From: an uncultured Pelagibacteraceae bacterium | Lineage (GTDB): Bacteria; Pseudomonadota; Alphaproteobacteria; Pelagibacterales; Pelagibacteraceae | Length of the DNA: 64,000 nt | Assembly: GCA_902558705.1 (NCBI GenBank) | Contig: CACEEW010000005.1 | Location: 1-64,000 of the forward strand | Direction: 5' to 3' | Part shown: piece after piece, positions 1-64,000 of the stretch | Layout of the letters: every line of letters starts with the position of its first letter | Numbering within the stretch: position 1 is the first letter of the stretch | Program-made: the position numbers and the translations under genes | Notes under the pieces: generated by a model | Told to the model about the DNA's origin: nothing | The model's database searches: none | Seen by the model: only the letters and a program-made list of their open reading frames with translations

Positions 1-1
1 T

Positions 2-925
2 GCTGACGGAGACGGAGCTCTTGCGGTAACTATAGATCCAGACGGAAATATTACTTTAGGTGCAACAAATGACGCCGATGCAATAACTTCAGATAGTACT
101 GGGGCTTCTGCAATAACATTTACAGTTACAGACGCTACTGATAGTGGTGATACTTTAACTATTGCTGGTGACATTGAGATAGGTGATGCTGATAATGATG
201 ATACCATGGTTTTCAATGTAACAGATTCAAATGTTTTGATACAAAACGATGTAGTTGCTGGACATGCTAATAATACAATAGCATTTAATCTTGGTTCTGG
301 TGGTAACGTTACAATGACAGTTGATAATGATGTAAACGAAGAACAAGGTATCGCTGCTACAATCGATGGAAATGCTACAAATACAGTAACATTAGCTATT
401 ACAGACACAGTAGCAAGTGCTGAACTACAAATTTTCAGTCAAGCAATTGGAGCAACTACAGCTCTAGATGCTATAAATATAAACCCAACAGATGATGAAA
501 CAGCTGAAGTTAAATTCCAGGCTGCAGTTTCAGCAACTGCTATAACACTTGGTGATGCCACGGATGCTGCAGACGATGATACAACAGTTACTTTTGACGC
601 TCCACCTCCCACATCTAAAAAATTTGCAGGCTCTTTTCCATACAATTTAATTATATCCATTGTTGCCATGGCAAGACCAGCTCCATTAACCATGCAGCCA
701 ATACTTCCATCTAACTTTATATATGCAAGGTCATGTTTACTAGCTTCTATTTCGGTCGGATCTTCTTCGTTTAAATCCCTAAGTTTTGTAATCTCAGGGT
801 GTCTAAATAAAGCGTTTGAGTCAAAATTTACTTTTGCATCTAAACAGATAATTTTTTTCTCTTTAGTTAATATTAGAGGATTAACTTCAACCATGTTTGC
901 ATCAGTACTTATAAACATTTTATAA
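2..925 (+). CDS. Partial Thr/Asp-rich repetitive surface protein; 3' end fused to antisense sucC
   Basis: The frame is open from the first bases, so the 5' end lies outside the window. Codons up to about position 590 encode a low-complexity Ala/Thr/Asp/Gly/Val-rich protein with recurring units such as GDADNDD followed by MVFNVTD, and [10 protein letters not shown] followed by TTVTFD. This is typical of very large bacterial adhesin or S-layer-like proteins. From 591 the frame reads the antisense strand of a sucC copy, giving about 110 residues of unrelated Ser/Phe/Ile-rich sequence that stop at 925. That tail is very unlikely to be native. Either the gene was truncated by a real duplication or the junction is an artefact. 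No lectin, calcium-binding or sorting domain can be identified in the visible part. Confidence 0.7.
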
Positions 926-945
926 ATTGATTTAATTAAGGAAAT
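591..945 (-). pseudogene. Exact 355-bp internal copy of sucC (fragment, codons about 178-296)
   Basis: Bases 591-945 are identical, as far as I can read them, to 8652-9006 inside the intact sucC, in the same orientation and with no mismatch. The fragment encodes roughly residues 178-296 of succinyl-CoA synthetase beta on the minus strand, without start or stop. Identity ends sharply at both sides: 590 is a where 8651 is t, and 946 is a where 9007 is t. It joins an adhesin-like gene on the left to the IalB-like gene on the right. Lack of any divergence means a very recent event or an assembly/amplification chimera. Confidence 0.9.
938..942 (+). promoter_or_regulatory. Shine-Dalgarno site supplied by the sucC copy
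   Basis: AAGGA ends 8 nt before the ATG at 951. It lies within the last bases of the duplicated sucC segment (copied from 8999-9003), so in this arrangement the ribosome binding site of the IalB-like gene would be made from antisense sucC DNA. It may equally mark microhomology shared by the two original sequences at the junction. Confidence 0.5.
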
Positions 946-950
946 AATAT

Positions 951-1514
951 ATGACATTGAATATCACAAAAAAACTTGGTTTTTTACTTTTACTTTTATT
1001 TTTATTTTTATTTAACACAAATTCTTATTCAGAAATAAATTCAAAATCTTGGAGTGAGCAATGTAATAAAGATAAAAGTGCATGCATAATTGCAATTAAA
1101 TATGAAGTTGAATTAGAAGATAAAAAACAACAAACCCTTGCAACAGCTTATATTCAAATAGCATCTACAAAAGAAAGAAAGATGAATTTAGTCGATAAAG
1201 AAGATCAAACGTATAAATTAAGTGAAGAGGATAAAAGCGTTCCCTTGTTGCTTGTTAATCTTCCTTTAAACACAGATCTTAGAAAAAAACCATTATTGCA
1301 AGTAGATGGAAAAAATTTAGGGAACTTAAATTACCTATATTGTAATAATGATCTGGGTTGTAAATCAAGTGTGGTCATAAATAATGAGGTTATTGATTTG
1401 CTTAAAAAGGGAAAAAATATGACTGTTTTTATAGGTGTTATGAACAGTAATCAAAACTTAAAAATTGAATTTCCATTAAAAGGTTTTTCTAAGGCCTATA
1501 GTAAGTTAGTGTAA
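951..1514 (+). CDS. Invasion-associated locus B (IalB) family secreted protein
   Basis: 187 residues. The N-terminus has a hydrophobic signal peptide ([19 protein letters not shown], about residues 9-27), so the product is probably periplasmic or surface-exposed. The rest shows the IalB pattern: an early W-x-x-x-C, a central stretch of small beta segments, a Cys pair ([12 protein letters not shown]) and a C-terminal [10 protein letters not shown] that matches the GF-x-x-A ending of the family. IalB proteins are common in alphaproteobacteria; outside Bartonella their biochemical role is unclear. The left flank is the sucC copy, so its native promoter context is unknown. A second member lies at 56491-57003. 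Confidence 0.7.
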
Positions 1515-1559
1515 AGTATAAAGTATAATGTGATATTATAACAATCTTAAAATATTACT

Positions 1560-1895
1560 ATGTCTAAAAAATTAGCTATAGAACAAATAGAAAAAATTTT
1601 TAATCATAAATTTAAAATAATTTCATACTTTCAGCGAGACCTTACCAAATTTAAAATTTTATTAATTGTAATGAAAAATTTCAATGAAGATAAACTTCAA
1701 ACTATTGAAAGTATAATAGAAGAAATTCCTAAATCAATTTCTTCAAGAGCTCATAAGTTAAATTCTATAACTGAGGCAACTAATTTAAATTACTTAATTA
1801 AAGAAGTTTCTAATTCAGATCAGCGAAAAAAATATTTAAAACCTTCTCTAGCTTTAAGAGAAGAATTTGAAAAATATTTGGATGTAATTGTTTAA
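1560..1895 (+). CDS. Small MarR-like winged-helix protein
   Basis: 111 residues with no signal or membrane segment. The C-terminal half (about 55-110) has the look of a MarR-type winged helix-turn-helix: SISSRAHKLNSITEATNLNYL as recognition region, SNSDQRKKYLKPS as the wing with the D-x-R typical of the family, then a charged terminal helix EEFEKYLD. The N-terminal half is a helix-rich dimerisation-like segment. It follows the IalB gene by 45 bp; that gap contains a TATAAT at 1524-1529 but no good -35. It converges on lpd with a 4-bp overlap. The function is inferred from pattern only; it could also be an uncharacterised SAR11 family. Confidence 0.5.
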   Translation: MSKKLAIEQIEKIFNHKFKIISYFQRDLTKFKILLIVMKNFNEDKLQTIESIIEEIPKSISSRAHKLNSITEATNLNYLIKEVSNSDQRKKYLKPSLALREEFEKYLDVIV

Positions 1896-3295
1896 GAGTG
1901 TATTGCTCTTTTATCTACAGATAATGCTGCTTCTTTAACAGCCTCAGAAAAAGTGGGATGAGCATGACATGTTCTAGCAATATCCTCTGAACTAGCACCA
2001 AATTCCATTGCGACCCCTATTTCTGCTATTAATTCTCCAGCGTGTGGACCAATTAAGTGAGCACCTAAAACCTTATCAGTTTTTTCATCTGCTAAAATTT
2101 TTACAAACCCCTCAGCATCATCTATGGCTTTTGCTCTAGAGTTTGCCATAAATGAAAATTTACCAATTTTATATTTAATATTTAATTCTTTTAATTGCTC
2201 TTCTGTTTTACCAATAGAAGCAACTTCGGGAGTCGTATAAACGACCCCTGGAATAGTATCATAATTTACATGACCTGACTGACCAGCAATATTTTCTGCT
2301 ACAGCAATACCCTCGTCCTCTGCTTTGTGTGCTAACATTGGTCCCGCTATAACATCTCCAATAGCATAAATATTATCTTGATTGGTTTTAAAGTACTTGT
2401 CAGTTTTAATTCTTTTTTTTTTATCTATCTCAATGCCAACTTTTTCTAAACTCAAACCACTTGTATTTGGCTTTCTTCCTACAGAAACTAAAACTATATC
2501 AGAATTAAAATCTTTTTTGTTTCCATCTTTGTCTATTGTAGAAACGATTGCTCCACTGTTGCTTTTTTTAATTTCCTCTACTTTATGCTGCATATGAAAA
2601 TTTATTCCTTGTTTTTTCAAAATCTTCATAAATTCATTTGAGATCTCTTTATCCATACCTGGTGTTATATGATCTAAAAACTCAATCACATGAACTTCAG
2701 TACCTAACCTTGACCAAACTGATCCCATCTCTAAACCAATATATCCTCCTCCAACTACAACCATTTTTTTTGGGACTTGCTCAAATTTCAATGCGCCAGT
2801 TGAAGAAACAATAATTTTTTCATCAAATTCAATTCCTGGTAAAGAAACTGGTAATGAGCCTGTTGCAATTACAATTTTATCTGCCTTTATTAACATCTCT
2901 TTTTTATTTTCGTTTTCTTTAATTAAAATTTCATTTTTTGATTTAAAACTTCCAGTTCCCTTAAAATAAGTTACTTTGTTTTTCTTTAATAAAAATTCAA
3001 CTCCCTTAGTTAAAACTGTAACTGCCTTATCTTTATTTTTCATCATTTTTGATAAATTTAATTTTATCTCTCCTACTTCAATACCTTTGTTTGATAAATT
3101 TTTAGCTTTATGGAATTCTTCAGATAAGTTTAAAAGGCTTTTTGATGGTATACAGCCTATGTTCAAACAAGTTCCACCTAGTGAACCTCTAGACTCTATG
3201 CATGCAGTTTTTAGACCTAACTGTGAAAGTCTAATTGCACATACATAACCCCCTGGGCCTCCACCAATAACTACTGCTTGAAATTTATCTGTCAT
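1892..3295 (-). CDS. lpd: Dihydrolipoamide dehydrogenase (E3)
   Basis: 467 residues, full length for E3. It reoxidises the dihydrolipoyl groups of 2-oxoglutarate dehydrogenase (and possibly pyruvate dehydrogenase), passing electrons via FAD to NAD+. Visible motifs: FAD-binding GGGPGG near residue 11, the redox pair in GGTCLNIGCIPSK (Cys43/Cys48), the NAD-binding GGGYIGLEMG, the second FAD motif YAIGDV, and the C-terminal HAHPTFSEA carrying the catalytic His446/Glu451. It is the last gene of mdh-sucC-sucD-sucA-sucB-lpd and follows sucB with no spacing, so it is most likely the E3 dedicated to the 2-oxoglutarate complex. Confidence 0.97.
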   Translation of the reverse strand: MTDKFQAVVIGGGPGGYVCAIRLSQLGLKTACIESRGSLGGTCLNIGCIPSKSLLNLSEEFHKAKNLSNKGIEVGEIKLNLSKMMKNKDKAVTVLTKGVEFLLKKNKVTYFKGTGSFKSKNEILIKENENKKEMLIKADKIVIATGSLPVSLPGIEFDEKIIVSSTGALKFEQVPKKMVVVGGGYIGLEMGSVWSRLGTEVHVIEFLDHITPGMDKEISNEFMKILKKQGINFHMQHKVEEIKKSNSGAIVSTIDKDGNKKDFNSDIVLVSVGRKPNTSGLSLEKVGIEIDKKKRIKTDKYFKTNQDNIYAIGDVIAGPMLAHKAEDEGIAVAENIAGQSGHVNYDTIPGVVYTTPEVASIGKTEEQLKELNIKYKIGKFSFMANSRAKAIDDAEGFVKILADEKTDKVLGAHLIGPHAGELIAEIGVAMEFGASSEDIARTCHAHPTFSEAVKEAALSVDKRAIHS

Positions 3296-4585
3296 TTAAA
3301 TATCTAAAAATAACCTTCCGGGTTCTTCTAAATTTTCTTTAATCATTTTTAAAAATGAAACTGACTCTTTGCCATCAATAATTCTATGATCATAAGATAA
3401 TGCTAAATACATAATGGGTCTTATCTTTATTTCTCCATCAACCACCATTGGTCTGTCTACAATATTATGCATACCTAATACACCTGATTGGGGTAAATTC
3501 AATATTGGTGTTGAAAGCATTGATCCATATACACCACCATTACTGATAGTAAATGTACCTCCTTGCAGATCTTCAATTGTAAGTTTACCGTCTTTAGCTT
3601 TTTGTGAAATTTCTTTTATATTTTTTTCTATATTTGCAAATGAAAGTTCATCTGCATTTTTAAGAACTGGGACTACAAGCCCCTTATCAGTACCAACTGC
3701 AAAACTTATATTATAATAATTCTTATAAATAATCTCATCACCCTCGATTTCTGCATTGACTGCAGGATAATTTTTTAAAGCTACCACACAAGCTTTTACG
3801 AAAAAAGACATGAAGCCCAATTTTACTCCGTATCTATTTTGAAAGTCTTCTTGATTTTCTTTCCTCATATCCATGACATTTGTCATATCTACTTCATTAA
3901 AAGTGGTTAGTAGTGCTGCATTCTCTTGAGCTTGTTTTAATCTCTTGGCTATTGTTTGTCTTAACCTGGTCATTTTTATTCTTTCTTCCTGACCATATTT
4001 AATTTTTCTCTCTGAAGGAGTTGGATTTGAACCCATTAAATTGATTAAATCTCCTTTTAAGACTCTTCCATCTTTTCCGGTTCCTTTTACAGATTTAATA
4101 TCAATTTTATTTTCAGTTATAATTTTTCTTACTGCTGGAGACATTGTATTAGAGTCTGTTGATATATTTAATTCTTTTTTTTCTTTAACCTCATTAGTAA
4201 GGACCAGAGGTTCTACTTTTTTTTCATCAAAAATTTTTGGTTCTTCTATTTCCTCTAATTCTTTTTGAGGTTCTAATTTTACAACATTATTTTCATTAAT
4301 AGTTGGCTCAATTTTCTTTATCTCTTGAGTTTCGTTTGTATCATTGCCGCTTTCAGTCACTAAACCTAGAACTGCACCAACTTCAACTATCGATCCGTCT
4401 TGAGAATTTATATTATTCAAAACTCCTGAAACAGGTGAAGGAACTTCTAAATTAACTTTATCTGTTTCTAACTCAACAATTGGTTCGTCTGCTTCAACTT
4501 TTTCACCTTCATTTTTCAGCCATTTAGATACTGTAGCTTCTGTAATACTTTCACCAAGGACTGGAACTAAAATTTTTTCACTCAT
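3296..4585 (-). CDS. sucB: Dihydrolipoamide succinyltransferase (E2 of 2-oxoglutarate dehydrogenase)
   Basis: 429 residues. Domain order: an N-terminal lipoyl domain with the modified lysine in [12 protein letters not shown] (Lys43); a charged, Glu/Lys/Asn-rich linker about 80-140; a peripheral subunit-binding domain ([20 protein letters not shown], about 148-185); and the catalytic acyltransferase domain ending in SYDHRIIDG (His400, Asp404). The single lipoyl domain and the sucA neighbour identify it as the succinyltransferase rather than the pyruvate E2. It sits 6 nt downstream of sucA and directly before lpd. Confidence 0.96.
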
Positions 4586-4591
4586 TTATAT

Positions 4592-7465
4592 CTATTCAAA
4601 AACTTTATTTATAATTTCTTGCTGTTGAGAAATATGCCTTTTTGCATATCCAGTTGCTGGTGATGCATCAGGACTTCTTCCTATATAAGAAATTTTATTA
4701 TTATTAGCCTTAATACTATCTAATGTCCATTGGATATAGTCCCGTACAGAAAACCATGCTCCCATGTTTTTTGGTTCTTCTTGGCACCAATAAAAATATG
4801 CATTTTTTGCATATGGCTTAAGTTCTTTAACAAGAGTTTTAGCTGGAAAAGGATAAAGCTGTTCAATCCTATAAAATACTACATCATTTTTTTTCATTTT
4901 CTCTCTTGCTTCTAATAAATCGAAATATATTTTTCCCGAACAAAGAATCACTTTTTTAATTTTTTTTGATTTTTTTAATTCAATAAAACCTTTTGTTTTA
5001 GGATCCATAGCATGATCCCATAAAATTCTATGAAATGAATTTTTTTTACTGAAATCTTCTATCTGTGAAATACAATGTTTATGTCTTAATAGTGATTTTG
5101 GTGTCATTATTATTAAAGGCTTTCTAAAATCTCTGTGCATTTGTCTCCTTAATGCATGAAAATAATTAGCTGGTGTTGTGCAGTTCATAACCTGCATATT
5201 ATCGTTTGAACACAATTGTAAAAATCTCTCTAATCTTGCAGATGAATGTTCTGGACCTTGACCTTCATATCCATGTGGTAAAAGCATAACTAGACCTGAG
5301 GCTCTTGACCATTTTCTCTCACCAGATGCAATAAACTGATCTATAACCACTTGGGCACCATTTGCAAAATCACCAAATTGTGCTTCCCATAAAGTAAGTG
5401 TGTTTGGTTCTACTAAACTATAACCATACTCGAAACCTAGAACAGCTAACTCAGATAAAAAACTATCAACTATTTCAAATTTTTTTTGTTTTTGTGAAAT
5501 ATTATTTAAAGGAACATATCTTGAATTATCTATTTGATTTCTTAAAACTGAATGTCTTTGACTAAATGTGCCTCTGCCAGAGTCTTGACCAACTAATCTT
5601 ACTGGATAGCCTTCTTCTAACAAGGATCCAAAAGCCAAGGCCTCTGCGGTAGACCAGTCTATAGCTTTTCCATTTATAACTGTAGTTTTTCGGTTAGCCA
5701 TAATCTTTGATATAGTTTTATGGATATTAATATCTGATGGAATTGAATTTATTTTATTTGATATTTCCATTAATTTTTTTATGTCAAAGCCAGTGATACC
5801 TCTCTTATCTTTACCCTTTTCTGGTTTATATCGAGACCAAGTTCCTTCAAACCACTCAATTTTTGGTTTATAGTTTTTGGCATTTTTAAATTGGTCATCA
5901 AGTAAATCTTTAAATTTTTTAATTGAATTATTTAGATGGTCTTTTGAAATTAAACCTTCATTTACAAGCTTTTCACCATAAACTTTTACAGGTGAAGGAT
6001 GTAATCGAATCTTTTTATACATTAAAGGCTGAGTAAATGATGGTTCATCACCCTCGTTATGACCAAATCTTCGATAACAAATTAAATCTATTACAACATC
6101 TCTGTTGAATTTCAGTCTAAAATCTGTTGCTATTCTTGCTGCGTAAACAACTGCTTCTGGATCATCTCCATTAACATGGATAATTGGTGCATCAACCATT
6201 TTTGCAATATCCGAGGGATAAGGTGATGATCTTGCAAATCTAGGGCTTGTAGTAAAGCCTATTTGATTATTAACAATAATATGAATTGTACCACCAGTAT
6301 TATGTCCTGGAAGACCTGACATTGCAAAACATTCTGCAACTACCCCTTGTCCAGCAAAAGCTGCATCACCGTGTATTAATATTGGGATTACTTTTTTTCT
6401 TTCTTTATCTTTATGAAAATATTGTTTTGCTCTAGTTTGACCAAGAACAACTGGATTGACTGCTTCTAAATGAGATGGATTATCAGTTAAACTCACATGA
6501 ACTGAATTTCCATCAAATTCTCTATTAGACGATGCACCCAAATGATACTTAACATCGCCAGCTCCATCCTCTGATGTTGAGTTTATTTCACCAGCAAACT
6601 CATTAAATATCCTTTTATAAGATTTTTGTAGAACGTTTGCTAGTACATTTAGTCTGCCTCTGTGAGACATTCCGATCTTAACTTCTTTTATTTTAGATTG
6701 ACCACCAATTTTAATAATTTGTTCAAGGGCGGGAATTAGACTTTCACCACCATCAAGTCCAAATCTTTTAGTCCCTACATACTTAGTGTGTAAATATTTT
6801 TCAAAACCTTCAGCTTGAATTAATTTGTTCAGTATTGCTTCTTTACCATTCTTAGTAAATTGAAAATCATCAGCTATTTCTACTCTATCCCTAAACCATT
6901 TTCTCTCCGTAGGATTAGAGATATGCATGTACTCATACCCGATTGTATCACAATATTTTTCCCTTAAAAATTCAAGTATCTCTTTAATTGTAGAATGTTG
7001 TTTATTAGTTACACCATCTAAAAATATTTTTTTGTGATAATCTTCTTTTTTAAATCCATAAGACTCTGGATGAAGTTCCTCTAAATAATCAGCTTTAAGA
7101 AGTTCAAGAGGATCTAATTTTGCTATTAAATGGCCTCGTTGTCTATATGATCTAATCATTGCCACAGCTTTAATTGAATTAGCATTTGATCTTATAGAGT
7201 CTATTGGATTTATTTTTTTATCTTCATTAGATTGTTTTTGATTTCTATTAATTGAAACTTTTTTAGAAGGACTCCAAGATGGGCCATTTATTTCATTTAC
7301 CACAACCTCAAACTCTTCTCCAATATTGCTAAAATATTCTCTCCAGCCATCAGGTAAATCTGGATCGTTATTAACAAATTTAAGATACATTTCTTCTATA
7401 AAAGCACTATTTAATTTACTCAAAAATGCTGTTTTTGCATATTCAAGATTTTTAGAAGAAGACAT
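4592..7465 (-). CDS. sucA: 2-oxoglutarate dehydrogenase E1 (thiamine-dependent)
   Basis: 957 residues, usual length for the family. It decarboxylates 2-oxoglutarate with thiamine diphosphate and transfers the succinyl group to the SucB lipoyl arm. Recognisable parts: the N-terminal segment with YLKFVNNDPDLPDGWREYF that docks on E2; the arginine-rich RSYRQRGHLIAKLDPL; the TPP/Mg region HGDAAFAGQGVVAE and NNQIGFTTSP; and the C-terminal transketolase-like part with GQDSGRGTFSQRH and LPHGYEGQGPEHSSAR. The ATG at 7463-7465 lies 35 bp after the sucD stop, so it is most likely co-transcribed with mdh-sucCD. Confidence 0.97.
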   Translation of the reverse strand: MSSSKNLEYAKTAFLSKLNSAFIEEMYLKFVNNDPDLPDGWREYFSNIGEEFEVVVNEINGPSWSPSKKVSINRNQKQSNEDKKINPIDSIRSNANSIKAVAMIRSYRQRGHLIAKLDPLELLKADYLEELHPESYGFKKEDYHKKIFLDGVTNKQHSTIKEILEFLREKYCDTIGYEYMHISNPTERKWFRDRVEIADDFQFTKNGKEAILNKLIQAEGFEKYLHTKYVGTKRFGLDGGESLIPALEQIIKIGGQSKIKEVKIGMSHRGRLNVLANVLQKSYKRIFNEFAGEINSTSEDGAGDVKYHLGASSNREFDGNSVHVSLTDNPSHLEAVNPVVLGQTRAKQYFHKDKERKKVIPILIHGDAAFAGQGVVAECFAMSGLPGHNTGGTIHIIVNNQIGFTTSPRFARSSPYPSDIAKMVDAPIIHVNGDDPEAVVYAARIATDFRLKFNRDVVIDLICYRRFGHNEGDEPSFTQPLMYKKIRLHPSPVKVYGEKLVNEGLISKDHLNNSIKKFKDLLDDQFKNAKNYKPKIEWFEGTWSRYKPEKGKDKRGITGFDIKKLMEISNKINSIPSDINIHKTISKIMANRKTTVINGKAIDWSTAEALAFGSLLEEGYPVRLVGQDSGRGTFSQRHSVLRNQIDNSRYVPLNNISQKQKKFEIVDSFLSELAVLGFEYGYSLVEPNTLTLWEAQFGDFANGAQVVIDQFIASGERKWSRASGLVMLLPHGYEGQGPEHSSARLERFLQLCSNDNMQVMNCTTPANYFHALRRQMHRDFRKPLIIMTPKSLLRHKHCISQIEDFSKKNSFHRILWDHAMDPKTKGFIELKKSKKIKKVILCSGKIYFDLLEAREKMKKNDVVFYRIEQLYPFPAKTLVKELKPYAKNAYFYWCQEEPKNMGAWFSVRDYIQWTLDSIKANNNKISYIGRSPDASPATGYAKRHISQQQEIINKVFE

Positions 7466-7500
7466 TATTTTAAACTAATATAAACGTAGAAAGAAATTTT

Positions 7501-8376
7501 TCAATTAGACAATTTATTGAATAGTGTTTTTCCAATCTTTGATGGTGAGTTTGCAATAGTTATTCCACACTCTTCCATCTTTTGTATCTTATCTGCAGCA
7601 CCACCTTTCCCCCCCGAAATTATAGCGCCAGCATGTCCCATTCTTCGACCTGGGGGAGCAGTTATTCCCGCAATAAATCCAACTATAGGTTTTTTAATTT
7701 TGTGATTTTTAATAAATTCTGCAGCCTCTTCCTCAGCAGTACCACCTATTTCACCAATCATTAAAATTGATTTTGTTTCATCGTCATTTAAAAATAAGTC
7801 CAAACAATCAATAAAATTAGTGCCATTAATAGGATCTCCACCTATACCAATACAAGTCGACTGCCCTAAGCCATTTTCTGTTGTTTGCGCAACTGCTTCA
7901 TATGTCAATGTTCCAGACCTAGATACAATTCCAACCGATCCACGCTTATGAATATTACCTGGCATTATTCCAATTTTACATTCATCAGGTGTTATAATTC
8001 CTGGACAGTTAGGGCCTATCAATCTACTTTTTGATCCAGATAATTTTTGTTTTACCTTGAGCATATCTTGGACTGGAATTCCTTCTGTAATACAAACAAT
8101 TAATTCTATTGAGGCTTCTATAGCTTCTATAATGGCTGCTGCAGCAAATTTTGCAGGAACATAAATCATAGTTGCGTTTGCACCTTCTGAATCTTTTGCT
8201 TCCTCGACTGTATTAAAAACAGGTAGATCCAAATGTTTTTGACCACCTTTTTTTGGTGTAACTCCACCAACTAAATTTGTGCCGTATTTTATTGCCTGTT
8301 CTGAATGAAATGTTCCATGTGATCCAGTAAAGCCTTGGCAAATAACCTTTGTATTTTTATTAACTAAAACCGACAT
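7501..8376 (-). CDS. sucD: Succinyl-CoA synthetase alpha subunit
   Basis: 291 residues, normal length. It pairs with SucC to convert succinyl-CoA to succinate with substrate-level phosphorylation. The N-terminal CoA-binding Rossmann domain begins with [19 protein letters not shown]; the middle has [10 protein letters not shown]; the phosphohistidine loop is seen in [16 protein letters not shown] near residue 250. Start ATG at 8376 is directly adjacent to the sucC stop, consistent with translational coupling in the mdh-suc-lpd operon. Confidence 0.97.
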
Positions 8377-9537
8377 TTATTTTATAGCCTCAACAATTTT
8401 TTTTGCTGCGTCATCCAAATTTTCTGCAGAAATCAATTTAAGACCAGAATTATCAAGTATTTTTTTGCCCTCTTTAAAATTTGTTCCAGCAAGTCTTACT
8501 ACTAAAGGAACATTAATATTAATTTCTTTAGCAGCATCGACAACACCTTGAGCAAGAACATCACATCTCATTATTCCACCAAAAATATTTATTAAAATTC
8601 CTTTAACATTCTTATCTGATAAAATAATTTTTAAAGCAGCTGAAACTTTTTCTTTTGACGCTCCACCTCCCACATCTAAAAAATTTGCAGGCTCTTTTCC
8701 ATACAATTTAATTATATCCATTGTTGCCATGGCAAGACCAGCTCCATTAACCATGCAGCCAATACTTCCATCTAACTTTATATATGCAAGGTCATGTTTA
8801 CTAGCTTCTATTTCGGTCGGATCTTCTTCGTTTAAATCCCTAAGTTTTGTAATCTCAGGGTGTCTAAATAAAGCGTTTGAGTCAAAATTTACTTTTGCAT
8901 CTAAACAGATAATTTTTTTCTCTTTAGTTAATATTAGAGGATTAACTTCAACCATGTTTGCATCAGTACTTATAAACATTTTATAAATTGATTTAATTAA
9001 GGAAATTGCTTGATTTTTAACACTATCGTTTAAATTAAATATTTTAATAATTTTTTCACAATCATTTTCGGAAATCTCATCACTTATTTCAACTTTAGTT
9101 GTTACAATTTTTTGAGGATTTTTTTTTGCTACTTCCTCTATATCCATACCTCCCTGATCACTAGATATGAATGCAATTTTTGAGCTAGCTCTGTCAACTA
9201 GACATGATAAATAAAATTCTTTATCAATATTGGATGATTCCTCAACATATAACCTTTTAACTTCTCTTCCCTCAGGGCCAGTTTGGTGAGTTATAAGAAT
9301 TTTACCTAATAATTCATTTGCAGCAGTTTTTAATTCTTCCAAATTATTTAAAATTTTTACTCCTCCTGCTTTACCTCTACCACCAGCATGTATTTGGGCT
9401 TTTAATACATATCTTTTAGTTTTTAAAGATTTTGCCTTTTCAATTAATTCATCAACTGTTAAACCAAAAATTCCCTCTGGAACTACTGCTCCATACTTTT
9501 TTAATATTTTTTTGGCTTGATGTTCGTGAATATTCAT
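8377..9537 (-). CDS. sucC: Succinyl-CoA synthetase beta subunit (intact copy)
   Basis: 386 residues, full length. The N-terminal ATP-grasp domain begins NIHEHQAKKILKKYGAVVPEG, with the nucleotide loop KAQIHAGGRGKAGGVK near residue 46. The C-terminal CoA-ligase domain contains [24 protein letters not shown] and the NIFGGIMRCD phosphate loop. It follows mdh by 2 bp and abuts sucD. Codons about 178-296 (bases 8652-9006) are present a second time at 591-945 without change. Confidence 0.97.
   Translation of the reverse strand: MNIHEHQAKKILKKYGAVVPEGIFGLTVDELIEKAKSLKTKRYVLKAQIHAGGRGKAGGVKILNNLEELKTAANELLGKILITHQTGPEGREVKRLYVEESSNIDKEFYLSCLVDRASSKIAFISSDQGGMDIEEVAKKNPQKIVTTKVEISDEISENDCEKIIKIFNLNDSVKNQAISLIKSIYKMFISTDANMVEVNPLILTKEKKIICLDAKVNFDSNALFRHPEITKLRDLNEEDPTEIEASKHDLAYIKLDGSIGCMVNGAGLAMATMDIIKLYGKEPANFLDVGGGASKEKVSAALKIILSDKNVKGILINIFGGIMRCDVLAQGVVDAAKEININVPLVVRLAGTNFKEGKKILDNSGLKLISAENLDDAAKKIVEAIK
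8652..9006 (+). repeat. Direct repeat, parent copy of the 591-945 segment
   Basis: This 355-bp stretch inside sucC is repeated exactly at 591-945 in direct orientation (constant offset of 8061). The segment has no features of a mobile element: no terminal inverted repeats, no target-site duplication and no transposase. Continuity of the sucC frame across it shows that this is the native location. Confidence 0.95.
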
Positions 9538-9539
9538 TA

Positions 9540-10505
9540 TTATTTAGAAAGATCAGGGTCTATTTTAGATGCAGCATCCCATAGCGCTTTTACTGCATCA
9601 ATAGAATGCATGAATTCTTTTTTTTCTTTTTCATCTAAATCAATCTGTTCTATTTTTTCAACACCATTTTTTCCAATTATAACTGGGACTCCGGCATAAA
9701 CATCTTTTACACCATATTCTCCGTTTAATTGAATAGCACACGGCAATAATTTTTTTGTATCATTTAAATATGCTTCAGCCATTTGAACACCAGATGCTGC
9801 TGGAGCATAAAATGCTGATCCCTTCTCAAGATACTTAACAATTTCAGCGCCACCATCTCTAGTCCTTTGATTTATTTCTTCTAATCTTTCTTTAGTTATT
9901 TTTCCTTCTTTAACTAAATCTAACAAAGGTTTGCCTGCAACTTTTGTAAATCTTGGCATTGGAACCATGGTATCGCCATGTCCACCCATTACCATTGCAT
10001 CTATTTCTTTTACAGGAACATTTAATTCTTGTGATAAAAATAACTTAAATCGCGAACTGTCTAAAATTCCAGCCATACCAACAATTTTGTTAGCTGGAAG
10101 TCCAGAAAATTTTTGTAGGGCCATGACCATAACGTCTAATGGGTTGGTAATGCATATAATAAATGCTTTTGGAGCATTCTTTTTTATTCCATCAGCTACT
10201 TGCTTAATAATCTTTAAATTTATACCAAGTAGGTCGTCTCTACTCATACCTGGTTTTCTGGGCACTCCAGCTGTAATAATGATTACATCTGAGTCTTTAA
10301 TTTCTTTGTAATCGTCAGTTCCAGAAAACTTTACATTAAAACCATCAACTGATGAGGATTGTGCTATATCTAAAGCTTTCCCTTTAGCTATTCCACTAGC
10401 TACATCAAATAAGATTACTTCGTCAACTAATTCTTTTGTTCCAATTAAATGTGCAAGCGTTCCACCTATTTGTCCTGCTCCAATTAAAGAAATTTTTTTT
10501 TTCAT
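9540..10505 (-). CDS. mdh: Malate dehydrogenase (NAD-dependent, LDH-like class)
   Basis: 321 residues. It oxidises malate to oxaloacetate. NAD-binding [12 protein letters not shown] at residues 8-19; substrate-binding Arg in [14 protein letters not shown]; the DPLDV-type segment as [11 protein letters not shown]; catalytic His in [13 protein letters not shown] near residue 175. The length and motifs place it with the bacterial LDH-like MDHs found in alphaproteobacteria, not the dimeric type. First gene of mdh-sucC-sucD-sucA-sucB-lpd; the 60 bp upstream separates it from a small secreted-protein gene and probably holds the operon promoter, though I see no clear -35/-10 pair. Confidence 0.96.
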
Positions 10506-10565
10506 GATTGAACTTATCTTTTATTGATAACTAACAACTATTCAATAAAAATTTAAGATTTTATT

Positions 10566-11009
10566 TTAGTTATCTTCTGTAAGTTTAGAACAGATCACCA
10601 TATCCTCAGCTATATACGACCCTTTAAAGTGAGATTTATTTTTTTCCCAATTTTTTTTACCATCAGATATGTAATTACTGAATAACTCTTTTCTGTTTTT
10701 CTCTGCTTCTTTTTGAGCATCCTCAAGCTTTTTTTCTTCTTCAATAACCTTAAGTTCAACTGCCTTAAATAATAAATTATTTGAAATTTCTATAAAATTT
10801 TTTGACGAAACTGCATCTGATTTAAGAACTATACCTGATGCATATGCATAAACTGAACTACATCTTTTTAATAAATATATTTGAGTTGAACCTTTCTCTA
10901 AATCTTTTCCATCTAAGTAATTTTTTAATGACGTATTAAGGTCAGCTTTTGCAGAATTCATCAAAAATAAGATGGACGTGATAATTAGTGTTAGTTCAAT
11001 TTTTTTCAT
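10566..11009 (-). CDS. Small secreted protein of unknown function
   Basis: 147 residues. An N-terminal signal peptide (hydrophobic LTLIITSILFLMNSAKA, about 5-23) points to the periplasm. The middle carries a charged helix with coiled-coil character (VIEEEKKLEDAQKEAEKNRKE). Two Cys, one in LLKRCSSVYAYASG and one near the C-terminus in MVICSKL, could form a disulfide. I recognise no family. It lies between mdh and the TRAP dctM gene, 19 bp from the latter, on the same strand. Confidence 0.6.
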   Translation of the reverse strand: MKKIELTLIITSILFLMNSAKADLNTSLKNYLDGKDLEKGSTQIYLLKRCSSVYAYASGIVLKSDAVSSKNFIEISNNLLFKAVELKVIEEEKKLEDAQKEAEKNRKELFSNYISDGKKNWEKNKSHFKGSYIAEDMVICSKLTEDN

Positions 11010-11028
11010 TTTAATTAATGTGTGGACT

Positions 11029-12393
11029 TTATGGACCGTACGCTACTTTAGGTAACCAAGTAACTATCTCTGGAAAATTAAATACTATTGTAACTGCTAT
11101 TACTTGAAGAACGACAAATGGAATTATGCCTTTATAAATATTTATAATTGTAATACCTTGAGGAGCAACACCCTTCATATAAAATAAAGCAAAGCCAACG
11201 GGTGGGGTTATAAATGAAGTCTGTAAAACTACTGCAAACATTACAATAAACCAAACCATATCAACACCTAGGTCCATCATTACAGGTGCTAAAAATGGTA
11301 AAATTATTAATGTAATTTCAATCCAATCTAAAAAGAAACCTAACAAAAACGCAACAAACAAAACAACTATTACAACTCCACTTGTTCCAAAAGGTAGTGC
11401 TTTAAGAGCTCCTTCTATTAATTCGTCTCCGCCTAAACCTCTTAAAATTAATGCAAACATTGTTGCACCTACAAAAAGAGCAAAAATATAGGCAGTAGTA
11501 TGAGTTGTTTTTCTAATCACAATTTTTAAATCTGAAAATGACAATCTTCCTCTAATTATAGCTAATAATGATGCACCTAAAGCTCCAACTCCAGACGCTT
11601 CCGTCGGCGTAGCAATTCCCATAAATATACTTCCTAAAACAGCAAAAATTAATAAAGCTGGTGGTATGATAGATTTAAAAACTCTCAAAATTATTTTCAA
11701 ATCTACTGGCTCAGCATCTTTAGGTAGTGGTGCGGCTTTTGGGTTCATATAAGCATAAACGACAATAAAAATTGTATACAATAGACCAAGTAAGAGCCCA
11801 GGAAATACAGCACCCATAAATAAATCACCAACTGAAATTCTTACTTGATCTCCCATAATTACCAACATAATGCTTGGAGGAATTAGAATTCCTAAAGTTC
11901 CTGTTGCACAAACCACTCCACAAGCTAAATTTGGATTGTATTTATTTTTTAACATCAGTGGCACACCTAATATGGTTAATAATACTACTGCAGCTCCAAT
12001 AATTCCTGTAGAGGCAGCAAGCAAAACTCCAATAAATACAATTGAGATCGCAAGTCCACCTCTTGTTTTTCCAAACAGCTTGGATAGATCGGTCATTAGA
12101 TCTTCTGCAATTCCAGATTTATCCATCATTATTCCCATAAAAATAAACATTGGCAATGCAACTAAAACCCAGTTTGCCATAACTCCGTAAAGCCGATAAA
12201 CAACCATTGATGCGAATCCAAAATCGACACCATAAAAAGTGTCAAATAAATTATCTGAAAGCATTGAAATAAATATAAAAAGAACTCCTAAACCACCCAT
12301 AGTCCAAGCTACAGGGAATCCATAAAATATTAATGTTATAAAACTAAAAAAAAGAGCGATTGCTAAAAAATATTCTGTAACTAATGAGATCAT
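11029..12393 (-). CDS. dctM: TRAP transporter large permease (DctM-like)
   Basis: 454 residues, about 12 or more hydrophobic segments, the size expected for the DctM ion-translocating subunit. Family hallmarks: GFPVAWTMGGLG near residue 25, LPMFIFMGIMMDKSGIAEDL, ATGTLGILIPPSIMLVI and ATPTEASGVGALGA. The pattern resembles the mannitol/chloroaromatic (COG4664-like) branch, whose members carry organic anions with sodium. Its start overlaps the stop of the small permease gene by 4 bp. It works with the binding protein at 13039-14103; the substrate is not readable from sequence. Confidence 0.93.
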   Translation of the reverse strand: MISLVTEYFLAIALFFSFITLIFYGFPVAWTMGGLGVLFIFISMLSDNLFDTFYGVDFGFASMVVYRLYGVMANWVLVALPMFIFMGIMMDKSGIAEDLMTDLSKLFGKTRGGLAISIVFIGVLLAASTGIIGAAVVLLTILGVPLMLKNKYNPNLACGVVCATGTLGILIPPSIMLVIMGDQVRISVGDLFMGAVFPGLLLGLLYTIFIVVYAYMNPKAAPLPKDAEPVDLKIILRVFKSIIPPALLIFAVLGSIFMGIATPTEASGVGALGASLLAIIRGRLSFSDLKIVIRKTTHTTAYIFALFVGATMFALILRGLGGDELIEGALKALPFGTSGVVIVVLFVAFLLGFFLDWIEITLIILPFLAPVMMDLGVDMVWFIVMFAVVLQTSFITPPVGFALFYMKGVAPQGITIINIYKGIIPFVVLQVIAVTIVFNFPEIVTWLPKVAYGP

Positions 12394-12959
12394 TTTTTAA
12401 CTTCTAATCCAAATCTTAAAGTTGTTATTATTCTTACGATTCTTGAGAAACCAGAAATTAAGAGTAAGAAAAAACTGATTACCAAAAAACCTTTTACAAA
12501 CCATCTAGCTGGTAATCCATTTGCTGATGTTGATCTTTCACTTGAAGCCCATGATAATTCAAAGAAAGGGACCGCATAATAAAGAACGAGGATTACGAAT
12601 GGTAAAAATAAAATCAAAATACCAAATAATTCAAACCATAGCTTTTTTCTGTAACTTAATCTTTCACTTAAAACATCAACTCTTACATGAGAATCTACTA
12701 TATAGGTAGAAGACAAACCAACTAACCAACCTATACAATAAAGATGCCATTGTAATTCTTCCAATTCAATCATTCCATTTCTAAAGACATATCTTAAGAC
12801 TACATTTAAAATAATAACTGCAATTAATATTACCCAAAGCCAATTAAAAACTTCACCAATCTGTAATACAAAATTATCTATTTTTTTTGTTGTAGGTGTG
12901 TGTCGAAGTGGTAATTTTTTATCAAGAGTGCTTTCAACAGATGTAAAATCTTTAGACAT
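12390..12959 (-). CDS. dctQ: TRAP transporter small permease (DctQ-like)
   Basis: 189 residues with four predicted membrane helices (about 40-60, 85-105, 112-130 and 153-175). Contains the DctQ signatures NVVLRYVFRNGMIELEELQWHLY and SHVRVDVLSERLS. It forms the membrane complex with the large permease and couples by a 4-bp overlap. A terminator-like hairpin separates it from the upstream binding-protein gene. Confidence 0.9.
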   Translation of the reverse strand: MSKDFTSVESTLDKKLPLRHTPTTKKIDNFVLQIGEVFNWLWVILIAVIILNVVLRYVFRNGMIELEELQWHLYCIGWLVGLSSTYIVDSHVRVDVLSERLSYRKKLWFELFGILILFLPFVILVLYYAVPFFELSWASSERSTSANGLPARWFVKGFLVISFFLLLISGFSRIVRIITTLRFGLEVKK

Positions 12960-12981
12960 AATTTTTTCCTTAAAAACAAAA

Positions 12982-13002
12982 GCAGCCGGTAAAACCGGCC
13001 GC
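12982..13002 (-). terminator. Hairpin between TRAP binding-protein and permease genes
   Basis: On the minus strand, GCGGCCGGT and ACCGGCTGC pair as a 9-bp stem (one G-U) with a 3-base loop, followed by TTTTGTTTTT. It looks like an intrinsic terminator placed just after dctP. In this position it probably allows partial read-through, giving more binding protein than permease. Confidence 0.75.
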
Positions 13003-13038
13003 TTCCATTATTATAATCAACTTTTTAAGTATTAAATA

Positions 13039-14103
13039 CTAAAAGTTTCGAGGTAAATATCCCCATTTTTGCCAAACATCATACTCTTTCATGAATGCTT
13101 GTTGAGAAGCCCATACTTTTGCAAAGTCAGCATCTTTAGCAGATTCTTCTTTCATTACTCTAGCACTAACTTTTTGTAGTTCTCTCAATACACTATCAGG
13201 CAATCTAGCAGCTGTTACACCTTTAGAAGGGAAACTTCCAATTTGTTTTCCTTGTAAAAATTCTCCAGTTGTAATTGCTCTCATTGCTGCTGCTGTACAA
13301 GCCATTTCGAATAAAGCTTGATCAGCTGCACCCATCTTTTTCCATAAATCCAAATTGATCATGAAGTGAGTTGAGGTTGATACTTGGTGCCAACCGGGAA
13401 ATAGGTTGAACTTAGTGATTTTATGAAAACCTAAAACTTCGTCAATTGCAGGCATAGAATACTCAGTTGCATCCAGAGTTCCTTTTTCTAGAGCAGCAAA
13501 GATTTCTCCACCAGCCATTAAAGTAGCTGAAGCTCCTATTTCATTTAAAACCATTCCTCCTAAACCTGAGAAACGAATTTTTAAACCCTTAAGATCAGCC
13601 AGGCTAGTAATAGGATTTCTATACCAACCAGCTGTTTCAGGTCCAATTGTGCTACACAACAAAACTTGAATATTCTGTTTGTTGTATATTTCATTAGCTA
13701 ATTTAGCGCCTTCTCCTTCAAACCACCAAGCTGCATATTCCCATGGCTCCATACCAAATGGCACAGCTGCAAATAATACTGCTGCTGGTATTCTTCCTTG
13801 GTCATATGCCATGTAGTTGTAAGCTGCAGGCAAATCACCTTTACTAATTGAAGGTGAGATTTCTAATGGTGGAAGTATTTTTCCAGGCTCATAAACCTTT
13901 AATTTAATTCTACCATCGGTCGCTCTATCTAATGTATCTGATAAACGTGCAACAGGATCTCCTAATGCAGGCCAACCAGTATTAAAAGTAGATTGTACTT
14001 TCCATCTGATTTTTTCTGCTGCATTAACCTGCTGTAATGAAAAAGTTATCATTAAAGCAAATACAGCAAAAAAACTAACAGATGTTTTTATTAGTTTTTT
14101 CAT
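13039..14103 (-). CDS. dctP: TRAP transporter solute-binding protein (DctP-like)
   Basis: About 354 residues from the ATG at 14103, chosen because AGAGGGG lies 6 nt upstream and the protein then opens with a clean signal peptide (KKLIKTSVSFFAVFALMITFSLQQVNAA). A start 48 bp further upstream (14151) would add 16 unlikely residues. The fold shows the TRAP carboxylate-binding region: LADLKGLKIRFSGLGG, where the Arg normally clamps the ligand carboxylate, and GGEIFAALEKGTLDATEY. It resembles the COG4663-like family (2-oxoacids, chloroaromatic and related acids). Adjacent to the Fe-ADH and MmsA genes, which makes a small acid such as 3-hydroxypropionate or a relative a reasonable guess. Confidence 0.92.
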   Translation of the reverse strand: MKKLIKTSVSFFAVFALMITFSLQQVNAAEKIRWKVQSTFNTGWPALGDPVARLSDTLDRATDGRIKLKVYEPGKILPPLEISPSISKGDLPAAYNYMAYDQGRIPAAVLFAAVPFGMEPWEYAAWWFEGEGAKLANEIYNKQNIQVLLCSTIGPETAGWYRNPITSLADLKGLKIRFSGLGGMVLNEIGASATLMAGGEIFAALEKGTLDATEYSMPAIDEVLGFHKITKFNLFPGWHQVSTSTHFMINLDLWKKMGAADQALFEMACTAAAMRAITTGEFLQGKQIGSFPSKGVTAARLPDSVLRELQKVSARVMKEESAKDADFAKVWASQQAFMKEYDVWQKWGYLPRNF

Positions 14104-14157
14104 ATTCCCCTCTCTGTTTTGAGTTGTATAAAATTTAAAGAACATCCCCAACTCATT

Positions 14158-15345
14158 TTAGAATGCTCTCCATGCTTTTCCGTAAAGATCAACCATTTCA
14201 TTTACAGTAGGCACTCTTGGATTGAGGTTTGGCGCTCCTGAAACTTCTGCATCAGTTGCCATATTTTCTAGCTCTTCCTCAAAATTTTTTTCGTCAATTC
14301 CAAATGTTTTCATAGATGGAACATCGAAATCATTATTTATTTTATAAAGTCCTTTAATTAATTTTTCACAAGCTATGTCATCCTCGTCATCTGGTAATGC
14401 AAAATTTCCTACTCTACTACAATCTGCATATCGACTTTTTGCATGATCAATTGAAAATTCAGTTATAGTTGGCAACAACATTGCGTTACTTAGTCCATGG
14501 GGAACTTTAAAATTACTACCCAAAGGTCTACTCATTCCATGTACCAAGCAAATAGAAGCATTAGAAAACGCTAAACCTCCTAATGTTGCTGCTAACATAA
14601 GACCTTCTCTGGCTTTTAAATCTTTTGGATCTTTGTCTACTGCATAAATATTTTCTTGAACAAGTCGAATAGTGTCTAATGCCATTCTATCAGAAAACAT
14701 GGTTGCTTTTTTACTAACATAAGCTTCAATACCATGAGTTAATGTATCAATAGCACTGTCTATGGTTAATCTTCTGGGTTTTGAAAGTGTCAATTCATAA
14801 TCTACAATTGAAACAATTGGAACAAATCCTTCACCTCTACAAGATATTTTCTCAAAATTGTTACTCTTAGTATCTATTATTACAGAATGATGAGTGACTT
14901 CAGAACCAGTGCCAGCCGTAGTTGGAATAGCAATTATTGGAAGTCCTTTTTTATCAAAAGTAGATGGTGGTTTATAATCTTGAATATTTTTACTATATTG
15001 CGAAAGTACAGCAATTGCTTTTGCAGTATCAATTGGACTTCCTCCACCAAAGCCAATTACAGCATCATTTTTATTTTTTTTTAAAATATCAATGCCATTT
15101 AGAACCACTGTGTCAGTTGGATCTGGTATAGTGTCATCAAAAACACTTGATTTAATACCTGCTTTTAAAAGTATTTGCTGAAGTTTTTTGACGTAGCCAA
15201 GCTTTACCATTTGTTTATCAGTTACTATTAATGGAAATTTTACTGAACCAATTATATTTAAAATTTCTGGAAGTTGACTTAGACTACCTTTGCCAATTTG
15301 CATATATCTTGGCACACAGACTCGAACATTGTCTCTTTTAATCAA
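14158..15345 (-). CDS. Iron-containing (group III) alcohol dehydrogenase; DddB-like by context
   Basis: 395 residues. The start is a TTG at 15345, supported by AAGGGAGA upstream; no better ATG exists before the conserved region. NAD motif GFGGGSPIDTAKA near residue 97; PTTAGTGSEVTHHSVI; metal ligands in IDTLTHGIEAY (Asp and His), LVHGMSRPLG and FKVPHGLSNA. Group III enzymes oxidise or reduce short alcohols and hydroxyacids. It is divergent from an acylating semialdehyde dehydrogenase; the same pair (dddB/dddC) accompanies DMSP-cleavage genes in Marinomonas. A 3-hydroxypropionate or similar dehydrogenase role is inferred from context, not shown by residues. Confidence 0.85.
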   Translation of the reverse strand: MIKRDNVRVCVPRYMQIGKGSLSQLPEILNIIGSVKFPLIVTDKQMVKLGYVKKLQQILLKAGIKSSVFDDTIPDPTDTVVLNGIDILKKNKNDAVIGFGGGSPIDTAKAIAVLSQYSKNIQDYKPPSTFDKKGLPIIAIPTTAGTGSEVTHHSVIIDTKSNNFEKISCRGEGFVPIVSIVDYELTLSKPRRLTIDSAIDTLTHGIEAYVSKKATMFSDRMALDTIRLVQENIYAVDKDPKDLKAREGLMLAATLGGLAFSNASICLVHGMSRPLGSNFKVPHGLSNAMLLPTITEFSIDHAKSRYADCSRVGNFALPDDEDDIACEKLIKGLYKINNDFDVPSMKTFGIDEKNFEEELENMATDAEVSGAPNLNPRVPTVNEMVDLYGKAWRAF

Positions 15346-15497
15346 GCAATCTCCCTTCTTTAATATTGCTTAATCTAAGCTTAACTAAATTGATGAGTCA
15401 ACAGCATATAACCTTTAATTGATAATATTTTTCTCATTTAAGGAATAGATTTTGCATTCAAAAAAAACGTGTTATACTTTTTTAAAAATAAACTATA
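15346..15497. promoter_or_regulatory. Divergent Fe-ADH / mmsA control region
   Basis: 152 bp between divergent genes. It contains a TATACT at 15473-15478 with TTTGCA 16 bp upstream (15451-15456), placing the mmsA transcript start only about a dozen bases before its ATG. Short inverted repeats may be operators for the adjacent IclR protein: AAGCAAT/ATTGCTT (15344-15350 and 15365-15371), TAAGCTTA (15376-15383) and TTGATGAGTCAA (15390-15401). Confidence 0.4.
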
Positions 15498-16991
15498 ATG
15501 AAAACAGTAAGCCACTTTATTGACGGAAAAATTTATAGCGATAATAAATCCCGAAAAGGGCCAATCTTTAATCCCGCAATAGGTGAACAAATAGCAGAAG
15601 TTGAGCTTGCAAGTAAAACAACGGTAGAAAAGGCAATCGAAAGTTCTTCAAAAGCTTTTTTAAAATGGTCAAAAACTACTCCAATAGGTAGATCTAGAAT
15701 TTTATCAAAATATAAAGACCTTTTAATAAAAAATATGGAAGAACTTGCTGTAATGGTATCAGAACAACACGGAAAAACTATTGCAGATGCAAAGGGTTCT
15801 ATTCAAAGAGGAATAGAGGTAGTTGAATATGCAACTGGAATTACAGACTCTTTAAAAGGTGATCATTCAACAAGTGTAGGAACAAATGTTGACTCTCATA
15901 CTTTAAGACAGCCTCTTGGAGTTTGTGCTGGTATCACACCGTTTAATTTTCCTGCTATGGTTCCTATGTGGATGTATCCAGTTTCTATAGCTTGTGGAAA
16001 TACATTTGTTTTAAAACCATCAGAAAAAGATCCAAGTTGTCCAATGAGATTAGCTGAAATCGCCATTGAAGCAGGTTTGCCTCCTGGAGTTTTAAATGTA
16101 GTAAATGGTGATAAAGAAGCAGTAGATACATTGCTTGAAAATAAAATAGTTCAAGCAATAAGTTTTGTAGGTTCTACTCCAATAGCTGAATATGTTTATC
16201 ACACAGGTACAAAAAATAACAAAAGAGTGCAAGCACTTGGTGGGGCCAAAAATCACATGGTTATAATGCCAGATGCTGATGTGAATAAAACTACTGATGC
16301 AATAATTGGATCTGCTTTTGGATCAGCAGGAGAAAGATGTATGGCTATTTCTGTTGCAGTCTGTGTTGGAAAACAAACAAAAGAAAAAATAAAAACTAAA
16401 TTATTAGAAGAAACTGCCAAACTAAATGTTGGGCCTTATACAGATGAAAAAAGTGATTTTGGTCCTTTAAACAATAAATCACATTTTGAAAAAGTTTTAG
16501 GATATATAGATACTGGAGAGAAAGAGGGTGCCAAATTACTTAGTGACGGGAGAAATTTTAAAAAACAAGGTTATGAGAATGGTTATTTTGTAGGACCAAC
16601 AATTTTTGATGACGTAAAACCTGATATGAGAATATATAAAGAAGAAATATTTGGTCCTGTATTAAGCATGATGACTACAGAAACTTATGAAGAAGCTCTA
16701 AATTTAGTTAACGATCATGAGTTAGGAAACGGAGCTGCAGTGTTTACTAAAAGTGGAAATATTGCAAAACACTTTACTGAAAATGCTAAAATTGGAATGA
16801 TTGGAGTAAATGTACCAATACCAGTACCTGTTGCCTACCATAGTTTTGGTGGTTGGAAGCGATCCTTGTTTGGAGATCATTCAATGCATGGACCTGAGGG
16901 TGTGAGATTTTACACTAAGCTCAAAACAGCAACTGTTACTTGGGTGGAAGATAATGCGGGACCTGAATTCACTATTCCAGTTTTATCTTAA
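15498..16991 (+). CDS. mmsA: CoA-acylating (methyl)malonate-semialdehyde dehydrogenase; DddC-like by context
   Basis: 497 residues, the usual length. It oxidises methylmalonate or malonate semialdehyde to propionyl-CoA or acetyl-CoA with loss of CO2. The family signature is visible: GVCAGITPFNFPAMVPMWMY, FVLKPSEKDPSCPM, FVGSTPIAEYVYHTG, ALGGAKNHMVIMPDAD and GSAGERCMAISVAVCVG with nucleophile Cys281. No Shine-Dalgarno precedes the ATG, consistent with the short leader proposed from the -10 site. It precedes an IclR regulator by 26 bp. The Fe-ADH neighbour suggests malonate semialdehyde formed from 3-hydroxypropionate as a substrate, in addition to the classical valine/inositol roles. Confidence 0.92.
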   Translation: MKTVSHFIDGKIYSDNKSRKGPIFNPAIGEQIAEVELASKTTVEKAIESSSKAFLKWSKTTPIGRSRILSKYKDLLIKNMEELAVMVSEQHGKTIADAKGSIQRGIEVVEYATGITDSLKGDHSTSVGTNVDSHTLRQPLGVCAGITPFNFPAMVPMWMYPVSIACGNTFVLKPSEKDPSCPMRLAEIAIEAGLPPGVLNVVNGDKEAVDTLLENKIVQAISFVGSTPIAEYVYHTGTKNNKRVQALGGAKNHMVIMPDADVNKTTDAIIGSAFGSAGERCMAISVAVCVGKQTKEKIKTKLLEETAKLNVGPYTDEKSDFGPLNNKSHFEKVLGYIDTGEKEGAKLLSDGRNFKKQGYENGYFVGPTIFDDVKPDMRIYKEEIFGPVLSMMTTETYEEALNLVNDHELGNGAAVFTKSGNIAKHFTENAKIGMIGVNVPIPVPVAYHSFGGWKRSLFGDHSMHGPEGVRFYTKLKTATVTWVEDNAGPEFTIPVLS

Positions 16992-17017
16992 ATTTTTAAA
17001 AAAAAATTTAGGATAAA

Positions 17018-17779
17018 ATGACGGATACGAATAGTAGAACATCTCCCCGAAGAATATTAAATATACTTGAAGAAATCATAGTAGATCCTGACAACTTCAC
17101 AGCAAAAAAGGTTTCTCACAAATTAAAAATACCATTACCTACAATTTATCGACATATTGAAACTTTGTGCGAGGAAAAATATTTAGTAGCAATCAATTCA
17201 AAGAAATATTTGCCTGGACCAAAAATTAGAAATTTAATCCTAAAAAGTTTACCTTATGAACCAAATTTTACTCTAAGAAGATCATACTTAAGGAAATTAA
17301 CTAATGATATTGAGGAAACAGTAAGTTTATCCATACCAATTGGAACAAAACTTGTTTATTTTGATAGAATAGAATTCCATTGGCCAATGCAATTAAATTT
17401 AGAAGCTGGAGATCATCTTCCTTTGCATGCCTCTGCCTCAGGAAAATTATATCTATCTTCAATAGAGGAAGAAAAGGTAATTCAAATATTTAAAAATATT
17501 AAAACACCTAAAACAGCGAAAAATACAATAACAGATATTTCACAATTCAAAAAAGAATTAAAAAAAATTAAGAACCAAGGTTATGCTTTTGATGATGAGG
17601 AATGGTTTAATGGAATGGTTGGTGTTTCAGTGCCAATATTTAATTCTCAAAAAGAATTATGTTTTTGTTTATCAACCCATACTGCCAAAAGTAGAAAAGA
17701 TATAAATGATTTAAAAAAAATTTTATCAATAATGCTATCTTCTGCAAATAATCTTAAGAAGGTACTATTTAAAGATTAG
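17018..17779 (+). CDS. IclR-family transcriptional regulator
   Basis: 253 residues. N-terminal winged helix-turn-helix at about 10-75 ([20 protein letters not shown], then [20 protein letters not shown]), followed by the IclR effector domain with [16 protein letters not shown] and [21 protein letters not shown]. IclR proteins bind small organic acids and control adjacent catabolic genes. Co-directional with mmsA, so it likely controls mmsA, the divergent Fe-ADH and perhaps the TRAP genes. Its 3' end overlaps the convergent sdhB stop by 11 bp. Confidence 0.9.
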
Positions 17780-18548
17780 CACTTGCTAACATTTTTTTTA
17801 TTTCAGCAATAGCTTTTGCAGGATTTAAACCCTTTGGACATGCACTGGTACAATTCAAAATAGTATGACATCTATAAAGTTTTAATTCATCTGCAACCTT
17901 TTTTAATCTAGCTTCTCTTTCATCATCTCTACTATCCACAATCCATCTGTAAGCCTGTAATAATACTGCTGGACCTAAATACTTGTCTCCATTCCACCAA
18001 TAACTTGGACAAGATGTGGAACAACAAGCACACATAATACATTCATAGGCACCATCTAGTTTTTCCCTGTCTTTTTTTGATTGAATAATTTCTGTAGTTT
18101 CTGAATTTGAATTTGATTTTAACCAGGGTTCTATAGATTGATATTGTTTATATAAACCATCCAAATCACCGATTAAATCCTTTTTAACTTTTAAGTGAGG
18201 TAATGGATAAATATCTATATCCCCATTAATTTCAGAATGAGGAGTAGTACAAGCCAATCCATTTTTACCACCCATGTTCATTGCACAAGAGCCACAAACT
18301 CCATGAGCACAAGATCTCCTATAGGCAATAGATGGATCAATCTCATTTTTTATTTTATTTAAAACATCTAAAACTTTTGAAGGACAGTTATCCATATCAA
18401 CTTCATAAGTATCAATTCTAGGGTTTTCTCCTGTTGAAGGATCCCATCTGTAGACATTAACTTTTCTTAAGTTTTTAGAACCTGTTTTGTCTTTGAAATA
18501 ATTACCTTTTTGAACTTTAGAGTTTTTAGGTAAATTAATTTGAACCAT
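17769..18548 (-). CDS. sdhB: Succinate dehydrogenase iron-sulfur subunit
   Basis: 259 residues. It carries electrons from FAD to the quinone site in complex II. Cysteine sets are all present: the 2Fe-2S group in [22 protein letters not shown], the 4Fe-4S set in [16 protein letters not shown], and the 3Fe-4S/4Fe-4S tail in [17 protein letters not shown]. Start shares one base with the sdhA stop. Last gene of sdhCDAB, which itself follows asd with an 11-bp overlap. Confidence 0.97.
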
Positions 18549-20323
18549 TAATAAACTCTTTCTTGGGGAGGAAAATATTGAACTTCATTTGTAAGAGTAG
18601 TTTTATGAACTTCTCTATAACTTATTTTTGTTTCTTTTCCATCGCACCAAGCAAGTGTATGTTGCATAAATTTTTTATCATCTCTTTTAGGATAATCTTC
18701 TCGTGCATGTGCTCCTCTACTTTCTTTCCTATTATAGGCGGAATCTACAGTCACAACTGCTTGTCTTATTAAATTGTCAAATTCTAAAGTTTCGACCAAA
18801 TCTGTATTAAAGATTAATGATTTATCTTTAACTGATATTGACTCTAAACCATCATAAGTTTTTCTTATTTCCTCAACACCCTCTTTTAAAGTTTTTTCTG
18901 TTCTAAAAACTGCACATTTAGATTGCATTGTTTTTTGCATTGATAATCTTAGTTCTGCAGTTCCAATTTCACCATCTGCGTTTCTAATTTTGTCAAATCT
19001 TTCAAGACATTTTTGTGTTTCAGTCTCACTAATTACTTCATGTGGCATTCCTGGTGTAACTACTTCTGCAGCTCTCTTAGCTGCAGCTCTTCCAAATACT
19101 ACAAGATCAATTAATGAATTAGATCCCAGTCTGTTCGCTCCATGAACAGAAACACATGCAGCTTCACCAATAGCCATTAAGCCTGGAACAGTTTTTTCTG
19201 ATCCATTTACGGTTAATACCTCTCCCTTATAATTTGTTGGTATTCCACCCATATTGTAATGAACTGTAGGAACTACTGGAATTGGTTCTTTGGTAACATC
19301 TACATTAGCAAATAATCGCGCTGCATCAGTTATACCAGGTAATCTACTTTCTATAATTTCTTTATCTAAGTGACTTAAGTTTAAATGAACATGGTCTTGA
19401 TCTTTGCCTACACCTCTACCCTCATTAATTTCTATTGACATAGATCTGCTTACAACATCTCTAGAAGCTAAATCTTTAGCATTAGGAGCGTACCTCTCCA
19501 TAAATCTTTCACCTTTAGAGTTCGTAAGATATCCTCCTTCTCCTCTAGCACCTTCAGTTATTAACGTGCCATGACCATAAATTCCTGTTGGGTGGAACTG
19601 AACAAACTCCATATCTTGTAAAGGTAATCCCGCTCTAAGCACCATTGCATTACCATCGCCGGTACATGTATGGGCAGAGGTAGCAGAATAATAAACTTTT
19701 CCATAACCACCTGTTGCGATTATTACTGAATGTGCTCTAAATCTATGAATTGTTCCATCGTTTAAATTCCATGCTATTAAACCCTTGCACTCTCCATCTT
19801 TCATTAATAAATCTAACGCAAAATATTCTATAAAAAACTCTGTCTTATGTTTTAAAGCTTGACCATACAAAGTATGCAATATTGCATGACCAGTTCTATC
19901 TGCTGCAGCACAGGTTCTTTGAACAATTCCATTACCATAATTTTTTGTCATACCACCAAATGGTCTTTGATAAATCTTTCCATCATCCGTTCTACTAAAA
20001 GGGACACCATACTTTTCTAATTCAATAACTGCATTAGGTGCTTCTTTACACAGATATTCAATGCTATCTTGATCACCTAACCAATCTGCTCCCTTAACAG
20101 TATCATACATATGCCATCGCCAATCATCTTCTCCCATATTCCCAAGTGCTGCTGAAATACCACCTTGAGCTGCAGAGGTATGACTTCTAGTGGGAAATAC
20201 TTTTGAGATACATGCAGTTTTTAATCCAGCTTCGCTTAATCCTACTGCTGCTCTTAATCCAGAGCCACCAGCACCTAAAACTACTACATCATATTCATGA
20301 TCTATTATTTTGTAAGAACTCAT
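18548..20323 (-). CDS. sdhA: Succinate dehydrogenase flavoprotein subunit
   Basis: 591 residues, full length. FAD-binding [13 protein letters not shown] at about 17-29; covalent flavin His in [34 protein letters not shown]; the active-site arginine region [10 protein letters not shown]; and the C-terminal [15 protein letters not shown]. It oxidises succinate to fumarate. Starts 4 bp before the sdhD stop, a tight translational coupling. Confidence 0.97.
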
Positions 20324-20643
20324 AATTTAGATATTATTATAATTGTAATTAATGGAATTACCACAGCTGAGGCAAATAAAAGCTTATTTGCGACATTTTT
20401 GATTTTATCATTTTGGATATAATCCTCAAAAACCTCACTAATACTCAAAGCTGAAAAGAAATATGCATTAATAATAAAAATACTGAATAAAAATTTTGAT
20501 AATGAGGTTGTAAAAAAACTTTTAACTTCAATAAATTGTTGATCATAAATCGAAATTAAATTCAAAACAAACCACAACATTAATGGAATTAAAATGGCAC
20601 CACTAATTTTTAAAAAGATCCATTTTTTAGTTGCTGAAATCAT
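20320..20643 (-). CDS. sdhD: Succinate dehydrogenase membrane anchor subunit D
   Basis: 107 residues with three predicted membrane helices (about 12-32, 45-68 and 82-105). Sequence is weakly conserved in general for this subunit; identification rests on size, topology and position between sdhC and sdhA with 4-bp overlaps on both sides. It helps bind heme b and ubiquinone. Confidence 0.88.
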
Positions 20644-21026
20644 AAAATAAAATTTTTTCCTATTAGATAAAAAATAACAGTAAAAATTATTGAGCCAAAT
20701 ATAACAATAAGACCTGTAATTTTAGTGGTTTGAATTTCAAAACCATATCCAAGATCCATAATTAAGTGTCTTATTTCACTTAAAATCTGAAATAAAAATG
20801 ACCAAGTAATCCCTAGAATTATAAATTTGCCAATAAAAGAATTTAAAAAAGAATTAATTTCTTCATAATTATTTTCTCCAAGTAAAAGTGATGAGGCCCA
20901 AAAACAAATTATCGTAATTGCAATAATATTAATTATTCCAGTTATTCTATGAGAAATTGATACCAAAGATGAAATGTGCCATCTATAAATTTGTATATGA
21001 GGAGAAAGAGGTTCTTTATTTTCCAT
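20640..21026 (-). CDS. sdhC: Succinate dehydrogenase cytochrome b556 subunit
   Basis: 128 residues, three membrane helices. The family signature is clear: PLSPHIQIYRWHISSLVSISHRITG-type sequence at 6-30, and EIRHLIMDLGYGFE near residue 85 carrying the heme-ligand His. The ATG at 21026 lies inside the asd 3' end (11-bp overlap). Confidence 0.94.
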   Translation of the reverse strand: MENKEPLSPHIQIYRWHISSLVSISHRITGIINIIAITIICFWASSLLLGENNYEEINSFLNSFIGKFIILGITWSFLFQILSEIRHLIMDLGYGFEIQTTKITGLIVIFGSIIFTVIFYLIGKNFIL

Positions 21027-22023
21027 AGAAATTATTTTTAATTAAAGTTTCGGCAATCTCTACTGCATTTAAAGCCGCTCCTCTTAAAAGATTATCTGAA
21101 ACAATCCATAAATTCATTGCATTTTTAAGAGTTTTATCCTCTCTAATTCTCGAAATAAAAGTTTCATCTTTACCTTCTGCCTCAATAGGAGTTGAATATC
21201 CCCCATCAATTCTTTCATCTATTACTTTGCAACCTTCAAATTTATCAAGAGCTTTTCTAACCTCTTCTAAAGTAAAAGTTTTTTCAAATTCAATGTTTAC
21301 CGACTCTGCGTGAGAAACTAAAACAGGTATTCTTACACACGTTGCAGTCAAGTTAATTTTATCATCTAAAATTTTTTTAGTTTCATTGACCATCTTAAGT
21401 TCCTCTTTTGTATAACCATTTTCAGAAAATATATCTATGTGAGGGATGATATTGAAAGCGATTTGTTTAGTAAAATTTCTAGGTTCTACTTTTTGGTTAT
21501 TTAAAACCATTTTAGTTTGATCAATCAATTCATCCATTGGTGCTTTACCACCCCCTGAAACAGATTGATAAGTCGAAACTACTACTCTTTTGATTGTAAA
21601 CAAATCGTGCAATGGTTTTAAAGCTATAACCAACTGAGCTGTAGAACAATTTGGATTAGCTATAATATTTTTTTTTATATTATTCAGATCTTCAGAATTT
21701 ACTTGAGGTACTATGAGAGGCACTTTAGGATCCATTCTGTAATGACTTGAATTGTCTATAACAAAACAATTTTTAGCAGCCTTTTCAGCAAATTTTTCAG
21801 ATATTTTTCCTCCGGCAGAAAAAAAAGCGATTTTTACTTTTGAAAAATCAAAACTCTCTAAATCAGAAACTTGATATTCTTTACCTTTAAAAGAAATTTT
21901 TTTTCCACTACTTTTAGTTGATGCTATCAAATAAATATTATCAATAGATAGTCCCTTTTTTTCAAGAACTTCTAATATTTTTCTACCAACATTCCCAGTT
22001 GCTCCTACAATTGCTATATTCAT
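21016..22023 (-). CDS. asd: Aspartate-semialdehyde dehydrogenase
   Basis: 335 residues. It reduces aspartyl phosphate to aspartate semialdehyde for lysine, diaminopimelate, threonine and methionine synthesis. NADP loop VGATGNVGRKILEVL at residues 5-19; nucleophile in IANPNCSTAQLVIAL near residue 129; the acid-base His in CVRIPVLVSHAESVNIEF. Sits between dmdA and sdhC; this position is probably an operon arrangement of convenience, since the functions are unrelated. Confidence 0.95.
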   Translation of the reverse strand: MNIAIVGATGNVGRKILEVLEKKGLSIDNIYLIASTKSSGKKISFKGKEYQVSDLESFDFSKVKIAFFSAGGKISEKFAEKAAKNCFVIDNSSHYRMDPKVPLIVPQVNSEDLNNIKKNIIANPNCSTAQLVIALKPLHDLFTIKRVVVSTYQSVSGGGKAPMDELIDQTKMVLNNQKVEPRNFTKQIAFNIIPHIDIFSENGYTKEELKMVNETKKILDDKINLTATCVRIPVLVSHAESVNIEFEKTFTLEEVRKALDKFEGCKVIDERIDGGYSTPIEAEGKDETFISRIREDKTLKNAMNLWIVSDNLLRGAALNAVEIAETLIKNNFYGK

Positions 22024-22042
22024 GATAACGTTTATTTTTATA

Positions 22043-23152
22043 CTAAATGAAGGGTAAATCGCAAATTGTTCCTACAAATATTTTATCGTTAATATCTATC
22101 TTAAACTGGGTTTTATTATCCCAATAAGGTTTATTAATCATTGCAATACCAATAACTTTTTTAAAAGTAGGAGAATAAGTTGCAGATCTTACATAACCAA
22201 CAACTTTATTATCATTATCTAGTAGCGTCTTCTCACAATACATGTCAATTTTGTTGTGATCAATCATAACTCCCATTAGTTTCCTTTTAATCCCATCTTG
22301 TTTTAATTTTTTAAGTTTTTCTTTACCTAAAAAGTTAACCTCACTATCTAAATTAATAAACTTATCAAAATTTGCCTCAAATGGATTATCTCTATTATCA
22401 AAATCATTTCCGTATGATAATAGTGCAGATTCTATTCGCTCTATTAAATTTGGACATCCAGCTTTGACATTAAATTCTTTCCCATGTTCAAATAGATAAT
22501 CATATAAATCTTGCCCGGCTTGATTATCTTCAACATAAATTTCAAATCCACTCTGTTTTGACCAACCTGATCTAGCAACAAAATATTTTTTTTCTTTAAA
22601 TTCGTAATACTTAAAATTAAAAAATTTTAATTGTCTTATATCCTCACCAAATAATTTTGCCATTAAATCATCGGAGCGTGGACCTTGTACTGCTAAAATA
22701 TTTACATTTGGTTCATGGATTTCAACATCAAATTTATTTCCTGCAGCAAGACCTTTTGCAAAAAAAATTACGTCTGAATCTGCAATTGAGAGCCACCATT
22801 TATCATCAGCTAATTTATTAATAATTGGATCATTAACTAAAAGACCCTCATCATCAATTAATGGTGCATAGTAACATTTTCCAACTTTAGATTTTGACAA
22901 ATCTCTACAAGTCATTAATTGAACTAATTTTGCAGAGTCTTTTCCAGATATTTCAACTTGCCTTTCTGCTGCAACATCCCAAACCTGAACAAATTTTTTC
23001 AAATGCTCATAATCAGATTCTAAAGACTTAAATGATGCAGGAAGCAACATATGATTATAAACAGTATAACTGCTCACACCATGAGATTCGATCCTATCTG
23101 TATAAGGCGTACTTCTTAATCTTCTTGATTTTACTATTGGAAAGTTTTTCAT
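22043..23152 (-). CDS. dmdA: Dimethylsulfoniopropionate demethylase
   Basis: 369 residues, the length I recall for the Pelagibacter enzyme, and the sequence matches my memory of that protein over long stretches, including [80 protein letters not shown] and the C-terminal CDLPFI. DmdA moves a methyl group from DMSP to tetrahydrofolate, yielding methylmercaptopropionate; its fold is GcvT-like but it is a distinct family. It starts 4 bp inside the preceding alpha/beta hydrolase gene, so the two are translationally coupled, and belongs to dmdC-dmdB-hydrolase-dmdA. Confidence 0.95.
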
Positions 23153-23925
23153 TTTTTTAAAAATTCTAAGACCTTTTCTCTCATTTCAAATGCTTTTTCA
23201 ATCATAATCATATGTCCACATCCAGGAATTATATGAGTGGTAGAATTTTTAACTAAGTTTGCAAATTTTTTTCCAGCTTCTAGATTAACCATTTTATCTA
23301 ACTCTCCAAAAACTAACATGATTGGACAACTAATTGATTGTACTGCCTTAGAACCATTCGCATAATTATTACATGCAATAAGATCAACTGCTAGAATTTC
23401 ACTTATATCCCTAGGTGATTGAATAATTCTTTCAATTGGATTTCCACCAATAAACTTTTTAGAGCCCTCATAACCCCATTTCATCATTAATTTAACAGCA
23501 TCAGAGTCGCCATTTGATGCCAAATCAATTAAATCTTTATTTACTGGCATTCGATATGATCCACTTATTAAAACCATTTTTTTTAATCTTTTTTTATATT
23601 TAAATGAGTACTCAATAGCTTCTAAGCATCCTTGAGAATGGCCAACTAATATTAAATTTTTCAAATTCAGCTTCTCAAATACTTTTTCTAACCAGTCTGT
23701 AATTTTTTCAATACTATCTAAACAAGGACCTTCAGAATTTCCATGACCTGGTAAATCAATAGAAAGAACATTGAAATTTTTACTTGAAAAAAATTGTTCT
23801 GTTAAAGACCAAACAATATGAGAGAGACCACTTCCATGAAGAAATACTATCGTATCCTTTGAATTATCTACACCTTGTCCTGCATCAGATGCATGAACAC
23901 TTTTGTTATCAATTTCAATTATCAA
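23149..23925 (-). CDS. Alpha/beta hydrolase within the DMSP demethylation operon
   Basis: 258 residues from a TTG start (23925), the only start before the first conserved strand; an AGG overlaps the end of dmdB 7 nt upstream. The catalytic triad is readable: nucleophile Ser97 in LVGHSQGC, Asp210 in FGELDKM and His238 in PGCGHMI, with an oxyanion loop [10 protein letters not shown]. No signal peptide, so cytosolic. Located between dmdB and dmdA. No enoyl-hydratase-like DmdD is visible in the window, so this hydrolase could act on methylthioacryloyl-CoA or another CoA ester of the pathway; that is a proposal from position alone. Confidence 0.85.
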
Positions 23926-23933
23926 TTAACTAC

Positions 23934-25550
23934 CTAAAATTTTTTTCGCAATTCAAATTTTTGAATTTTACCTGTTGAAGTTTTTGGCAATTCACAGAAA
24001 ATTACTTGTTTTGGAACTTTAAATCCTGCTAATGTTTCCTTGCAAAAATCAATCAATTCTTTATCTGTTGTAGGCTTGTCTTTGACCATTTCAATAAATG
24101 CACAAGGTACTTCTCCCCATTTCTCATCAGGTTTAGCAACAACTGCAGCAATTGATACTGAAGGATGTTTGGATAAAGTATTCTCGATTTCAATTGAAGA
24201 AATATTTTCTCCTCCAGAAATAATTATATCTTTTGACCTATCTTGTATTTTTACATATCCATCTGGGTGTATCACCGCTAAATCTCCTGAATGAAACCAG
24301 CCACCAGCCATGGCTTTATCTGTTGCAGCTTTATCTTTAAAATAACCTTTCATAACTACATTTCCTCTGAGCATAATCTCACCAATTGTTTTCCCATCTT
24401 TTGGTACTTCCTTCATTGTTTCAGGATCCATTATAGTTGCACCTTCAAGATTAGGATACCTAACTCCTTGTCTTGCTTTAATTTCGTTCTGCTTATCCTC
24501 ATCAAAATTATTCCAATCATCATTCCAGGCACATTGTGTGACATGTCCGTAAGTTTCTGTTAAGCCATACACGTGCATTACCTCAAAACCAAGTTCTTTC
24601 ATTTTTTTAAAGATTATACTTGGTGGTGGGGCTCCTGCGGTAAGTACATGTACTTTATGTTTTAGTTTTTTTCGATCACTTTCGGGGGCACCTGTAATCA
24701 TGTTTAATACTATAGGAGCTCCACCAAAATGAGTTACATTATATTTATCTATTAGTTCAAAAATTTTTTTTACATCTATATTTCTTAAGCAAATTGTTCT
24801 TCCATTTAACATTGGAACTGTCCAAGGATAGCACCATCCATTACAATGAAACATTGGAACAATTGTTAAAAAATTTAACCTATTTGGCATATTCCAGGCA
24901 ACAGCACTTCCTGTAGACATTAAATATGATCCTCGATGATGATACACAACTCCTTTTGGATTTCCTGTAGTTCCAGAAGTATAACTTAATGATATAGCTT
25001 GCCACTCATCCTCTGGCATTTTCCAAATGTAGTTATCATCTCCAGTATTCAAAAAGCTTTCATATTCTAATTCGCCAATTTTTTCTAATTTAGACTGATC
25101 AGCAAACTTGTCATGAATATCAATGATAATAATTTTTTTGTCTAATTTGCTTAATGCTTTTTTTACCTCAATGTGAAGTTGTCTATCTACTACCAACACT
25201 TTTGCATCACTGTGTTTTAGAATGTATGAGATGGTATTAGCATCTAATCTTATATTAATCGTATTTAATACTGCGCCTGACATTGGAACTGAATAATGTG
25301 CCTCAAAAATTTCTGGTGTATTAAATGCCAGAAATGAAACTGTATCTCCCTTAGTGATACCAATTTTTTCTAAAGCACTAGCAAATTTAGTAGCTCTTTT
25401 ATATACATCGCTCCAAGTGTATTTTCGATCTTCATAAACTATAGCTTCATAGTTAGGATAGACTTCTTTTGCTCTTTCTAAAAAAGATAAAGGTGTTAAT
25501 GGGACGTAATTAGCTCTATTTTTATCTAAATTTGTATCATAATGACTCAT
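23934..25550 (-). CDS. dmdB: Methylmercaptopropionate-CoA ligase (AMP-forming, DmdB-type)
   Basis: 538 residues, ANL superfamily. Motifs: ATP loop LSYTSGTTGNPKGVVYHHRG near residue 180, HVYGLTETYGH, the hinge WFHSGDLAVIHPDGYVKIQDR, ISGGENISSIEIE, and the catalytic lysine in PKTSTGKIQKFELRKKF at the C-terminus. The second step of DMSP demethylation makes MMPA-CoA. Substrate is assigned from the neighbours dmdA and dmdC; general medium-chain acyl-CoA ligases share these motifs. It begins one base after the dmdC stop. Confidence 0.87.
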   Translation of the reverse strand: MSHYDTNLDKNRANYVPLTPLSFLERAKEVYPNYEAIVYEDRKYTWSDVYKRATKFASALEKIGITKGDTVSFLAFNTPEIFEAHYSVPMSGAVLNTINIRLDANTISYILKHSDAKVLVVDRQLHIEVKKALSKLDKKIIIIDIHDKFADQSKLEKIGELEYESFLNTGDDNYIWKMPEDEWQAISLSYTSGTTGNPKGVVYHHRGSYLMSTGSAVAWNMPNRLNFLTIVPMFHCNGWCYPWTVPMLNGRTICLRNIDVKKIFELIDKYNVTHFGGAPIVLNMITGAPESDRKKLKHKVHVLTAGAPPPSIIFKKMKELGFEVMHVYGLTETYGHVTQCAWNDDWNNFDEDKQNEIKARQGVRYPNLEGATIMDPETMKEVPKDGKTIGEIMLRGNVVMKGYFKDKAATDKAMAGGWFHSGDLAVIHPDGYVKIQDRSKDIIISGGENISSIEIENTLSKHPSVSIAAVVAKPDEKWGEVPCAFIEMVKDKPTTDKELIDFCKETLAGFKVPKQVIFCELPKTSTGKIQKFELRKKF

Positions 25551-25551
25551 T

Positions 25552-27315
25552 TTAATTGAATTTAAAATTCATTATGTTCGAACTACCAGATATGGCTGAC
25601 TTATAATGTTGTTCAGCTCGGGGTAGAACTTTATCAAAATAAAACTTAGCAGTATTTATTTTTTCATCATAAAACTTTTTATTTTCATCATAATTCTTGA
25701 AGCTTACTTCCAAAACTTTTATCCAAGCATAAGCAACTGATACGTACCCTAATGTTTTTAAGTAGTCATTTGCTGCAGCACTTACATCGTCTTTGTCCGT
25801 TTTAGCTTTTTCAATTGTCCAATCACTAAACTTGCTCAAAATGTCTAAATAATAATTAAATTCTTTAGCAAATGTTTTTATTTGCTCATTATTTGAGTTA
25901 ACCTCAGATTTAATTAGATCTAAAAATCTATTAATTATATTTCCATTTTTATTAGATAATTTTCTAAAAACTAAATCTGCTGCTTGCACTGAATTAGTGC
26001 CTTCATATATTGGCGTTATTCTATTATCTCTATAAAGTTGTTCTATTCCTTGATCTTTTGTATAACCATAACCACCATGAATTTGCATAGCATCATTAGT
26101 AATTTCCATACCAAGATCTGTAAATAACGATTTAACGACAGGCGTCATTAAGGAGACAAAGTCGGAAGCTTCCTGACGAACTTTTTCATCTGGATGGTTT
26201 AAACTAACTTCTGTTTGTTGTGACAGCCAAAAACATAATGCTCTCTCACCTTCTATAATTGATTTCATATTTAATAATGACCTTCTTATATCAGCATGTT
26301 CAATTATAAAATCTGCTCCATTAGATGATTTGGTGTTGTTAGTTTTACCTTGTTTTCTCTCTTTAGCATAAGCAAGTGAATTTTGATAAGCAATTTCTGA
26401 AATTCCAAGCCCTTGTATACCGACAACAATTCTTTCAAGATTCATCATTGTAAACATCGCGCTTAAACCTTTGTCCTTTTTACCTATCATATATCCAGTT
26501 GCTCCATCAAAGTTGAGAACGCATGTAGCAGAACCTTTGATACCCATTTTACTTTCTATAGATCCTGTTGATACTCCGTTCCTAGGACCTACACTTCCAT
26601 CCTCATTAACTACAAATTTTGGGACTAAAAATAAACTTATACCTTTTGTACCAGATGGTGAGTCTGTTGCTCTTGCAATTACTAAATGAATAATATTTTC
26701 TGTAAGATCTTGATCACCTGAAGTAATGAAAATCTTTTGGCCACTAAGTTTATATGTTCCATCAGATTGTTTCTCAGCTTTAGTTTTTAAAAGTCCTAAA
26801 TCAGTTCCACAAACTGGTTCTGTTAAACACATAGTGCCACTCCATTTGCCTTCAACTATTTTTGGTAAATATTTGGTTTTTATTTCTTCTGAGGCATGAT
26901 GATTTATACAATTATATGCCCCAATACTGAGTTCGCTATAAAGTTTGAAAGATAAGCTTGCAGATGAAAGCATTTCGTCAAAAAAAGCACTAACAGTCTT
27001 TGGCATTCCCTGTCCACCATACTTTGGATCACAAGATAAAGAAGTCCAACCATCTTCAATATACTTTTGGTAAGCTTCTTTATATCCAGGGGGTGTTCTT
27101 ACAACTCCATTTTCTAAAACTGCAGGATTTTCATCACCTATTTTAGCGAGAGGTAATATTAAATTTTGATTAATCTTTGCAGCCTCTTCTAAAATATCTT
27201 TAACAAGTTCTAAACTGACCTCTTTATATTTTTCTAATTCATTGTAATTTTTATTATCTCTTAGTTTCTCAAAAAGAAACATCATATCTTCAACTGGTGC
27301 ATTGTAGCTTGGCAT
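25552..27315 (-). CDS. dmdC: Methylmercaptopropionyl-CoA dehydrogenase (DmdC-type acyl-CoA dehydrogenase)
   Basis: 587 residues, the long acyl-CoA dehydrogenase type typical of DmdC. Key pieces: GGQGMPKTVSAFFDEMLSSA, MCLTEPVCGTDLGLLKT, IFITSGDQDL, MQIHGGYGYTKDQG and RDNRITPIYEGTNSVQAADL, whose Glu is the expected catalytic base. FAD-dependent, forming methylthioacryloyl-CoA. The C-terminal 100 residues form the extra helical domain of this subfamily. Followed directly by dmdB. Confidence 0.87.
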   Translation of the reverse strand: MPSYNAPVEDMMFLFEKLRDNKNYNELEKYKEVSLELVKDILEEAAKINQNLILPLAKIGDENPAVLENGVVRTPPGYKEAYQKYIEDGWTSLSCDPKYGGQGMPKTVSAFFDEMLSSASLSFKLYSELSIGAYNCINHHASEEIKTKYLPKIVEGKWSGTMCLTEPVCGTDLGLLKTKAEKQSDGTYKLSGQKIFITSGDQDLTENIIHLVIARATDSPSGTKGISLFLVPKFVVNEDGSVGPRNGVSTGSIESKMGIKGSATCVLNFDGATGYMIGKKDKGLSAMFTMMNLERIVVGIQGLGISEIAYQNSLAYAKERKQGKTNNTKSSNGADFIIEHADIRRSLLNMKSIIEGERALCFWLSQQTEVSLNHPDEKVRQEASDFVSLMTPVVKSLFTDLGMEITNDAMQIHGGYGYTKDQGIEQLYRDNRITPIYEGTNSVQAADLVFRKLSNKNGNIINRFLDLIKSEVNSNNEQIKTFAKEFNYYLDILSKFSDWTIEKAKTDKDDVSAAANDYLKTLGYVSVAYAWIKVLEVSFKNYDENKKFYDEKINTAKFYFDKVLPRAEQHYKSAISGSSNIMNFKFN

Positions 27316-27341
27316 AGAATTAGTTTAGGACAATTAATAGA

Positions 27342-28448
27342 TTATTGCAATTTTGAAATTATCGCATCTCCCATTTGAGAGGTTGAAACTTCTTTCATTC
27401 CACCTGATAGAATATCTTTTGTTCTCAATCCATCATTTAGCACATCTTGCACAGCTTTTTCTAGTGCTTCAGCCTCTTTATCTAAATCTAAAGAATACCT
27501 CAAGGCCATAGCAAAACTCAATATAGTTGCAATTGGATTTGCAATTCCTTTACTAGCAATATCTGGAGCTGAACCATGAATTGGTTCATACATTGCTCTC
27601 ATTTCACCATCTTTATTTTTAGCACCTAAAGATGCTGAGGGTAAAAGACCTAAAGATCCAGTAAGCATTGAAGCCTGATCTGATAACATATCTCCAAATA
27701 AATTATCAGTTACAATTACATCAAACTGCTTGGGATTTCTTAATAACTGCATAGCACAGTTATCAGCAAGCATATGACTTAGTTCTACATCTTTATATTC
27801 TTTTTCATGTAATGTTTGAACTTCTTCTTTCCAAAGTTGTCCGGCTTCCATAACATTTGATTTTTCACACGACGTAACTTTGTTTGATCTTTTTTTTGCT
27901 AATTCAAAAGCAATTTTAGCAACTCTAATTATTTCACTGCTCGTATAAGTATGAGTGTTAATTCCTTTTCTTTCACCATTTTCAATTGGTTTAATTCCTC
28001 TAGGTTCGCCAAAATATATCCCACCAGTCAGTTCTCTTACTATCATAATATCTAAACCAGAAACAATTTCTGGTTTTAAAGTTGATGCATCGACTAATTG
28101 TTTAAAACATATTGCTGGCCTTAAGTTTGCAAATAATTTTAATTCTTTTCTAAGTTTTAATAATGCTCTTTCAGGTTTTTTTGAAAAATCTATATTATCC
28201 CATTTTGGACCTCCTACTGCTCCTAACATTACTACCGCACTTTCTAATGCCTTATAAAATACTTCGTCAGTTATAGGGGTTCCGTGTTTGTCAATAGAGC
28301 AACCTCCAGCAAGATCTTGATCTATTTCAAAGTCGAGTGATTTTTTATCATTAAACCAATTAATTATTTTTTTTACTTCAGCAATAACTTCAGGACCAAT
28401 ACCATCACCAGGTAATAATAAAATTTTTCTTTTTTTCACTTTAATCAT
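27342..28448 (-). CDS. leuB: 3-isopropylmalate dehydrogenase
   Basis: 368 residues. Oxidative decarboxylation of 3-isopropylmalate in leucine synthesis. Start [16 protein letters not shown]; substrate/NAD region [43 protein letters not shown] and [26 protein letters not shown]. Its ATG lies inside the leuD stop region (8-bp overlap). A 26-bp gap leads to dmdC, so the DMSP genes may be transcribed from the same message. Confidence 0.96.
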
Positions 28449-29046
28449 TAAAAATCCAAGGTTTCTGATTTTTCAAATCTTTTTCAAAATTTTCAATTTT
28501 TTCTGACTTTTTTAAAGATAATGCTATATCGTCTAATCCTTCTAAAAGACATTTTTTTTTAAATTTATCTACATCAAATTTAATTTCATTGTTTCCATAA
28601 ACAATCTTGTTTTCATTTAAATCAACTGATATTTCCTCTTTCCGATTTGCGTATTCTGATAATTCTTTAATTTTTTCCTCCTCAAGAACAATAGGTAAAA
28701 TTCCGTTTTTAAAACAATTACTATAAAAAATATCTGCAAAACTTGAACTAATTACACATGTTATGCCAAAATCTAACAATGCCCATGGAGCATGCTCTCT
28801 TGATGAACCACATCCAAAATTTTTTCCAGCTATCAAAATTTTAGAATTATTAAATGGATTTTGATTTAAAATAAAATCTCCAATTTCTTTACCTTGGTCA
28901 TCATATCTCATCTCAAAAAATAAATTTTTACCAAGACCAGTTCTTTTAATAGTTTTCAAAAATTGTTTTGGAATTATCATATCCGTATCAATATTCACTA
29001 TTGGTAAATATACTGGAATACTTTTTAAAGTATTAAATTTTTGCAT
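28441..29046 (-). CDS. leuD: 3-isopropylmalate dehydratase small subunit
   Basis: 201 residues. The swivel domain has [22 protein letters not shown] near residue 20 and [22 protein letters not shown] near residue 73, both diagnostic. Works with LeuC to isomerise 2-isopropylmalate. It starts immediately after leuC. Confidence 0.96.
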
Positions 29047-30450
29047 TTAATTTTGGTACTTTCTAACGTCATCAAGATTTCCAGAAATAGCTGCTGCTGC
29101 TGCCATACCAGGGCTTACTAAATGAGTTCTTCCCCCTCTACCTTGTCTTCCTTCAAAGTTTCTATTTGATGTAGAAGCACATCTTTCTTGTGGTTTTAAC
29201 TTGTCTGCATTCATGGCTAAACACATAGAGCAACCAGGTTCTCTCCATTCAAAACCTGAATTTACAAAAATTTTATCTAACCCCTCTTGCTCAGCCTGTT
29301 CTTTTACTAATCCTGATCCTGGCACAACCATCGCATGAACATGAGCAGCTATCTTTTTGTCTTTTAAAATTTTTGCCGCCTCTCTCAAATCTTCTATTCT
29401 TCCATTAGTGCAACTCCCAATAAAAACTTTATCTATTTTTATATCTTTTGCAGCCATATTGGGTTTTAAACCCATATAATTTAAAGATCTTTCTAAAGAA
29501 TTTTTTCTATCCTCATCCTTTTCGTTCTGAGGATTTGGAACTTTTTCATCTATTGTGATTACATCTTGAGGAGAAGTTCCCCAAGTTATCATAGGTAAAA
29601 TTTCCTCTGCTTGAAGATCAATTTCTTTATCAAATTTAGCACCTTCATCTGTTTTTAAATTTTTCCAATATTCCATTGCTTTATCCCAATCTTTATCTTT
29701 TGGAGACATTGGTCTGTCTTTTAAATATTTAAATATTTTTTCATCAGGTGCTATTAATCCTGCCCTAGCTCCACCCTCTATAGTCATGTTGCAAATTGTC
29801 ATTCTTTGTTCAACACTCAACGATCTAATTAGGTCACCTGCATATTCTATTACACAACCCGTTCCACCTGCTGTACCAATTTTTCCAATTATTTGAAGAA
29901 TAACATCTTTAGAAGTAACACCTAAAGGGAGTTTGCCGTTTACATTTACTCTAAAATTTTTAGCTTTTTTTTGAACTAATGTTTGAGTAGCTAAAACATG
30001 TTCTACTTCTGAAGTTCCAATTCCAAATGCTAAAGAACCAAAAGCACCGTGTGTTGCCGTATGGCTATCACCACATACTATTACTGTTCCAGGTTGAGTA
30101 AAACCTTGCTCTGGACCTGTAACATGAACGATTCCTTGTCTCTTATCATTCATACCAAAAAGTTTAATACCAAACTCTTTGCAATTAGCTTCTAAGGTTT
30201 CAACTTGTATCTTTGACTCTTTATCAGAAATACCTTTTGATCTATCAGTTGTTGGAACATTATGATCTGCTACTGCAAGTGTTAAATTAGGATGTCTAAC
30301 TTTACGATTAGAATTTCTTAAACCTTCAAATGCCTGGGGACTGGTTACCTCATGAACCAAATGACGATCTACAAATAACAAAGCTGTTCCATCATCTTGT
30401 AGATCTACAAGGTGATCATTCCAAATTTTATCGTATAAAGTATTGGGCAT
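29047..30450 (-). CDS. leuC: 3-isopropylmalate dehydratase large subunit
   Basis: 467 residues, aconitase superfamily. 4Fe-4S ligands are seen in [13 protein letters not shown] and [11 protein letters not shown]. Other signatures: [35 protein letters not shown] and [21 protein letters not shown]. The gene follows rplS by only 11 bp, tying leucine synthesis to a ribosomal protein operon. Confidence 0.96.
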
Positions 30451-30461
30451 TAAAAAAAAAA

Positions 30462-31037
30462 CTATTTTTTTTCTGGTGTCTTTTCAAGTTTTTTTTCTGC
30501 TTTAATTTCAGCATTAGGGGCATCTTTTTTAGACTCTTCCTTAAAAGAATCATCTTTTTTAGCCTCTGAAGTCGGTGCAGTTTCTACTTTTATCTCAGGT
30601 TCATTTTCTTTAACTACTGGAGCTAAGTTTTCTTCATTCACTGTTTCTGGTTTCACATCCATATCTATACCAATTTTTTTTCTAATTTTCTCTGCAATCC
30701 TAGCTGATTTACCAGTTCTATCTCTTAAATAGTAAAGTTTAGCTCTTCTTACTTTACCTGAACGGATTACTTTAATTGAATCAATTAAAGTTCCGTACAA
30801 TGGAAAAGTTCGTTCTACACCCTCTCCAAAAGAAATTTTTCTCACAGTAAACGATGAATTAAGATCTCTATTTTTTTTAGCGATGCAAACGCCTTCAAAA
30901 TATTGGATTCTTTCTTTTTTACCTTCAGTAATTCTAACACCAACTTTTACTACATCGCCAGGATAAAATTCAGGAATTTTTTTCTCTGAAAGAATTTTTT
31001 TAACATTATGCTGATTTATTTCTTCAATAGTTTTCAT
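30462..31037 (-). CDS. rplS: Ribosomal protein L19 with long acidic/basic tail
   Basis: About 191 residues from the ATG at 31037; a TTG five codons earlier (31052) is possible but gives an atypical N-terminus. The first 120 residues are standard L19: [71 protein letters not shown]. The remaining 70 residues are a Lys/Glu/Pro/Ala-rich disordered extension ([16 protein letters not shown] and similar), well beyond the usual length. The neighbouring S16 has a comparable tail. Confidence 0.93.
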
Positions 31038-31053
31038 TTTAATATTTAACAAA

Positions 31054-31740
31054 TTAATCTTTCTTATATTTTTGCCACAAATCTGGTCTTCGGACGCGTG
31101 TTATAGCCTCTGATTGAGATAAACGCCAGTCTTTAATTTTAGTATGATCTCCAGATAATAATACTTCAGGGACTGACTTTTCTTCCCAAATTTGAGGTTT
31201 AGTATATTGAGGGTACTCTAAAAGACCATTTTCAAAGGTTTCATCAATGGAAGATTTTTCGTTTCCCAATACCCCTGGCAAAAGTCTTAAAATGCTATCA
31301 AGTACTACTAGTGCAGCAGTTTCACCTCCAGACAAAACATAATCTCCCACACTTATTTCTTCAATATTCCTTGTGGTCAAAACTCTTTCATCTACCCCTT
31401 CGAAGTGACCACAAATTAAAGATATTGATTTCTCTTTTGATAAGTCTTGAGCAAGTTTTTGATCGAATTTTTTACCTTTTGGTGAAAGATAAAAAACTCT
31501 TTCTCCTTTTTTAACTTTTCGGTCAAGAGATTTTGCTAAAATATCAGCTTTAAGTAACATTCCTGTTCCTCCACCATAAGGAGTATCATCGACTGTTTTG
31601 TGTTTATCAGTTGCAGCATCTCTAATGTTTATTACACTTAAGTTCCACAATTTATTAGACAAAGCTTTTCCATAAAGACCTTTTGCTAAAGGTCCAGGAA
31701 AAACTTCTGGATAAAGGGTAAATACTTGAGCTTGAAACAT
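31054..31740 (-). CDS. trmD: tRNA (guanine37-N1)-methyltransferase
   Basis: 228 residues from the ATG at 31740; a TTG two codons upstream is less likely because it lacks a spaced Shine-Dalgarno. It uses S-adenosylmethionine to methylate G37. SPOUT knot motifs: [54 protein letters not shown] and [14 protein letters not shown]. Directly follows rpsP; rimM, which commonly separates these genes, is missing here. Confidence 0.95.
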
Positions 31741-31754
31741 AAACAATCTTTAGA

Positions 31755-32210
31755 TTATTTTTTTTCCTCTTTAGGAGCTTCTTCCTTTTTAGCTTCTGCT
31801 GCTGGTGCTGCGTCTGCTTTAGGAGCTTCTTCCTTTTTAGCTTCTGCTGCTGGTGCTGCGTCTGCTTTAGGAGCTTCTTCCTTTTTAGCTTCTTCAGATC
31901 CTTCTTTTTTTCTATCTTTTTTTGGAACTGCTTTTTGAGGATTATTTCCGTTAGCAGGCATAGGCATTAATTCATTTTCACCTAAAATTCTTGCTACTCT
32001 TGTTGTTGGTTGCGCCCCTTGACCTAGCCAATATTTTATTCTTTCAGCCTCAAGTCCAATTCTTTCCTTTTTTTCTTTGGGAAGTAATGGATTGAAAAAA
32101 CCTACTTTTTCAATAAACCTTCCATCTCTTGCAAAACGACTATCTGCTACAACTACTTTGTAAACTGGTCTCTTCTTTGTTCCACCTCTTGATAACCTTA
32201 ACTTTAACAT
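31755..32210 (-). CDS. rpsP: Ribosomal protein S16 with repeated Ala/Lys/Glu tail
   Basis: 151 residues; ordinary S16 proteins are about 80-90. Residues 1-85 are typical: [58 protein letters not shown]. From about residue 106 the sequence becomes [16 protein letters not shown] repeated, encoded by a 48-bp perfect tandem repeat. A strong GGAGAG Shine-Dalgarno precedes the ATG. Lies between ffh and trmD. Confidence 0.95.
31770..31893 (-). repeat. 48-bp tandem repeat coding the S16 tail
   Basis: The 48-bp unit starts at 31770, 31818 and 31866 (the last copy covers 28 bp before diverging), about 2.6 copies with no mismatch that I can see. It encodes the 16-residue unit [16 protein letters not shown]. 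Perfect copies indicate recent slippage or strong homogenisation, so repeat number may vary between strains. Confidence 0.9.
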
Positions 32211-32226
32211 TTACTCTCCTTTTTTT

Positions 32227-33585
32227 TTATTTTAATTGATTAAATAATTCTGGTGGTATTCCTTTATCAGATATACCTTTCAGATTTCCTTTAGACATCT
32301 TTTTCATCATTTCGGACATCATTTTAAATTGCTTTAGCAATTTATTGATAGTGGCTGGATCTGTACCAGAACCATTAGCAATTCTCTTTTTTCGAGAACC
32401 ATCAATTATTTTTGGATTCTCTCGTTCATTTTTTGTCATAGATAGAATTATTGCCTCATTTTTTGTAATTACACTTTCATCTATACCTGCAGCATCCATT
32501 TGAGACCTAACTTTTGAAACCCCTGGCATAAAAGACATTACTCCTTCTATTCCACCCATTTTTTTCATCTGTCGTAATTGGGTTAAATAATCTTGCATTG
32601 AAAATTGTCCTTTTTTTAAATTTTCTTCAGCCTTTTTAATATTTTCTTCACCAAGATCTTGTGCAGCTTTTTCTACAAGAGATACAATATCTCCCATTCC
32701 CAAAATTCTATTTGCGATTCTATCTGGATGAAATACTTCAAGATTTTCAATTTTTTCGCCTACACCTAAAAATTTAATTGGAACTTGAGAAATAAATTTC
32801 ATACTAACGGCTGCTCCACCTCTAGCATCACCATCTGCTCTAGTTAAAATTATTCCTGACAAGTTTACTGTATTTTTAAATTCTTTTGCTACGGATGCTG
32901 CTACTTGTCCCGTAAGTGAGTCTGCAACCAAAAAAGTCTCTGCAGGATTAATTGTTTTTTCAATTTGTTTGATCTCACTCATCATTTGTAAATCAATCTG
33001 TGTCCTTCCTGCGGTATCAAATAATATAATATCAGCTGCATTTAAATTGGCTGCGCTTATAGCTCTTTGACAAATATCAGCTGGCTGTTGGCCTTCAATT
33101 ATAGGGAGAGTTAAAATATCATTTTGCTCACCTAAAGATTTAAGTTGTTCTTGAGCAGCAGGCCTATAAATATCTAAGCTAACCATCATAACTTTCTTTT
33201 TCTTAGTATTTTCTAGGTACCTTGCAAGTTTAGCGGTTGTAGTTGTTTTACCAGAGCCCTGTAATCCAACTAGCATCATTGGTACTGGAGGAACTGCATT
33301 AAGATTTACATCATTATTTTTTTCACCTAGCAAATTAACAAGCTCGTCATAAACAATCTTAACCACCATATCTCCGGGTGATGTCGATCTTATTATTTCT
33401 TGTCCTAAGGCTTTTGGTTTAACTTTTTCAACGAATTCTTTTGCAACATCTAAAGAAACGTCAGCTTCTATTAAAGCTTGTCTAATACCTCTTAAGCCTT
33501 CATCAACTTGCTTTTCATCAAGAGAAGGTGCTTTTTTTAGAGAAGAAAAAATTTCTTCAAATTTATTTGTCAAATTTTCAAACAT
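32227..33585 (-). CDS. ffh: Signal recognition particle protein
   Basis: 452 residues from the ATG at 33585, giving the usual start MFENLTNKFEEIFSSLKKA; an upstream start at 33612 would add nine atypical residues. N domain, then GTPase motifs GLQGSGKTTTTAKLA, DTAGRTQIDLQMM and TRADGDARGGAAVS, then a methionine-rich M domain (LKQFKMMSEMMKKMSKGN). It delivers nascent membrane proteins to FtsY, whose gene is just across the intergenic region. The leader upstream is unusually structured. Confidence 0.95.
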   Translation of the reverse strand: MFENLTNKFEEIFSSLKKAPSLDEKQVDEGLRGIRQALIEADVSLDVAKEFVEKVKPKALGQEIIRSTSPGDMVVKIVYDELVNLLGEKNNDVNLNAVPPVPMMLVGLQGSGKTTTTAKLARYLENTKKKKVMMVSLDIYRPAAQEQLKSLGEQNDILTLPIIEGQQPADICQRAISAANLNAADIILFDTAGRTQIDLQMMSEIKQIEKTINPAETFLVADSLTGQVAASVAKEFKNTVNLSGIILTRADGDARGGAAVSMKFISQVPIKFLGVGEKIENLEVFHPDRIANRILGMGDIVSLVEKAAQDLGEENIKKAEENLKKGQFSMQDYLTQLRQMKKMGGIEGVMSFMPGVSKVRSQMDAAGIDESVITKNEAIILSMTKNERENPKIIDGSRKKRIANGSGTDPATINKLLKQFKMMSEMMKKMSKGNLKGISDKGIPPELFNQLK

Positions 33586-33605
33586 ATTTATTTTACACAG
33601 CAGTA

Positions 33606-33690
33606 ATCGCACTAGTGGGCGAACCCTCGCTGACTAGTGTCGATCTCTTTGTTTCCAAAGACACCGCAAATTTAACGTTTTTGCGGAAAC
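33606..33690 (-). ncRNA. Structured leader RNA candidate upstream of ffh
   Basis: The divergent ffh/dapF gap is much richer in G+C than its surroundings. In minus-strand sense, GTTTCC (33690-33685) pairs with GGAAAC (33656-33651) around an inner GCAAA/TTTGC stem; CCGCAAA/TTTGCGG is an alternative. A long hairpin at 33644-33606 follows, with ATCG/CGAT, a bulged A, CACTAGT/ACTAGTG, a six-base bulge and GGG-TTCG-CCC. The element ends about 20 nt before the ffh start codon. It lacks the SRP-RNA GGTCAGGTCCGGAAGG-type core, so it is not the 4.5S RNA. It may be a cis-regulator of ffh; I faintly recall an ffh-associated RNA family but cannot verify it. Confidence 0.65.
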
Positions 33691-33697
33691 TGACCCA

Positions 33698-33724
33698 AAT
33701 TATAATAGAGGTTCAAAAAGTCAA
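33698..33724 (-). promoter_or_regulatory. Candidate ffh promoter (overlaps a dapF -10-like box)
   Basis: On the minus strand TATAAT at 33703-33698 has TTGACT at 33724-33719, a rather short spacing of 15. The predicted start lies just before the first stem of the leader candidate. The plus strand also reads TATAAT at 33701-33706, which could serve dapF. Confidence 0.4.
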
Positions 33725-33746
33725 TAAATAAGTTAAATAACTATAT

Positions 33747-34571
33747 ATGGACATTAAAGCTTTTAAAATGGATGGATTAGGTAATGATTTTGTGATCATT
33801 GATAATAGAGAAAAAATTACAAACTTATCAAAAGATCAGGTTATTAAAATCTGTAACAGAAATTTTATTGGTTGTGATCAATTGATACTAATAGAAAAAG
33901 ATAACACTACTGATGCTAATTTAAAATTTTTTAATTCTGATGGAGGAGAATCTGGAGCATGTGGAAATGGAACAAGATGTGTTGCTGATTTAATATCAAA
34001 AGAGAAAAATGATAAAAATGTGACTTTAACGACTCAGTCTGGAATTTTAAAATCAGAAATATTGGGTAATAATCTTGTAATAACTGAAATTGGAAAAGCA
34101 AAAATAAATTGGAATGAAATTCCTCTTTCAAAAGAATCTGATACAAAAAATTTAAATATTAAAATTAATGATTTAGATAATAAAGAATATTTAGGTGGTA
34201 CTGCTATAAATGTAGGGAACCCCCACGTTATTTTTTTTGTAGAAAAAATTGAAAACTTTGATATTGGAAAAATTGGTCCAAAAATTGAGAGTCATGTTTT
34301 ATTTCCAGAAAGATGTAACGTTACAATAGCTAAAGTAATTAATGAAAATCTAATAAAAGTTAAAGTTTGGGAAAGAGGTGCAGGTTTAACAAAGGCATGT
34401 GGAACAGCAGCTTGTGCAACAGCTTTTGCTGGTAAATTAAATAATTTAACCAAAAATAATACAGACATAGAATTTGTTAATGGAAAATTATCAATTTTCA
34501 TAGATGAAAAAAATTCTATTCATATGAAAGGCCCGGTCTCAGATATTAAGGAAATTTCAATAAAATTATAA
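33747..34571 (+). CDS. dapF: Diaminopimelate epimerase
   Basis: 274 residues. Interconverts LL- and meso-diaminopimelate for peptidoglycan and lysine. Both catalytic cysteines are visible: ESGACGNGTRCVADL (near residue 73) and LTKACGTAACATAFAG (near residue 218). N-terminal MDGLGNDFVIID is diagnostic. Its stop overlaps the ftsY start by one base. Confidence 0.96.
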   Translation: MDIKAFKMDGLGNDFVIIDNREKITNLSKDQVIKICNRNFIGCDQLILIEKDNTTDANLKFFNSDGGESGACGNGTRCVADLISKEKNDKNVTLTTQSGILKSEILGNNLVITEIGKAKINWNEIPLSKESDTKNLNIKINDLDNKEYLGGTAINVGNPHVIFFVEKIENFDIGKIGPKIESHVLFPERCNVTIAKVINENLIKVKVWERGAGLTKACGTAACATAFAGKLNNLTKNNTDIEFVNGKLSIFIDEKNSIHMKGPVSDIKEISIKL

Positions 34572-35488
34572 TGGGAATTTTTGATAAATTTAAAGAAGGT
34601 TTTCAAAAAAGTGCTTCTGCACTTTCGTCTGGCATTAAGGAAATAATTGTAAAAAAAAAAATAGATGATGAAAATTTAAATAAAATTGAAGAATTTTTGA
34701 TTAAATCTGATGTAGGTATAGAAGCTGCCTCTGAGATAAAACAAATAATTTCAACTAAAAAAATTGATCCTTCAAAAGATTTATCTTTAGAAATAAATCT
34801 CATATTAAAAGATTATATAATTTCTTTAATGAAACCCCTAGAGAACAAGTCTTTTTTCACTAAAAAAGATAAATTAAATGCAACTTTAATCTCTGGTGTA
34901 AATGGTGTTGGTAAAACAACTACTATTGGTAAAATTGGTAAAATTTTAAAATCAAATGGTAATAAAGTTATGTTTGCAGCCTCTGATACTTTTAGAGCTG
35001 CAGCTATTGAGCAATTGGAAAATTGGGCTAATAAAATAGATGTTCAAGTTATTAAATCATCACAAGGTTCAGATCCAGCTTCAGTAGCATATAAAGCCAT
35101 CGAAGATGCATTAAAAAATAATTTTGATCAAGTTTTAATTGATACGGCAGGAAGACTTCAAAATAAAAAGAATTTAATGGAAGAATATAAAAAAATTGCA
35201 AATGTGACTAAAAAGATAGACGCTGAAGCACCACATGATGTTGTTTTAGTTTTAGACGCGACTTCAGGTCAAAATATAATAAATCAAGTCGAAGAGTTTA
35301 ATAAAATTATTCCAATAACAGGTATCATAATGACGAAATTAGATGGAACTGCAAAAGGAGGTATTCTTTTAGCTTTAGCAAAGAAATATAAACTTCCTAT
35401 TATTGCATTAGGATTAGGTGAAAAAGAAGATGACTTGCAAATATTTGAAGCAGAAAAATTTGCAGATGCCTTCACTCAAACTGATTAA
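34571..35488 (+). CDS. ftsY: Signal recognition particle receptor FtsY
   Basis: 305 residues, consisting of the NG domain with almost no acidic N-terminal A domain. GTPase motifs: SGVNGVGKTTTIGKIGK, AASDTFRAAAIEQL, DTAGRLQNKKNLMEE and TKLDGTAKGGILLAL. It docks Ffh-ribosome complexes at the membrane. Start shares a base with the dapF stop. The 3' end overlaps the convergent hypothetical gene by 4 bp. Confidence 0.95.
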   Translation: MGIFDKFKEGFQKSASALSSGIKEIIVKKKIDDENLNKIEEFLIKSDVGIEAASEIKQIISTKKIDPSKDLSLEINLILKDYIISLMKPLENKSFFTKKDKLNATLISGVNGVGKTTTIGKIGKILKSNGNKVMFAASDTFRAAAIEQLENWANKIDVQVIKSSQGSDPASVAYKAIEDALKNNFDQVLIDTAGRLQNKKNLMEEYKKIANVTKKIDAEAPHDVVLVLDATSGQNIINQVEEFNKIIPITGIIMTKLDGTAKGGILLALAKKYKLPIIALGLGEKEDDLQIFEAEKFADAFTQTD

Positions 35489-36048
35489 TTTATTAAATTA
35501 CTCGAAATCAAAGGCTTATAAATACTACACTTATAATTATCTTTAAATTTATAATGACCACAATCTTTTGAAAAAGAAGAAATTATAAAATCAAATTTAC
35601 CAGTTGTAGGATAAAGTTCTAATTTTTGATTAATAATATCATATTTGAAATTTGCATTTAAACTTTTGACAGCACTTATCATTACTAGAGTTTTATTATC
35701 CTTCAAAAGATAGTAAGCGAAATCATCAGGGAAAACTGGAAAGTTATACTCTTGTAAAAAATATTTAGCCTTAGAAGGAAACCAATCATAAGAAATTAAA
35801 GGCATAGATGATTTGGTGGAATAATTATAAATATAAAGGTCTCTTGGAAAATCGTTTATATAATTACTTTCTTCACCTCTAGCTAAAATCGATTTTTCCC
35901 TACCCTTAAAATATAGTGCAAACTCTTTATTGTGAGAGTCCATATGATCAATATGAAATAGATCATCTGGATAAAAAGAGTTTTCTTTTGAGTAAACAAA
36001 ATTTGTGAAAATAAAGCTAAAAAAAAGAATTAAAAAATATCTTATCAT
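35485..36048 (-). CDS. Secreted protein of unknown function
   Basis: 187 residues. Signal peptide (YFLILFFSFIFTNFVYS, about 4-20). The mature part is rich in aromatic and charged residues with a few likely beta strands and two Cys near the C-terminus (SKDCGHYKFKDNYKCSIY) that may form a disulfide. No family recognised. Last gene of the minus-strand series from 36916; 49 bp separate it from the anchored hydrolase. Confidence 0.6.
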   Translation of the reverse strand: MIRYFLILFFSFIFTNFVYSKENSFYPDDLFHIDHMDSHNKEFALYFKGREKSILARGEESNYINDFPRDLYIYNYSTKSSMPLISYDWFPSKAKYFLQEYNFPVFPDDFAYYLLKDNKTLVMISAVKSLNANFKYDIINQKLELYPTTGKFDFIISSFSKDCGHYKFKDNYKCSIYKPLISSNLIN

Positions 36049-36097
36049 TGATTTAAATAAGCTTAAAATCTTGAAATATATTTGTTTAGATTGTGGC

Positions 36098-36916
36098 TTA
36101 ATTTAAACTATCTAAAAATGACTTTAATGCTTTAAGAAGATTTTTATTATATTCCATCATATGATTGTCATATTTTGTAAAATATGAATATTTAGGCTTG
36201 TTTGCAATTTCATATATTTTTTTTCCCATTGAAAATGGAACAATTTGATCAGCCTCACCATGCATCACTAAAATAGGAGAATTGATATTTTTAATTTTTT
36301 TTTTGTTTTCAAATTTATCTTTTAACAATAAGCTGACGGGTATATATGGATAAAATTTTTTGGCAGCATCAATCATTGAAGTAAAAGGTGTTTCTAATAT
36401 TATTCCTGCAAAATTTTTATTTTGAGCAAGATGTGTGGCCACTCCTGTGCCCAATGACTCTCCATATAAAATAATATCTTTTTCTCTCACACCTTTTTTG
36501 GCTAACCAGTCAATTGCACTTTTACCATCATCATAAAGACCTTGTTCAGTTGGTTTACCATTATTTCCACTAAACCCACGCCAAGCTATTATTAAAAAAT
36601 TTATATCCATATCTTTAAAATGATTGATTTTATGAATTCTATTTTCTAGAGATCCTGCATTACCATGAAAAAAAATTAGCGTCTTAAAATCCTTTAGATT
36701 TTTTTCATGATACCAGCCTAATATTTGAAGATTATCTGTAGATGATATTTTCACCTTTTCAATACCTACAGAGATCTCATCGCCTGAATAATTATTTTCG
36801 TTTGGATGATATAATAAGCTTCTTTGATAGAAGTACAAAAATACTAAAATTAAAGAATAAAGAAAAAATATAATTAAAATTAATTGCATTATATTGTTCT
36901 TAATTTTTTTGAACAT
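36098..36916 (-). CDS. Membrane-anchored alpha/beta hydrolase (BEM46-like)
   Basis: 272 residues. One N-terminal membrane helix (about 10-30) followed by the hydrolase domain typical of the BEM46/ABHD13-like group: LIFFHGNAGSLENRI oxyanion region, LIIAWRGFSGNNGKPTEQG, nucleophile in YGESLGTGVATHLA, acid in MHGEADQIVPF and His in KYDNHMMEYN. Likely anchored in the inner membrane with the catalytic domain outside the bilayer; substrate unknown. Its start overlaps the DMT transporter stop by 17 bp. Confidence 0.85.
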   Translation of the reverse strand: MFKKIKNNIMQLILIIFFLYSLILVFLYFYQRSLLYHPNENNYSGDEISVGIEKVKISSTDNLQILGWYHEKNLKDFKTLIFFHGNAGSLENRIHKINHFKDMDINFLIIAWRGFSGNNGKPTEQGLYDDGKSAIDWLAKKGVREKDIILYGESLGTGVATHLAQNKNFAGIILETPFTSMIDAAKKFYPYIPVSLLLKDKFENKKKIKNINSPILVMHGEADQIVPFSMGKKIYEIANKPKYSYFTKYDNHMMEYNKNLLKALKSFLDSLN

Positions 36917-37805
36917 TTTTTTTCTTTGCTAAGTATATGCCAAAAAAAACTAACATAGTTCCTACAAGATGATAGTTTTCTAATTTTTCTTCAAATAAAA
37001 AATAGCCATAAATTGCTCCATAAATTGTAAAAATATATAAGGTAAATCCTGTTAAAGATGCACCAAGTTTTTTTTGTGCCATTGTATAGAGAGTAAATGC
37101 AACTATTCCTGGGGAAACTGCTGCAAAGACAACCCAGATGAAAAATTCCTGATTAAATATAGTTCTTTCAAAAAAAATTTCTTCACTAATATAAAAAGGT
37201 AACAAGCTGACTGCCCCAAAAAAAGCGATTAATGTAAATCTTTGAAAAATTTCAAGTTTTGTTTTCCAATAGAACAAATAAATTGAATATAAGGCCCATC
37301 CAATAGCAGCAGCCAACATCCACAAATCACCAATTGTAAAATTAAGATCTATTAACAAAGAGAGATCACCTTTTATAATAATAGCAAATACTCCTATCAA
37401 ACAAGCTATTAGTCCAGTAATTTTAGTTAGATTAATTTTTTCATTAAAAAAAATGCTTGAAATCAAAATTATAAATACTGGAGATGAGGTATAAATAATT
37501 CCCATATTGGTAACAGTAGTGGTTTGACCAGCTAAAAAAGGGAAAGCGCCACATACCCCACATCCAGTTGCCCCTAAGAAAAAAAGTTTTTTATATTCTT
37601 TTTTCATAATTTTGTAACTCTTTCTTAAAGATAAATAAGTGAATGGTAGGAGAATTAAAAAAACTACTGTCCATCTCCAAAATGCTAAAGAGATTGGTGG
37701 AACATATTCAACTCCACCTCTGGCTACAATTAAATTTGATGCCATAAATATTGGTTGAATAAATAAAAGAGAAAATGCTAATAAATTATTTGTTTTTGTG
37801 TTCAA
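36900..37805 (-). CDS. EamA/DMT-family transporter
   Basis: 301 residues, ten hydrophobic helices in two repeats of five, the standard EamA arrangement. Start is TTG at 37805; no ATG precedes the first helix. Features include PPISLAFWRWTVVFLILLPF, GATGCGVCGAFPFLAGQTTTVTNMGIIY and the second-half WMLAAAIGWALYSIYLFY. DMT members export amino acids, metabolites or drugs; the substrate cannot be read. Co-directional with the amidase and TRAP genes. Confidence 0.87.
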   Translation of the reverse strand: MNTKTNNLLAFSLLFIQPIFMASNLIVARGGVEYVPPISLAFWRWTVVFLILLPFTYLSLRKSYKIMKKEYKKLFFLGATGCGVCGAFPFLAGQTTTVTNMGIIYTSSPVFIILISSIFFNEKINLTKITGLIACLIGVFAIIIKGDLSLLIDLNFTIGDLWMLAAAIGWALYSIYLFYWKTKLEIFQRFTLIAFFGAVSLLPFYISEEIFFERTIFNQEFFIWVVFAAVSPGIVAFTLYTMAQKKLGASLTGFTLYIFTIYGAIYGYFLFEEKLENYHLVGTMLVFFGIYLAKKKNVQKN

Positions 37806-37825
37806 TGATTTTAATGTTTAGATAT

Positions 37826-38002
37826 CTATTTTTTATCAAAAAAGGCCTCATAGACCATCATAAAAATTGCAATACCCATTAAAATATAAACAGGCAATAC
37901 ATCAAAAAAACCTATCATTGAAGATCTGGTTAATGTAAATGCAAGACCTACCAAAAAAGCTATTGCGAGAAGAGATCCTAAAAATGTTGTGAATTTTTGC
38001 AT
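37826..38002 (-). CDS. Small two-helix membrane protein (58 aa)
   Basis: A short ORF fills the gap between the amidase stop and the EamA start. It begins MQKFTTFLGSLLAIAFLVGL and ends MMVYEAFFDKK, with two predicted membrane helices (about 5-22 and 32-52). The ATG is one base after the amidase stop, which supports real translation by coupling. Family unknown. Confidence 0.6.
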   Translation of the reverse strand: MQKFTTFLGSLLAIAFLVGLAFTLTRSSMIGFFDVLPVYILMGIAIFMMVYEAFFDKK

Positions 38003-38003
38003 T

Positions 38004-39329
38004 TTAATTATTACATTCTTTTTCTAACCAATTAGCAACCCCTAAAAATCTATGATCATCATAACGATCTCCAATAAGCTGTACACCTAAAGGCAAATTA
38101 TTTTCACCTTCAAGTAGAGGAAGAGATATGCAGGGAGTACCAAGATATGACCACACTTTATTAAACTCAGCGGTACCAGTGCTCTTCAATCCTTTTGGCG
38201 CAACACCCGGACTAGATGGAGACAAAACCCCATGATAATCTTCAAAAACTTCTTGGTATGACTCATAGCTTCTTTTTTTAAAATCAATAGCTCCAGCATA
38301 TTCTTTTGCTGAATACTTATTACCTTTGGCTATAGCAGTTTGCATATATTTTGATAATTTTGCCTTATACTTTTTATAATACATTGCAAAATTATTAGCC
38401 AAATCTGTTTCATGAATAATTTGATGATATTTATGAATATCTTTAAAGTATGATGGAGTATCAAATACCTCAATATTTTTAAATGACTTAATAAAGTATT
38501 CAAAAGACTCTCTGGATTTTTTATCAATTATCTTCCAATAATCTGATTTATAAAAAATAAACTTAGGCTCATATGCAGGGCCATTTTTTGTTTCTTCTAA
38601 AATATTTTCTGCTGAATAATAAATGGTTGCAGGATCATGATGATCCTTTTTAATTAAAACTTTAGCTAACAAAGCTACATCCTCAACAGTTCTGCCAAAT
38701 AAACCAATATGATCTAGTGCATATGAAGTTCTTAAAACTCCATTTCTTGAAATTAGACCATAAGTTGGTTTATATCCAACAACACCACAGTAAGAAGCTG
38801 GTCTAATAACAGACCCACCTGTTTGTGATCCAATTGAAAGAGGTGCCATGAGAGAAGCAACAGATGCTGCTGAACCGCTAGAAGAGCCTCCAGGTGTTCT
38901 TGTATAATCATGAGGATTAGTTGTTTTTGGTGGTCCAAGATAAGCTAATTCTGATGTAGCTGTTTTACCCATCACAATAGCACCAGCTGAATGTAGTAGT
39001 TCAACTATCTCAGCATTTTGAGAATAAGATTTACCTTTTCTTATGGTTGTGCCACATTCAGTTGGCATATCAACAGTTCCTATTATATCTTTTAAAGCTA
39101 TTGGAACTCCATGTAATGAACCTACAGGTTTGCCTGATCTTCTATGTTCATCTGCATCAGCAGCTTTTTCTAACAATACTTTTTTATCAAAATGAGCCCA
39201 TGCTTTAATATCTTTTTCAAATTTATTTATTCTTTCAACATATTTTTCGCAAACTTCAATTGATGTCAACTGGCCTTCTTTAATCTTTGAAGCCATCTCT
39301 TCAACACTTAACGAAAATATATCAATCAT
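38004..39329 (-). CDS. Amidase-signature family enzyme (GatA-like)
   Basis: 441 residues. The Ser-cisSer-Lys triad region is visible: GVPIALKDIIG (Lys near 80) and RTPGGSSSGSAASVASLMAPLSIGSQTGGSVIRPASYCG (both serines, about 150-180). Possible substrates are amides or carbamates; it is not necessarily a GatA, since no gatB or gatC is nearby and the C-terminal part is atypical. Follows the TRAP large permease by 6 bp, so it may act on the imported compound. Confidence 0.88.
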   Translation of the reverse strand: MIDIFSLSVEEMASKIKEGQLTSIEVCEKYVERINKFEKDIKAWAHFDKKVLLEKAADADEHRRSGKPVGSLHGVPIALKDIIGTVDMPTECGTTIRKGKSYSQNAEIVELLHSAGAIVMGKTATSELAYLGPPKTTNPHDYTRTPGGSSSGSAASVASLMAPLSIGSQTGGSVIRPASYCGVVGYKPTYGLISRNGVLRTSYALDHIGLFGRTVEDVALLAKVLIKKDHHDPATIYYSAENILEETKNGPAYEPKFIFYKSDYWKIIDKKSRESFEYFIKSFKNIEVFDTPSYFKDIHKYHQIIHETDLANNFAMYYKKYKAKLSKYMQTAIAKGNKYSAKEYAGAIDFKKRSYESYQEVFEDYHGVLSPSSPGVAPKGLKSTGTAEFNKVWSYLGTPCISLPLLEGENNLPLGVQLIGDRYDDHRFLGVANWLEKECNN

Positions 39330-39335
39330 TTTTTA

Positions 39336-40697
39336 TTAGTCTGCAAACAATACATCTGGAAGCCATAAAGCAATTCCAGGGAACATATACATCAAAAACA
39401 TTCCAAAAATAACTATAGCCAAAAACGGCATGATCCCTTTAAATATTTCAAGTAATTCAACATTAGTTTTTTGAACTCCTTTAAGATAATAGGCTGACAT
39501 AGCCATTGGTGGGGTTAAAAAGGATGTTTGTAAATTTAAAGCAATTAACATTGCAAAAAAATAAGGATTTACGTTAAATATTTCAAGTAACGGTAAAAAT
39601 ATTGGTACAAATATAATTAAAATTTCTGTCCACTCTAAAGGCCATCCAAGTAAAAAAATAATTATTTGAGTAATTACTAAAAATTGCCATGTAGTTATAT
39701 TTATTGATGTAAAGAAATGCTCAAATACCTCATGTCCCCCTAAATAAGAGAATACTGACGAAAAAGTCCAAGATCCAATAAATAACCACATAATCATTGC
39801 AGTTGTTTTTGCAGTCAAGAAAACTGATTCTTTAAAATTTTGCCATTTAAGAGTTTTATAAAACCAAGATAAAATTAATGCACCAAAAGCTCCTGCTGCT
39901 GCTGCTTCAGCTGGTGTAGCAATTCCTGCTAAAATCGTACCAAGAACTAACATTATTAATCCGAATAAAGGAACAAAAGAAACCAATACCTCTTTTAAAA
40001 TTTCTGCTCTAGGTGGAATATCCTCCGCTGGTGGTCTTGGGGCTATTGAAGGGTTGAGCCATGCTCTAAATACTGCATATCCGATGTATAAACCTGCTAA
40101 CATCAATCCTGGAAAAATTGCAGCTGCAAATAACCTTAATGGTGATAATTGTGCAATTACAGAGTAAACAATTAACATAATGCTTGGTGGTATTAGAATT
40201 CCTAAACATCCACCGCTACAAATTATTCCTGATGCAAATTTTTTATCATAACCAGCTTTGACCATAGCTGGCCAAGCCAATAAGCCCATTAAAGTTACAA
40301 CTGCTCCAATAATCCCTGTTGCTGTAGAAAATAAAGTACATGTTATCAATGCTGCTACTGCCATGGATGCTGGCAATCTATGAGCTGCAAGTCTAATTGC
40401 AAAAAATAATTTAGCTACAATTCCAGCCCTCTCAACTAAATATCCCATAAATAAAAAAAGAGGTACTGCTGTGAGCACATTATTATCCATTACTGTATAA
40501 GTGTTTTTAACAAATAAAGAGAATATTCTATTGTCAAAAAGATGATCCATCAAAACAGGGTCATAATAAGCATAATAACCAAAGCCTATTCCCATGGCCA
40601 TTAAAGTAAAAGCTATAGGGAAGCCCAACAAAACAGCAAATAAAAAGACACCCATCATTAAAATTGCAACTTCAGGATTTGTAAGACTAAATAGCAT
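39336..40697 (-). CDS. dctM: TRAP transporter large permease, second system
   Basis: 453 residues, about 12 or more membrane segments. Family signatures: LLGFPIAFTLMAMGIGFG, AVPLFLFMGYLVERAGIV, SGGCLGILIPPSIMLIVYS and IATPAEAAAAGAFGAL. COG4664-like, related to 2-oxoacid and aromatic acid carriers. Overlaps the small permease gene by 11 bp and precedes the amidase. Confidence 0.92.
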   Translation of the reverse strand: MLFSLTNPEVAILMMGVFLFAVLLGFPIAFTLMAMGIGFGYYAYYDPVLMDHLFDNRIFSLFVKNTYTVMDNNVLTAVPLFLFMGYLVERAGIVAKLFFAIRLAAHRLPASMAVAALITCTLFSTATGIIGAVVTLMGLLAWPAMVKAGYDKKFASGIICSGGCLGILIPPSIMLIVYSVIAQLSPLRLFAAAIFPGLMLAGLYIGYAVFRAWLNPSIAPRPPAEDIPPRAEILKEVLVSFVPLFGLIMLVLGTILAGIATPAEAAAAGAFGALILSWFYKTLKWQNFKESVFLTAKTTAMIMWLFIGSWTFSSVFSYLGGHEVFEHFFTSINITTWQFLVITQIIIFLLGWPLEWTEILIIFVPIFLPLLEIFNVNPYFFAMLIALNLQTSFLTPPMAMSAYYLKGVQKTNVELLEIFKGIMPFLAIVIFGMFLMYMFPGIALWLPDVLFAD

Positions 40698-41274
40698 TAT
40701 TTTTATCTTCTTGTTGTGAAGTTCTCATTAAAATTTTATCTGTTTCTTCTGCAACTACTATTCTTGCAGGCCATTGACCAGTTTGAATACAAATTATAGA
40801 TCTAAAAACTTCTCCTATTCCTTGAATAATTAACATTATACCTGCCGCAGGTATCATAGATTTAACCATATAAATTTGAATTTGAGCTGGACTACTCCAG
40901 CTAGTTTCTTTTATTTTCCAAGCTTGAGCTGCATACTCGTAACCATAAAAAGCTAAAGCTATAACTCCTGGAAAGAAAAAGATAAAGTAAAGCACTAAAT
41001 CAATCCATGCCTGGGTTCTTTGGCTAAATAATCTATAAATTACATCTCCTCTAACATGCGCTTCAGTTGCAAGACAGTATGCACCAGACATCATCAAGAT
41101 AGCCCCATACATCTGCATACTAAAATCAAAATTCCATAACGTTGGCTTATTGAAGGCATAAGCCATGACAACTTCATAAACTGTTCCGCCCATTAAGATA
41201 ACAATACACCAAGAAAAAGCTTTGCCCATCGAAGTACTAAGTGTATCAGCAAATCTAATATAGGATGACATCAT
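40687..41274 (-). CDS. dctQ: TRAP transporter small permease, second system
   Basis: 195 residues with four membrane helices. TRAP-Q signatures: WCIVILMGGTVYEVVMAYAFNKPTLW and CLATEAHVRGDVIYRLFSQR. Forms the membrane complex with the downstream permease. A strong terminator-like hairpin lies just upstream, between this gene and the binding-protein gene. Confidence 0.88.
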   Translation of the reverse strand: MMSSYIRFADTLSTSMGKAFSWCIVILMGGTVYEVVMAYAFNKPTLWNFDFSMQMYGAILMMSGAYCLATEAHVRGDVIYRLFSQRTQAWIDLVLYFIFFFPGVIALAFYGYEYAAQAWKIKETSWSSPAQIQIYMVKSMIPAAGIMLIIQGIGEVFRSIICIQTGQWPARIVVAEETDKILMRTSQQEDKNNAI

Positions 41275-41300
41275 AATTTATAAGTATCGTAAATTTGAGT

Positions 41301-41327
41301 AAAAAAAAAGGGGGTTTTTCAACCCCC
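41301..41327 (-). terminator. Intrinsic terminator between TRAP binding-protein and permease genes
   Basis: Minus strand reads GGGGG, TTGAAAAA, CCCCC followed by nine T. The stem occupies 41310-41327 and the T-tract 41301-41309. Textbook intrinsic terminator 24 nt after the dctP stop. The permease genes must depend on read-through or their own promoter in 41275-41300. Confidence 0.88.
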
Positions 41328-41351
41328 TTTAATTTAAATTTTTAAAGTTAA

Positions 41352-42509
41352 TTATATTTTAACTTTTGCAATTGGACCAAACTCATTTTCATAAGCTAAT
41401 TTGTAGTTCGGTTGATTCATCAACAGATACTTCATTGTTCTCTTAGCGTATGCTTTCTGAGAAGCGATAATTTTCTTAAAGAAAGGATCTTTACCAGAAA
41501 ATTCACTTACTATTTTGTCCCAACCTTTTAACTGTTCAGCTAAAATAGCATCAGATGTTTGGTAAACATTAACCTTATGCTCATTCATTAACTTAGCTAG
41601 GTCAGCAGAATATCTAACTAAAGCTTTGAAGTAGTTATCTGAGTTTGCAGCATATGCAGCATTTTTCAAGATAGCTTGATGAGCAGGTGAAAGGCTATTG
41701 TATCTTTTCTTATTCACCGGTATCTCAAACATTTCTTGAGATTGGTGGAAACTACCTAAATGGTAGTGTTTAGATACATCTTGCATTCCAAATTGTGAGT
41801 CTGATGTCGGGTTGTTAAATTCAGCAGCATCAATCAAACCAGTTTTCATTGCTGGTTGAATTTCACCACCTGGTAATTGTCTTACGACCATTCCCATAGC
41901 AGTTAAAACGTTAGTCGCTAGACCAACTGTTCTATACTTCATTCCTTTAACATCAGATACTTTTGTTACGTTCTTTTTGAACCAACCAAAGGGCTGTGCT
42001 GGCATAGGCATATGAAAGAATCCAATGTAATCGAATCCTACTGAAGCAACAGCTTCATCATATAATTTTCTTCCACCACCATACTCCATCCATCCCATTA
42101 CTTCTTGAGATGACATTCCGTATGAAGGACCAGTTCCAAAAAGTGAAGCGGCAGGATTTTTACCATACCAATAAGCTGTTACCCAGTGACCCATATCTAG
42201 GTTACCGTCACTAACAGCTGCTCCTATTTCTGAAGTTTTTACAACTGAGCCTACTGGTTGAAGGTCAATCTTAAGCGAACCTCCAGACATTTCTTTAACC
42301 ATGTTACAGTAGTCTCCAGCCATTTCAAAAAAGATGTTAGCGCCTGAAGGCCAAGCTGCTTGCATCTTTAATGTTACGTGACCGTCTGCTCTTGCAATGT
42401 TTGGCATTGCAACTGTAGCTGCAGCAACAGCTCCAGCTTTAGCAGCAGTTTTAAAGAACTTACGTCTTGAAGATGTTTTAATCTTCAATGATTTATTTTC
42501 TTTTGTCAT
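41352..42509 (-). CDS. dctP: TRAP solute-binding protein with Tat signal, second system
   Basis: 385 residues. The N-terminus carries a twin-arginine signal (SRRKFFKTAAKAGAVAAA, about 14-31, then NIARADG), implying export in a folded state, unlike the Sec-type binding protein at 13039. The mature domain has the TRAP features VSDVKGMKYRTVGLATNVL and GGEIQPAMKTGLIDAAEFNNP, matching the COG4663/TakP-like family that binds 2-oxoacids and related carboxylates. A strong GAGGAG Shine-Dalgarno lies ahead of the ATG. Neighbouring hydroxyacid enzymes support a hydroxy- or oxo-acid substrate. Confidence 0.92.
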   Translation of the reverse strand: MTKENKSLKIKTSSRRKFFKTAAKAGAVAAATVAMPNIARADGHVTLKMQAAWPSGANIFFEMAGDYCNMVKEMSGGSLKIDLQPVGSVVKTSEIGAAVSDGNLDMGHWVTAYWYGKNPAASLFGTGPSYGMSSQEVMGWMEYGGGRKLYDEAVASVGFDYIGFFHMPMPAQPFGWFKKNVTKVSDVKGMKYRTVGLATNVLTAMGMVVRQLPGGEIQPAMKTGLIDAAEFNNPTSDSQFGMQDVSKHYHLGSFHQSQEMFEIPVNKKRYNSLSPAHQAILKNAAYAANSDNYFKALVRYSADLAKLMNEHKVNVYQTSDAILAEQLKGWDKIVSEFSGKDPFFKKIIASQKAYAKRTMKYLLMNQPNYKLAYENEFGPIAKVKI

Positions 42510-42627
42510 TATATCTCCTCTACTAGTTAATTAACTATAATAATTTAAACATAGAATTAGCTTAGAGTCTTTCTAAAAAAAGGGGTAGATGTCGCAGAAA
42601 TTAAACTTTATACAATCTAGGGTAGAA
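42510..42627 (-). promoter_or_regulatory. Promoter region of the second TRAP system
   Basis: 118 bp between the hydroxyacid dehydrogenase stop and the binding-protein gene. It holds the GAGGAG ribosome site and a perfect 12-bp palindrome AGTTAATTAACT (42525-42536) just upstream that could be an operator. No clear -35/-10 pair stands out in the AT-rich sequence. Confidence 0.35.
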
Positions 42628-43581
42628 TTAGTTTACTTTATTTTTGCAATTCCCTGTTTGAAAATACTCATCAATATTATCAATAGCTAAATTAGCCATT
42701 GCTATTCGAGTGTCTTTTGTTGCACTTCCAAGATGAGGTAAAATAAATGCAGATTTTATTTTTGAATAACCTGGATTTAAGTTTGGTTCATTTTTGTAAA
42801 CATCTAAGCCAACAGCATAAATTTTTCTTCTGTTCAAAGCATCAATCAAAGCCTCATCATCAACAATGTCACCTCTAGCAACATTAGTTATTACTGCCCC
42901 TTTAGGAAAGTATTCAACTGTCTCTTTATTAATCATATTTTCTGTTTCCTTTGTTGCTGGACAACAAATAGATAAAACATCAGATACTGAAAAAAGACTT
43001 TTAACACTATCATGATAGATTGCGCCGTTTTCTTTTTCAGGATTTAATTTTGATCGGTTATGATAATGAATTATCATTCCTAATGATTTAGCAATTTTAG
43101 CAATTTTCTGCCCAATTCTTCCCATTCCTAAAACGCCTAATCTTGTTCCAGTTAATTGTTTTCCAATTAGATAATCTGCAGACCATTTCCATCCACCTTC
43201 TCTTGCAGAATTTATTCCCTCAGCAGCTCTTCTGCATGCTCCTAATATCAAAAGGACTCCGATTTCTGCAGTTGCATCTGACAAAACTTCAGGGGTATTT
43301 GTAACTGCAATCCCTCTCTTTTTAGCAGCCTCTAAATCAATATTTCCAAATCCGACAGCAAAATTTGAAATAATCTTAATTGTATCTGGTAATTTATCAA
43401 TTGTATCTTTATCTAATTTTTCTGTCAAAGATGAAAGAATACCATCACAACCTTGGCTCATTTCTATTACTTTTGATTGTGAATATAGTTCGTCATTTGA
43501 GTTAAATTTTGCTTCAAAAATTTTTGAAGCTTTATCCTCGCTATCTTTAATTAATTTCCTGGTAATTAAAATTTTTTTCAT
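42628..43581 (-). CDS. D-2-hydroxyacid dehydrogenase (glyoxylate/hydroxypyruvate reductase type)
   Basis: 317 residues. NAD(P)-binding GVLGMGRIGQKIAKIAKSLG near 150-170; catalytic Arg in NVARGDIVDDEAL, Glu in VYKNEPNLNPGY and His in LPHLGSATKDTR. The set fits glyoxylate, hydroxypyruvate or 2-ketogluconate reductases of this superfamily. Located between the FAD hydroxyacid dehydrogenase and the TRAP operon; can interconvert D-2-hydroxyacids and 2-oxoacids at the expense of a pyridine nucleotide. Confidence 0.9.
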   Translation of the reverse strand: MKKILITRKLIKDSEDKASKIFEAKFNSNDELYSQSKVIEMSQGCDGILSSLTEKLDKDTIDKLPDTIKIISNFAVGFGNIDLEAAKKRGIAVTNTPEVLSDATAEIGVLLILGACRRAAEGINSAREGGWKWSADYLIGKQLTGTRLGVLGMGRIGQKIAKIAKSLGMIIHYHNRSKLNPEKENGAIYHDSVKSLFSVSDVLSICCPATKETENMINKETVEYFPKGAVITNVARGDIVDDEALIDALNRRKIYAVGLDVYKNEPNLNPGYSKIKSAFILPHLGSATKDTRIAMANLAIDNIDEYFQTGNCKNKVN

Positions 43582-43590
43582 TTTTATTGA

Positions 43591-44964
43591 TTAATTTAAA
43601 TCAAATATTTTGCCAGGATTCATTATATTATTTTGGTCAATACTCTTTTTAATAGTTTTCATCAATGGAATACAGTCACCATGCTCTTGAAGAAGATAAG
43701 CTTTTTTATGCAATCCAACTCCATGTTCGCCTGTTATTGTTCCATTAAGCTCCAAAGTTTTTTTAATTAATAAGTCACTAAAGTCTCTTATCTTATTATA
43801 AATTTCCTCTTCTTTAGGATCATAGGGTAAAATTACATGAAAATTTCCATCTCCTAAATGCCCTACCATAGGAGCTCTTAAACCAAGTTTTTTTGTCTCC
43901 TCTTCAGCAAAATTTACGCATTCTGTAATGTTAGAAATGGGAAGACATACATCGGTTGAATATACTCTTCCATTATTTATCAGAGCTTTAACAGAATAAT
44001 AAACATCCCATCTTGCTTTCCAAAGTTTATTTCTTTCCTCTAAATCTTTCGCCCATTTAAATGAACTTCCTTTGTTGTCATCTGAAATCTCTTCTACTAT
44101 TTTAATATTTTCTTGATTTGATGCTTCTGAACCATGAAATTCAAAAAATAATGTTGGTACAGCTTCAATATCCTTTAATTTTGAATAATTGATACTAATT
44201 TCCATTTGTTCTTTATTAAGCATTTCAATTCTTGCTATAGGCACACCATATTGAATTACTTGTTGAGCTGTTTGTACTGCACTCTCTAAAGTTGGAAAGT
44301 GACAAACTGCACTCATAATACTTTCTGGTATTGGGGATAATCTTAATTGAATTTCCGTAATTATTCCTAATGTGCCCTCTGAACCAATAAAAAGATTTGT
44401 TAAATTATAGCCAGCAGAAGTTTTTTTAGTTCTACTTCCAGTATTAATAATATCACCATTTGGCAATACAACAGTAAGCCCAGTTATAACTGTTTTCATT
44501 GTGCCATACTTAACTGCCATGGTCCCTGAAGCTGATGTGGATGCCATGCCACCAATTGCAGCATTTGCACCAGGATCAATTGGGAAAAAAACTCCATCCT
44601 CTCTTAAATATTCGTTTAGTTGTTCTTTAGTAACACAAGCTTGTACTCTGCAATCAAAATCTTCTGCATTGACACTTAAAATTTTATTCATTTTTTCTAA
44701 AGAAATAGTAATTCCCTTATCATTTCCTACAACATTTCCTTCTAAGGATGTTCCGGTACCAAAAGGAACTACTGGAATTTTATATTTATTACATAAAGTT
44801 AGTATTTTTGAGACTTCTTCATTTGTTTCTGGAAAAACCACAGCTTTGGATAAGACTGGATCATAAGTGTCTTCACCTCTTGCATAGTTTGCTCTAGTAG
44901 ACTCTGAGGTAGAAAATCTTCCATTAAAGATCTTTTTTAGTTCTGCTTGAGCTTGATCATTCAT
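43591..44964 (-). CDS. FAD-linked D-2-hydroxyacid dehydrogenase (GlcD/D-lactate dehydrogenase family)
   Basis: 457 residues, VAO-type FAD fold. PFGTGTSLEGNVVG and DPGANAAIGGMASTSASGTMAVKYGTMK form the FAD site; MVGHLGDGNFHVILPYD and GTITGEHGVGLHKK are the C-terminal signatures of the D-lactate/glycolate group. No glcE or glcF gene is nearby, which favours a single-subunit D-lactate-dehydrogenase-like enzyme passing electrons to a cytochrome or quinone. Follows the aminotransferase by 39 bp. Confidence 0.9.
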   Translation of the reverse strand: MNDQAQAELKKIFNGRFSTSESTRANYARGEDTYDPVLSKAVVFPETNEEVSKILTLCNKYKIPVVPFGTGTSLEGNVVGNDKGITISLEKMNKILSVNAEDFDCRVQACVTKEQLNEYLREDGVFFPIDPGANAAIGGMASTSASGTMAVKYGTMKTVITGLTVVLPNGDIINTGSRTKKTSAGYNLTNLFIGSEGTLGIITEIQLRLSPIPESIMSAVCHFPTLESAVQTAQQVIQYGVPIARIEMLNKEQMEISINYSKLKDIEAVPTLFFEFHGSEASNQENIKIVEEISDDNKGSSFKWAKDLEERNKLWKARWDVYYSVKALINNGRVYSTDVCLPISNITECVNFAEEETKKLGLRAPMVGHLGDGNFHVILPYDPKEEEIYNKIRDFSDLLIKKTLELNGTITGEHGVGLHKKAYLLQEHGDCIPLMKTIKKSIDQNNIMNPGKIFDLN

Positions 44965-45003
44965 TTCAATGAATATTAATAAAATTTAAGGTAAAAATAC
45001 AGC

Positions 45004-46170
45004 TTATTTAGTTAGCATTTTCTTTACGTTTTCTAAAGCTTGAGAAATGTTATCTCTAGAAGCCGCAAAACTAAACCTAACATAGTTTTGGCAAGTTTCA
45101 CCAAAAGCCGATCCAGGAACTATTGCTACTCCTGCTTCATGCATAGCTTTTCTAGCAAACTCTGCACCATTCATTCCAGTACCAATAACTTTTGGAAATG
45201 CATAAAAAGCTCCGCCAGGTAAACTACATTCAACACCTGGTAAATCATTCAAACCTTTATAAATTATATCTCTTCTTTGAGTGAATTTTTCCATCATAGT
45301 ATCAATTGAATCATCTGGACCATCTAATGCAGCTATACCTGCATATTGGGCGGCAGCATTAACACACGAAACACTATTAATTAACAATTTGTTAACATGT
45401 TCAACTAAGTGTTGTGGCCAAAAACTCCAACCAAGTCTCCATCCAGTCATTGAATAAGCTTTGCTCCATCCTTCCAATACTATTAATCTTTCTCTTAACT
45501 CCGGATAATTAAAAAATGTTGGCATTTCTTTACCATCAAAAATTTGTCTGCTATAAATTTCATCACTAAGTATTGTTACATGAGGATGTTTCTTTAGACC
45601 GTCAGCTAAAACGTCTATATCTTTTTTTTCAACAAAGCTTCCAGTTGGATTATTTGGATTAATTAAAACTAACAAACGTGTTTTATCTGTAATTAAAGAT
45701 AATATTTTATCTGGATCAAATTTTAGATCTTTATTTTCTGTTAAATCATATGGAACTGAAGTTGATCCTGTATAATTAATCATTGACTCATAAATTGGAA
45801 ACGCAGGAGTTGGATGTATAATTTCTGCTCCTGGTTCACCAAAGCACTGGATAGCATAACTCATTGTAGGTTTACCACCTGGCATGATTATAATTCTTTC
45901 AAAATCGATATCTACATTATAGCGTTTTTTAATCCATCTAGTTACAGCTTGACGACATTCAGGAATACCATTTGACATTACATATCCATGATGACCATCA
46001 TCTAACGCTTTCTTAGCTGCTTCAACGACATGTTTAGGAGTTTTAAAATCTGGTTGTCCTAATCCTAAATGAATCATTGGCTTTCCTTGGGCTTCCAATT
46101 TTTTAGCCTCTGCAAGTACAGTGAATGCGGACTCTGTTCCTAATCTTTCTAAACTTTTAGCTAATTTCAT
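45004..46170 (-). CDS. Class I/II PLP aminotransferase
   Basis: 388 residues. PLP lysine in LEGWSKAYSMTGWRLGW near residue 234; substrate-carboxylate Arg in YVRFSFAASRDNI; PNNPTGSFV; SDEIYSRQIF. Resembles aspartate/aromatic or alanine-type aminotransferases of group I-gamma. The neighbours suggest it interconverts the 2-oxoacid made by the hydroxyacid oxidases with an amino acid. Substrate not assignable from the motifs. Confidence 0.9.
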   Translation of the reverse strand: MKLAKSLERLGTESAFTVLAEAKKLEAQGKPMIHLGLGQPDFKTPKHVVEAAKKALDDGHHGYVMSNGIPECRQAVTRWIKKRYNVDIDFERIIIMPGGKPTMSYAIQCFGEPGAEIIHPTPAFPIYESMINYTGSTSVPYDLTENKDLKFDPDKILSLITDKTRLLVLINPNNPTGSFVEKKDIDVLADGLKKHPHVTILSDEIYSRQIFDGKEMPTFFNYPELRERLIVLEGWSKAYSMTGWRLGWSFWPQHLVEHVNKLLINSVSCVNAAAQYAGIAALDGPDDSIDTMMEKFTQRRDIIYKGLNDLPGVECSLPGGAFYAFPKVIGTGMNGAEFARKAMHEAGVAIVPGSAFGETCQNYVRFSFAASRDNISQALENVKKMLTK

Positions 46171-46180
46171 AATTTATCCT

Positions 46181-47332
46181 TTATTTTCTATAGATTAATT
46201 TTGAACTATTCAACTCTTTTAAATTTTTACAGCCCATTAAAACCATATTTCTATTTATCTCATCGTGCATGTTTTTTAGAAGATGCTCAACACCTTTTTG
46301 ACCACCTGCGGCTAAAGAGAATAAAAACATTTTTCCAAAACTACATGCTTTTGCTCCAGCTGCAAGTGCTTTAAGAACATGAGTTCCTCTTCTAACCCCT
46401 CCATCCAAAATAATCTCTAATTTATCACCTACAGCATCAGAAATTGCTTTCACTTGATCAAAAGGAGATCTTGATCCATCAAGTTGACGTCCTCCATGAT
46501 TTGATATCATAATTGCAGTACATCCAATATCAATTGCCTTTTTAGCATCTTCAACTGACATAACACCTTTTAATGCAAAAGGACCGTTCCATTTTTTTGC
46601 ACAATACTCAGCATCTTTCCAGCCCATTGCAGGATCATATTGTTCATTAATATACTCAATAACTGATTTAGCTATATTTGTGCCTTTATCTGTTTTTTTT
46701 TTAACATTTGATAATTCAAATCTTTTACCTGTAAAATAATTAAAAACCCATCCAGGTCGCATTGCAAAACTCATCAAACTTTGAAGAGTAAGTTTTGGAG
46801 GAGTAGTAAATCCTGTTCTGTGATCTTTTTCTCGGTTACCAGCAACCAAAGTATCTACAGTTAAACACATAGCATCAAAACCAGATCTTCTAGATCTATC
46901 TATTAAATCATCAGAGATTGATCGATCCTTATGAACGTAAAGCTGAAATAATTTTGGTCCACTTGAAATATTAGATACTTCTTCAATAGTATTATTTCCC
47001 ATCGAAGACATACTATAAAAAGTATTAAATTTTTCCGCAGCTCTTGCAGAAGCTCTGTCTCCATCTGGATGATAAAGTCTTTGCATAGCGGCAGGGGAAA
47101 GAAAAATGGGCATATCTATTTTTCGACCAAACAAAGTAGTTGATAAATCTGGTTTACCAACACTTGCTAGAATATTAGGAATTAAATCACAATCATCAAA
47201 AGAATCTGTATTTCTTCTTAATGTAGACTCATCATCTGCACCCCCATCTATATAATGAAAAATTGGGGACGGTAATTTTTTTTTTGCTAATTTTCTAAAG
47301 TCTTCAAAATTATAACAATTTTTTAAACTCAT
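46181..47332 (-). CDS. FMN-dependent alpha-hydroxyacid oxidase/dehydrogenase, copy 2
   Basis: 383 residues, LldD/glycolate-oxidase family. FMN-barrel signatures: PIFHYIDGGADDESTLRRN, PIFLSPAAMQRLYHPDGD, CLTVDTLVAGNREKD, FALKGVMSVEDA and the catalytic His plus Arg in ISNHGGRQLDGSRSPFDQ. It oxidises L-2-hydroxyacids such as lactate, glycolate or related compounds. Overlaps the upstream paralog in a TAATG junction. No membrane anchor is evident. Confidence 0.92.
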   Translation of the reverse strand: MSLKNCYNFEDFRKLAKKKLPSPIFHYIDGGADDESTLRRNTDSFDDCDLIPNILASVGKPDLSTTLFGRKIDMPIFLSPAAMQRLYHPDGDRASARAAEKFNTFYSMSSMGNNTIEEVSNISSGPKLFQLYVHKDRSISDDLIDRSRRSGFDAMCLTVDTLVAGNREKDHRTGFTTPPKLTLQSLMSFAMRPGWVFNYFTGKRFELSNVKKKTDKGTNIAKSVIEYINEQYDPAMGWKDAEYCAKKWNGPFALKGVMSVEDAKKAIDIGCTAIMISNHGGRQLDGSRSPFDQVKAISDAVGDKLEIILDGGVRRGTHVLKALAAGAKACSFGKMFLFSLAAGGQKGVEHLLKNMHDEINRNMVLMGCKNLKELNSSKLIYRK

Positions 47333-48489
47333 TATCTTCTAAATCTTAAGTTATCTCGATTTAGATCACTAATTTTTGTACATCCCATTAACTTCATATC
47401 TCTAACTAATTCTGATTTATATTTTTCTATTGCTCTTTCAACACCTGCTTGCCCTCCAGCTGCTAATGCATAAAGATATAATCTTCCACCGGAGCAAGCT
47501 TTAGCACCTAAAGATAACGCTTTAAGCATATGTGTGCCTCTATGAATTCCACCTTCACAAATTACATCCAGTTTATCACCAACTGCGTCTACAATTTCTG
47601 CAAGTTGATCAAAGGGAGATCTCGATCCATCAAGTTGTCTTCCACCATGATTTGAAACCATTATACCTGTGCATCCTATATCTACAGCTCGCTTTGCATC
47701 CTCAACACTCATAACACCTTTCAACGCAAAATGACCTCCCCATTGAGAGCAAAGTTTTTCCGCATCTTTCCAATTCATAGATTGATCTAACATCGTTGAA
47801 AAATAGTTTCCTATCGAAGAGTTTGTGCTTGTACCCTCTTTTACAAAATCTTGAAGATGAGGTAATTCAAATTTACCTTTTGTTAAATAATTTATTCCCC
47901 ACATTGGTTTGGTTGCAAAACTAAATAAGCTCGATAAAGTCAATTTTGGTGGAGAAGTAAAACCAGTTCTTAGATCTCTTTCACGATTTCCGCCTGTGAT
48001 AGTATCAACTGTCAAAGCCATTACATCAAACTTAGCTGCTTTAGCACGCTCTAAACAAGAGTCGTTCAAACCTCTATCTTTGTGAAAGTAAAACTGAAAC
48101 ATTTTTGGAGTATCAATCATGGAAGATATTTCCTCTACACTAACTGTAGCTAATGCTGAGACACCAAACATTGTATTGAATTTTTTAGCAGCTTTTCCAA
48201 CTGCTCTTTCACCATCATAATGAAAAAGTCTTTGTAGTGCTGTTGGTGAAAGATAAAATGGTAAATCTAATTTTTTACCAAAAATTGTTGTAGATAAATC
48301 AACATTCTCAACACCTCTTAAAACATTAGGAACTAAATCAACATCATCAAAAGCACTTGTATTTCGAGCGTATGTGATTTCATCATCAGCTGCACCATCA
48401 ATATAATGAAAAATAGGTGATGGAAGTTTCAGCTTAGCAAGTTTTCTAAAATCACTAAAGTTGTGACAATCTTTTAATCTCAATATCAT
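47332..48489 (-). CDS. FMN-dependent alpha-hydroxyacid oxidase/dehydrogenase, copy 1
   Basis: 385 residues, clear paralog of the next gene with the same motif order: PIFHYIDGAADDEITYARN, PFYLSPTALQRLFHYDGE, ALTVDTITGGNRERD, FALKGVMSVEDA and VSNHGGRQLDGSRSPFDQ. The two differ in the lid region (about 180-230), where substrate specificity is usually set, so they may act on different hydroxyacids or form a heteromer. First gene of the hydroxyacid series, 11 bp after the PagL-like gene. Confidence 0.92.
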   Translation of the reverse strand: MILRLKDCHNFSDFRKLAKLKLPSPIFHYIDGAADDEITYARNTSAFDDVDLVPNVLRGVENVDLSTTIFGKKLDLPFYLSPTALQRLFHYDGERAVGKAAKKFNTMFGVSALATVSVEEISSMIDTPKMFQFYFHKDRGLNDSCLERAKAAKFDVMALTVDTITGGNRERDLRTGFTSPPKLTLSSLFSFATKPMWGINYLTKGKFELPHLQDFVKEGTSTNSSIGNYFSTMLDQSMNWKDAEKLCSQWGGHFALKGVMSVEDAKRAVDIGCTGIMVSNHGGRQLDGSRSPFDQLAEIVDAVGDKLDVICEGGIHRGTHMLKALSLGAKACSGGRLYLYALAAGGQAGVERAIEKYKSELVRDMKLMGCTKISDLNRDNLRFRR

Positions 48490-48500
48490 AATATGTTTAT

Positions 48501-49013
48501 CTAAAACTTTTTAAGAAAATTAAACATATAACTATTTGCCCCAGGATTTTTATCCCCTAGACTAGCGTTTGATAAATGGTTGTAGGAAAAACCAAATTGA
48601 CTATCTTTAGGTAGATCTAAAGAAAGTTGAACCTCACTTTTAAACTCAACTATATGTCCTAAATCTTTACCATCTCCCTGTTCATAAATTCCAGGAGTAA
48701 AACTTGGTATGACATTTAAAGCTCCAACAGAATAATCAGCTTGCACTCCAGTGTAAAAATATGCTGCATTATCTGCTGTTATTAGTGCTCCAGTGATAGG
48801 TGATAAATTTCCTAAAAATGTATCTCTATTCAGATCTACATTTTGATGTTGAAATCCAATTAAAGTTGATCTTTTACCCTCGTCACTAAAATCAAACATT
48901 CCTGAATAAACATTGAACTTAGTATTATTAGTATCGACCTTAAAATCCTCAGCATTAATAGGTAATCCTGCCACAAAGAAAGCAATTAAAAGATACAAAA
49001 TTTTTAGTTTCAT
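48501..49013 (-). CDS. PagL-like acyloxyacyl hydrolase family outer-membrane protein, active-site Glu replaced
   Basis: 170 residues. Signal peptide (about 1-21, ending LPINAEDF), then a beta-rich protein ending in an aromatic residue (Phe), as outer-membrane barrels do. The C-terminal FGFSYNHLSNASLGDKNPGAN matches the lipid A 3-O-deacylase (PagL) active-site segment with His146 and Ser148. At the spacing of the catalytic Glu in Pseudomonas PagL this protein has Asn160. It may be altered in activity or use another acid. Follows ccmH on the same strand. Confidence 0.65.
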   Translation of the reverse strand: MKLKILYLLIAFFVAGLPINAEDFKVDTNNTKFNVYSGMFDFSDEGKRSTLIGFQHQNVDLNRDTFLGNLSPITGALITADNAAYFYTGVQADYSVGALNVIPSFTPGIYEQGDGKDLGHIVEFKSEVQLSLDLPKDSQFGFSYNHLSNASLGDKNPGANSYMFNFLKKF

Positions 49014-49026
49014 ACGTGAAATATAT

Positions 49027-49392
49027 TTAATTTTTTTTATATATAAATAATTTTAATATTATTGCACCACCAATTAAAAACATCAAGAGAGGTAATAACC
49101 AAAGAAAATAAGTGTTTTTACTAAATTCTGGGTCATATAAAATCCATTCACCATATTTATCTTTTAAATAATTATAAATTTCTTCTTCACTACTCCCCTC
49201 ATTTAATTTTTTTTTTACTAAAGTTTTTAAACTGATTGCAAATTCAGAGTCCGAGTCATGTATAGATTGACCTTGACAAATTAGACATCGTAAATTTTTT
49301 GTTATTTTTTCATCCAAATTTTTATTTTTTGCATGTGTTAAATTAAAATTAAATATAATCAAAATTACAATAAAGAATTTTAGAAATCTCAT
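49027..49392 (-). CDS. ccmH: Cytochrome c maturation protein CcmH (thioredoxin-like reductase of apocytochrome)
   Basis: 121 residues: signal sequence, the redox motif LRCLICQGQSIHDSDSEFA (the usual Pro after the first Cys is Leu here), a three-helix domain, and a C-terminal membrane helix (about 97-118). It keeps the CXXCH cysteines of apocytochrome c reduced for heme ligation. Overlaps ccmG by 4 bp. Confidence 0.92.
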   Translation of the reverse strand: MRFLKFFIVILIIFNFNLTHAKNKNLDEKITKNLRCLICQGQSIHDSDSEFAISLKTLVKKKLNEGSSEEEIYNYLKDKYGEWILYDPEFSKNTYFLWLLPLLMFLIGGAIILKLFIYKKN

Positions 49393-49907
49393 TGAATCAA
49401 ATCTTTAATTTCTAGTAATGAATTTTGATCGATTGGTCCAATAATCTTTTTAATAATCTTATTTTTATATAACAAGAAAGACTCAGGAACTCCATAAGCA
49501 CCCCACTCGATTGCGATTGTTCCGTCTATATCACTAAAAATAAAATCATAGGGATTGCTTAATTCATCTAAAAAATTTATTGCATTATTTTTTTTATCTT
49601 TATAATTGAGACCAACAATTTTTAAATTTTTTTGATTAGATAAATTTAATAAAAACTTGTGCTCATCTCTACAGGGAGTACACCAGGAAGACCATACGTT
49701 CATCAAATAAAATTTATCCCCTTCAAAAATATCTTCTGATTTAAAAATCTCTTCTGTTTCAAATGCTTTAGCAACAAAAAAAGGGATGTTCTTTTGATTG
49801 CCTATTTGTGGTTCATAAACATTAGAATTTTGTAATCCTTTATAAAAAATTACAAAAATTACTGAAAATATAATTATTAATAAAACTGGAAAAACTTTAG
49901 TTTTCAT
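49389..49907 (-). CDS. ccmG: Thiol:disulfide interchange protein CcmG/DsbE
   Basis: 172 residues. N-terminal membrane anchor (about 5-22) and a periplasmic thioredoxin domain with WSSWCTPCRDEHKFL and the cis-Pro region IEWGAYGVPESFLL, both characteristic of CcmG. It reduces CcmH or the apocytochrome. Begins 11 bp inside the ccmF 3' end. Confidence 0.94.
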   Translation of the reverse strand: MKTKVFPVLLIIIFSVIFVIFYKGLQNSNVYEPQIGNQKNIPFFVAKAFETEEIFKSEDIFEGDKFYLMNVWSSWCTPCRDEHKFLLNLSNQKNLKIVGLNYKDKKNNAINFLDELSNPYDFIFSDIDGTIAIEWGAYGVPESFLLYKNKIIKKIIGPIDQNSLLEIKDLIQ

Positions 49908-51771
49908 ATCTTTTTTTAAAAAAACCTATCAAACCACTCAAGCTAATTAAAAATGTAGATAGCCAAATCCAAATCATGAAAGGTTTTACTTGATATCTAA
50001 TATTAAAATATTCTTGATTTTGAACAGAATTCATAGTCATAAATTTATCTTTATATAAAGTAGTTTTAATATCTGCTTCACTAGTAATGATGTTAGGTTG
50101 ATTATATATTCTTAATTCAGGTTGCATAATATCTGTCTGTCCACCATTGTGCTCTATAACAAACTTGCCAATTATTGCTTTAAAATTTTGTTCATCTCTT
50201 TGTTGAATACCCTCAAAATTTATTTTCAGTGCATCACTTTCATAAGTTTCATTAATTTTTAAATTAGTAATTATTTCTGTTGATAAAAAATTATTAAATA
50301 AAATACTTAAGATTAATAAACTAAAACTAAAATGAGCAAGATTTTGAGATAAATTTTTAAACTTTTTTGAAAAAAAATCCTTGAGAGTTATTAAAAATAA
50401 ATAAAATGCTGAGGTCACTAAAATTGTGTTGATTAGAAAGTTAATGTCTAAATTTCTTACTATAAAAGTAGATAATAAAAGAGAAATAATCAAAAATAAA
50501 ATTAAGTTTAGTTTATTTTCTAACTCTGATTTTATCCATTTTAATTTTGGACCTATTGCCATTGCTACTAAAAATGGAACTAAAAATGGAATTATCAATT
50601 TATTATAGAATGGTGGACCAACAGATATTTTTTCTGAAGATAATACCTCTAAAAATATTGGATAAGTTGTTCCTATCAAAACTACTGAAAGAAAATACAT
50701 CATAAACCAATTATTAATTAAAATTGATGTCTCTTTACTTAACCAAAAAAAAGATATTGTTGTAGTTTTTTCACTTTTATAAAATAATAAAAAAATAAAA
50801 ATCGATAAAAACACTAAAATAAATAAAAAGATTAATATATATAATCCTCTCTCTGGGTCATTAGCGAATGTATGGACAGAATTTAAAATACCAGATCTAA
50901 CTAAAAAAGTTCCACACATACTAAGTGTAAAAGTTGCTATTGATAATATTACAACCCAAGAGGTTAAGATTTGTTTTTTTTCCAATACTAATATGCAATG
51001 TAGCAATGTAATAAGTGCTAACCATGGCATTAAAGAAACATTTTCAACTGGATCCCAAAACCAAAAACCACCCCAACCAAGCTCATAATATGCCCAGATT
51101 GAACCTAATAAAATACCCAAAGTTAAAAAAATCCAAGAAGTTAAAATCCATTTTTTTATATGCTTAGCCCAAGAACTTGAAATATAATTTGTTACTACCG
51201 CTGCAAGAGCAGAAGAAAATATAATTGATGATCCTACATAACCTAAATATAAAATTGGTGGATGAATCGCTAAAGCTGGATCTTGTAAAATTGGATTAAG
51301 ACCTAGTCCTTCATTTGGTATCGGAAAAATATAATTAAAAGGACTTGAAGTTTTTATCAAAAAAACAAAAAAACCAAAAATAATTATCTGTTGAAATAAT
51401 AAAGTTAAAATTCTGTATTGTTTTGGTTGATCTTTAGATCTCAACAAAAAAAGAAAGATAAATAGTGTCAAAACTAGTAACCAAAGTAATAAACTGCCCT
51501 CATGATTTCCCCATGCACCAGATATTTTATAAAAAGTAGGCACTGTAGTGTGGGAATGATTGAAAACTGTCTCATTGCTAAAGTCAGAACTTATAAATGA
51601 CTGAACTAAACCTAAAAAACTTAAACTCACAAAAAAAAACTGAAAAAAAACAGAAAATATAATTTTATTATCAAGTTTTGATTTACTTAGATTTTTTATA
51701 GAAAAAAAAATTATTAAAAAAGAAATACTAAATCCAATAATCAAAGAATAATATCCTATTAAACTAGCCAA
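49897..51771 (-). CDS. ccmF: Heme lyase CcmF
   Basis: 624 residues with about 14 membrane helices. The heme-handling WWD motif GWGGFWFWDPVENVSLMPWL lies near 230-250; the DPALAIHPPILYLGYVG segment carries conserved histidines. Start TTG at 51771 is supported by GAGGAG about 8 nt upstream. It attaches heme from CcmE to the apocytochrome CXXCH. Follows ccmE by 2 bp. Confidence 0.95.
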   Translation of the reverse strand: MASLIGYYSLIIGFSISFLIIFFSIKNLSKSKLDNKIIFSVFFQFFFVSLSFLGLVQSFISSDFSNETVFNHSHTTVPTFYKISGAWGNHEGSLLLWLLVLTLFIFLFLLRSKDQPKQYRILTLLFQQIIIFGFFVFLIKTSSPFNYIFPIPNEGLGLNPILQDPALAIHPPILYLGYVGSSIIFSSALAAVVTNYISSSWAKHIKKWILTSWIFLTLGILLGSIWAYYELGWGGFWFWDPVENVSLMPWLALITLLHCILVLEKKQILTSWVVILSIATFTLSMCGTFLVRSGILNSVHTFANDPERGLYILIFLFILVFLSIFIFLLFYKSEKTTTISFFWLSKETSILINNWFMMYFLSVVLIGTTYPIFLEVLSSEKISVGPPFYNKLIIPFLVPFLVAMAIGPKLKWIKSELENKLNLILFLIISLLLSTFIVRNLDINFLINTILVTSAFYLFLITLKDFFSKKFKNLSQNLAHFSFSLLILSILFNNFLSTEIITNLKINETYESDALKINFEGIQQRDEQNFKAIIGKFVIEHNGGQTDIMQPELRIYNQPNIITSEADIKTTLYKDKFMTMNSVQNQEYFNIRYQVKPFMIWIWLSTFLISLSGLIGFFKKRYEN

Positions 51772-51773
51772 TT

Positions 51774-52193
51774 TTATTTCTCCTCTAATGCAGCTTTTAC
51801 CTCGGGCGGCATATAATTTTCGTCATGTTTAGCAAGAATTTTTGTTGCTAAAAAAAAGCTTTTATCTTTTAGATAACCCTCTGCAACAACTCCTTTACCC
51901 TCTGAAAAAAGATTGGGTACTTCTCCTGAGAAAGATACATTAATTTCATTTTCAAAATCTGTGATTATAAAATTTAATTTTTTCTCTTTTATAAATATAG
52001 AATTTTTTTTGACCATTCCTCCAACTCTTATCTTATTTTTATTAGCTTCAGATAAAGTTTTAATATCTGATGGGGATTTAAAATAGATTACATTTTCTTC
52101 AAGAGATTTTAAAATGAGGAGTACTGATAAAATTAGAGTAATTGAAACTAATATTATAAAAAAAAACCTTAATTTAACTTTACGACCATACAT
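51774..52193 (-). CDS. ccmE: Heme chaperone CcmE
   Basis: 139 residues: N-terminal membrane anchor (about 9-27), an OB-type beta domain ([13 protein letters not shown]), and the C-terminal [13 protein letters not shown], whose His binds heme covalently and whose Tyr is the conserved partner. Receives heme from CcmC. Confidence 0.95.
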
Positions 52194-52203
52194 GGTTTAA
52201 AGT

Positions 52204-52431
52204 TTAAAAATTTGATGAATTAGATAAAATTTCTTTATTAATGATTTGAGATTTTGCAAAAGCTGCTCTTTCAGATTTTAAATTTCCAAATTTAGCGATA
52301 AATTTATTTCTCTCTCTCACATATTGAACCTTAACAACAAAGTATAAGGATAAAAAACTTATAAGTGTAAACACAAAAGATGATAAAACATAAATGCCAT
52401 ATCCATTCATTAAAAATATATCATTAATCAT
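52204..52431 (-). CDS. ccmD: Heme exporter accessory protein CcmD
   Basis: 75 residues, one membrane helix (about 12-34) with the CcmD pattern NGYGIYVLSSFVF followed by a charged cytoplasmic tail. Position between ccmC and ccmE is decisive. It overlaps the ccmC stop by 4 bp; it aids release of holo-CcmE. Confidence 0.85.
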   Translation of the reverse strand: MINDIFLMNGYGIYVLSSFVFTLISFLSLYFVVKVQYVRERNKFIAKFGNLKSERAAFAKSQIINKEILSNSSNF

Positions 52432-53135
52432 AATCTATCTAATCCTTTATTTTTAATTTTTATCAGTTCTGTATTATATTTCATCAAAAAAATAAGTAAT
52501 GAGAACAGGGCAAATGCCGCAGTCATTATAAATAATGGAAATAACATTGATGAATGAATCGAGGATTTTGATAATATGTTAATTGAAGCAGGTTGATGAA
52601 GTGTATTCCACCAATCAACTGAATATTTTATTATTGGAATATTTATAATTCCCAAAATTGTTATAATTGAAGTAATTTTATATAATTGTTCATTGTTTTC
52701 ATAAATTCTCCAAGCAAGTAAATATATTAAATAAAATAATGCTAAAATTAACATAGAAGTTATTCTTGCATCCCAAGCCCACCAAGTTCCCCAGGTTGGT
52801 TTTCCCCAAATAGAACCTGTAACCAGCGCTATTATATTAAACACAAAACCTGATGGAGCTAAACTTTTTGCAATTAAAAAGAAATTTTTAATTTTAAAAA
52901 TATATCCTAAAATTGATAAAAAGGTAATTGAGGAAAAAATGCCAAGTGCAATCCAGGCTGCAGGAACATGAACATACATAATTCTTACAGCATGACTTTG
53001 TTTATAATCTTCAGGAGATAAAATTAGAGCTTCAGTTAATCCTATTGATAAAACAACAATAAATAAAAATAAAACATATTTTGGAGCTTTAGATGTTACA
53101 GAAAAGATTTTATTAGGTTCTAAAAGTTTAAACAT
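52428..53135 (-). CDS. ccmC: Heme exporter protein CcmC
   Basis: 235 residues with six membrane helices. Tryptophan-rich motif WGKPTWGTWWAWDARITSML near 120-140, and conserved His in IMYVHVPAAWIAL and WNTLHQPASI. It loads heme onto CcmE. First gene of ccmCDEFGH here; ccmA, ccmB and ccmI are not in this window. The 175-bp leader upstream is predicted to be structured. Confidence 0.95.
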   Translation of the reverse strand: MFKLLEPNKIFSVTSKAPKYVLFLFIVVLSIGLTEALILSPEDYKQSHAVRIMYVHVPAAWIALGIFSSITFLSILGYIFKIKNFFLIAKSLAPSGFVFNIIALVTGSIWGKPTWGTWWAWDARITSMLILALFYLIYLLAWRIYENNEQLYKITSIITILGIINIPIIKYSVDWWNTLHQPASINILSKSSIHSSMLFPLFIMTAAFALFSLLIFLMKYNTELIKIKNKGLDRL

Positions 53136-53186
53136 AAATTTTATTTTTTAAGTTTTATTTCAGGTTACTTATTATGAATTTAAAGT

Positions 53187-53268
53187 CTGATCAAGAATGT
53201 AGAGGGAGATAATAACGAAGGATAATAAAAACACTCTTGATCAGGATTATTTAAGTTAAAATAACCCT
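53187..53268 (-). ncRNA. Structured leader candidate between hspQ and ccmC
   Basis: A perfect 10-bp inverted repeat CTGATCAAGA (53187-53196) and TCTTGATCAG (53235-53244) encloses a 38-nt loop, next to a second hairpin AGGATTATTT/AAATAACCCT (53243-53252 and 53259-53268, 6-base loop). On the minus strand the second stem is fully paired through a G-U pair, while the plus strand would have an A-C mismatch, suggesting minus transcription as the ccmC leader or an hspQ 3' RNA. I found no known riboswitch core in it. Confidence 0.5.
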
Positions 53269-53311
53269 GTGACCAAGATTTGAATTAAATGTGTTTAAAA
53301 AGTGATTTTTT

Positions 53312-53632
53312 TTAATTTGACGGTTTAAAATAGCTAGATCCCTTTTTTCCAGAGAATATTTCCTCAATTAGAGGGTGTTTTATTGGCTCATCAGAGTCGT
53401 CCATTAACAAGTTTTGCTCCGATACATAAGCCTCATAAGTAATTTCATCATTTTCAGCTAGAAGATGATAAAAAGGTTGATCTTTTCTCGGTCTAACATT
53501 TTTTGGGATTGATTGATACCATTCCTCAGAATTATTAAACTCGAAATCAACATCATAAATAACACCTCTGAACTCAAAGTGTTTATGCTTTACAATGTCA
53601 CCTATTGAAAATTTAGCTTTTTGAATTGGCAT
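53312..53632 (-). CDS. hspQ: Heat-shock protein HspQ (YccV-like, hemimethylated-DNA-binding domain)
   Basis: 106 residues. The family is recognisable from KFSIGDIVKHKHFEFRGVIYDVDFEF, PKNVRPRKDQPFYHLLAEN and TYEAYVSEQNLLMDDSDEPIKHP. HspQ is a specificity factor for Lon in enterobacteria; a similar role here is inferred. Divergent from yciB. Confidence 0.9.
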   Translation of the reverse strand: MPIQKAKFSIGDIVKHKHFEFRGVIYDVDFEFNNSEEWYQSIPKNVRPRKDQPFYHLLAENDEITYEAYVSEQNLLMDDSDEPIKHPLIEEIFSGKKGSSYFKPSN

Positions 53633-53721
53633 TGAGATAAGTATGGGTATTTAAAAATAAAAATCAATAAGAAAAAATATATAATTTTTGTATAAATATT
53701 ATTTGTGTTAATATCTATTTA

Positions 53722-54273
53722 GTGAATAAATCTTTTTTGAAGTTTCTTACCGATTTTGGCCCATTAGTAATTTTTTTTTACTACTACTACGATAGTGGAA
53801 AAGATTTAAAAATAGCTATTCCTCCATTTATAATTGCGACAATTATAGCATTAACCGTGATGTGGTTTTTAGAAAAAAGAATACCAAAAGTTCCATTGTT
53901 GAGTGGAGTTTTAATTACTTTTTTTGGAGGATTGACAATTTATTTTGATAATCCAATTTTTATTTATATTAAGCCTACTATTATAAATATTTTATTTGGC
54001 CTGGCTTTAATATTTGGAAAATATTTTACTAATGAGCCTGTGCTTAAAAAACTGATGGGAAAATCAATTTCTTTAACTAATGAGGGTTGGGAAATTTTAA
54101 ATAAAAGATGGATATATTTCTTTTTTGGTCTCGCAATATTAAATGAATTGATATGGAGAACTCAATCTGAAGAATTTTGGGTAAATTTTAAAGTTTGGGG
54201 TTTATTACCTATAACTTTCATTTTTACAGGATTCCAAATAGGATTAATAAACAAGTATAAAACAAATGAATAA
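53722..54273 (+). CDS. yciB: Septation protein A family (YciB/IspZ)
   Basis: 183 residues, start GTG at 53722. Five to six membrane helices and the family start KFLTDFGPLVIFFYYYY; later PTIINILFGLALIFGKYF and GWEILNKRWIYFFFGLAILNELIWR. Inner-membrane protein implicated in cell envelope/septation. Its end overlaps the DUF2794 gene by 8 bp. Confidence 0.9.
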   Translation: MNKSFLKFLTDFGPLVIFFYYYYDSGKDLKIAIPPFIIATIIALTVMWFLEKRIPKVPLLSGVLITFFGGLTIYFDNPIFIYIKPTIINILFGLALIFGKYFTNEPVLKKLMGKSISLTNEGWEILNKRWIYFFFGLAILNELIWRTQSEEFWVNFKVWGLLPITFIFTGFQIGLINKYKTNE

Positions 54274-54613
54274 TAATTTACGATTAGTAGTAAACAATAT
54301 TAATGACAAAAAACTAGAAGATAAACATTTTTTTGAAAAAGATGAATTAAAAATTATTTTGGATTTATATGCAAAAATGGTCTCTGAAGGTTCTTGGAAA
54401 GATTATGGACTTAGCATATCAAGTAAACAAGTGGGTTTTAGTGTTTTTAAAAACGCAGCTGAAAATGCACTTTATAAAATATGTAAAAATTTTAGACCCA
54501 AGAATAAAAATCTAAAATATTTAATAACAGATACAAATGGGAAAATATTAAAAAATTCTTTTGATTTAAATATACTTTTAAAAAATACTAACTGGAAAAA
54601 ACTTCAAAAATAA
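54266..54613 (+). CDS. DUF2794 protein
   Basis: 115 residues. The alphaproteobacterial DUF2794 family is recognised from FEKDELKIILDLYAKMVSEGSWKDYGLSI, FSVFKNAAENALYKICK and the C-terminal NGKILKNSFDLNILL. No function is established. Cytosolic. Overlaps yciB and converges on the BI-1 gene with a 2-bp gap. Confidence 0.85.
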   Translation: MNNNLRLVVNNINDKKLEDKHFFEKDELKIILDLYAKMVSEGSWKDYGLSISSKQVGFSVFKNAAENALYKICKNFRPKNKNLKYLITDTNGKILKNSFDLNILLKNTNWKKLQK

Positions 54614-54615
54614 TA

Positions 54616-55377
54616 TTATCTTCTTTGACCAAAAAGTCTTAGAAGCATAATAAATAGGTTAATGAAATCTAGATAAAGCGTTAAAGCTCCCATTACAGCT
54701 TTTTTACCAATAATTTCACCTGTATCACTTGCTGCATACATATTTTTAATTTTTTGAGTATCATAAGCAGTAAGTCCGACAAAAATTAAAACTCCTAAAA
54801 CTGAAATTACGAAATACATCATTGATGATTTCATGAAAATGTTAACTAATGAGGCAATAATAATTCCAATTAATCCCATCATTAAAAAAGATCCTAATTT
54901 GGTTAAATCTCTTTTAGTCGTGTAACCGTATACACTCATTGCTCCAAAAGTAGCTGAACAAATAAAGAAAACTCTAGTCACACTCATACCGGTATAAATC
55001 AATAAAATTGAAGAAAGAGATAAACCCATTAATGCTGCAAAAACCCAAAAAGTTGTTTGAGCTTTTGATGCGCTCATTTTATTTATTCCAAAACTCATAT
55101 AAAAAACAATTCCTAGGGGTGCCAACATCACAAGCCATTTAAGTCCAGACATATAAATTGCATTCCCTATTTGAGTTAAACCCACAATAGATCCAGCGTC
55201 ATTTGTAACCACAGACATTTTAAATGTTAAAAGAGCCACTATACCAGTTAACAATATTCCTGTTGCCATATAGTTATAAACTTTAAGCATGTAGGCTCTT
55301 AAGCCTTCATCCATCACTGCTGTTGATTGTTGAGCTGCTTTAGCTCTTCCTAAAATACCTTTTTTATCAAATTCCAT
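54616..55377 (-). CDS. Bax inhibitor-1 (BI-1/YccA) family membrane protein
   Basis: 253 residues with seven membrane helices. The family pattern is clear: RAYMLKVYNYMATGILLTGIVALLTF, WVFAALMGLSLSSILLIYTG and the C-terminal GLTAYDTQKIKNMY plus ALTLYLDFINLFIMLLRLFG. In E. coli the relatives are YbhL/YccA, which modulate FtsH or act as ion channels. Divergent from the aldo/keto reductase gene. Confidence 0.92.
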   Translation of the reverse strand: MEFDKKGILGRAKAAQQSTAVMDEGLRAYMLKVYNYMATGILLTGIVALLTFKMSVVTNDAGSIVGLTQIGNAIYMSGLKWLVMLAPLGIVFYMSFGINKMSASKAQTTFWVFAALMGLSLSSILLIYTGMSVTRVFFICSATFGAMSVYGYTTKRDLTKLGSFLMMGLIGIIIASLVNIFMKSSMMYFVISVLGVLIFVGLTAYDTQKIKNMYAASDTGEIIGKKAVMGALTLYLDFINLFIMLLRLFGQRR

Positions 55378-55459
55378 AGTGAAAGAAATATATAGTCTTT
55401 TACTAATTATTCAAGATGCCTTAAAAGATTAATAAAAAAATTAATACTATAAAACCTCA

Positions 55460-56500
55460 ATGAATTACAAAAAATTAGGAAATACTAATCTGGACGTAAG
55501 TACAATTTGTCTCGGTACAATGACTTGGGGAGAGCAAAACACTCAAGACGAGGGATTTGAACAGATGGATTACGCTTTAGACCAAGGTGTAAATTTTTGG
55601 GATACAGCTGAAATTTACTCCATTCCAATGCGAGAGGAAACATATGGGGAAACTGAGAGAATAATTGGAAATTGGTTTCAGAAAACAAAAAAGAGAGATA
55701 AAATTATTCTTGCAACTAAAGTTTGTGGGAATACTTCTAACAAGTATATTAGGGGAGGTGGATATAATTTTGGAAAAAAAAAAATCACTCAGGCTTTAGA
55801 GGAAAGTTTAAAAAGATTAAAGACTGATCACATAGATTTATACCAACTGCATTGGCCAGAGAGAAACACAAATTTTTTTGGCATGCACGGCTATGAGCAT
55901 GACGAAAAAGATAATGATTGGACACCTTTTGAGGAAATTCTAGAAAGTTTAGATAAATTTATTAGTGAAGGTAAAATTAGATATATAGGTTTATCTAATG
56001 AAACTGCTTGGGGTTTATCTAAATTTCTGGAACTATCAAAATTAAAAAAGCTTCCAAAAATGATGTCGGTTCAAAATCCTTATAATTTACTTAACAGATC
56101 TTATGAGGTTGGATTAGCTGAAATATCAGTAAGAGAAAAAAGTGGGTTATTAGCATACTCACCGCTAGCATTTGGATACCTAACAGGAAAATATAGAAAT
56201 AATAATCTTCCTGATAAATCAAGGATGAAATTATTTAAAGATTTTACGAGATATAAAAATGAAAATGGTCAAAACGCTATAGAAGAATATTATGAAATAT
56301 CAAAAAAATTTGATATTGATTTTACGCAAATGTCATTAAAATTTTGTGAAATCCAGCCTTTTGTAACAAGTGTGATCATAGGTGCAACAACAATGGAACA
56401 GTTGAAAACAAACGTAGAAAGTGTAAATGTAAGTCTCACAAACGAAATTATTAATGAGATTAACAAAATTCAAAAAAAATATCCAAACCCATGCCCATAA
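55460..56500 (+). CDS. Aldo/keto reductase (Tas-like)
   Basis: 346 residues. The catalytic tetrad is readable: Asp and Tyr in FWDTAEIYSIP, Lys in ILATKVCGN and His in LYQLHWPERN. N-terminal KLGNTNLDVSTICLGTMTWG; NADPH site SVIIGATTMEQLKTNV. The Tas-type insert (NFFGMHGYEHDEKDNDWTPFEEIL) is present. Substrate unknown. Its 3' end overlaps the IalB gene by 10 bp. Confidence 0.93.
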   Translation: MNYKKLGNTNLDVSTICLGTMTWGEQNTQDEGFEQMDYALDQGVNFWDTAEIYSIPMREETYGETERIIGNWFQKTKKRDKIILATKVCGNTSNKYIRGGGYNFGKKKITQALEESLKRLKTDHIDLYQLHWPERNTNFFGMHGYEHDEKDNDWTPFEEILESLDKFISEGKIRYIGLSNETAWGLSKFLELSKLKKLPKMMSVQNPYNLLNRSYEVGLAEISVREKSGLLAYSPLAFGYLTGKYRNNNLPDKSRMKLFKDFTRYKNENGQNAIEEYYEISKKFDIDFTQMSLKFCEIQPFVTSVIIGATTMEQLKTNVESVNVSLTNEIINEINKIQKKYPNPCP

Positions 56501-57003
56501 TTAAAAAAATTTTATTATTTTCTTTTATAATTTTAATTTCCAGTATCTCAAAAACTTTTGCAGAAGATTTAAAAAAAGTTGGAAAATACAAGGATTGGGA
56601 AGTAATTGTAATGACTGAAGTATCTGGTAAAGTGTGTTTTGCTCAATCAATTCCAGTTTTACAAGCACCCAAAAAAAATAAAAGAGATGCTAGATTATTT
56701 GTAACTTTTAGACCCGGAGAAAAAATTTCTAATGAAATAAGTGCAACTGCAGGGTATGAATTTAATAAGAATAATACAGTCTTAGCAACTTCGGGAAATA
56801 ATAAATTTAAATTTGATATAAAGCAGCAAGGTTTTGCTTGGATGACTAGTAATAAAAAAGAAAATATTATGGTCAAAGTAATGAAAAAAGGATCAAGAAT
56901 AATGGTAGCGGGATATAATGAAAAAGGATCTCAAACTATAGATCACTATTCGCTGTTAGGATTTACAAAAGCTTATAATACTGCAAAAAAAGCTTGCAGT
57001 TAA
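56491..57003 (+). CDS. Invasion-associated locus B (IalB) family secreted protein
   Basis: 170 residues. Signal peptide (ILLFSFIILISSISKTFA, about 7-24), then GKYKDWEVIVMTEVSGKVCFAQSIP, LFVTFRPGEKISNEIS, GFAWMTSNKKENIMVKVMKKG and LLGFTKAYNTAKKAC, the complete IalB pattern. Two Cys could form a disulfide. Between an aldo/keto reductase and argG, with 3 bp to argG, so co-transcription is likely. Confidence 0.85.
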   Translation: MPIIKKILLFSFIILISSISKTFAEDLKKVGKYKDWEVIVMTEVSGKVCFAQSIPVLQAPKKNKRDARLFVTFRPGEKISNEISATAGYEFNKNNTVLATSGNNKFKFDIKQQGFAWMTSNKKENIMVKVMKKGSRIMVAGYNEKGSQTIDHYSLLGFTKAYNTAKKACS

Positions 57004-57006
57004 TAA

Positions 57007-58194
57007 ATGAAATCAAAAAAAAGAATTGTATTAGCTTATTCTGGTGGCTTAGATACATCCATAATCCTTAAATGGCTCCAAGAAAATTATAAGGCAGAGG
57101 TAATTTGTTATACTGCAGATATTGGTCAAGTAATTGATAAGAAAAAAATTATTTCAAATGCTAAAAAACTTGGAGTTAAAAATATAATAATAAAGGATTT
57201 GAAGAATATATTTATAAAAGATTATGTTTTCCCGATGTTAAGAGGTCATGCTGTATATGAAGGTGTTTACTTGTTAGGAACTTCAATAGCAAGACCACTT
57301 ATTGCAAAAGATCAAATAAAAGTTGCAAAAAAATACAAAGCATATGCCGTATCGCACGGATCAACTGGAAAGGGGAATGATCAAGTTAGATTTGAACTTG
57401 GCTATCATTACTTTGGTTCAAAAATAAAAATAATTGCTCCGTGGAGAATATGGAAATTAAAATCAAGAACAGACTTAATAAATTATGCAAAAAAAAATAA
57501 TATTTCTATTCCAAAAGATAAGAAAGGTGCTCCACCTTTTTCAGTTGATGATAATTTGTTTCATACTTCAACTGAGGGTAAGGTTTTAGAAAATCCAAAA
57601 AACTCTGCACCAGAATTGATTTTTCAAAGAACTGTTTCACCAGAAAAAGCACCAAATAAACCCACATTTGTTTCAATTAATTTTAAATACGGAGATCCAA
57701 TAGGGGTTAATGGAAAAAAATTAACTCCAGCTAAGTTGCTTGAAAAACTTAATCAATTAGCTGGAAAAAATGGAATAGGTAGAGTTGATCTTGTTGAAAA
57801 TAGATTTTTAGGAATTAAGTCAAGAGGAGTTTATGAAACTCCTGGAGGGACTTTGTTAATTAATGCTCATCGAGCAATCGAGTCTATTACCTTAGATAAA
57901 GAAACAATGCATAAAAAAGAAAATATAATGTCAAGATATGCTGAACTTATCTATAATGGTTATTGGTATTCAAAAGAAAGATTTAAACTTCAGAAAATTG
58001 TCGATTCCAAAAAAAATAAAGTTAATGGTACTGTTAAACTTAAACTTTATAAAGGAAATATAACGATAATTTCCAGACAAACTAAAAGTTCTGCATACTC
58101 ATTAAAAAAGGTTTCTTTTGAAGAAAATAAAACATTTAATAAATCTAATGTTGAAAAATTTATTAATTTTCATAAGAAAAAACTACGTTCTTAA
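57007..58194 (+). CDS. argG: Argininosuccinate synthase
   Basis: 395 residues. Joins citrulline and aspartate with ATP in arginine synthesis. ATP pyrophosphatase loop VLAYSGGLDTSIILKWL at residues 8-24; aspartate/citrulline region SHGSTGKGNDQVRFELG; IAPWRIW; GRVDLVENRFLGIKSRGVYETPGG. Length is standard. Confidence 0.96.
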   Translation: MKSKKRIVLAYSGGLDTSIILKWLQENYKAEVICYTADIGQVIDKKKIISNAKKLGVKNIIIKDLKNIFIKDYVFPMLRGHAVYEGVYLLGTSIARPLIAKDQIKVAKKYKAYAVSHGSTGKGNDQVRFELGYHYFGSKIKIIAPWRIWKLKSRTDLINYAKKNNISIPKDKKGAPPFSVDDNLFHTSTEGKVLENPKNSAPELIFQRTVSPEKAPNKPTFVSINFKYGDPIGVNGKKLTPAKLLEKLNQLAGKNGIGRVDLVENRFLGIKSRGVYETPGGTLLINAHRAIESITLDKETMHKKENIMSRYAELIYNGYWYSKERFKLQKIVDSKKNKVNGTVKLKLYKGNITIISRQTKSSAYSLKKVSFEENKTFNKSNVEKFINFHKKKLRS

Positions 58195-58251
58195 TAAGGT
58201 TTAGGTCAATTTATCATTTGTTTAATTTGTTAGAAAATATATCTTGTAATC

Positions 58252-58710
58252 ATGGAATCATTTAAAAATTGGATGAAAGAAGCGGCAAACATTTTATTTG
58301 ATGATAGTAAAAATGATTTAAGAGCTCTTCCAAAGACTGTCAGATTGCAAATTCTGTTAGTCTTAAGTTTTATTTGGACTACTGTTTTTAGTTTATATGT
58401 ATTTTCATATACTACTTTTGCGTTTGGTTGGGCGGGACTTTTTGTAGCCCACGTTGGATTAATATTTGCAGTTTATATGACCTTTAAACATTTTCATAGA
58501 GCTGAGGAAAGTTCTGCTAGTGTTTTCAAAACAAAAAATTTTGATCCATTTAAAATAATGGTTATTGTTTTTGTGATTGTGTTTATCTTCGTTTTTTCAA
58601 AAGGGATAGAAGTATTAACAAGTCCTAATCCCTATTCTTATTCAATTCCTTACGATGGTTCTTCAAAATCAGTGTTTGAAAAATGGCTACCATTTAGTAA
58701 AGATAAGTAA
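58252..58710 (+). CDS. Membrane protein of unknown function
   Basis: 152 residues with three likely membrane helices (about 31-50, 58-78 and 102-122) and an N-terminal amphipathic segment (NWMKEAANILFDD). The last part, NPYSYSIPYDGSSKSVFEKW, is probably soluble. I recognise no family. Its stop overlaps the PsiE-like start by one base (TAATG), so the two probably work or at least are made together. Confidence 0.6.
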   Translation: MESFKNWMKEAANILFDDSKNDLRALPKTVRLQILLVLSFIWTTVFSLYVFSYTTFAFGWAGLFVAHVGLIFAVYMTFKHFHRAEESSASVFKTKNFDPFKIMVIVFVIVFIFVFSKGIEVLTSPNPYSYSIPYDGSSKSVFEKWLPFSKDK

Positions 58711-59090
58711 TGGAAAAAATTGCCAAAAATTTACAGCTAGTTTTAATGGTAATCATTTTAATCAGCACTGTTATAGCGGTTGGAATTGAAATGAATAAAA
58801 TGTTTCTTGTTAAGTCAGTAACTTTAGCTGATTTACTATTAATGTTTCTTTATTTAGAAGTATTGGCAATGGTTAGAGTTTTTTGGGATCAACAATCAAT
58901 TAGCATAACCTTACCACTTTTAATAGCAATCACTGCACTTGCACGATTTATTATTCTTCAAGGAAAAGAAATGGATCCAACAGCATTAGTTTATGAGGCA
59001 GTAGCTATAGTTCTCATCGCTGGCGCGATTGTTATCTTAAGATTAAGGCATAGTGATAAATTAGGTCTTAAAAGAAAAAAAAATAAATAA
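58710..59090 (+). CDS. PsiE-family membrane protein
   Basis: 126 residues, four membrane helices. PsiE signature: LVKSVTLADLLLMFLYLEVLAMVRVFW and ARFIILQGKEMDPTALVYEAVAIVLIAGAIVILR. In E. coli psiE responds to phosphate starvation, function unknown. No Pho box is evident here. Confidence 0.85.
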   Translation: MEKIAKNLQLVLMVIILISTVIAVGIEMNKMFLVKSVTLADLLLMFLYLEVLAMVRVFWDQQSISITLPLLIAITALARFIILQGKEMDPTALVYEAVAIVLIAGAIVILRLRHSDKLGLKRKKNK

Positions 59091-59095
59091 TCTTA

Positions 59096-60238
59096 ATGAA
59101 TTTTGGGACGTCAAGAGCTTCGGCTATCGAAAATCTTAATAGATTTGTAGACCAAAATTTATTTGAATATTCTAAGTTGAGAAATTTTGATTATGGTCCA
59201 GACAATAGATCAAATATTTCGTGCCTTTCACCTTATATTACTCATGGAGTTATATCGGAATTAGAAGTAATAAAAAAATCATTAAGCAAATTTTCATTCT
59301 CTAAAAATGAAAAATTCATTCAAGAAGTTTTATGGCGAACATATTGGAAGGGTTGGTTAGAATTAAGACCTAATGTTTGGACTGATTATTTAAATGAATT
59401 AAAAAAAATTCGTGAAGAATTTAAAGACAATCAAAACTATAGAAATGCTATTGAGGGTAAAACAAACATTGAGTGTTTTAATGAATGGATAAAAGAATTA
59501 AAAAAAACTAATTATTTACACAATCACGTAAGAATGTGGTTTGCAAGTATCTGGATTTTTACTTTGGATTTACCTTGGCAACTGGGTGCAGAGTTTTTTA
59601 TGAAACATCTTTATGATGGAGATGCTGCATCCAATACTTTAGGATGGAGATGGGTTGCTGGAATTCAAACACAGGGAAAAAATTATCTGGCTAGTGAATG
59701 GAACATTAAAAAATTTACCAACAACAGATTTAGTAATATCAAACTTAATGAAAATGCTCCTCCGAAAACAAGCAATAAGACTTATGCTGCATCAAAATTG
59801 GAGTTTAACAGTCCACAAAATCTTGAAGAAAAAAATCTTCTTATTTTTGAGAATAATTTGTCTTTTGAAATAAGTGATTTTAAAGACCAAAAATTTAAAA
59901 AGGTTTTTTTAATTTCTAACAAAAATGAAAACCGAACCATAGAGCTCAGTGAAAAATTGGTAAAATTCAAATCTCAATTGATTGAAGATCAAAAAAAGAG
60001 ATTAGAAGAAAAATCAATCAATACTGAAATTATAGATTTAAGTGAGATACAGAGTATTAATGAAACTTCTTATGGTTTATATCCAACAGTAGGTGAAAAC
60101 TTAGATTATTTAAATTCAAATAATTTAAAAATAGATTTTTTATATAGAAAGCTTGATCAGTATTCTTGGAAATATTGTAATAAAGGTTTCTTTAATTTTA
60201 AGAATTATATTCCTAAAATAGTTTCAACTTTTAGTTAA
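59096..60238 (+). CDS. Photolyase/cryptochrome-like FAD-binding protein lacking the N-terminal antenna domain
   Basis: 380 residues. Residues about 20-215 match the photolyase helical FAD domain: SCLSPYITHGVISELEVI, EVLWRTYWKGWLELRPNVW, YLHNHVRMWFASIWIFTLDLPWQLGAEFF, LYDGDAASNTLGWRWVAGIQTQGKNYLASEWNI. The antenna-binding N-terminal domain is absent and the ATG at 59096 is the natural start. The C-terminal 160 residues alternate strands and helices (LLIFENNLSFEIS, VFLISNK, WKYCNKGFFNFKNYIP) and may be a rearranged alpha/beta domain. DNA repair activity is uncertain. Confidence 0.8.
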   Translation: MNFGTSRASAIENLNRFVDQNLFEYSKLRNFDYGPDNRSNISCLSPYITHGVISELEVIKKSLSKFSFSKNEKFIQEVLWRTYWKGWLELRPNVWTDYLNELKKIREEFKDNQNYRNAIEGKTNIECFNEWIKELKKTNYLHNHVRMWFASIWIFTLDLPWQLGAEFFMKHLYDGDAASNTLGWRWVAGIQTQGKNYLASEWNIKKFTNNRFSNIKLNENAPPKTSNKTYAASKLEFNSPQNLEEKNLLIFENNLSFEISDFKDQKFKKVFLISNKNENRTIELSEKLVKFKSQLIEDQKKRLEEKSINTEIIDLSEIQSINETSYGLYPTVGENLDYLNSNNLKIDFLYRKLDQYSWKYCNKGFFNFKNYIPKIVSTFS

Positions 60239-60457
60239 AACCACCTAAACATTCCAATAATACCAGCTGTTGCATAAAAGAATTGTAAAAACAATATTCC
60301 TCTATGACCACCTCTATAAGCCCAAATTCCAATTAGGATTGCAGATATAAGTAATAAGCAAAAACCAAAAAACTCTATACCAATATTCATAGCTACAAAT
60401 AATGAATATAATATTGCTGTGATAACACCTGCCCATTCAAAAAAATTTATTATTCAT
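60235..60457 (-). pseudogene. Frameshifted small membrane protein (about 73 aa if repaired)
   Basis: From ATG at 60457 the frame reads MNNKFF then TGA. Removing one T from the seven-T run (A-run at 60439-60445 on the plus strand) restores MNNKFFEWAGVITAILYSLF and an open frame to the TAA at 60235, with three hydrophobic helices and the ending YATAGIIGMFRWF. The restored protein resembles a small SAR11 membrane family I know only by appearance. It overlaps the photolyase-like gene stop by 4 bp, just like other convergent pairs here. Either a sequencing error or a true/phase-variable frameshift. Confidence 0.65.
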
Positions 60458-60462
60458 ATTTT

Positions 60463-61164
60463 TTATCTTGCAAGTTTAATAAAAATATCCCCCATGCCAG
60501 CATCTAAATTTTCTATAGGTGTATTATTTCTAAATTCACAAAATCTTCCAGTTATCTGATGACTTTTTACGAAATCTATCTCGTCCTTTTGACATTTTTT
60601 ACCATTATGTAGTAAACCTATTACTATTCGATCGTTGATACTGTAGACTTGTTTATCATTAATTTTATCACCATCACAAAAATAATCTTTATTTACTCTG
60701 TTTGGAAAGTCTTCTTTTTTGCAGGGATTTTTAATTGTAAAAACAAAAAACTCTTTTACACCGTCACTAAATTTATGTTTCATTTTTTCAACCTCAGAGT
60801 ATTTCATAATATCACATGAACATGGGATGCAGCATTTATAATAGCTACCACAAATCTTATTTTTAGTTTTTTTTTCATTAACAAATATAAAATCTGGCTG
60901 ACTGTTAGGATCAATTAATGAGCCAGATACAGCACAATATAATTTATTGTACTCAATAAAATCTTTATAACTAATATCTTTATCAATTATATATTTAAAG
61001 AATTTTGGGCCTGCAGCATTTCTATTTTTATCTGGAAATATTCTTGACCAGTCACTAATCAAATCTTTGTAATAGTTTTTTTCTGATGAATTTGAGATAT
61101 TTGAAAAAGACAAAACTAGAGCAATAATGAATGATGTCTTAATTATATTTTTTAGAAATCTCAT
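60463..61164 (-). CDS. Cys-rich secreted protein of unknown function
   Basis: 233 residues with a signal peptide (FIIALVLSFSNISNSS, about 12-27). The mature protein has many cysteines, including ICGSYYKCCIPCSCDIMKY, NPCKKEDF, YFCDGDK, KKCQKDE and GRFCEFR, suggesting several disulfides or metal binding. I recognise no family; the CC-x-x-C-x-C cluster recalls metal-binding secreted domains. It precedes the frameshifted small gene by 5 bp on the same strand. Confidence 0.6.
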   Translation of the reverse strand: MRFLKNIIKTSFIIALVLSFSNISNSSEKNYYKDLISDWSRIFPDKNRNAAGPKFFKYIIDKDISYKDFIEYNKLYCAVSGSLIDPNSQPDFIFVNEKKTKNKICGSYYKCCIPCSCDIMKYSEVEKMKHKFSDGVKEFFVFTIKNPCKKEDFPNRVNKDYFCDGDKINDKQVYSINDRIVIGLLHNGKKCQKDEIDFVKSHQITGRFCEFRNNTPIENLDAGMGDIFIKLAR

Positions 61165-61316
61165 TTATTTAGATTAAAATTTATGTTTAAAGTTCAGTCT
61201 AGATTAATAGTTGTAACTTTCTAGCGTTAAATATAAACAATATGTAGTTTTTGTTTAAAACATTTGTCGCACTAAATTAACCTTTTAAATTATTAATTTT
61301 TATATATTTAGAACAA
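61165..61316. other. Divergent intergenic region, no clear signals
   Basis: 152 bp, very AT-rich, between the Cys-rich protein and the fasciclin gene. It must hold both promoters, but I see no strong -35/-10 pair, hairpin or repeat. Confidence 0.4.
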
Positions 61317-61790
61317 ATGAAAAAAATTAGTTCAATTATCTGTTTACTAGTAATGATTTTCGTACCAACGATTACATTTGCAAATATAATTAATCAACTT
61401 AATGAGACTGGCAAGTTTACTAAATTAAATGAAACACTAACTAAGTCGGGTTTAAATAAAAATTTGGAGGGCGATGGACCATTTACAATTTTTGCACCAT
61501 TAGATGATGCATTTGCTGCAATTAGTGCACAAACATATTACGGCCTCTTAAAAGAAGAGAATAAAGAAAAACTAATAAACATCTTAGGAAGACATGTTTT
61601 TTTAAAAAAAATAACTTCTTCAGAAATAAACGGTGAAATAAAAATTAAGGCAATTAATGGTGAAGAAATAACAATTAAAAAGGTTAATGGAATTGTTTAT
61701 ATAAATGAGGCTGAAGTTGTAACAGCTGACATTGAAGCTCCAAATGGTGTAATCCATTTTATAAATAGAGTTCTGCAACCTTTAAATTAG
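61317..61790 (+). CDS. Fasciclin-domain secreted protein
   Basis: 157 residues. Signal peptide (IICLLVMIFVPTITFA, about 7-22) then one FAS1 domain: DGPFTIFAPLDDAFAAI (H1-like), ILGRHVFLKKIT with the conserved His, VNGIVYINEAEVVTADIEAPNGVIHFINRVLQP (H2-like). FAS1 proteins mediate adhesion at the cell surface or in the periplasm. Ends directly against the convergent FG-GAP gene. Confidence 0.9.
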   Translation: MKKISSIICLLVMIFVPTITFANIINQLNETGKFTKLNETLTKSGLNKNLEGDGPFTIFAPLDDAFAAISAQTYYGLLKEENKEKLINILGRHVFLKKITSSEINGEIKIKAINGEEITIKKVNGIVYINEAEVVTADIEAPNGVIHFINRVLQPLN

Positions 61791-63221
61791 TTATTTTTGA
61801 TTTAAAGTAATTGTTTCGTTTAATTTTTTAATAAAAATCGTTTCGGTTTCACCATTTGTCCACTTAACCCGAATTTTTATATTTTTTTCATTTTCTCGAA
61901 TTCCATAGTGAGCCACTGGCTCCATTTGGCAAAGATAACCAGATCCAGAGTCAATTGTTTTAGAATGTTTTCTCAAATTTGAAATTAATGTTACTGTCGC
62001 TCCTCTTGCGGGCGCACCATATTTATTTAAAGGTTTTATTCTTAAATATTTATTTTGAGGATTTACTTTTGCTTTATACAAGGACAATGGCTGTTCAAAA
62101 CTTTCTCCGTGTGAAATTAATAACTCTAGAACACCATCATTATCTATATCAGCAACTGCTGCTCCAGTTCCATATCCATTTGGCTCTAAACCAACATCTA
62201 ATGGTATTTGCTCAATCACACCATTATCTAATATTTTAAAAAGTTTATTAGGTTCACCAATGTTGTTCATGAAGACTTCATCATAACCATCATTATCTAA
62301 ATCAGCTGAAATAACGGTTCTTATTCTTGATGGCTCATCAAAAGGTGGCTTGGCTATATCTTGAAAGATATCATCCTTTAACACATAGGCTCTGTGAAAT
62401 CCTCCCCAATTTCCATTTAAAATGTCCAATCGTCCTCTATAATAAATATCAGACAAGGCAGTTCCTCTCCCATTTTGAAGAAAATCTTCAACTCTATATT
62501 CGTTTGCAACGTCTAAAAATTTACCCTCATTGTTTTTATATAAAAAATTTGCTCCTCTTTCATTAGCTGCAAACACATCAATTTTATCAGAAATAATATG
62601 TCCAGCTACAACAGCTCGACCGCCAGTTACCTTTGCAAGATTTAATTGAACAGATTTATCAACTATTATCTCGTCACTATATTCATAAAACCTAGTTGGT
62701 CCTCCATAATTAGCAACATAAACTCCATAATTTCCGTCACCTTTTCTGTCGACACAGACAACCGATCTGCCAGCAGTTAAATTAAGATCTCTCTGATTTT
62801 TTTCAATTTCAAATAAATCTACATACTTATCTTTTTCTAAATCGATAAGTCTGTCTGAATATTTTTTTGTACCACTATATGTATCAGTGTTAAGAAAATA
62901 TATTTCTTCATATCCATCTTTATCTATATCGCATGCAGCGACCCCAATAGTTCTCCTAAACTCATCTGTAAATTTTTTTTGATTTACAATATTGATTAAT
63001 TTTCCATTCTCATATGATAAGGCTAAATTCAAATAACCAAATCCAGTGACTATAAAATCAAAATTTCCATCTTGGTTTACGTCTGTTACAGAAACTCCAT
63101 AACTAAGTCTTTTAGGATTATCGACGATTTGGTTTGTAATATCCTCAAAAAAATCAGCATATAGACTATTTGGGATTAACAGAAAAAATAAAACTACTAT
63201 TTTTTTTAAATATTTTATCAT
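61791..63221 (-). CDS. Secreted FG-GAP/VCBS repeat protein with ASPIC/UnbV domain
   Basis: 476 residues from the ATG at 63221 (one base after the upstream stop; a GTG four codons earlier is less likely). Signal peptide YLKKIVVLFFLLIPNSLYA. The body contains calcium-binding FG-GAP-like repeats (DVNQDGNFDFIVTG, DIDKDGYEEIYF, DLDNDGYDEVFM, DIDNDGVLELLI), forming a beta-propeller. The C-terminal 70 residues (GAPARGATVTL, GSGYLCQMEPVAHYGI, IRVKWTNGE) are the ASPIC/UnbV module of CRTAC1-like proteins. Function unknown; probably extracytoplasmic. Confidence 0.88.
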   Translation of the reverse strand: MIKYLKKIVVLFFLLIPNSLYADFFEDITNQIVDNPKRLSYGVSVTDVNQDGNFDFIVTGFGYLNLALSYENGKLINIVNQKKFTDEFRRTIGVAACDIDKDGYEEIYFLNTDTYSGTKKYSDRLIDLEKDKYVDLFEIEKNQRDLNLTAGRSVVCVDRKGDGNYGVYVANYGGPTRFYEYSDEIIVDKSVQLNLAKVTGGRAVVAGHIISDKIDVFAANERGANFLYKNNEGKFLDVANEYRVEDFLQNGRGTALSDIYYRGRLDILNGNWGGFHRAYVLKDDIFQDIAKPPFDEPSRIRTVISADLDNDGYDEVFMNNIGEPNKLFKILDNGVIEQIPLDVGLEPNGYGTGAAVADIDNDGVLELLISHGESFEQPLSLYKAKVNPQNKYLRIKPLNKYGAPARGATVTLISNLRKHSKTIDSGSGYLCQMEPVAHYGIRENEKNIKIRVKWTNGETETIFIKKLNETITLNQK

Positions 63222-63222
63222 C

Positions 63223-63756
63223 TTAATTCTCACTTTTTTTATTTTTATAATTTTTCATCCAATCACTAAATATTTTTATGGCATCCTCCATATCTTCAGT
63301 TTTGTTAGGATGGTTCTTTGCTCTACCCAACATGGTTGCAATGACATTTACTTGATACTTACTTGAACGATTTTTAATAGTTTTAATTGTATAAAGGGCT
63401 TTTTCCTTATTTTTAAATCCCAAACCTTGAGTGGTGGTTTTGGGATTATAATCTGAATAAAGAGATAAATTTATAGGTCTAGATTTTTTACTTAGTGGCA
63501 TTTTATCTATGATTTTAAACATAATTTTGTAATTAAGTTTATCCATTATCTTTTTAGATTTTCCATCAAAACCAATTAGATTGATAGAAAATTTTTCGTT
63601 CTTATTAATTTTACAAATTAATTTTACATATCTTTTATGAAAATCTTTTATTTTATCTTGATATATTTTTTTCGCCTCTAGATAAATTCTATCCTTATAA
63701 TTTGGGGTAGAAATAAGTAAAATTCTACTTTTCCATTTGTATTTTCCTAAATTCAT
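63223..63756 (-). CDS. Uncharacterised protein with DUF4174-like N-terminus
   Basis: 177 residues. The first 80 (YKWKSRILLISTPNYKDRIYLEAKKIYQDKIKDFHKRYVKLI) resemble the thioredoxin-like DUF4174 pattern of secreted small proteins, though no signal peptide is visible. The remainder (QGLGFKNKEKALYTIKTIKNRSSKYQVNVIATMLGRAKNHP) is of unknown type. Its stop is one base before the ATG of the FG-GAP protein, so the two are coupled. Confidence 0.5.
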   Translation of the reverse strand: MNLGKYKWKSRILLISTPNYKDRIYLEAKKIYQDKIKDFHKRYVKLICKINKNEKFSINLIGFDGKSKKIMDKLNYKIMFKIIDKMPLSKKSRPINLSLYSDYNPKTTTQGLGFKNKEKALYTIKTIKNRSSKYQVNVIATMLGRAKNHPNKTEDMEDAIKIFSDWMKNYKNKKSEN

Positions 63757-63883
63757 ATTCTTTTGCTAGAACATCTTTTTGAGCAATACTTAACCCTCTC
63801 CCAATTCAGCTTCCATTTTTTTCTCCAAGTGAAAGGTCTTTTACAAATAATACAGATTTTAAAAGGAAGATTTTCTTTTCTCA
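63757..63883. other. Intergenic stretch with only short open remnants
   Basis: 127 bp between the DUF4174-like gene and the edge gene. Minus-strand reading gives a 21-codon segment (IFLLKSVLFVKDLSLGEKNGS) then a TGA and further coding-like codons, but no start and no recognised family. It could be a decayed gene or untranslated sequence. Confidence 0.3.
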
Positions 63884-64000
63884 CTAAATTGTGTTTTGTT
63901 TAATAAATTTTTCTGCAGCAGGAAGAATTAATTTTTTCCTATCAGTTTTCATTTTATCAAAAATTCTAACCATCATAGATAACCTAGGATTTTTCAAAAA
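63884..64000 (-). CDS. Partial C-terminus of an unidentified protein at the window edge
   Basis: Minus-strand frame open from the window end to a TAG at 63884: 38 residues beginning FLKNPRLSMMVRIFDKMK and ending AAEKFIKQNTI. Positively charged helix-rich tail; not enough to identify the family. Confidence 0.45.
   Translation of the reverse strand, partial: FLKNPRLSMMVRIFDKMKTDRKKLILPAAEKFIKQNTI

Follow-up and report, generated by a model that had tools for sequence, protein, structure and literature searches.

The hspQ-ccmC locus

The locus considered here lies in a 64,000-nucleotide stretch of DNA from an uncultured Pelagibacteraceae bacterium (hereafter the window), in which a spacer of 176 nt and 23.9% GC, examined on both strands, separates two genes of the minus strand. 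The features on which the analysis turns are:

52428-53135, minus strand: ccmC, the downstream gene (TIGR01191, 218.8 bits against a cut-off of 186), first in the operon order ccmC, 75-aa ORF, ccmE, ccmF
53312-53632, minus strand: hspQ, the upstream gene (TIGR02097, 123.6 bits against a cut-off of 38)
53187-53244, minus strand: conserved hairpin, 5' arm 53231-53244, 3' arm 53187-53200
53201-53215, minus strand: loop motif UUAUUAUCUCCCUCU, conserved as UCUCCC/CUCCCU
53242-53269, minus strand: second stem proposed earlier, 53242-53252 with 53259-53269, not conserved
53268-53297, minus strand: operator-like block with CA half-sites at 11-bp spacing, three in number (their C at 53293, 53282 and 53271)
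53253-53258, minus strand: predicted -10 box, here TAACTT
53244-53247, minus strand: transcription start predicted from the distance to the -10 box, at the base of the stem

A domain search identified the CcmE and CcmF domains downstream of ccmC and gave no Pfam match for the 75-aa ORF between ccmC and ccmE. For comparison we gathered 150 loci (L001, the window itself, to L150) that share the order of hspQ and ccmC; 128 distinct spacers occur among them. HspQ is very conserved across these loci, with 86.5-100% identity to the protein of the window, and its best matches in a collection of named genomes come from Pelagibacteraceae, in keeping with a SAR11 contig.

A single conserved hairpin on the minus strand

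An earlier note on this DNA had described a perfect 10-bp stem enclosing 38 nt, followed by a second stem, and had read them as a structured minus-strand RNA before ccmC. The first stem is present (53187-53196 with 53235-53244), and on the minus strand it grows through a G-U pair to a 14-bp hairpin of -17.1 kcal/mol, whose stability was equalled by none of 500 shuffled sequences. Measured against shuffles, the whole spacer folds well on the minus strand (z -3.25) and less well on the plus strand (z -1.48), although the absolute energy is lower on the plus strand (-31.6 versus -27.3). The consensus fold of 60 aligned spacers, drawn from the 128 distinct ones at a mutual identity below 87%, is a single helix corresponding to this main stem. 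All 780 cells of its 13-bp core are paired (683 Watson-Crick, 97 G-U, none unpaired), and sliding the structure along the alignment reduces the paired cells to 28-47%. Two-sided changes occur in some sequence at 9 of the 15 modelled pairs, and none of 500 shuffles reached any of five measures in a covariation test; because such shuffles ignore kinship, the stems of other genera described below are the strongest argument for the structure. The earlier note had suggested an alignment of hspQ-ccmC spacers, with absence of conservation counting against its proposal; the main stem is conserved in relatives and covaries, with compensatory changes, and the objection therefore falls for this stem.

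At least one G-U pair is present in the main stem of 58 of the 60 spacers, where the opposite strand would have A-C, and in the own genome of the window a covariance model scores the sense strand at 75.2 bits and the antisense strand at 31.0 bits. The hairpin is a real structured RNA of the minus strand. The strand had previously been deduced from the second stem; the deduction holds, but what carries it is G-U pairing in the main stem.

The second stem itself is present in the window, with G-U pairing on the minus strand, and is not conserved. It is absent from the consensus fold of the 60 spacers, and when the corresponding stretch is folded alone, 29 of 126 distinct anchorable spacers give at least 8 pairs of some kind, only the window (-12.1 kcal/mol) and L031 (-7.3 kcal/mol) lying below -6 kcal/mol; these two results rule it out as a conserved element. 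It also overlaps bases of the main stem and has the predicted -10 box inside it. A two-stem attenuator finds no support: one hairpin alone is conserved and no consistent U run follows it. A T run of at least 4 within 12 nt past the stem occurs in only 45 of the 128 distinct spacers, which does not amount to the U tract directly after the stem that marks an intrinsic terminator or attenuator, and a terminator scan admitting loops of 3-8 nt only returned none at the hairpin. Riboswitches are marked by a conserved aptamer with alternative folds; the consensus folds contain only one hairpin and no alternative fold.

Conservation and distribution of the element

In five genomes of four other genera (g2, g3, g4 and g5) the stem arms differ in sequence and still pair over 12-15 bp. 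These hairpins were spotted by eye and then folded, with one representative folded for g2, and two of the five spacers are near-identical. As the stems of g2, g3 and g4 consist of Watson-Crick pairs and are about equally stable on either strand, the argument for the strand comes from the genus of the window and from locus L186. The covariance model (R1) did not detect the hairpins of g2-g5, and its reach accordingly stops at the genus. With the tighter filtering used for large searches it matched 184 of 297 genomes of the order, all from the genus of the window except one false match. Fifteen genomes of the genus were listed without a match, and all seven of those tested also have no hspQ, indicating that the locus is missing there; the element was never observed apart from hspQ in these tests. 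Rescanning 23 genomes of the genus at E-values up to 0.1 gave one strong copy per genome, with weak extra matches (E 0.003-0.08) in G134, G009 and G260; the idea of two RNA copies per genome was rejected, because the strong second matches fall on the other strand of the hairpin already counted.

We also searched 29 genomes of another family (f2), of which 25 gave a ccmC locus. By eye, no such hairpin was seen before ccmC in any of these 25 loci; in all of them ccmC lies 31-39 nt after another ORF, which we take to be CcmB, and the locus does not include hspQ. A 59-residue piece of that ORF was not named by Pfam. While ccmC stands behind hspQ in the family of the window, it stands behind a membrane-protein-like ORF in f2 (L234-L258), and these differing neighbors indicate that the cytochrome c maturation genes have been rearranged. 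The element was not seen after hspQ of genome G173, and a candidate f2 homologue in that genome (E 2.4e-4) was taken as false because the match falls inside a 594-codon ORF. The hairpin element is thus tied to the junction of hspQ and ccmC, and for this reason its distribution does not separate a part of ccmC from a mere neighbor. A phage origin was also considered and dropped, 121 bases having no match in a phage collection.

A promoter-like block between hspQ and the hairpin

Upstream of the hairpin lies a conserved block, unpaired in the consensus fold, with the consensus TTTAAACACAWTTAGYTCAAATCTTNGNCAYA, in which CA recurs at positions 0, 11 and 22 and TA stands at position 35 within an AT-rich hexamer. 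The three CA half-sites are found in 126 of the 128 distinct spacers of the genus and in all five from other genera, compared with 134 of 2560 and 5 of 100 shuffles respectively. Adding the TA leaves 117 of 128 and 5 of 5 (shuffles 11 of 2560 and 0 of 100), with 11 spacers of the genus lacking TA at this offset, and 89 of 128 but just 2 of 5 have the full TANNNT (shuffles 10 of 2560 and 0 of 100). At up to 3 mismatches, a 28-base pattern drawn from the block occurs nowhere else in the own genome, the reversed control having 3 matches. A TTGACA sequence was rejected as a -35 box with 17-bp spacing, as the conserved TA lies 11 bp, not 17, past this hexamer.

OmpR-family activators bind direct repeats of a half-site, spaced by 11 bp and lying just upstream of the -10 box, where they replace the -35 box. 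The block agrees with promoters of this type in spacing and position, and on these sequence features it suits an OmpR/PhoB-type response regulator as the predicted binder, with transcription predicted to start where the stem begins. Four proteins with an OmpR-family output domain are encoded in the own genome. PhoB lies above its curated cut-off; the other three, labelled ChvI-like, OmpR-like and orphan by resemblance, lie below in every match listed. As read from matches in 25 genomes, the OmpR-like protein and the ChvI-like group occur in all 25 and a PhoB ortholog in 22. It was not found in G123, G086 and G141 (drafts of 97-99% completeness), all of which have the hairpin, and PhoB is hence unlikely to be the sole regulator, which should be present wherever the site is. 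A short protein of the own genome, encoded on contig 14 (L154:1477-2043; 188 aa), has an OmpR-type DNA-binding domain and a weak or degenerate receiver part; the best match of the protein scores 49.8 bits and begins at profile position 68.

A TATA-like box is also seen near the ccmC start in 31 of 38 loci among L111-L150 and in 22 of 109 among L001-L110, a raw count in AT-rich DNA made without shuffle control on the 147 usable loci of the 150. Its presence in many lineages means that ccmC may not need the promoter of the hairpin.

The loop and its potential partners

The loop is G-poor and C/U-rich, and many spacers have another C patch on the 5' side of UCUCCC. UCUCCC itself is found in the loop of 124 of the 128 distinct spacers of the genus; 92 of the 128 have exactly CUCCCU, the others mostly having one to three extra C, and CUCCCU is present in all five spacers from other genera. 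Such a sequence could pair with Shine-Dalgarno regions, and we searched for partners against reversed controls. In the own genome AGGGAGA precedes an ATG 11 times, versus 8 for the reversed pattern, and among the 10 of these 11 loci that were inspected only L201, with a 79-aa ORF that is presumably CDGSH-like, resembles a true start, making it a weak lead. Over 24 genomes AGGGAGATAA has 74 matches, those belonging to the hairpin itself counted, against 86 for the reversed pattern, and no specific target with an extended loop match emerged across the 24. Of 74 start regions in the window, 6 were predicted to pair with the loop at -8 kcal/mol or below and 4 with the reversed loop, and no purine-rich partner was seen before ccmC.

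A gene starting at 42509 on the minus strand, which we take to encode a TRAP-type binding protein, pairs at -16.2 kcal/mol and was rejected as a target, yielding -15.2 kcal/mol with the reversed loop. Among the relatives of this gene, found in 14 of 20 fetched stretches (one at 30% identity), 11 have GAGGAG and 3 only TAGGAG, a mix that points to ordinary Shine-Dalgarno variation. Before the same gene, at 42525-42536, lies a perfect palindrome, AGTTAATTAACT, which may be an operator; each of the 14 relatives shown has GTTAATTAAC close before the start of the TRAP-type gene.

A proposed regulated small RNA or a possible leader of ccmC

Building on the stem, its strand within the genus, the conserved loop and the promoter-like motif, all seen in the spacers compared, we propose that the hspQ-ccmC spacer gives rise to a short minus-strand RNA from a regulated promoter of its own. 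An OmpR/PhoB-family regulator would bind the three half-sites, in place of a -35 box, and direct a start at the base of the hairpin; at its 5' end the RNA would fold into a 13-14-bp stem holding open the UCUCCC loop, and this loop might pair with purine-rich Shine-Dalgarno sequences (GGGAGA, GAGGAGA) and reduce translation of the targets in the manner of the alpha-r14 RNAs. Conceivably the RNA stops or is processed ahead of ccmC, or doubles as the ccmC leader. We put forward this regulated small RNA tentatively, at a little under even confidence; the missing intrinsic terminator, the presence of ccmC downstream at every locus with the element and the negative or unspecific target searches speak against it. 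The same promoter could instead serve a cis-acting 5' leader of ccmC-ccmE-ccmF, in which the hairpin would set mRNA stability or translation and the loop would be bound by a protein or an RNA, a reading that we regard as quite possible but doubtful. It would account for ccmC lying downstream in the same direction at all 150 loci with the element, for the lack of a terminator, for the 29-59 nt that lie between the hairpin and the ATG, for the failure to see the element where another ORF precedes ccmC in f2 or after hspQ of G173, and for the regulation of ccmC mRNA in strain HTCC1062. However, the distance to the start codon varies between spacers, the intervening stretch is mostly poorly conserved, and neither a loop partner before ccmC nor an alternative fold in the consensus was seen. 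Between the trans-acting small RNA and the leader we lean slightly toward the former.

It is unlikely that the pyrimidine loop pairs with no RNA and is a protein site, either for Rho, causing premature termination before ccmC, or for a cold-shock protein; the base composition of the loop, its frequent second C patch and the lack of a specific RNA target in our searches agree with this, but UCUCCC appears to be kept more exactly than composition-based binding would need. Less probable still is a hairpin of the hspQ 3' UTR or transcript end, or a plus-strand RNA: although the hairpin directly follows hspQ, has a palindromic stem and is missing together with hspQ in the seven genomes mentioned above, no consistent U tract follows, and in 58 of 60 spacers an RNA from the plus strand would contain A-C mismatches. 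Because the conserved promoter-like block intervenes between hspQ and the hairpin, an RNA from the hspQ 3' end, which the earlier note had also entertained, is less likely than an own transcript.

Relationship to known RNAs

At the gathering threshold Rfam 15 gave a single match in the whole window:

33601-33654, minus strand: ffh RNA motif (RF01793, 54.4 bits)

No family reached gathering at the loci of 8 relatives, and the 5 matches in 52900-53500 of the window at E up to 10 are all under it. In its variable stems, unpaired anti-Shine-Dalgarno-like motif and promoter-like motif the element is reminiscent of the alpha-r14 sRNAs of Rhizobiales, such as NfeR1, for which variable stems, an ultraconserved unpaired anti-Shine-Dalgarno motif and a regulated promoter are described in the sections consulted of PMC10746234. 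It differs from them in having one hairpin with UCUCCC rather than three hairpins each with CCUCCUCCC, and does not belong among them by this mark; NfeR1 also has a reporter-tested target, whereas pairing by the hairpin before ccmC is conjectural. By description it may also be likened to ChvR of Caulobacter, an alphaproteobacterial sRNA with its own promoter under two-component control (PMC6237742, excerpts). The ChvI motifs given in the available portion of PMC9731502, TTGC-N3-GCAA and GCC-N8-GCC, differ from the CA repeats, the latter sharing their 11-bp spacing.

Comparative analysis has previously uncovered intergenic structured RNAs in SAR11, the candidates from Ca. Pelagibacter ubique comprising rpsB, rpsL, ffh, SAM-V, pntA, rhtB, bablM and SAR11_0636 (Meyer 2009; PMC2704228, main text). 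Table 1 of that study, whose full spacer list is in the supplement, has no spacer beside ccmC, and its 26% GC cut would drop the 23.9% GC spacer of the window, though that of HTCC1062 may differ. Stav 2019 analysed the SAR11 strain HIMB5, and its main text, the candidate list being in the supplement, names neither ccmC nor hspQ (PMC6429828); nor do the excerpts of two later surveys (PMC8632094, PMC11109978). No published description of the hairpin was found among the literature matches listed, and the structured RNA with its conserved promoter-like block is apparently undescribed.

Implications

In stationary phase, sulfur-limited HTCC1062 was reported, in the part of the study consulted, to contain 4.74-fold more ccmC mRNA than the control, ccmC being the sole ccm gene in that table of 15, with no CcmC peptide detected; its authors explain the rise by heme supply (PMC5069961). 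Without amounting to proof, this response agrees with a regulated transcript at ccmC, be it short or a leader, and a regulatory RNA could explain why ccmC reacts to sulfur limitation separately from the rest of its operon. The view put forward for SAR11 bacteria is that their transcriptional regulators are few and that they depend on post-transcriptional control (PMC13198564, excerpt). A regulatory RNA shared by at least five genera, present in one strong copy per genome and preceded by a promoter like those of response regulators, would offer a concrete and testable control. A speculative extension, which we consider improbable as it stands, is a single-hairpin sRNA under two-component control that acts as a general brake on genes with strong Shine-Dalgarno sequences, such as those for abundant transporter binding proteins, when growth stops. 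If true, it would represent a global anti-Shine-Dalgarno regulator in the most abundant bacteria of the ocean, widespread in Pelagibacteraceae.
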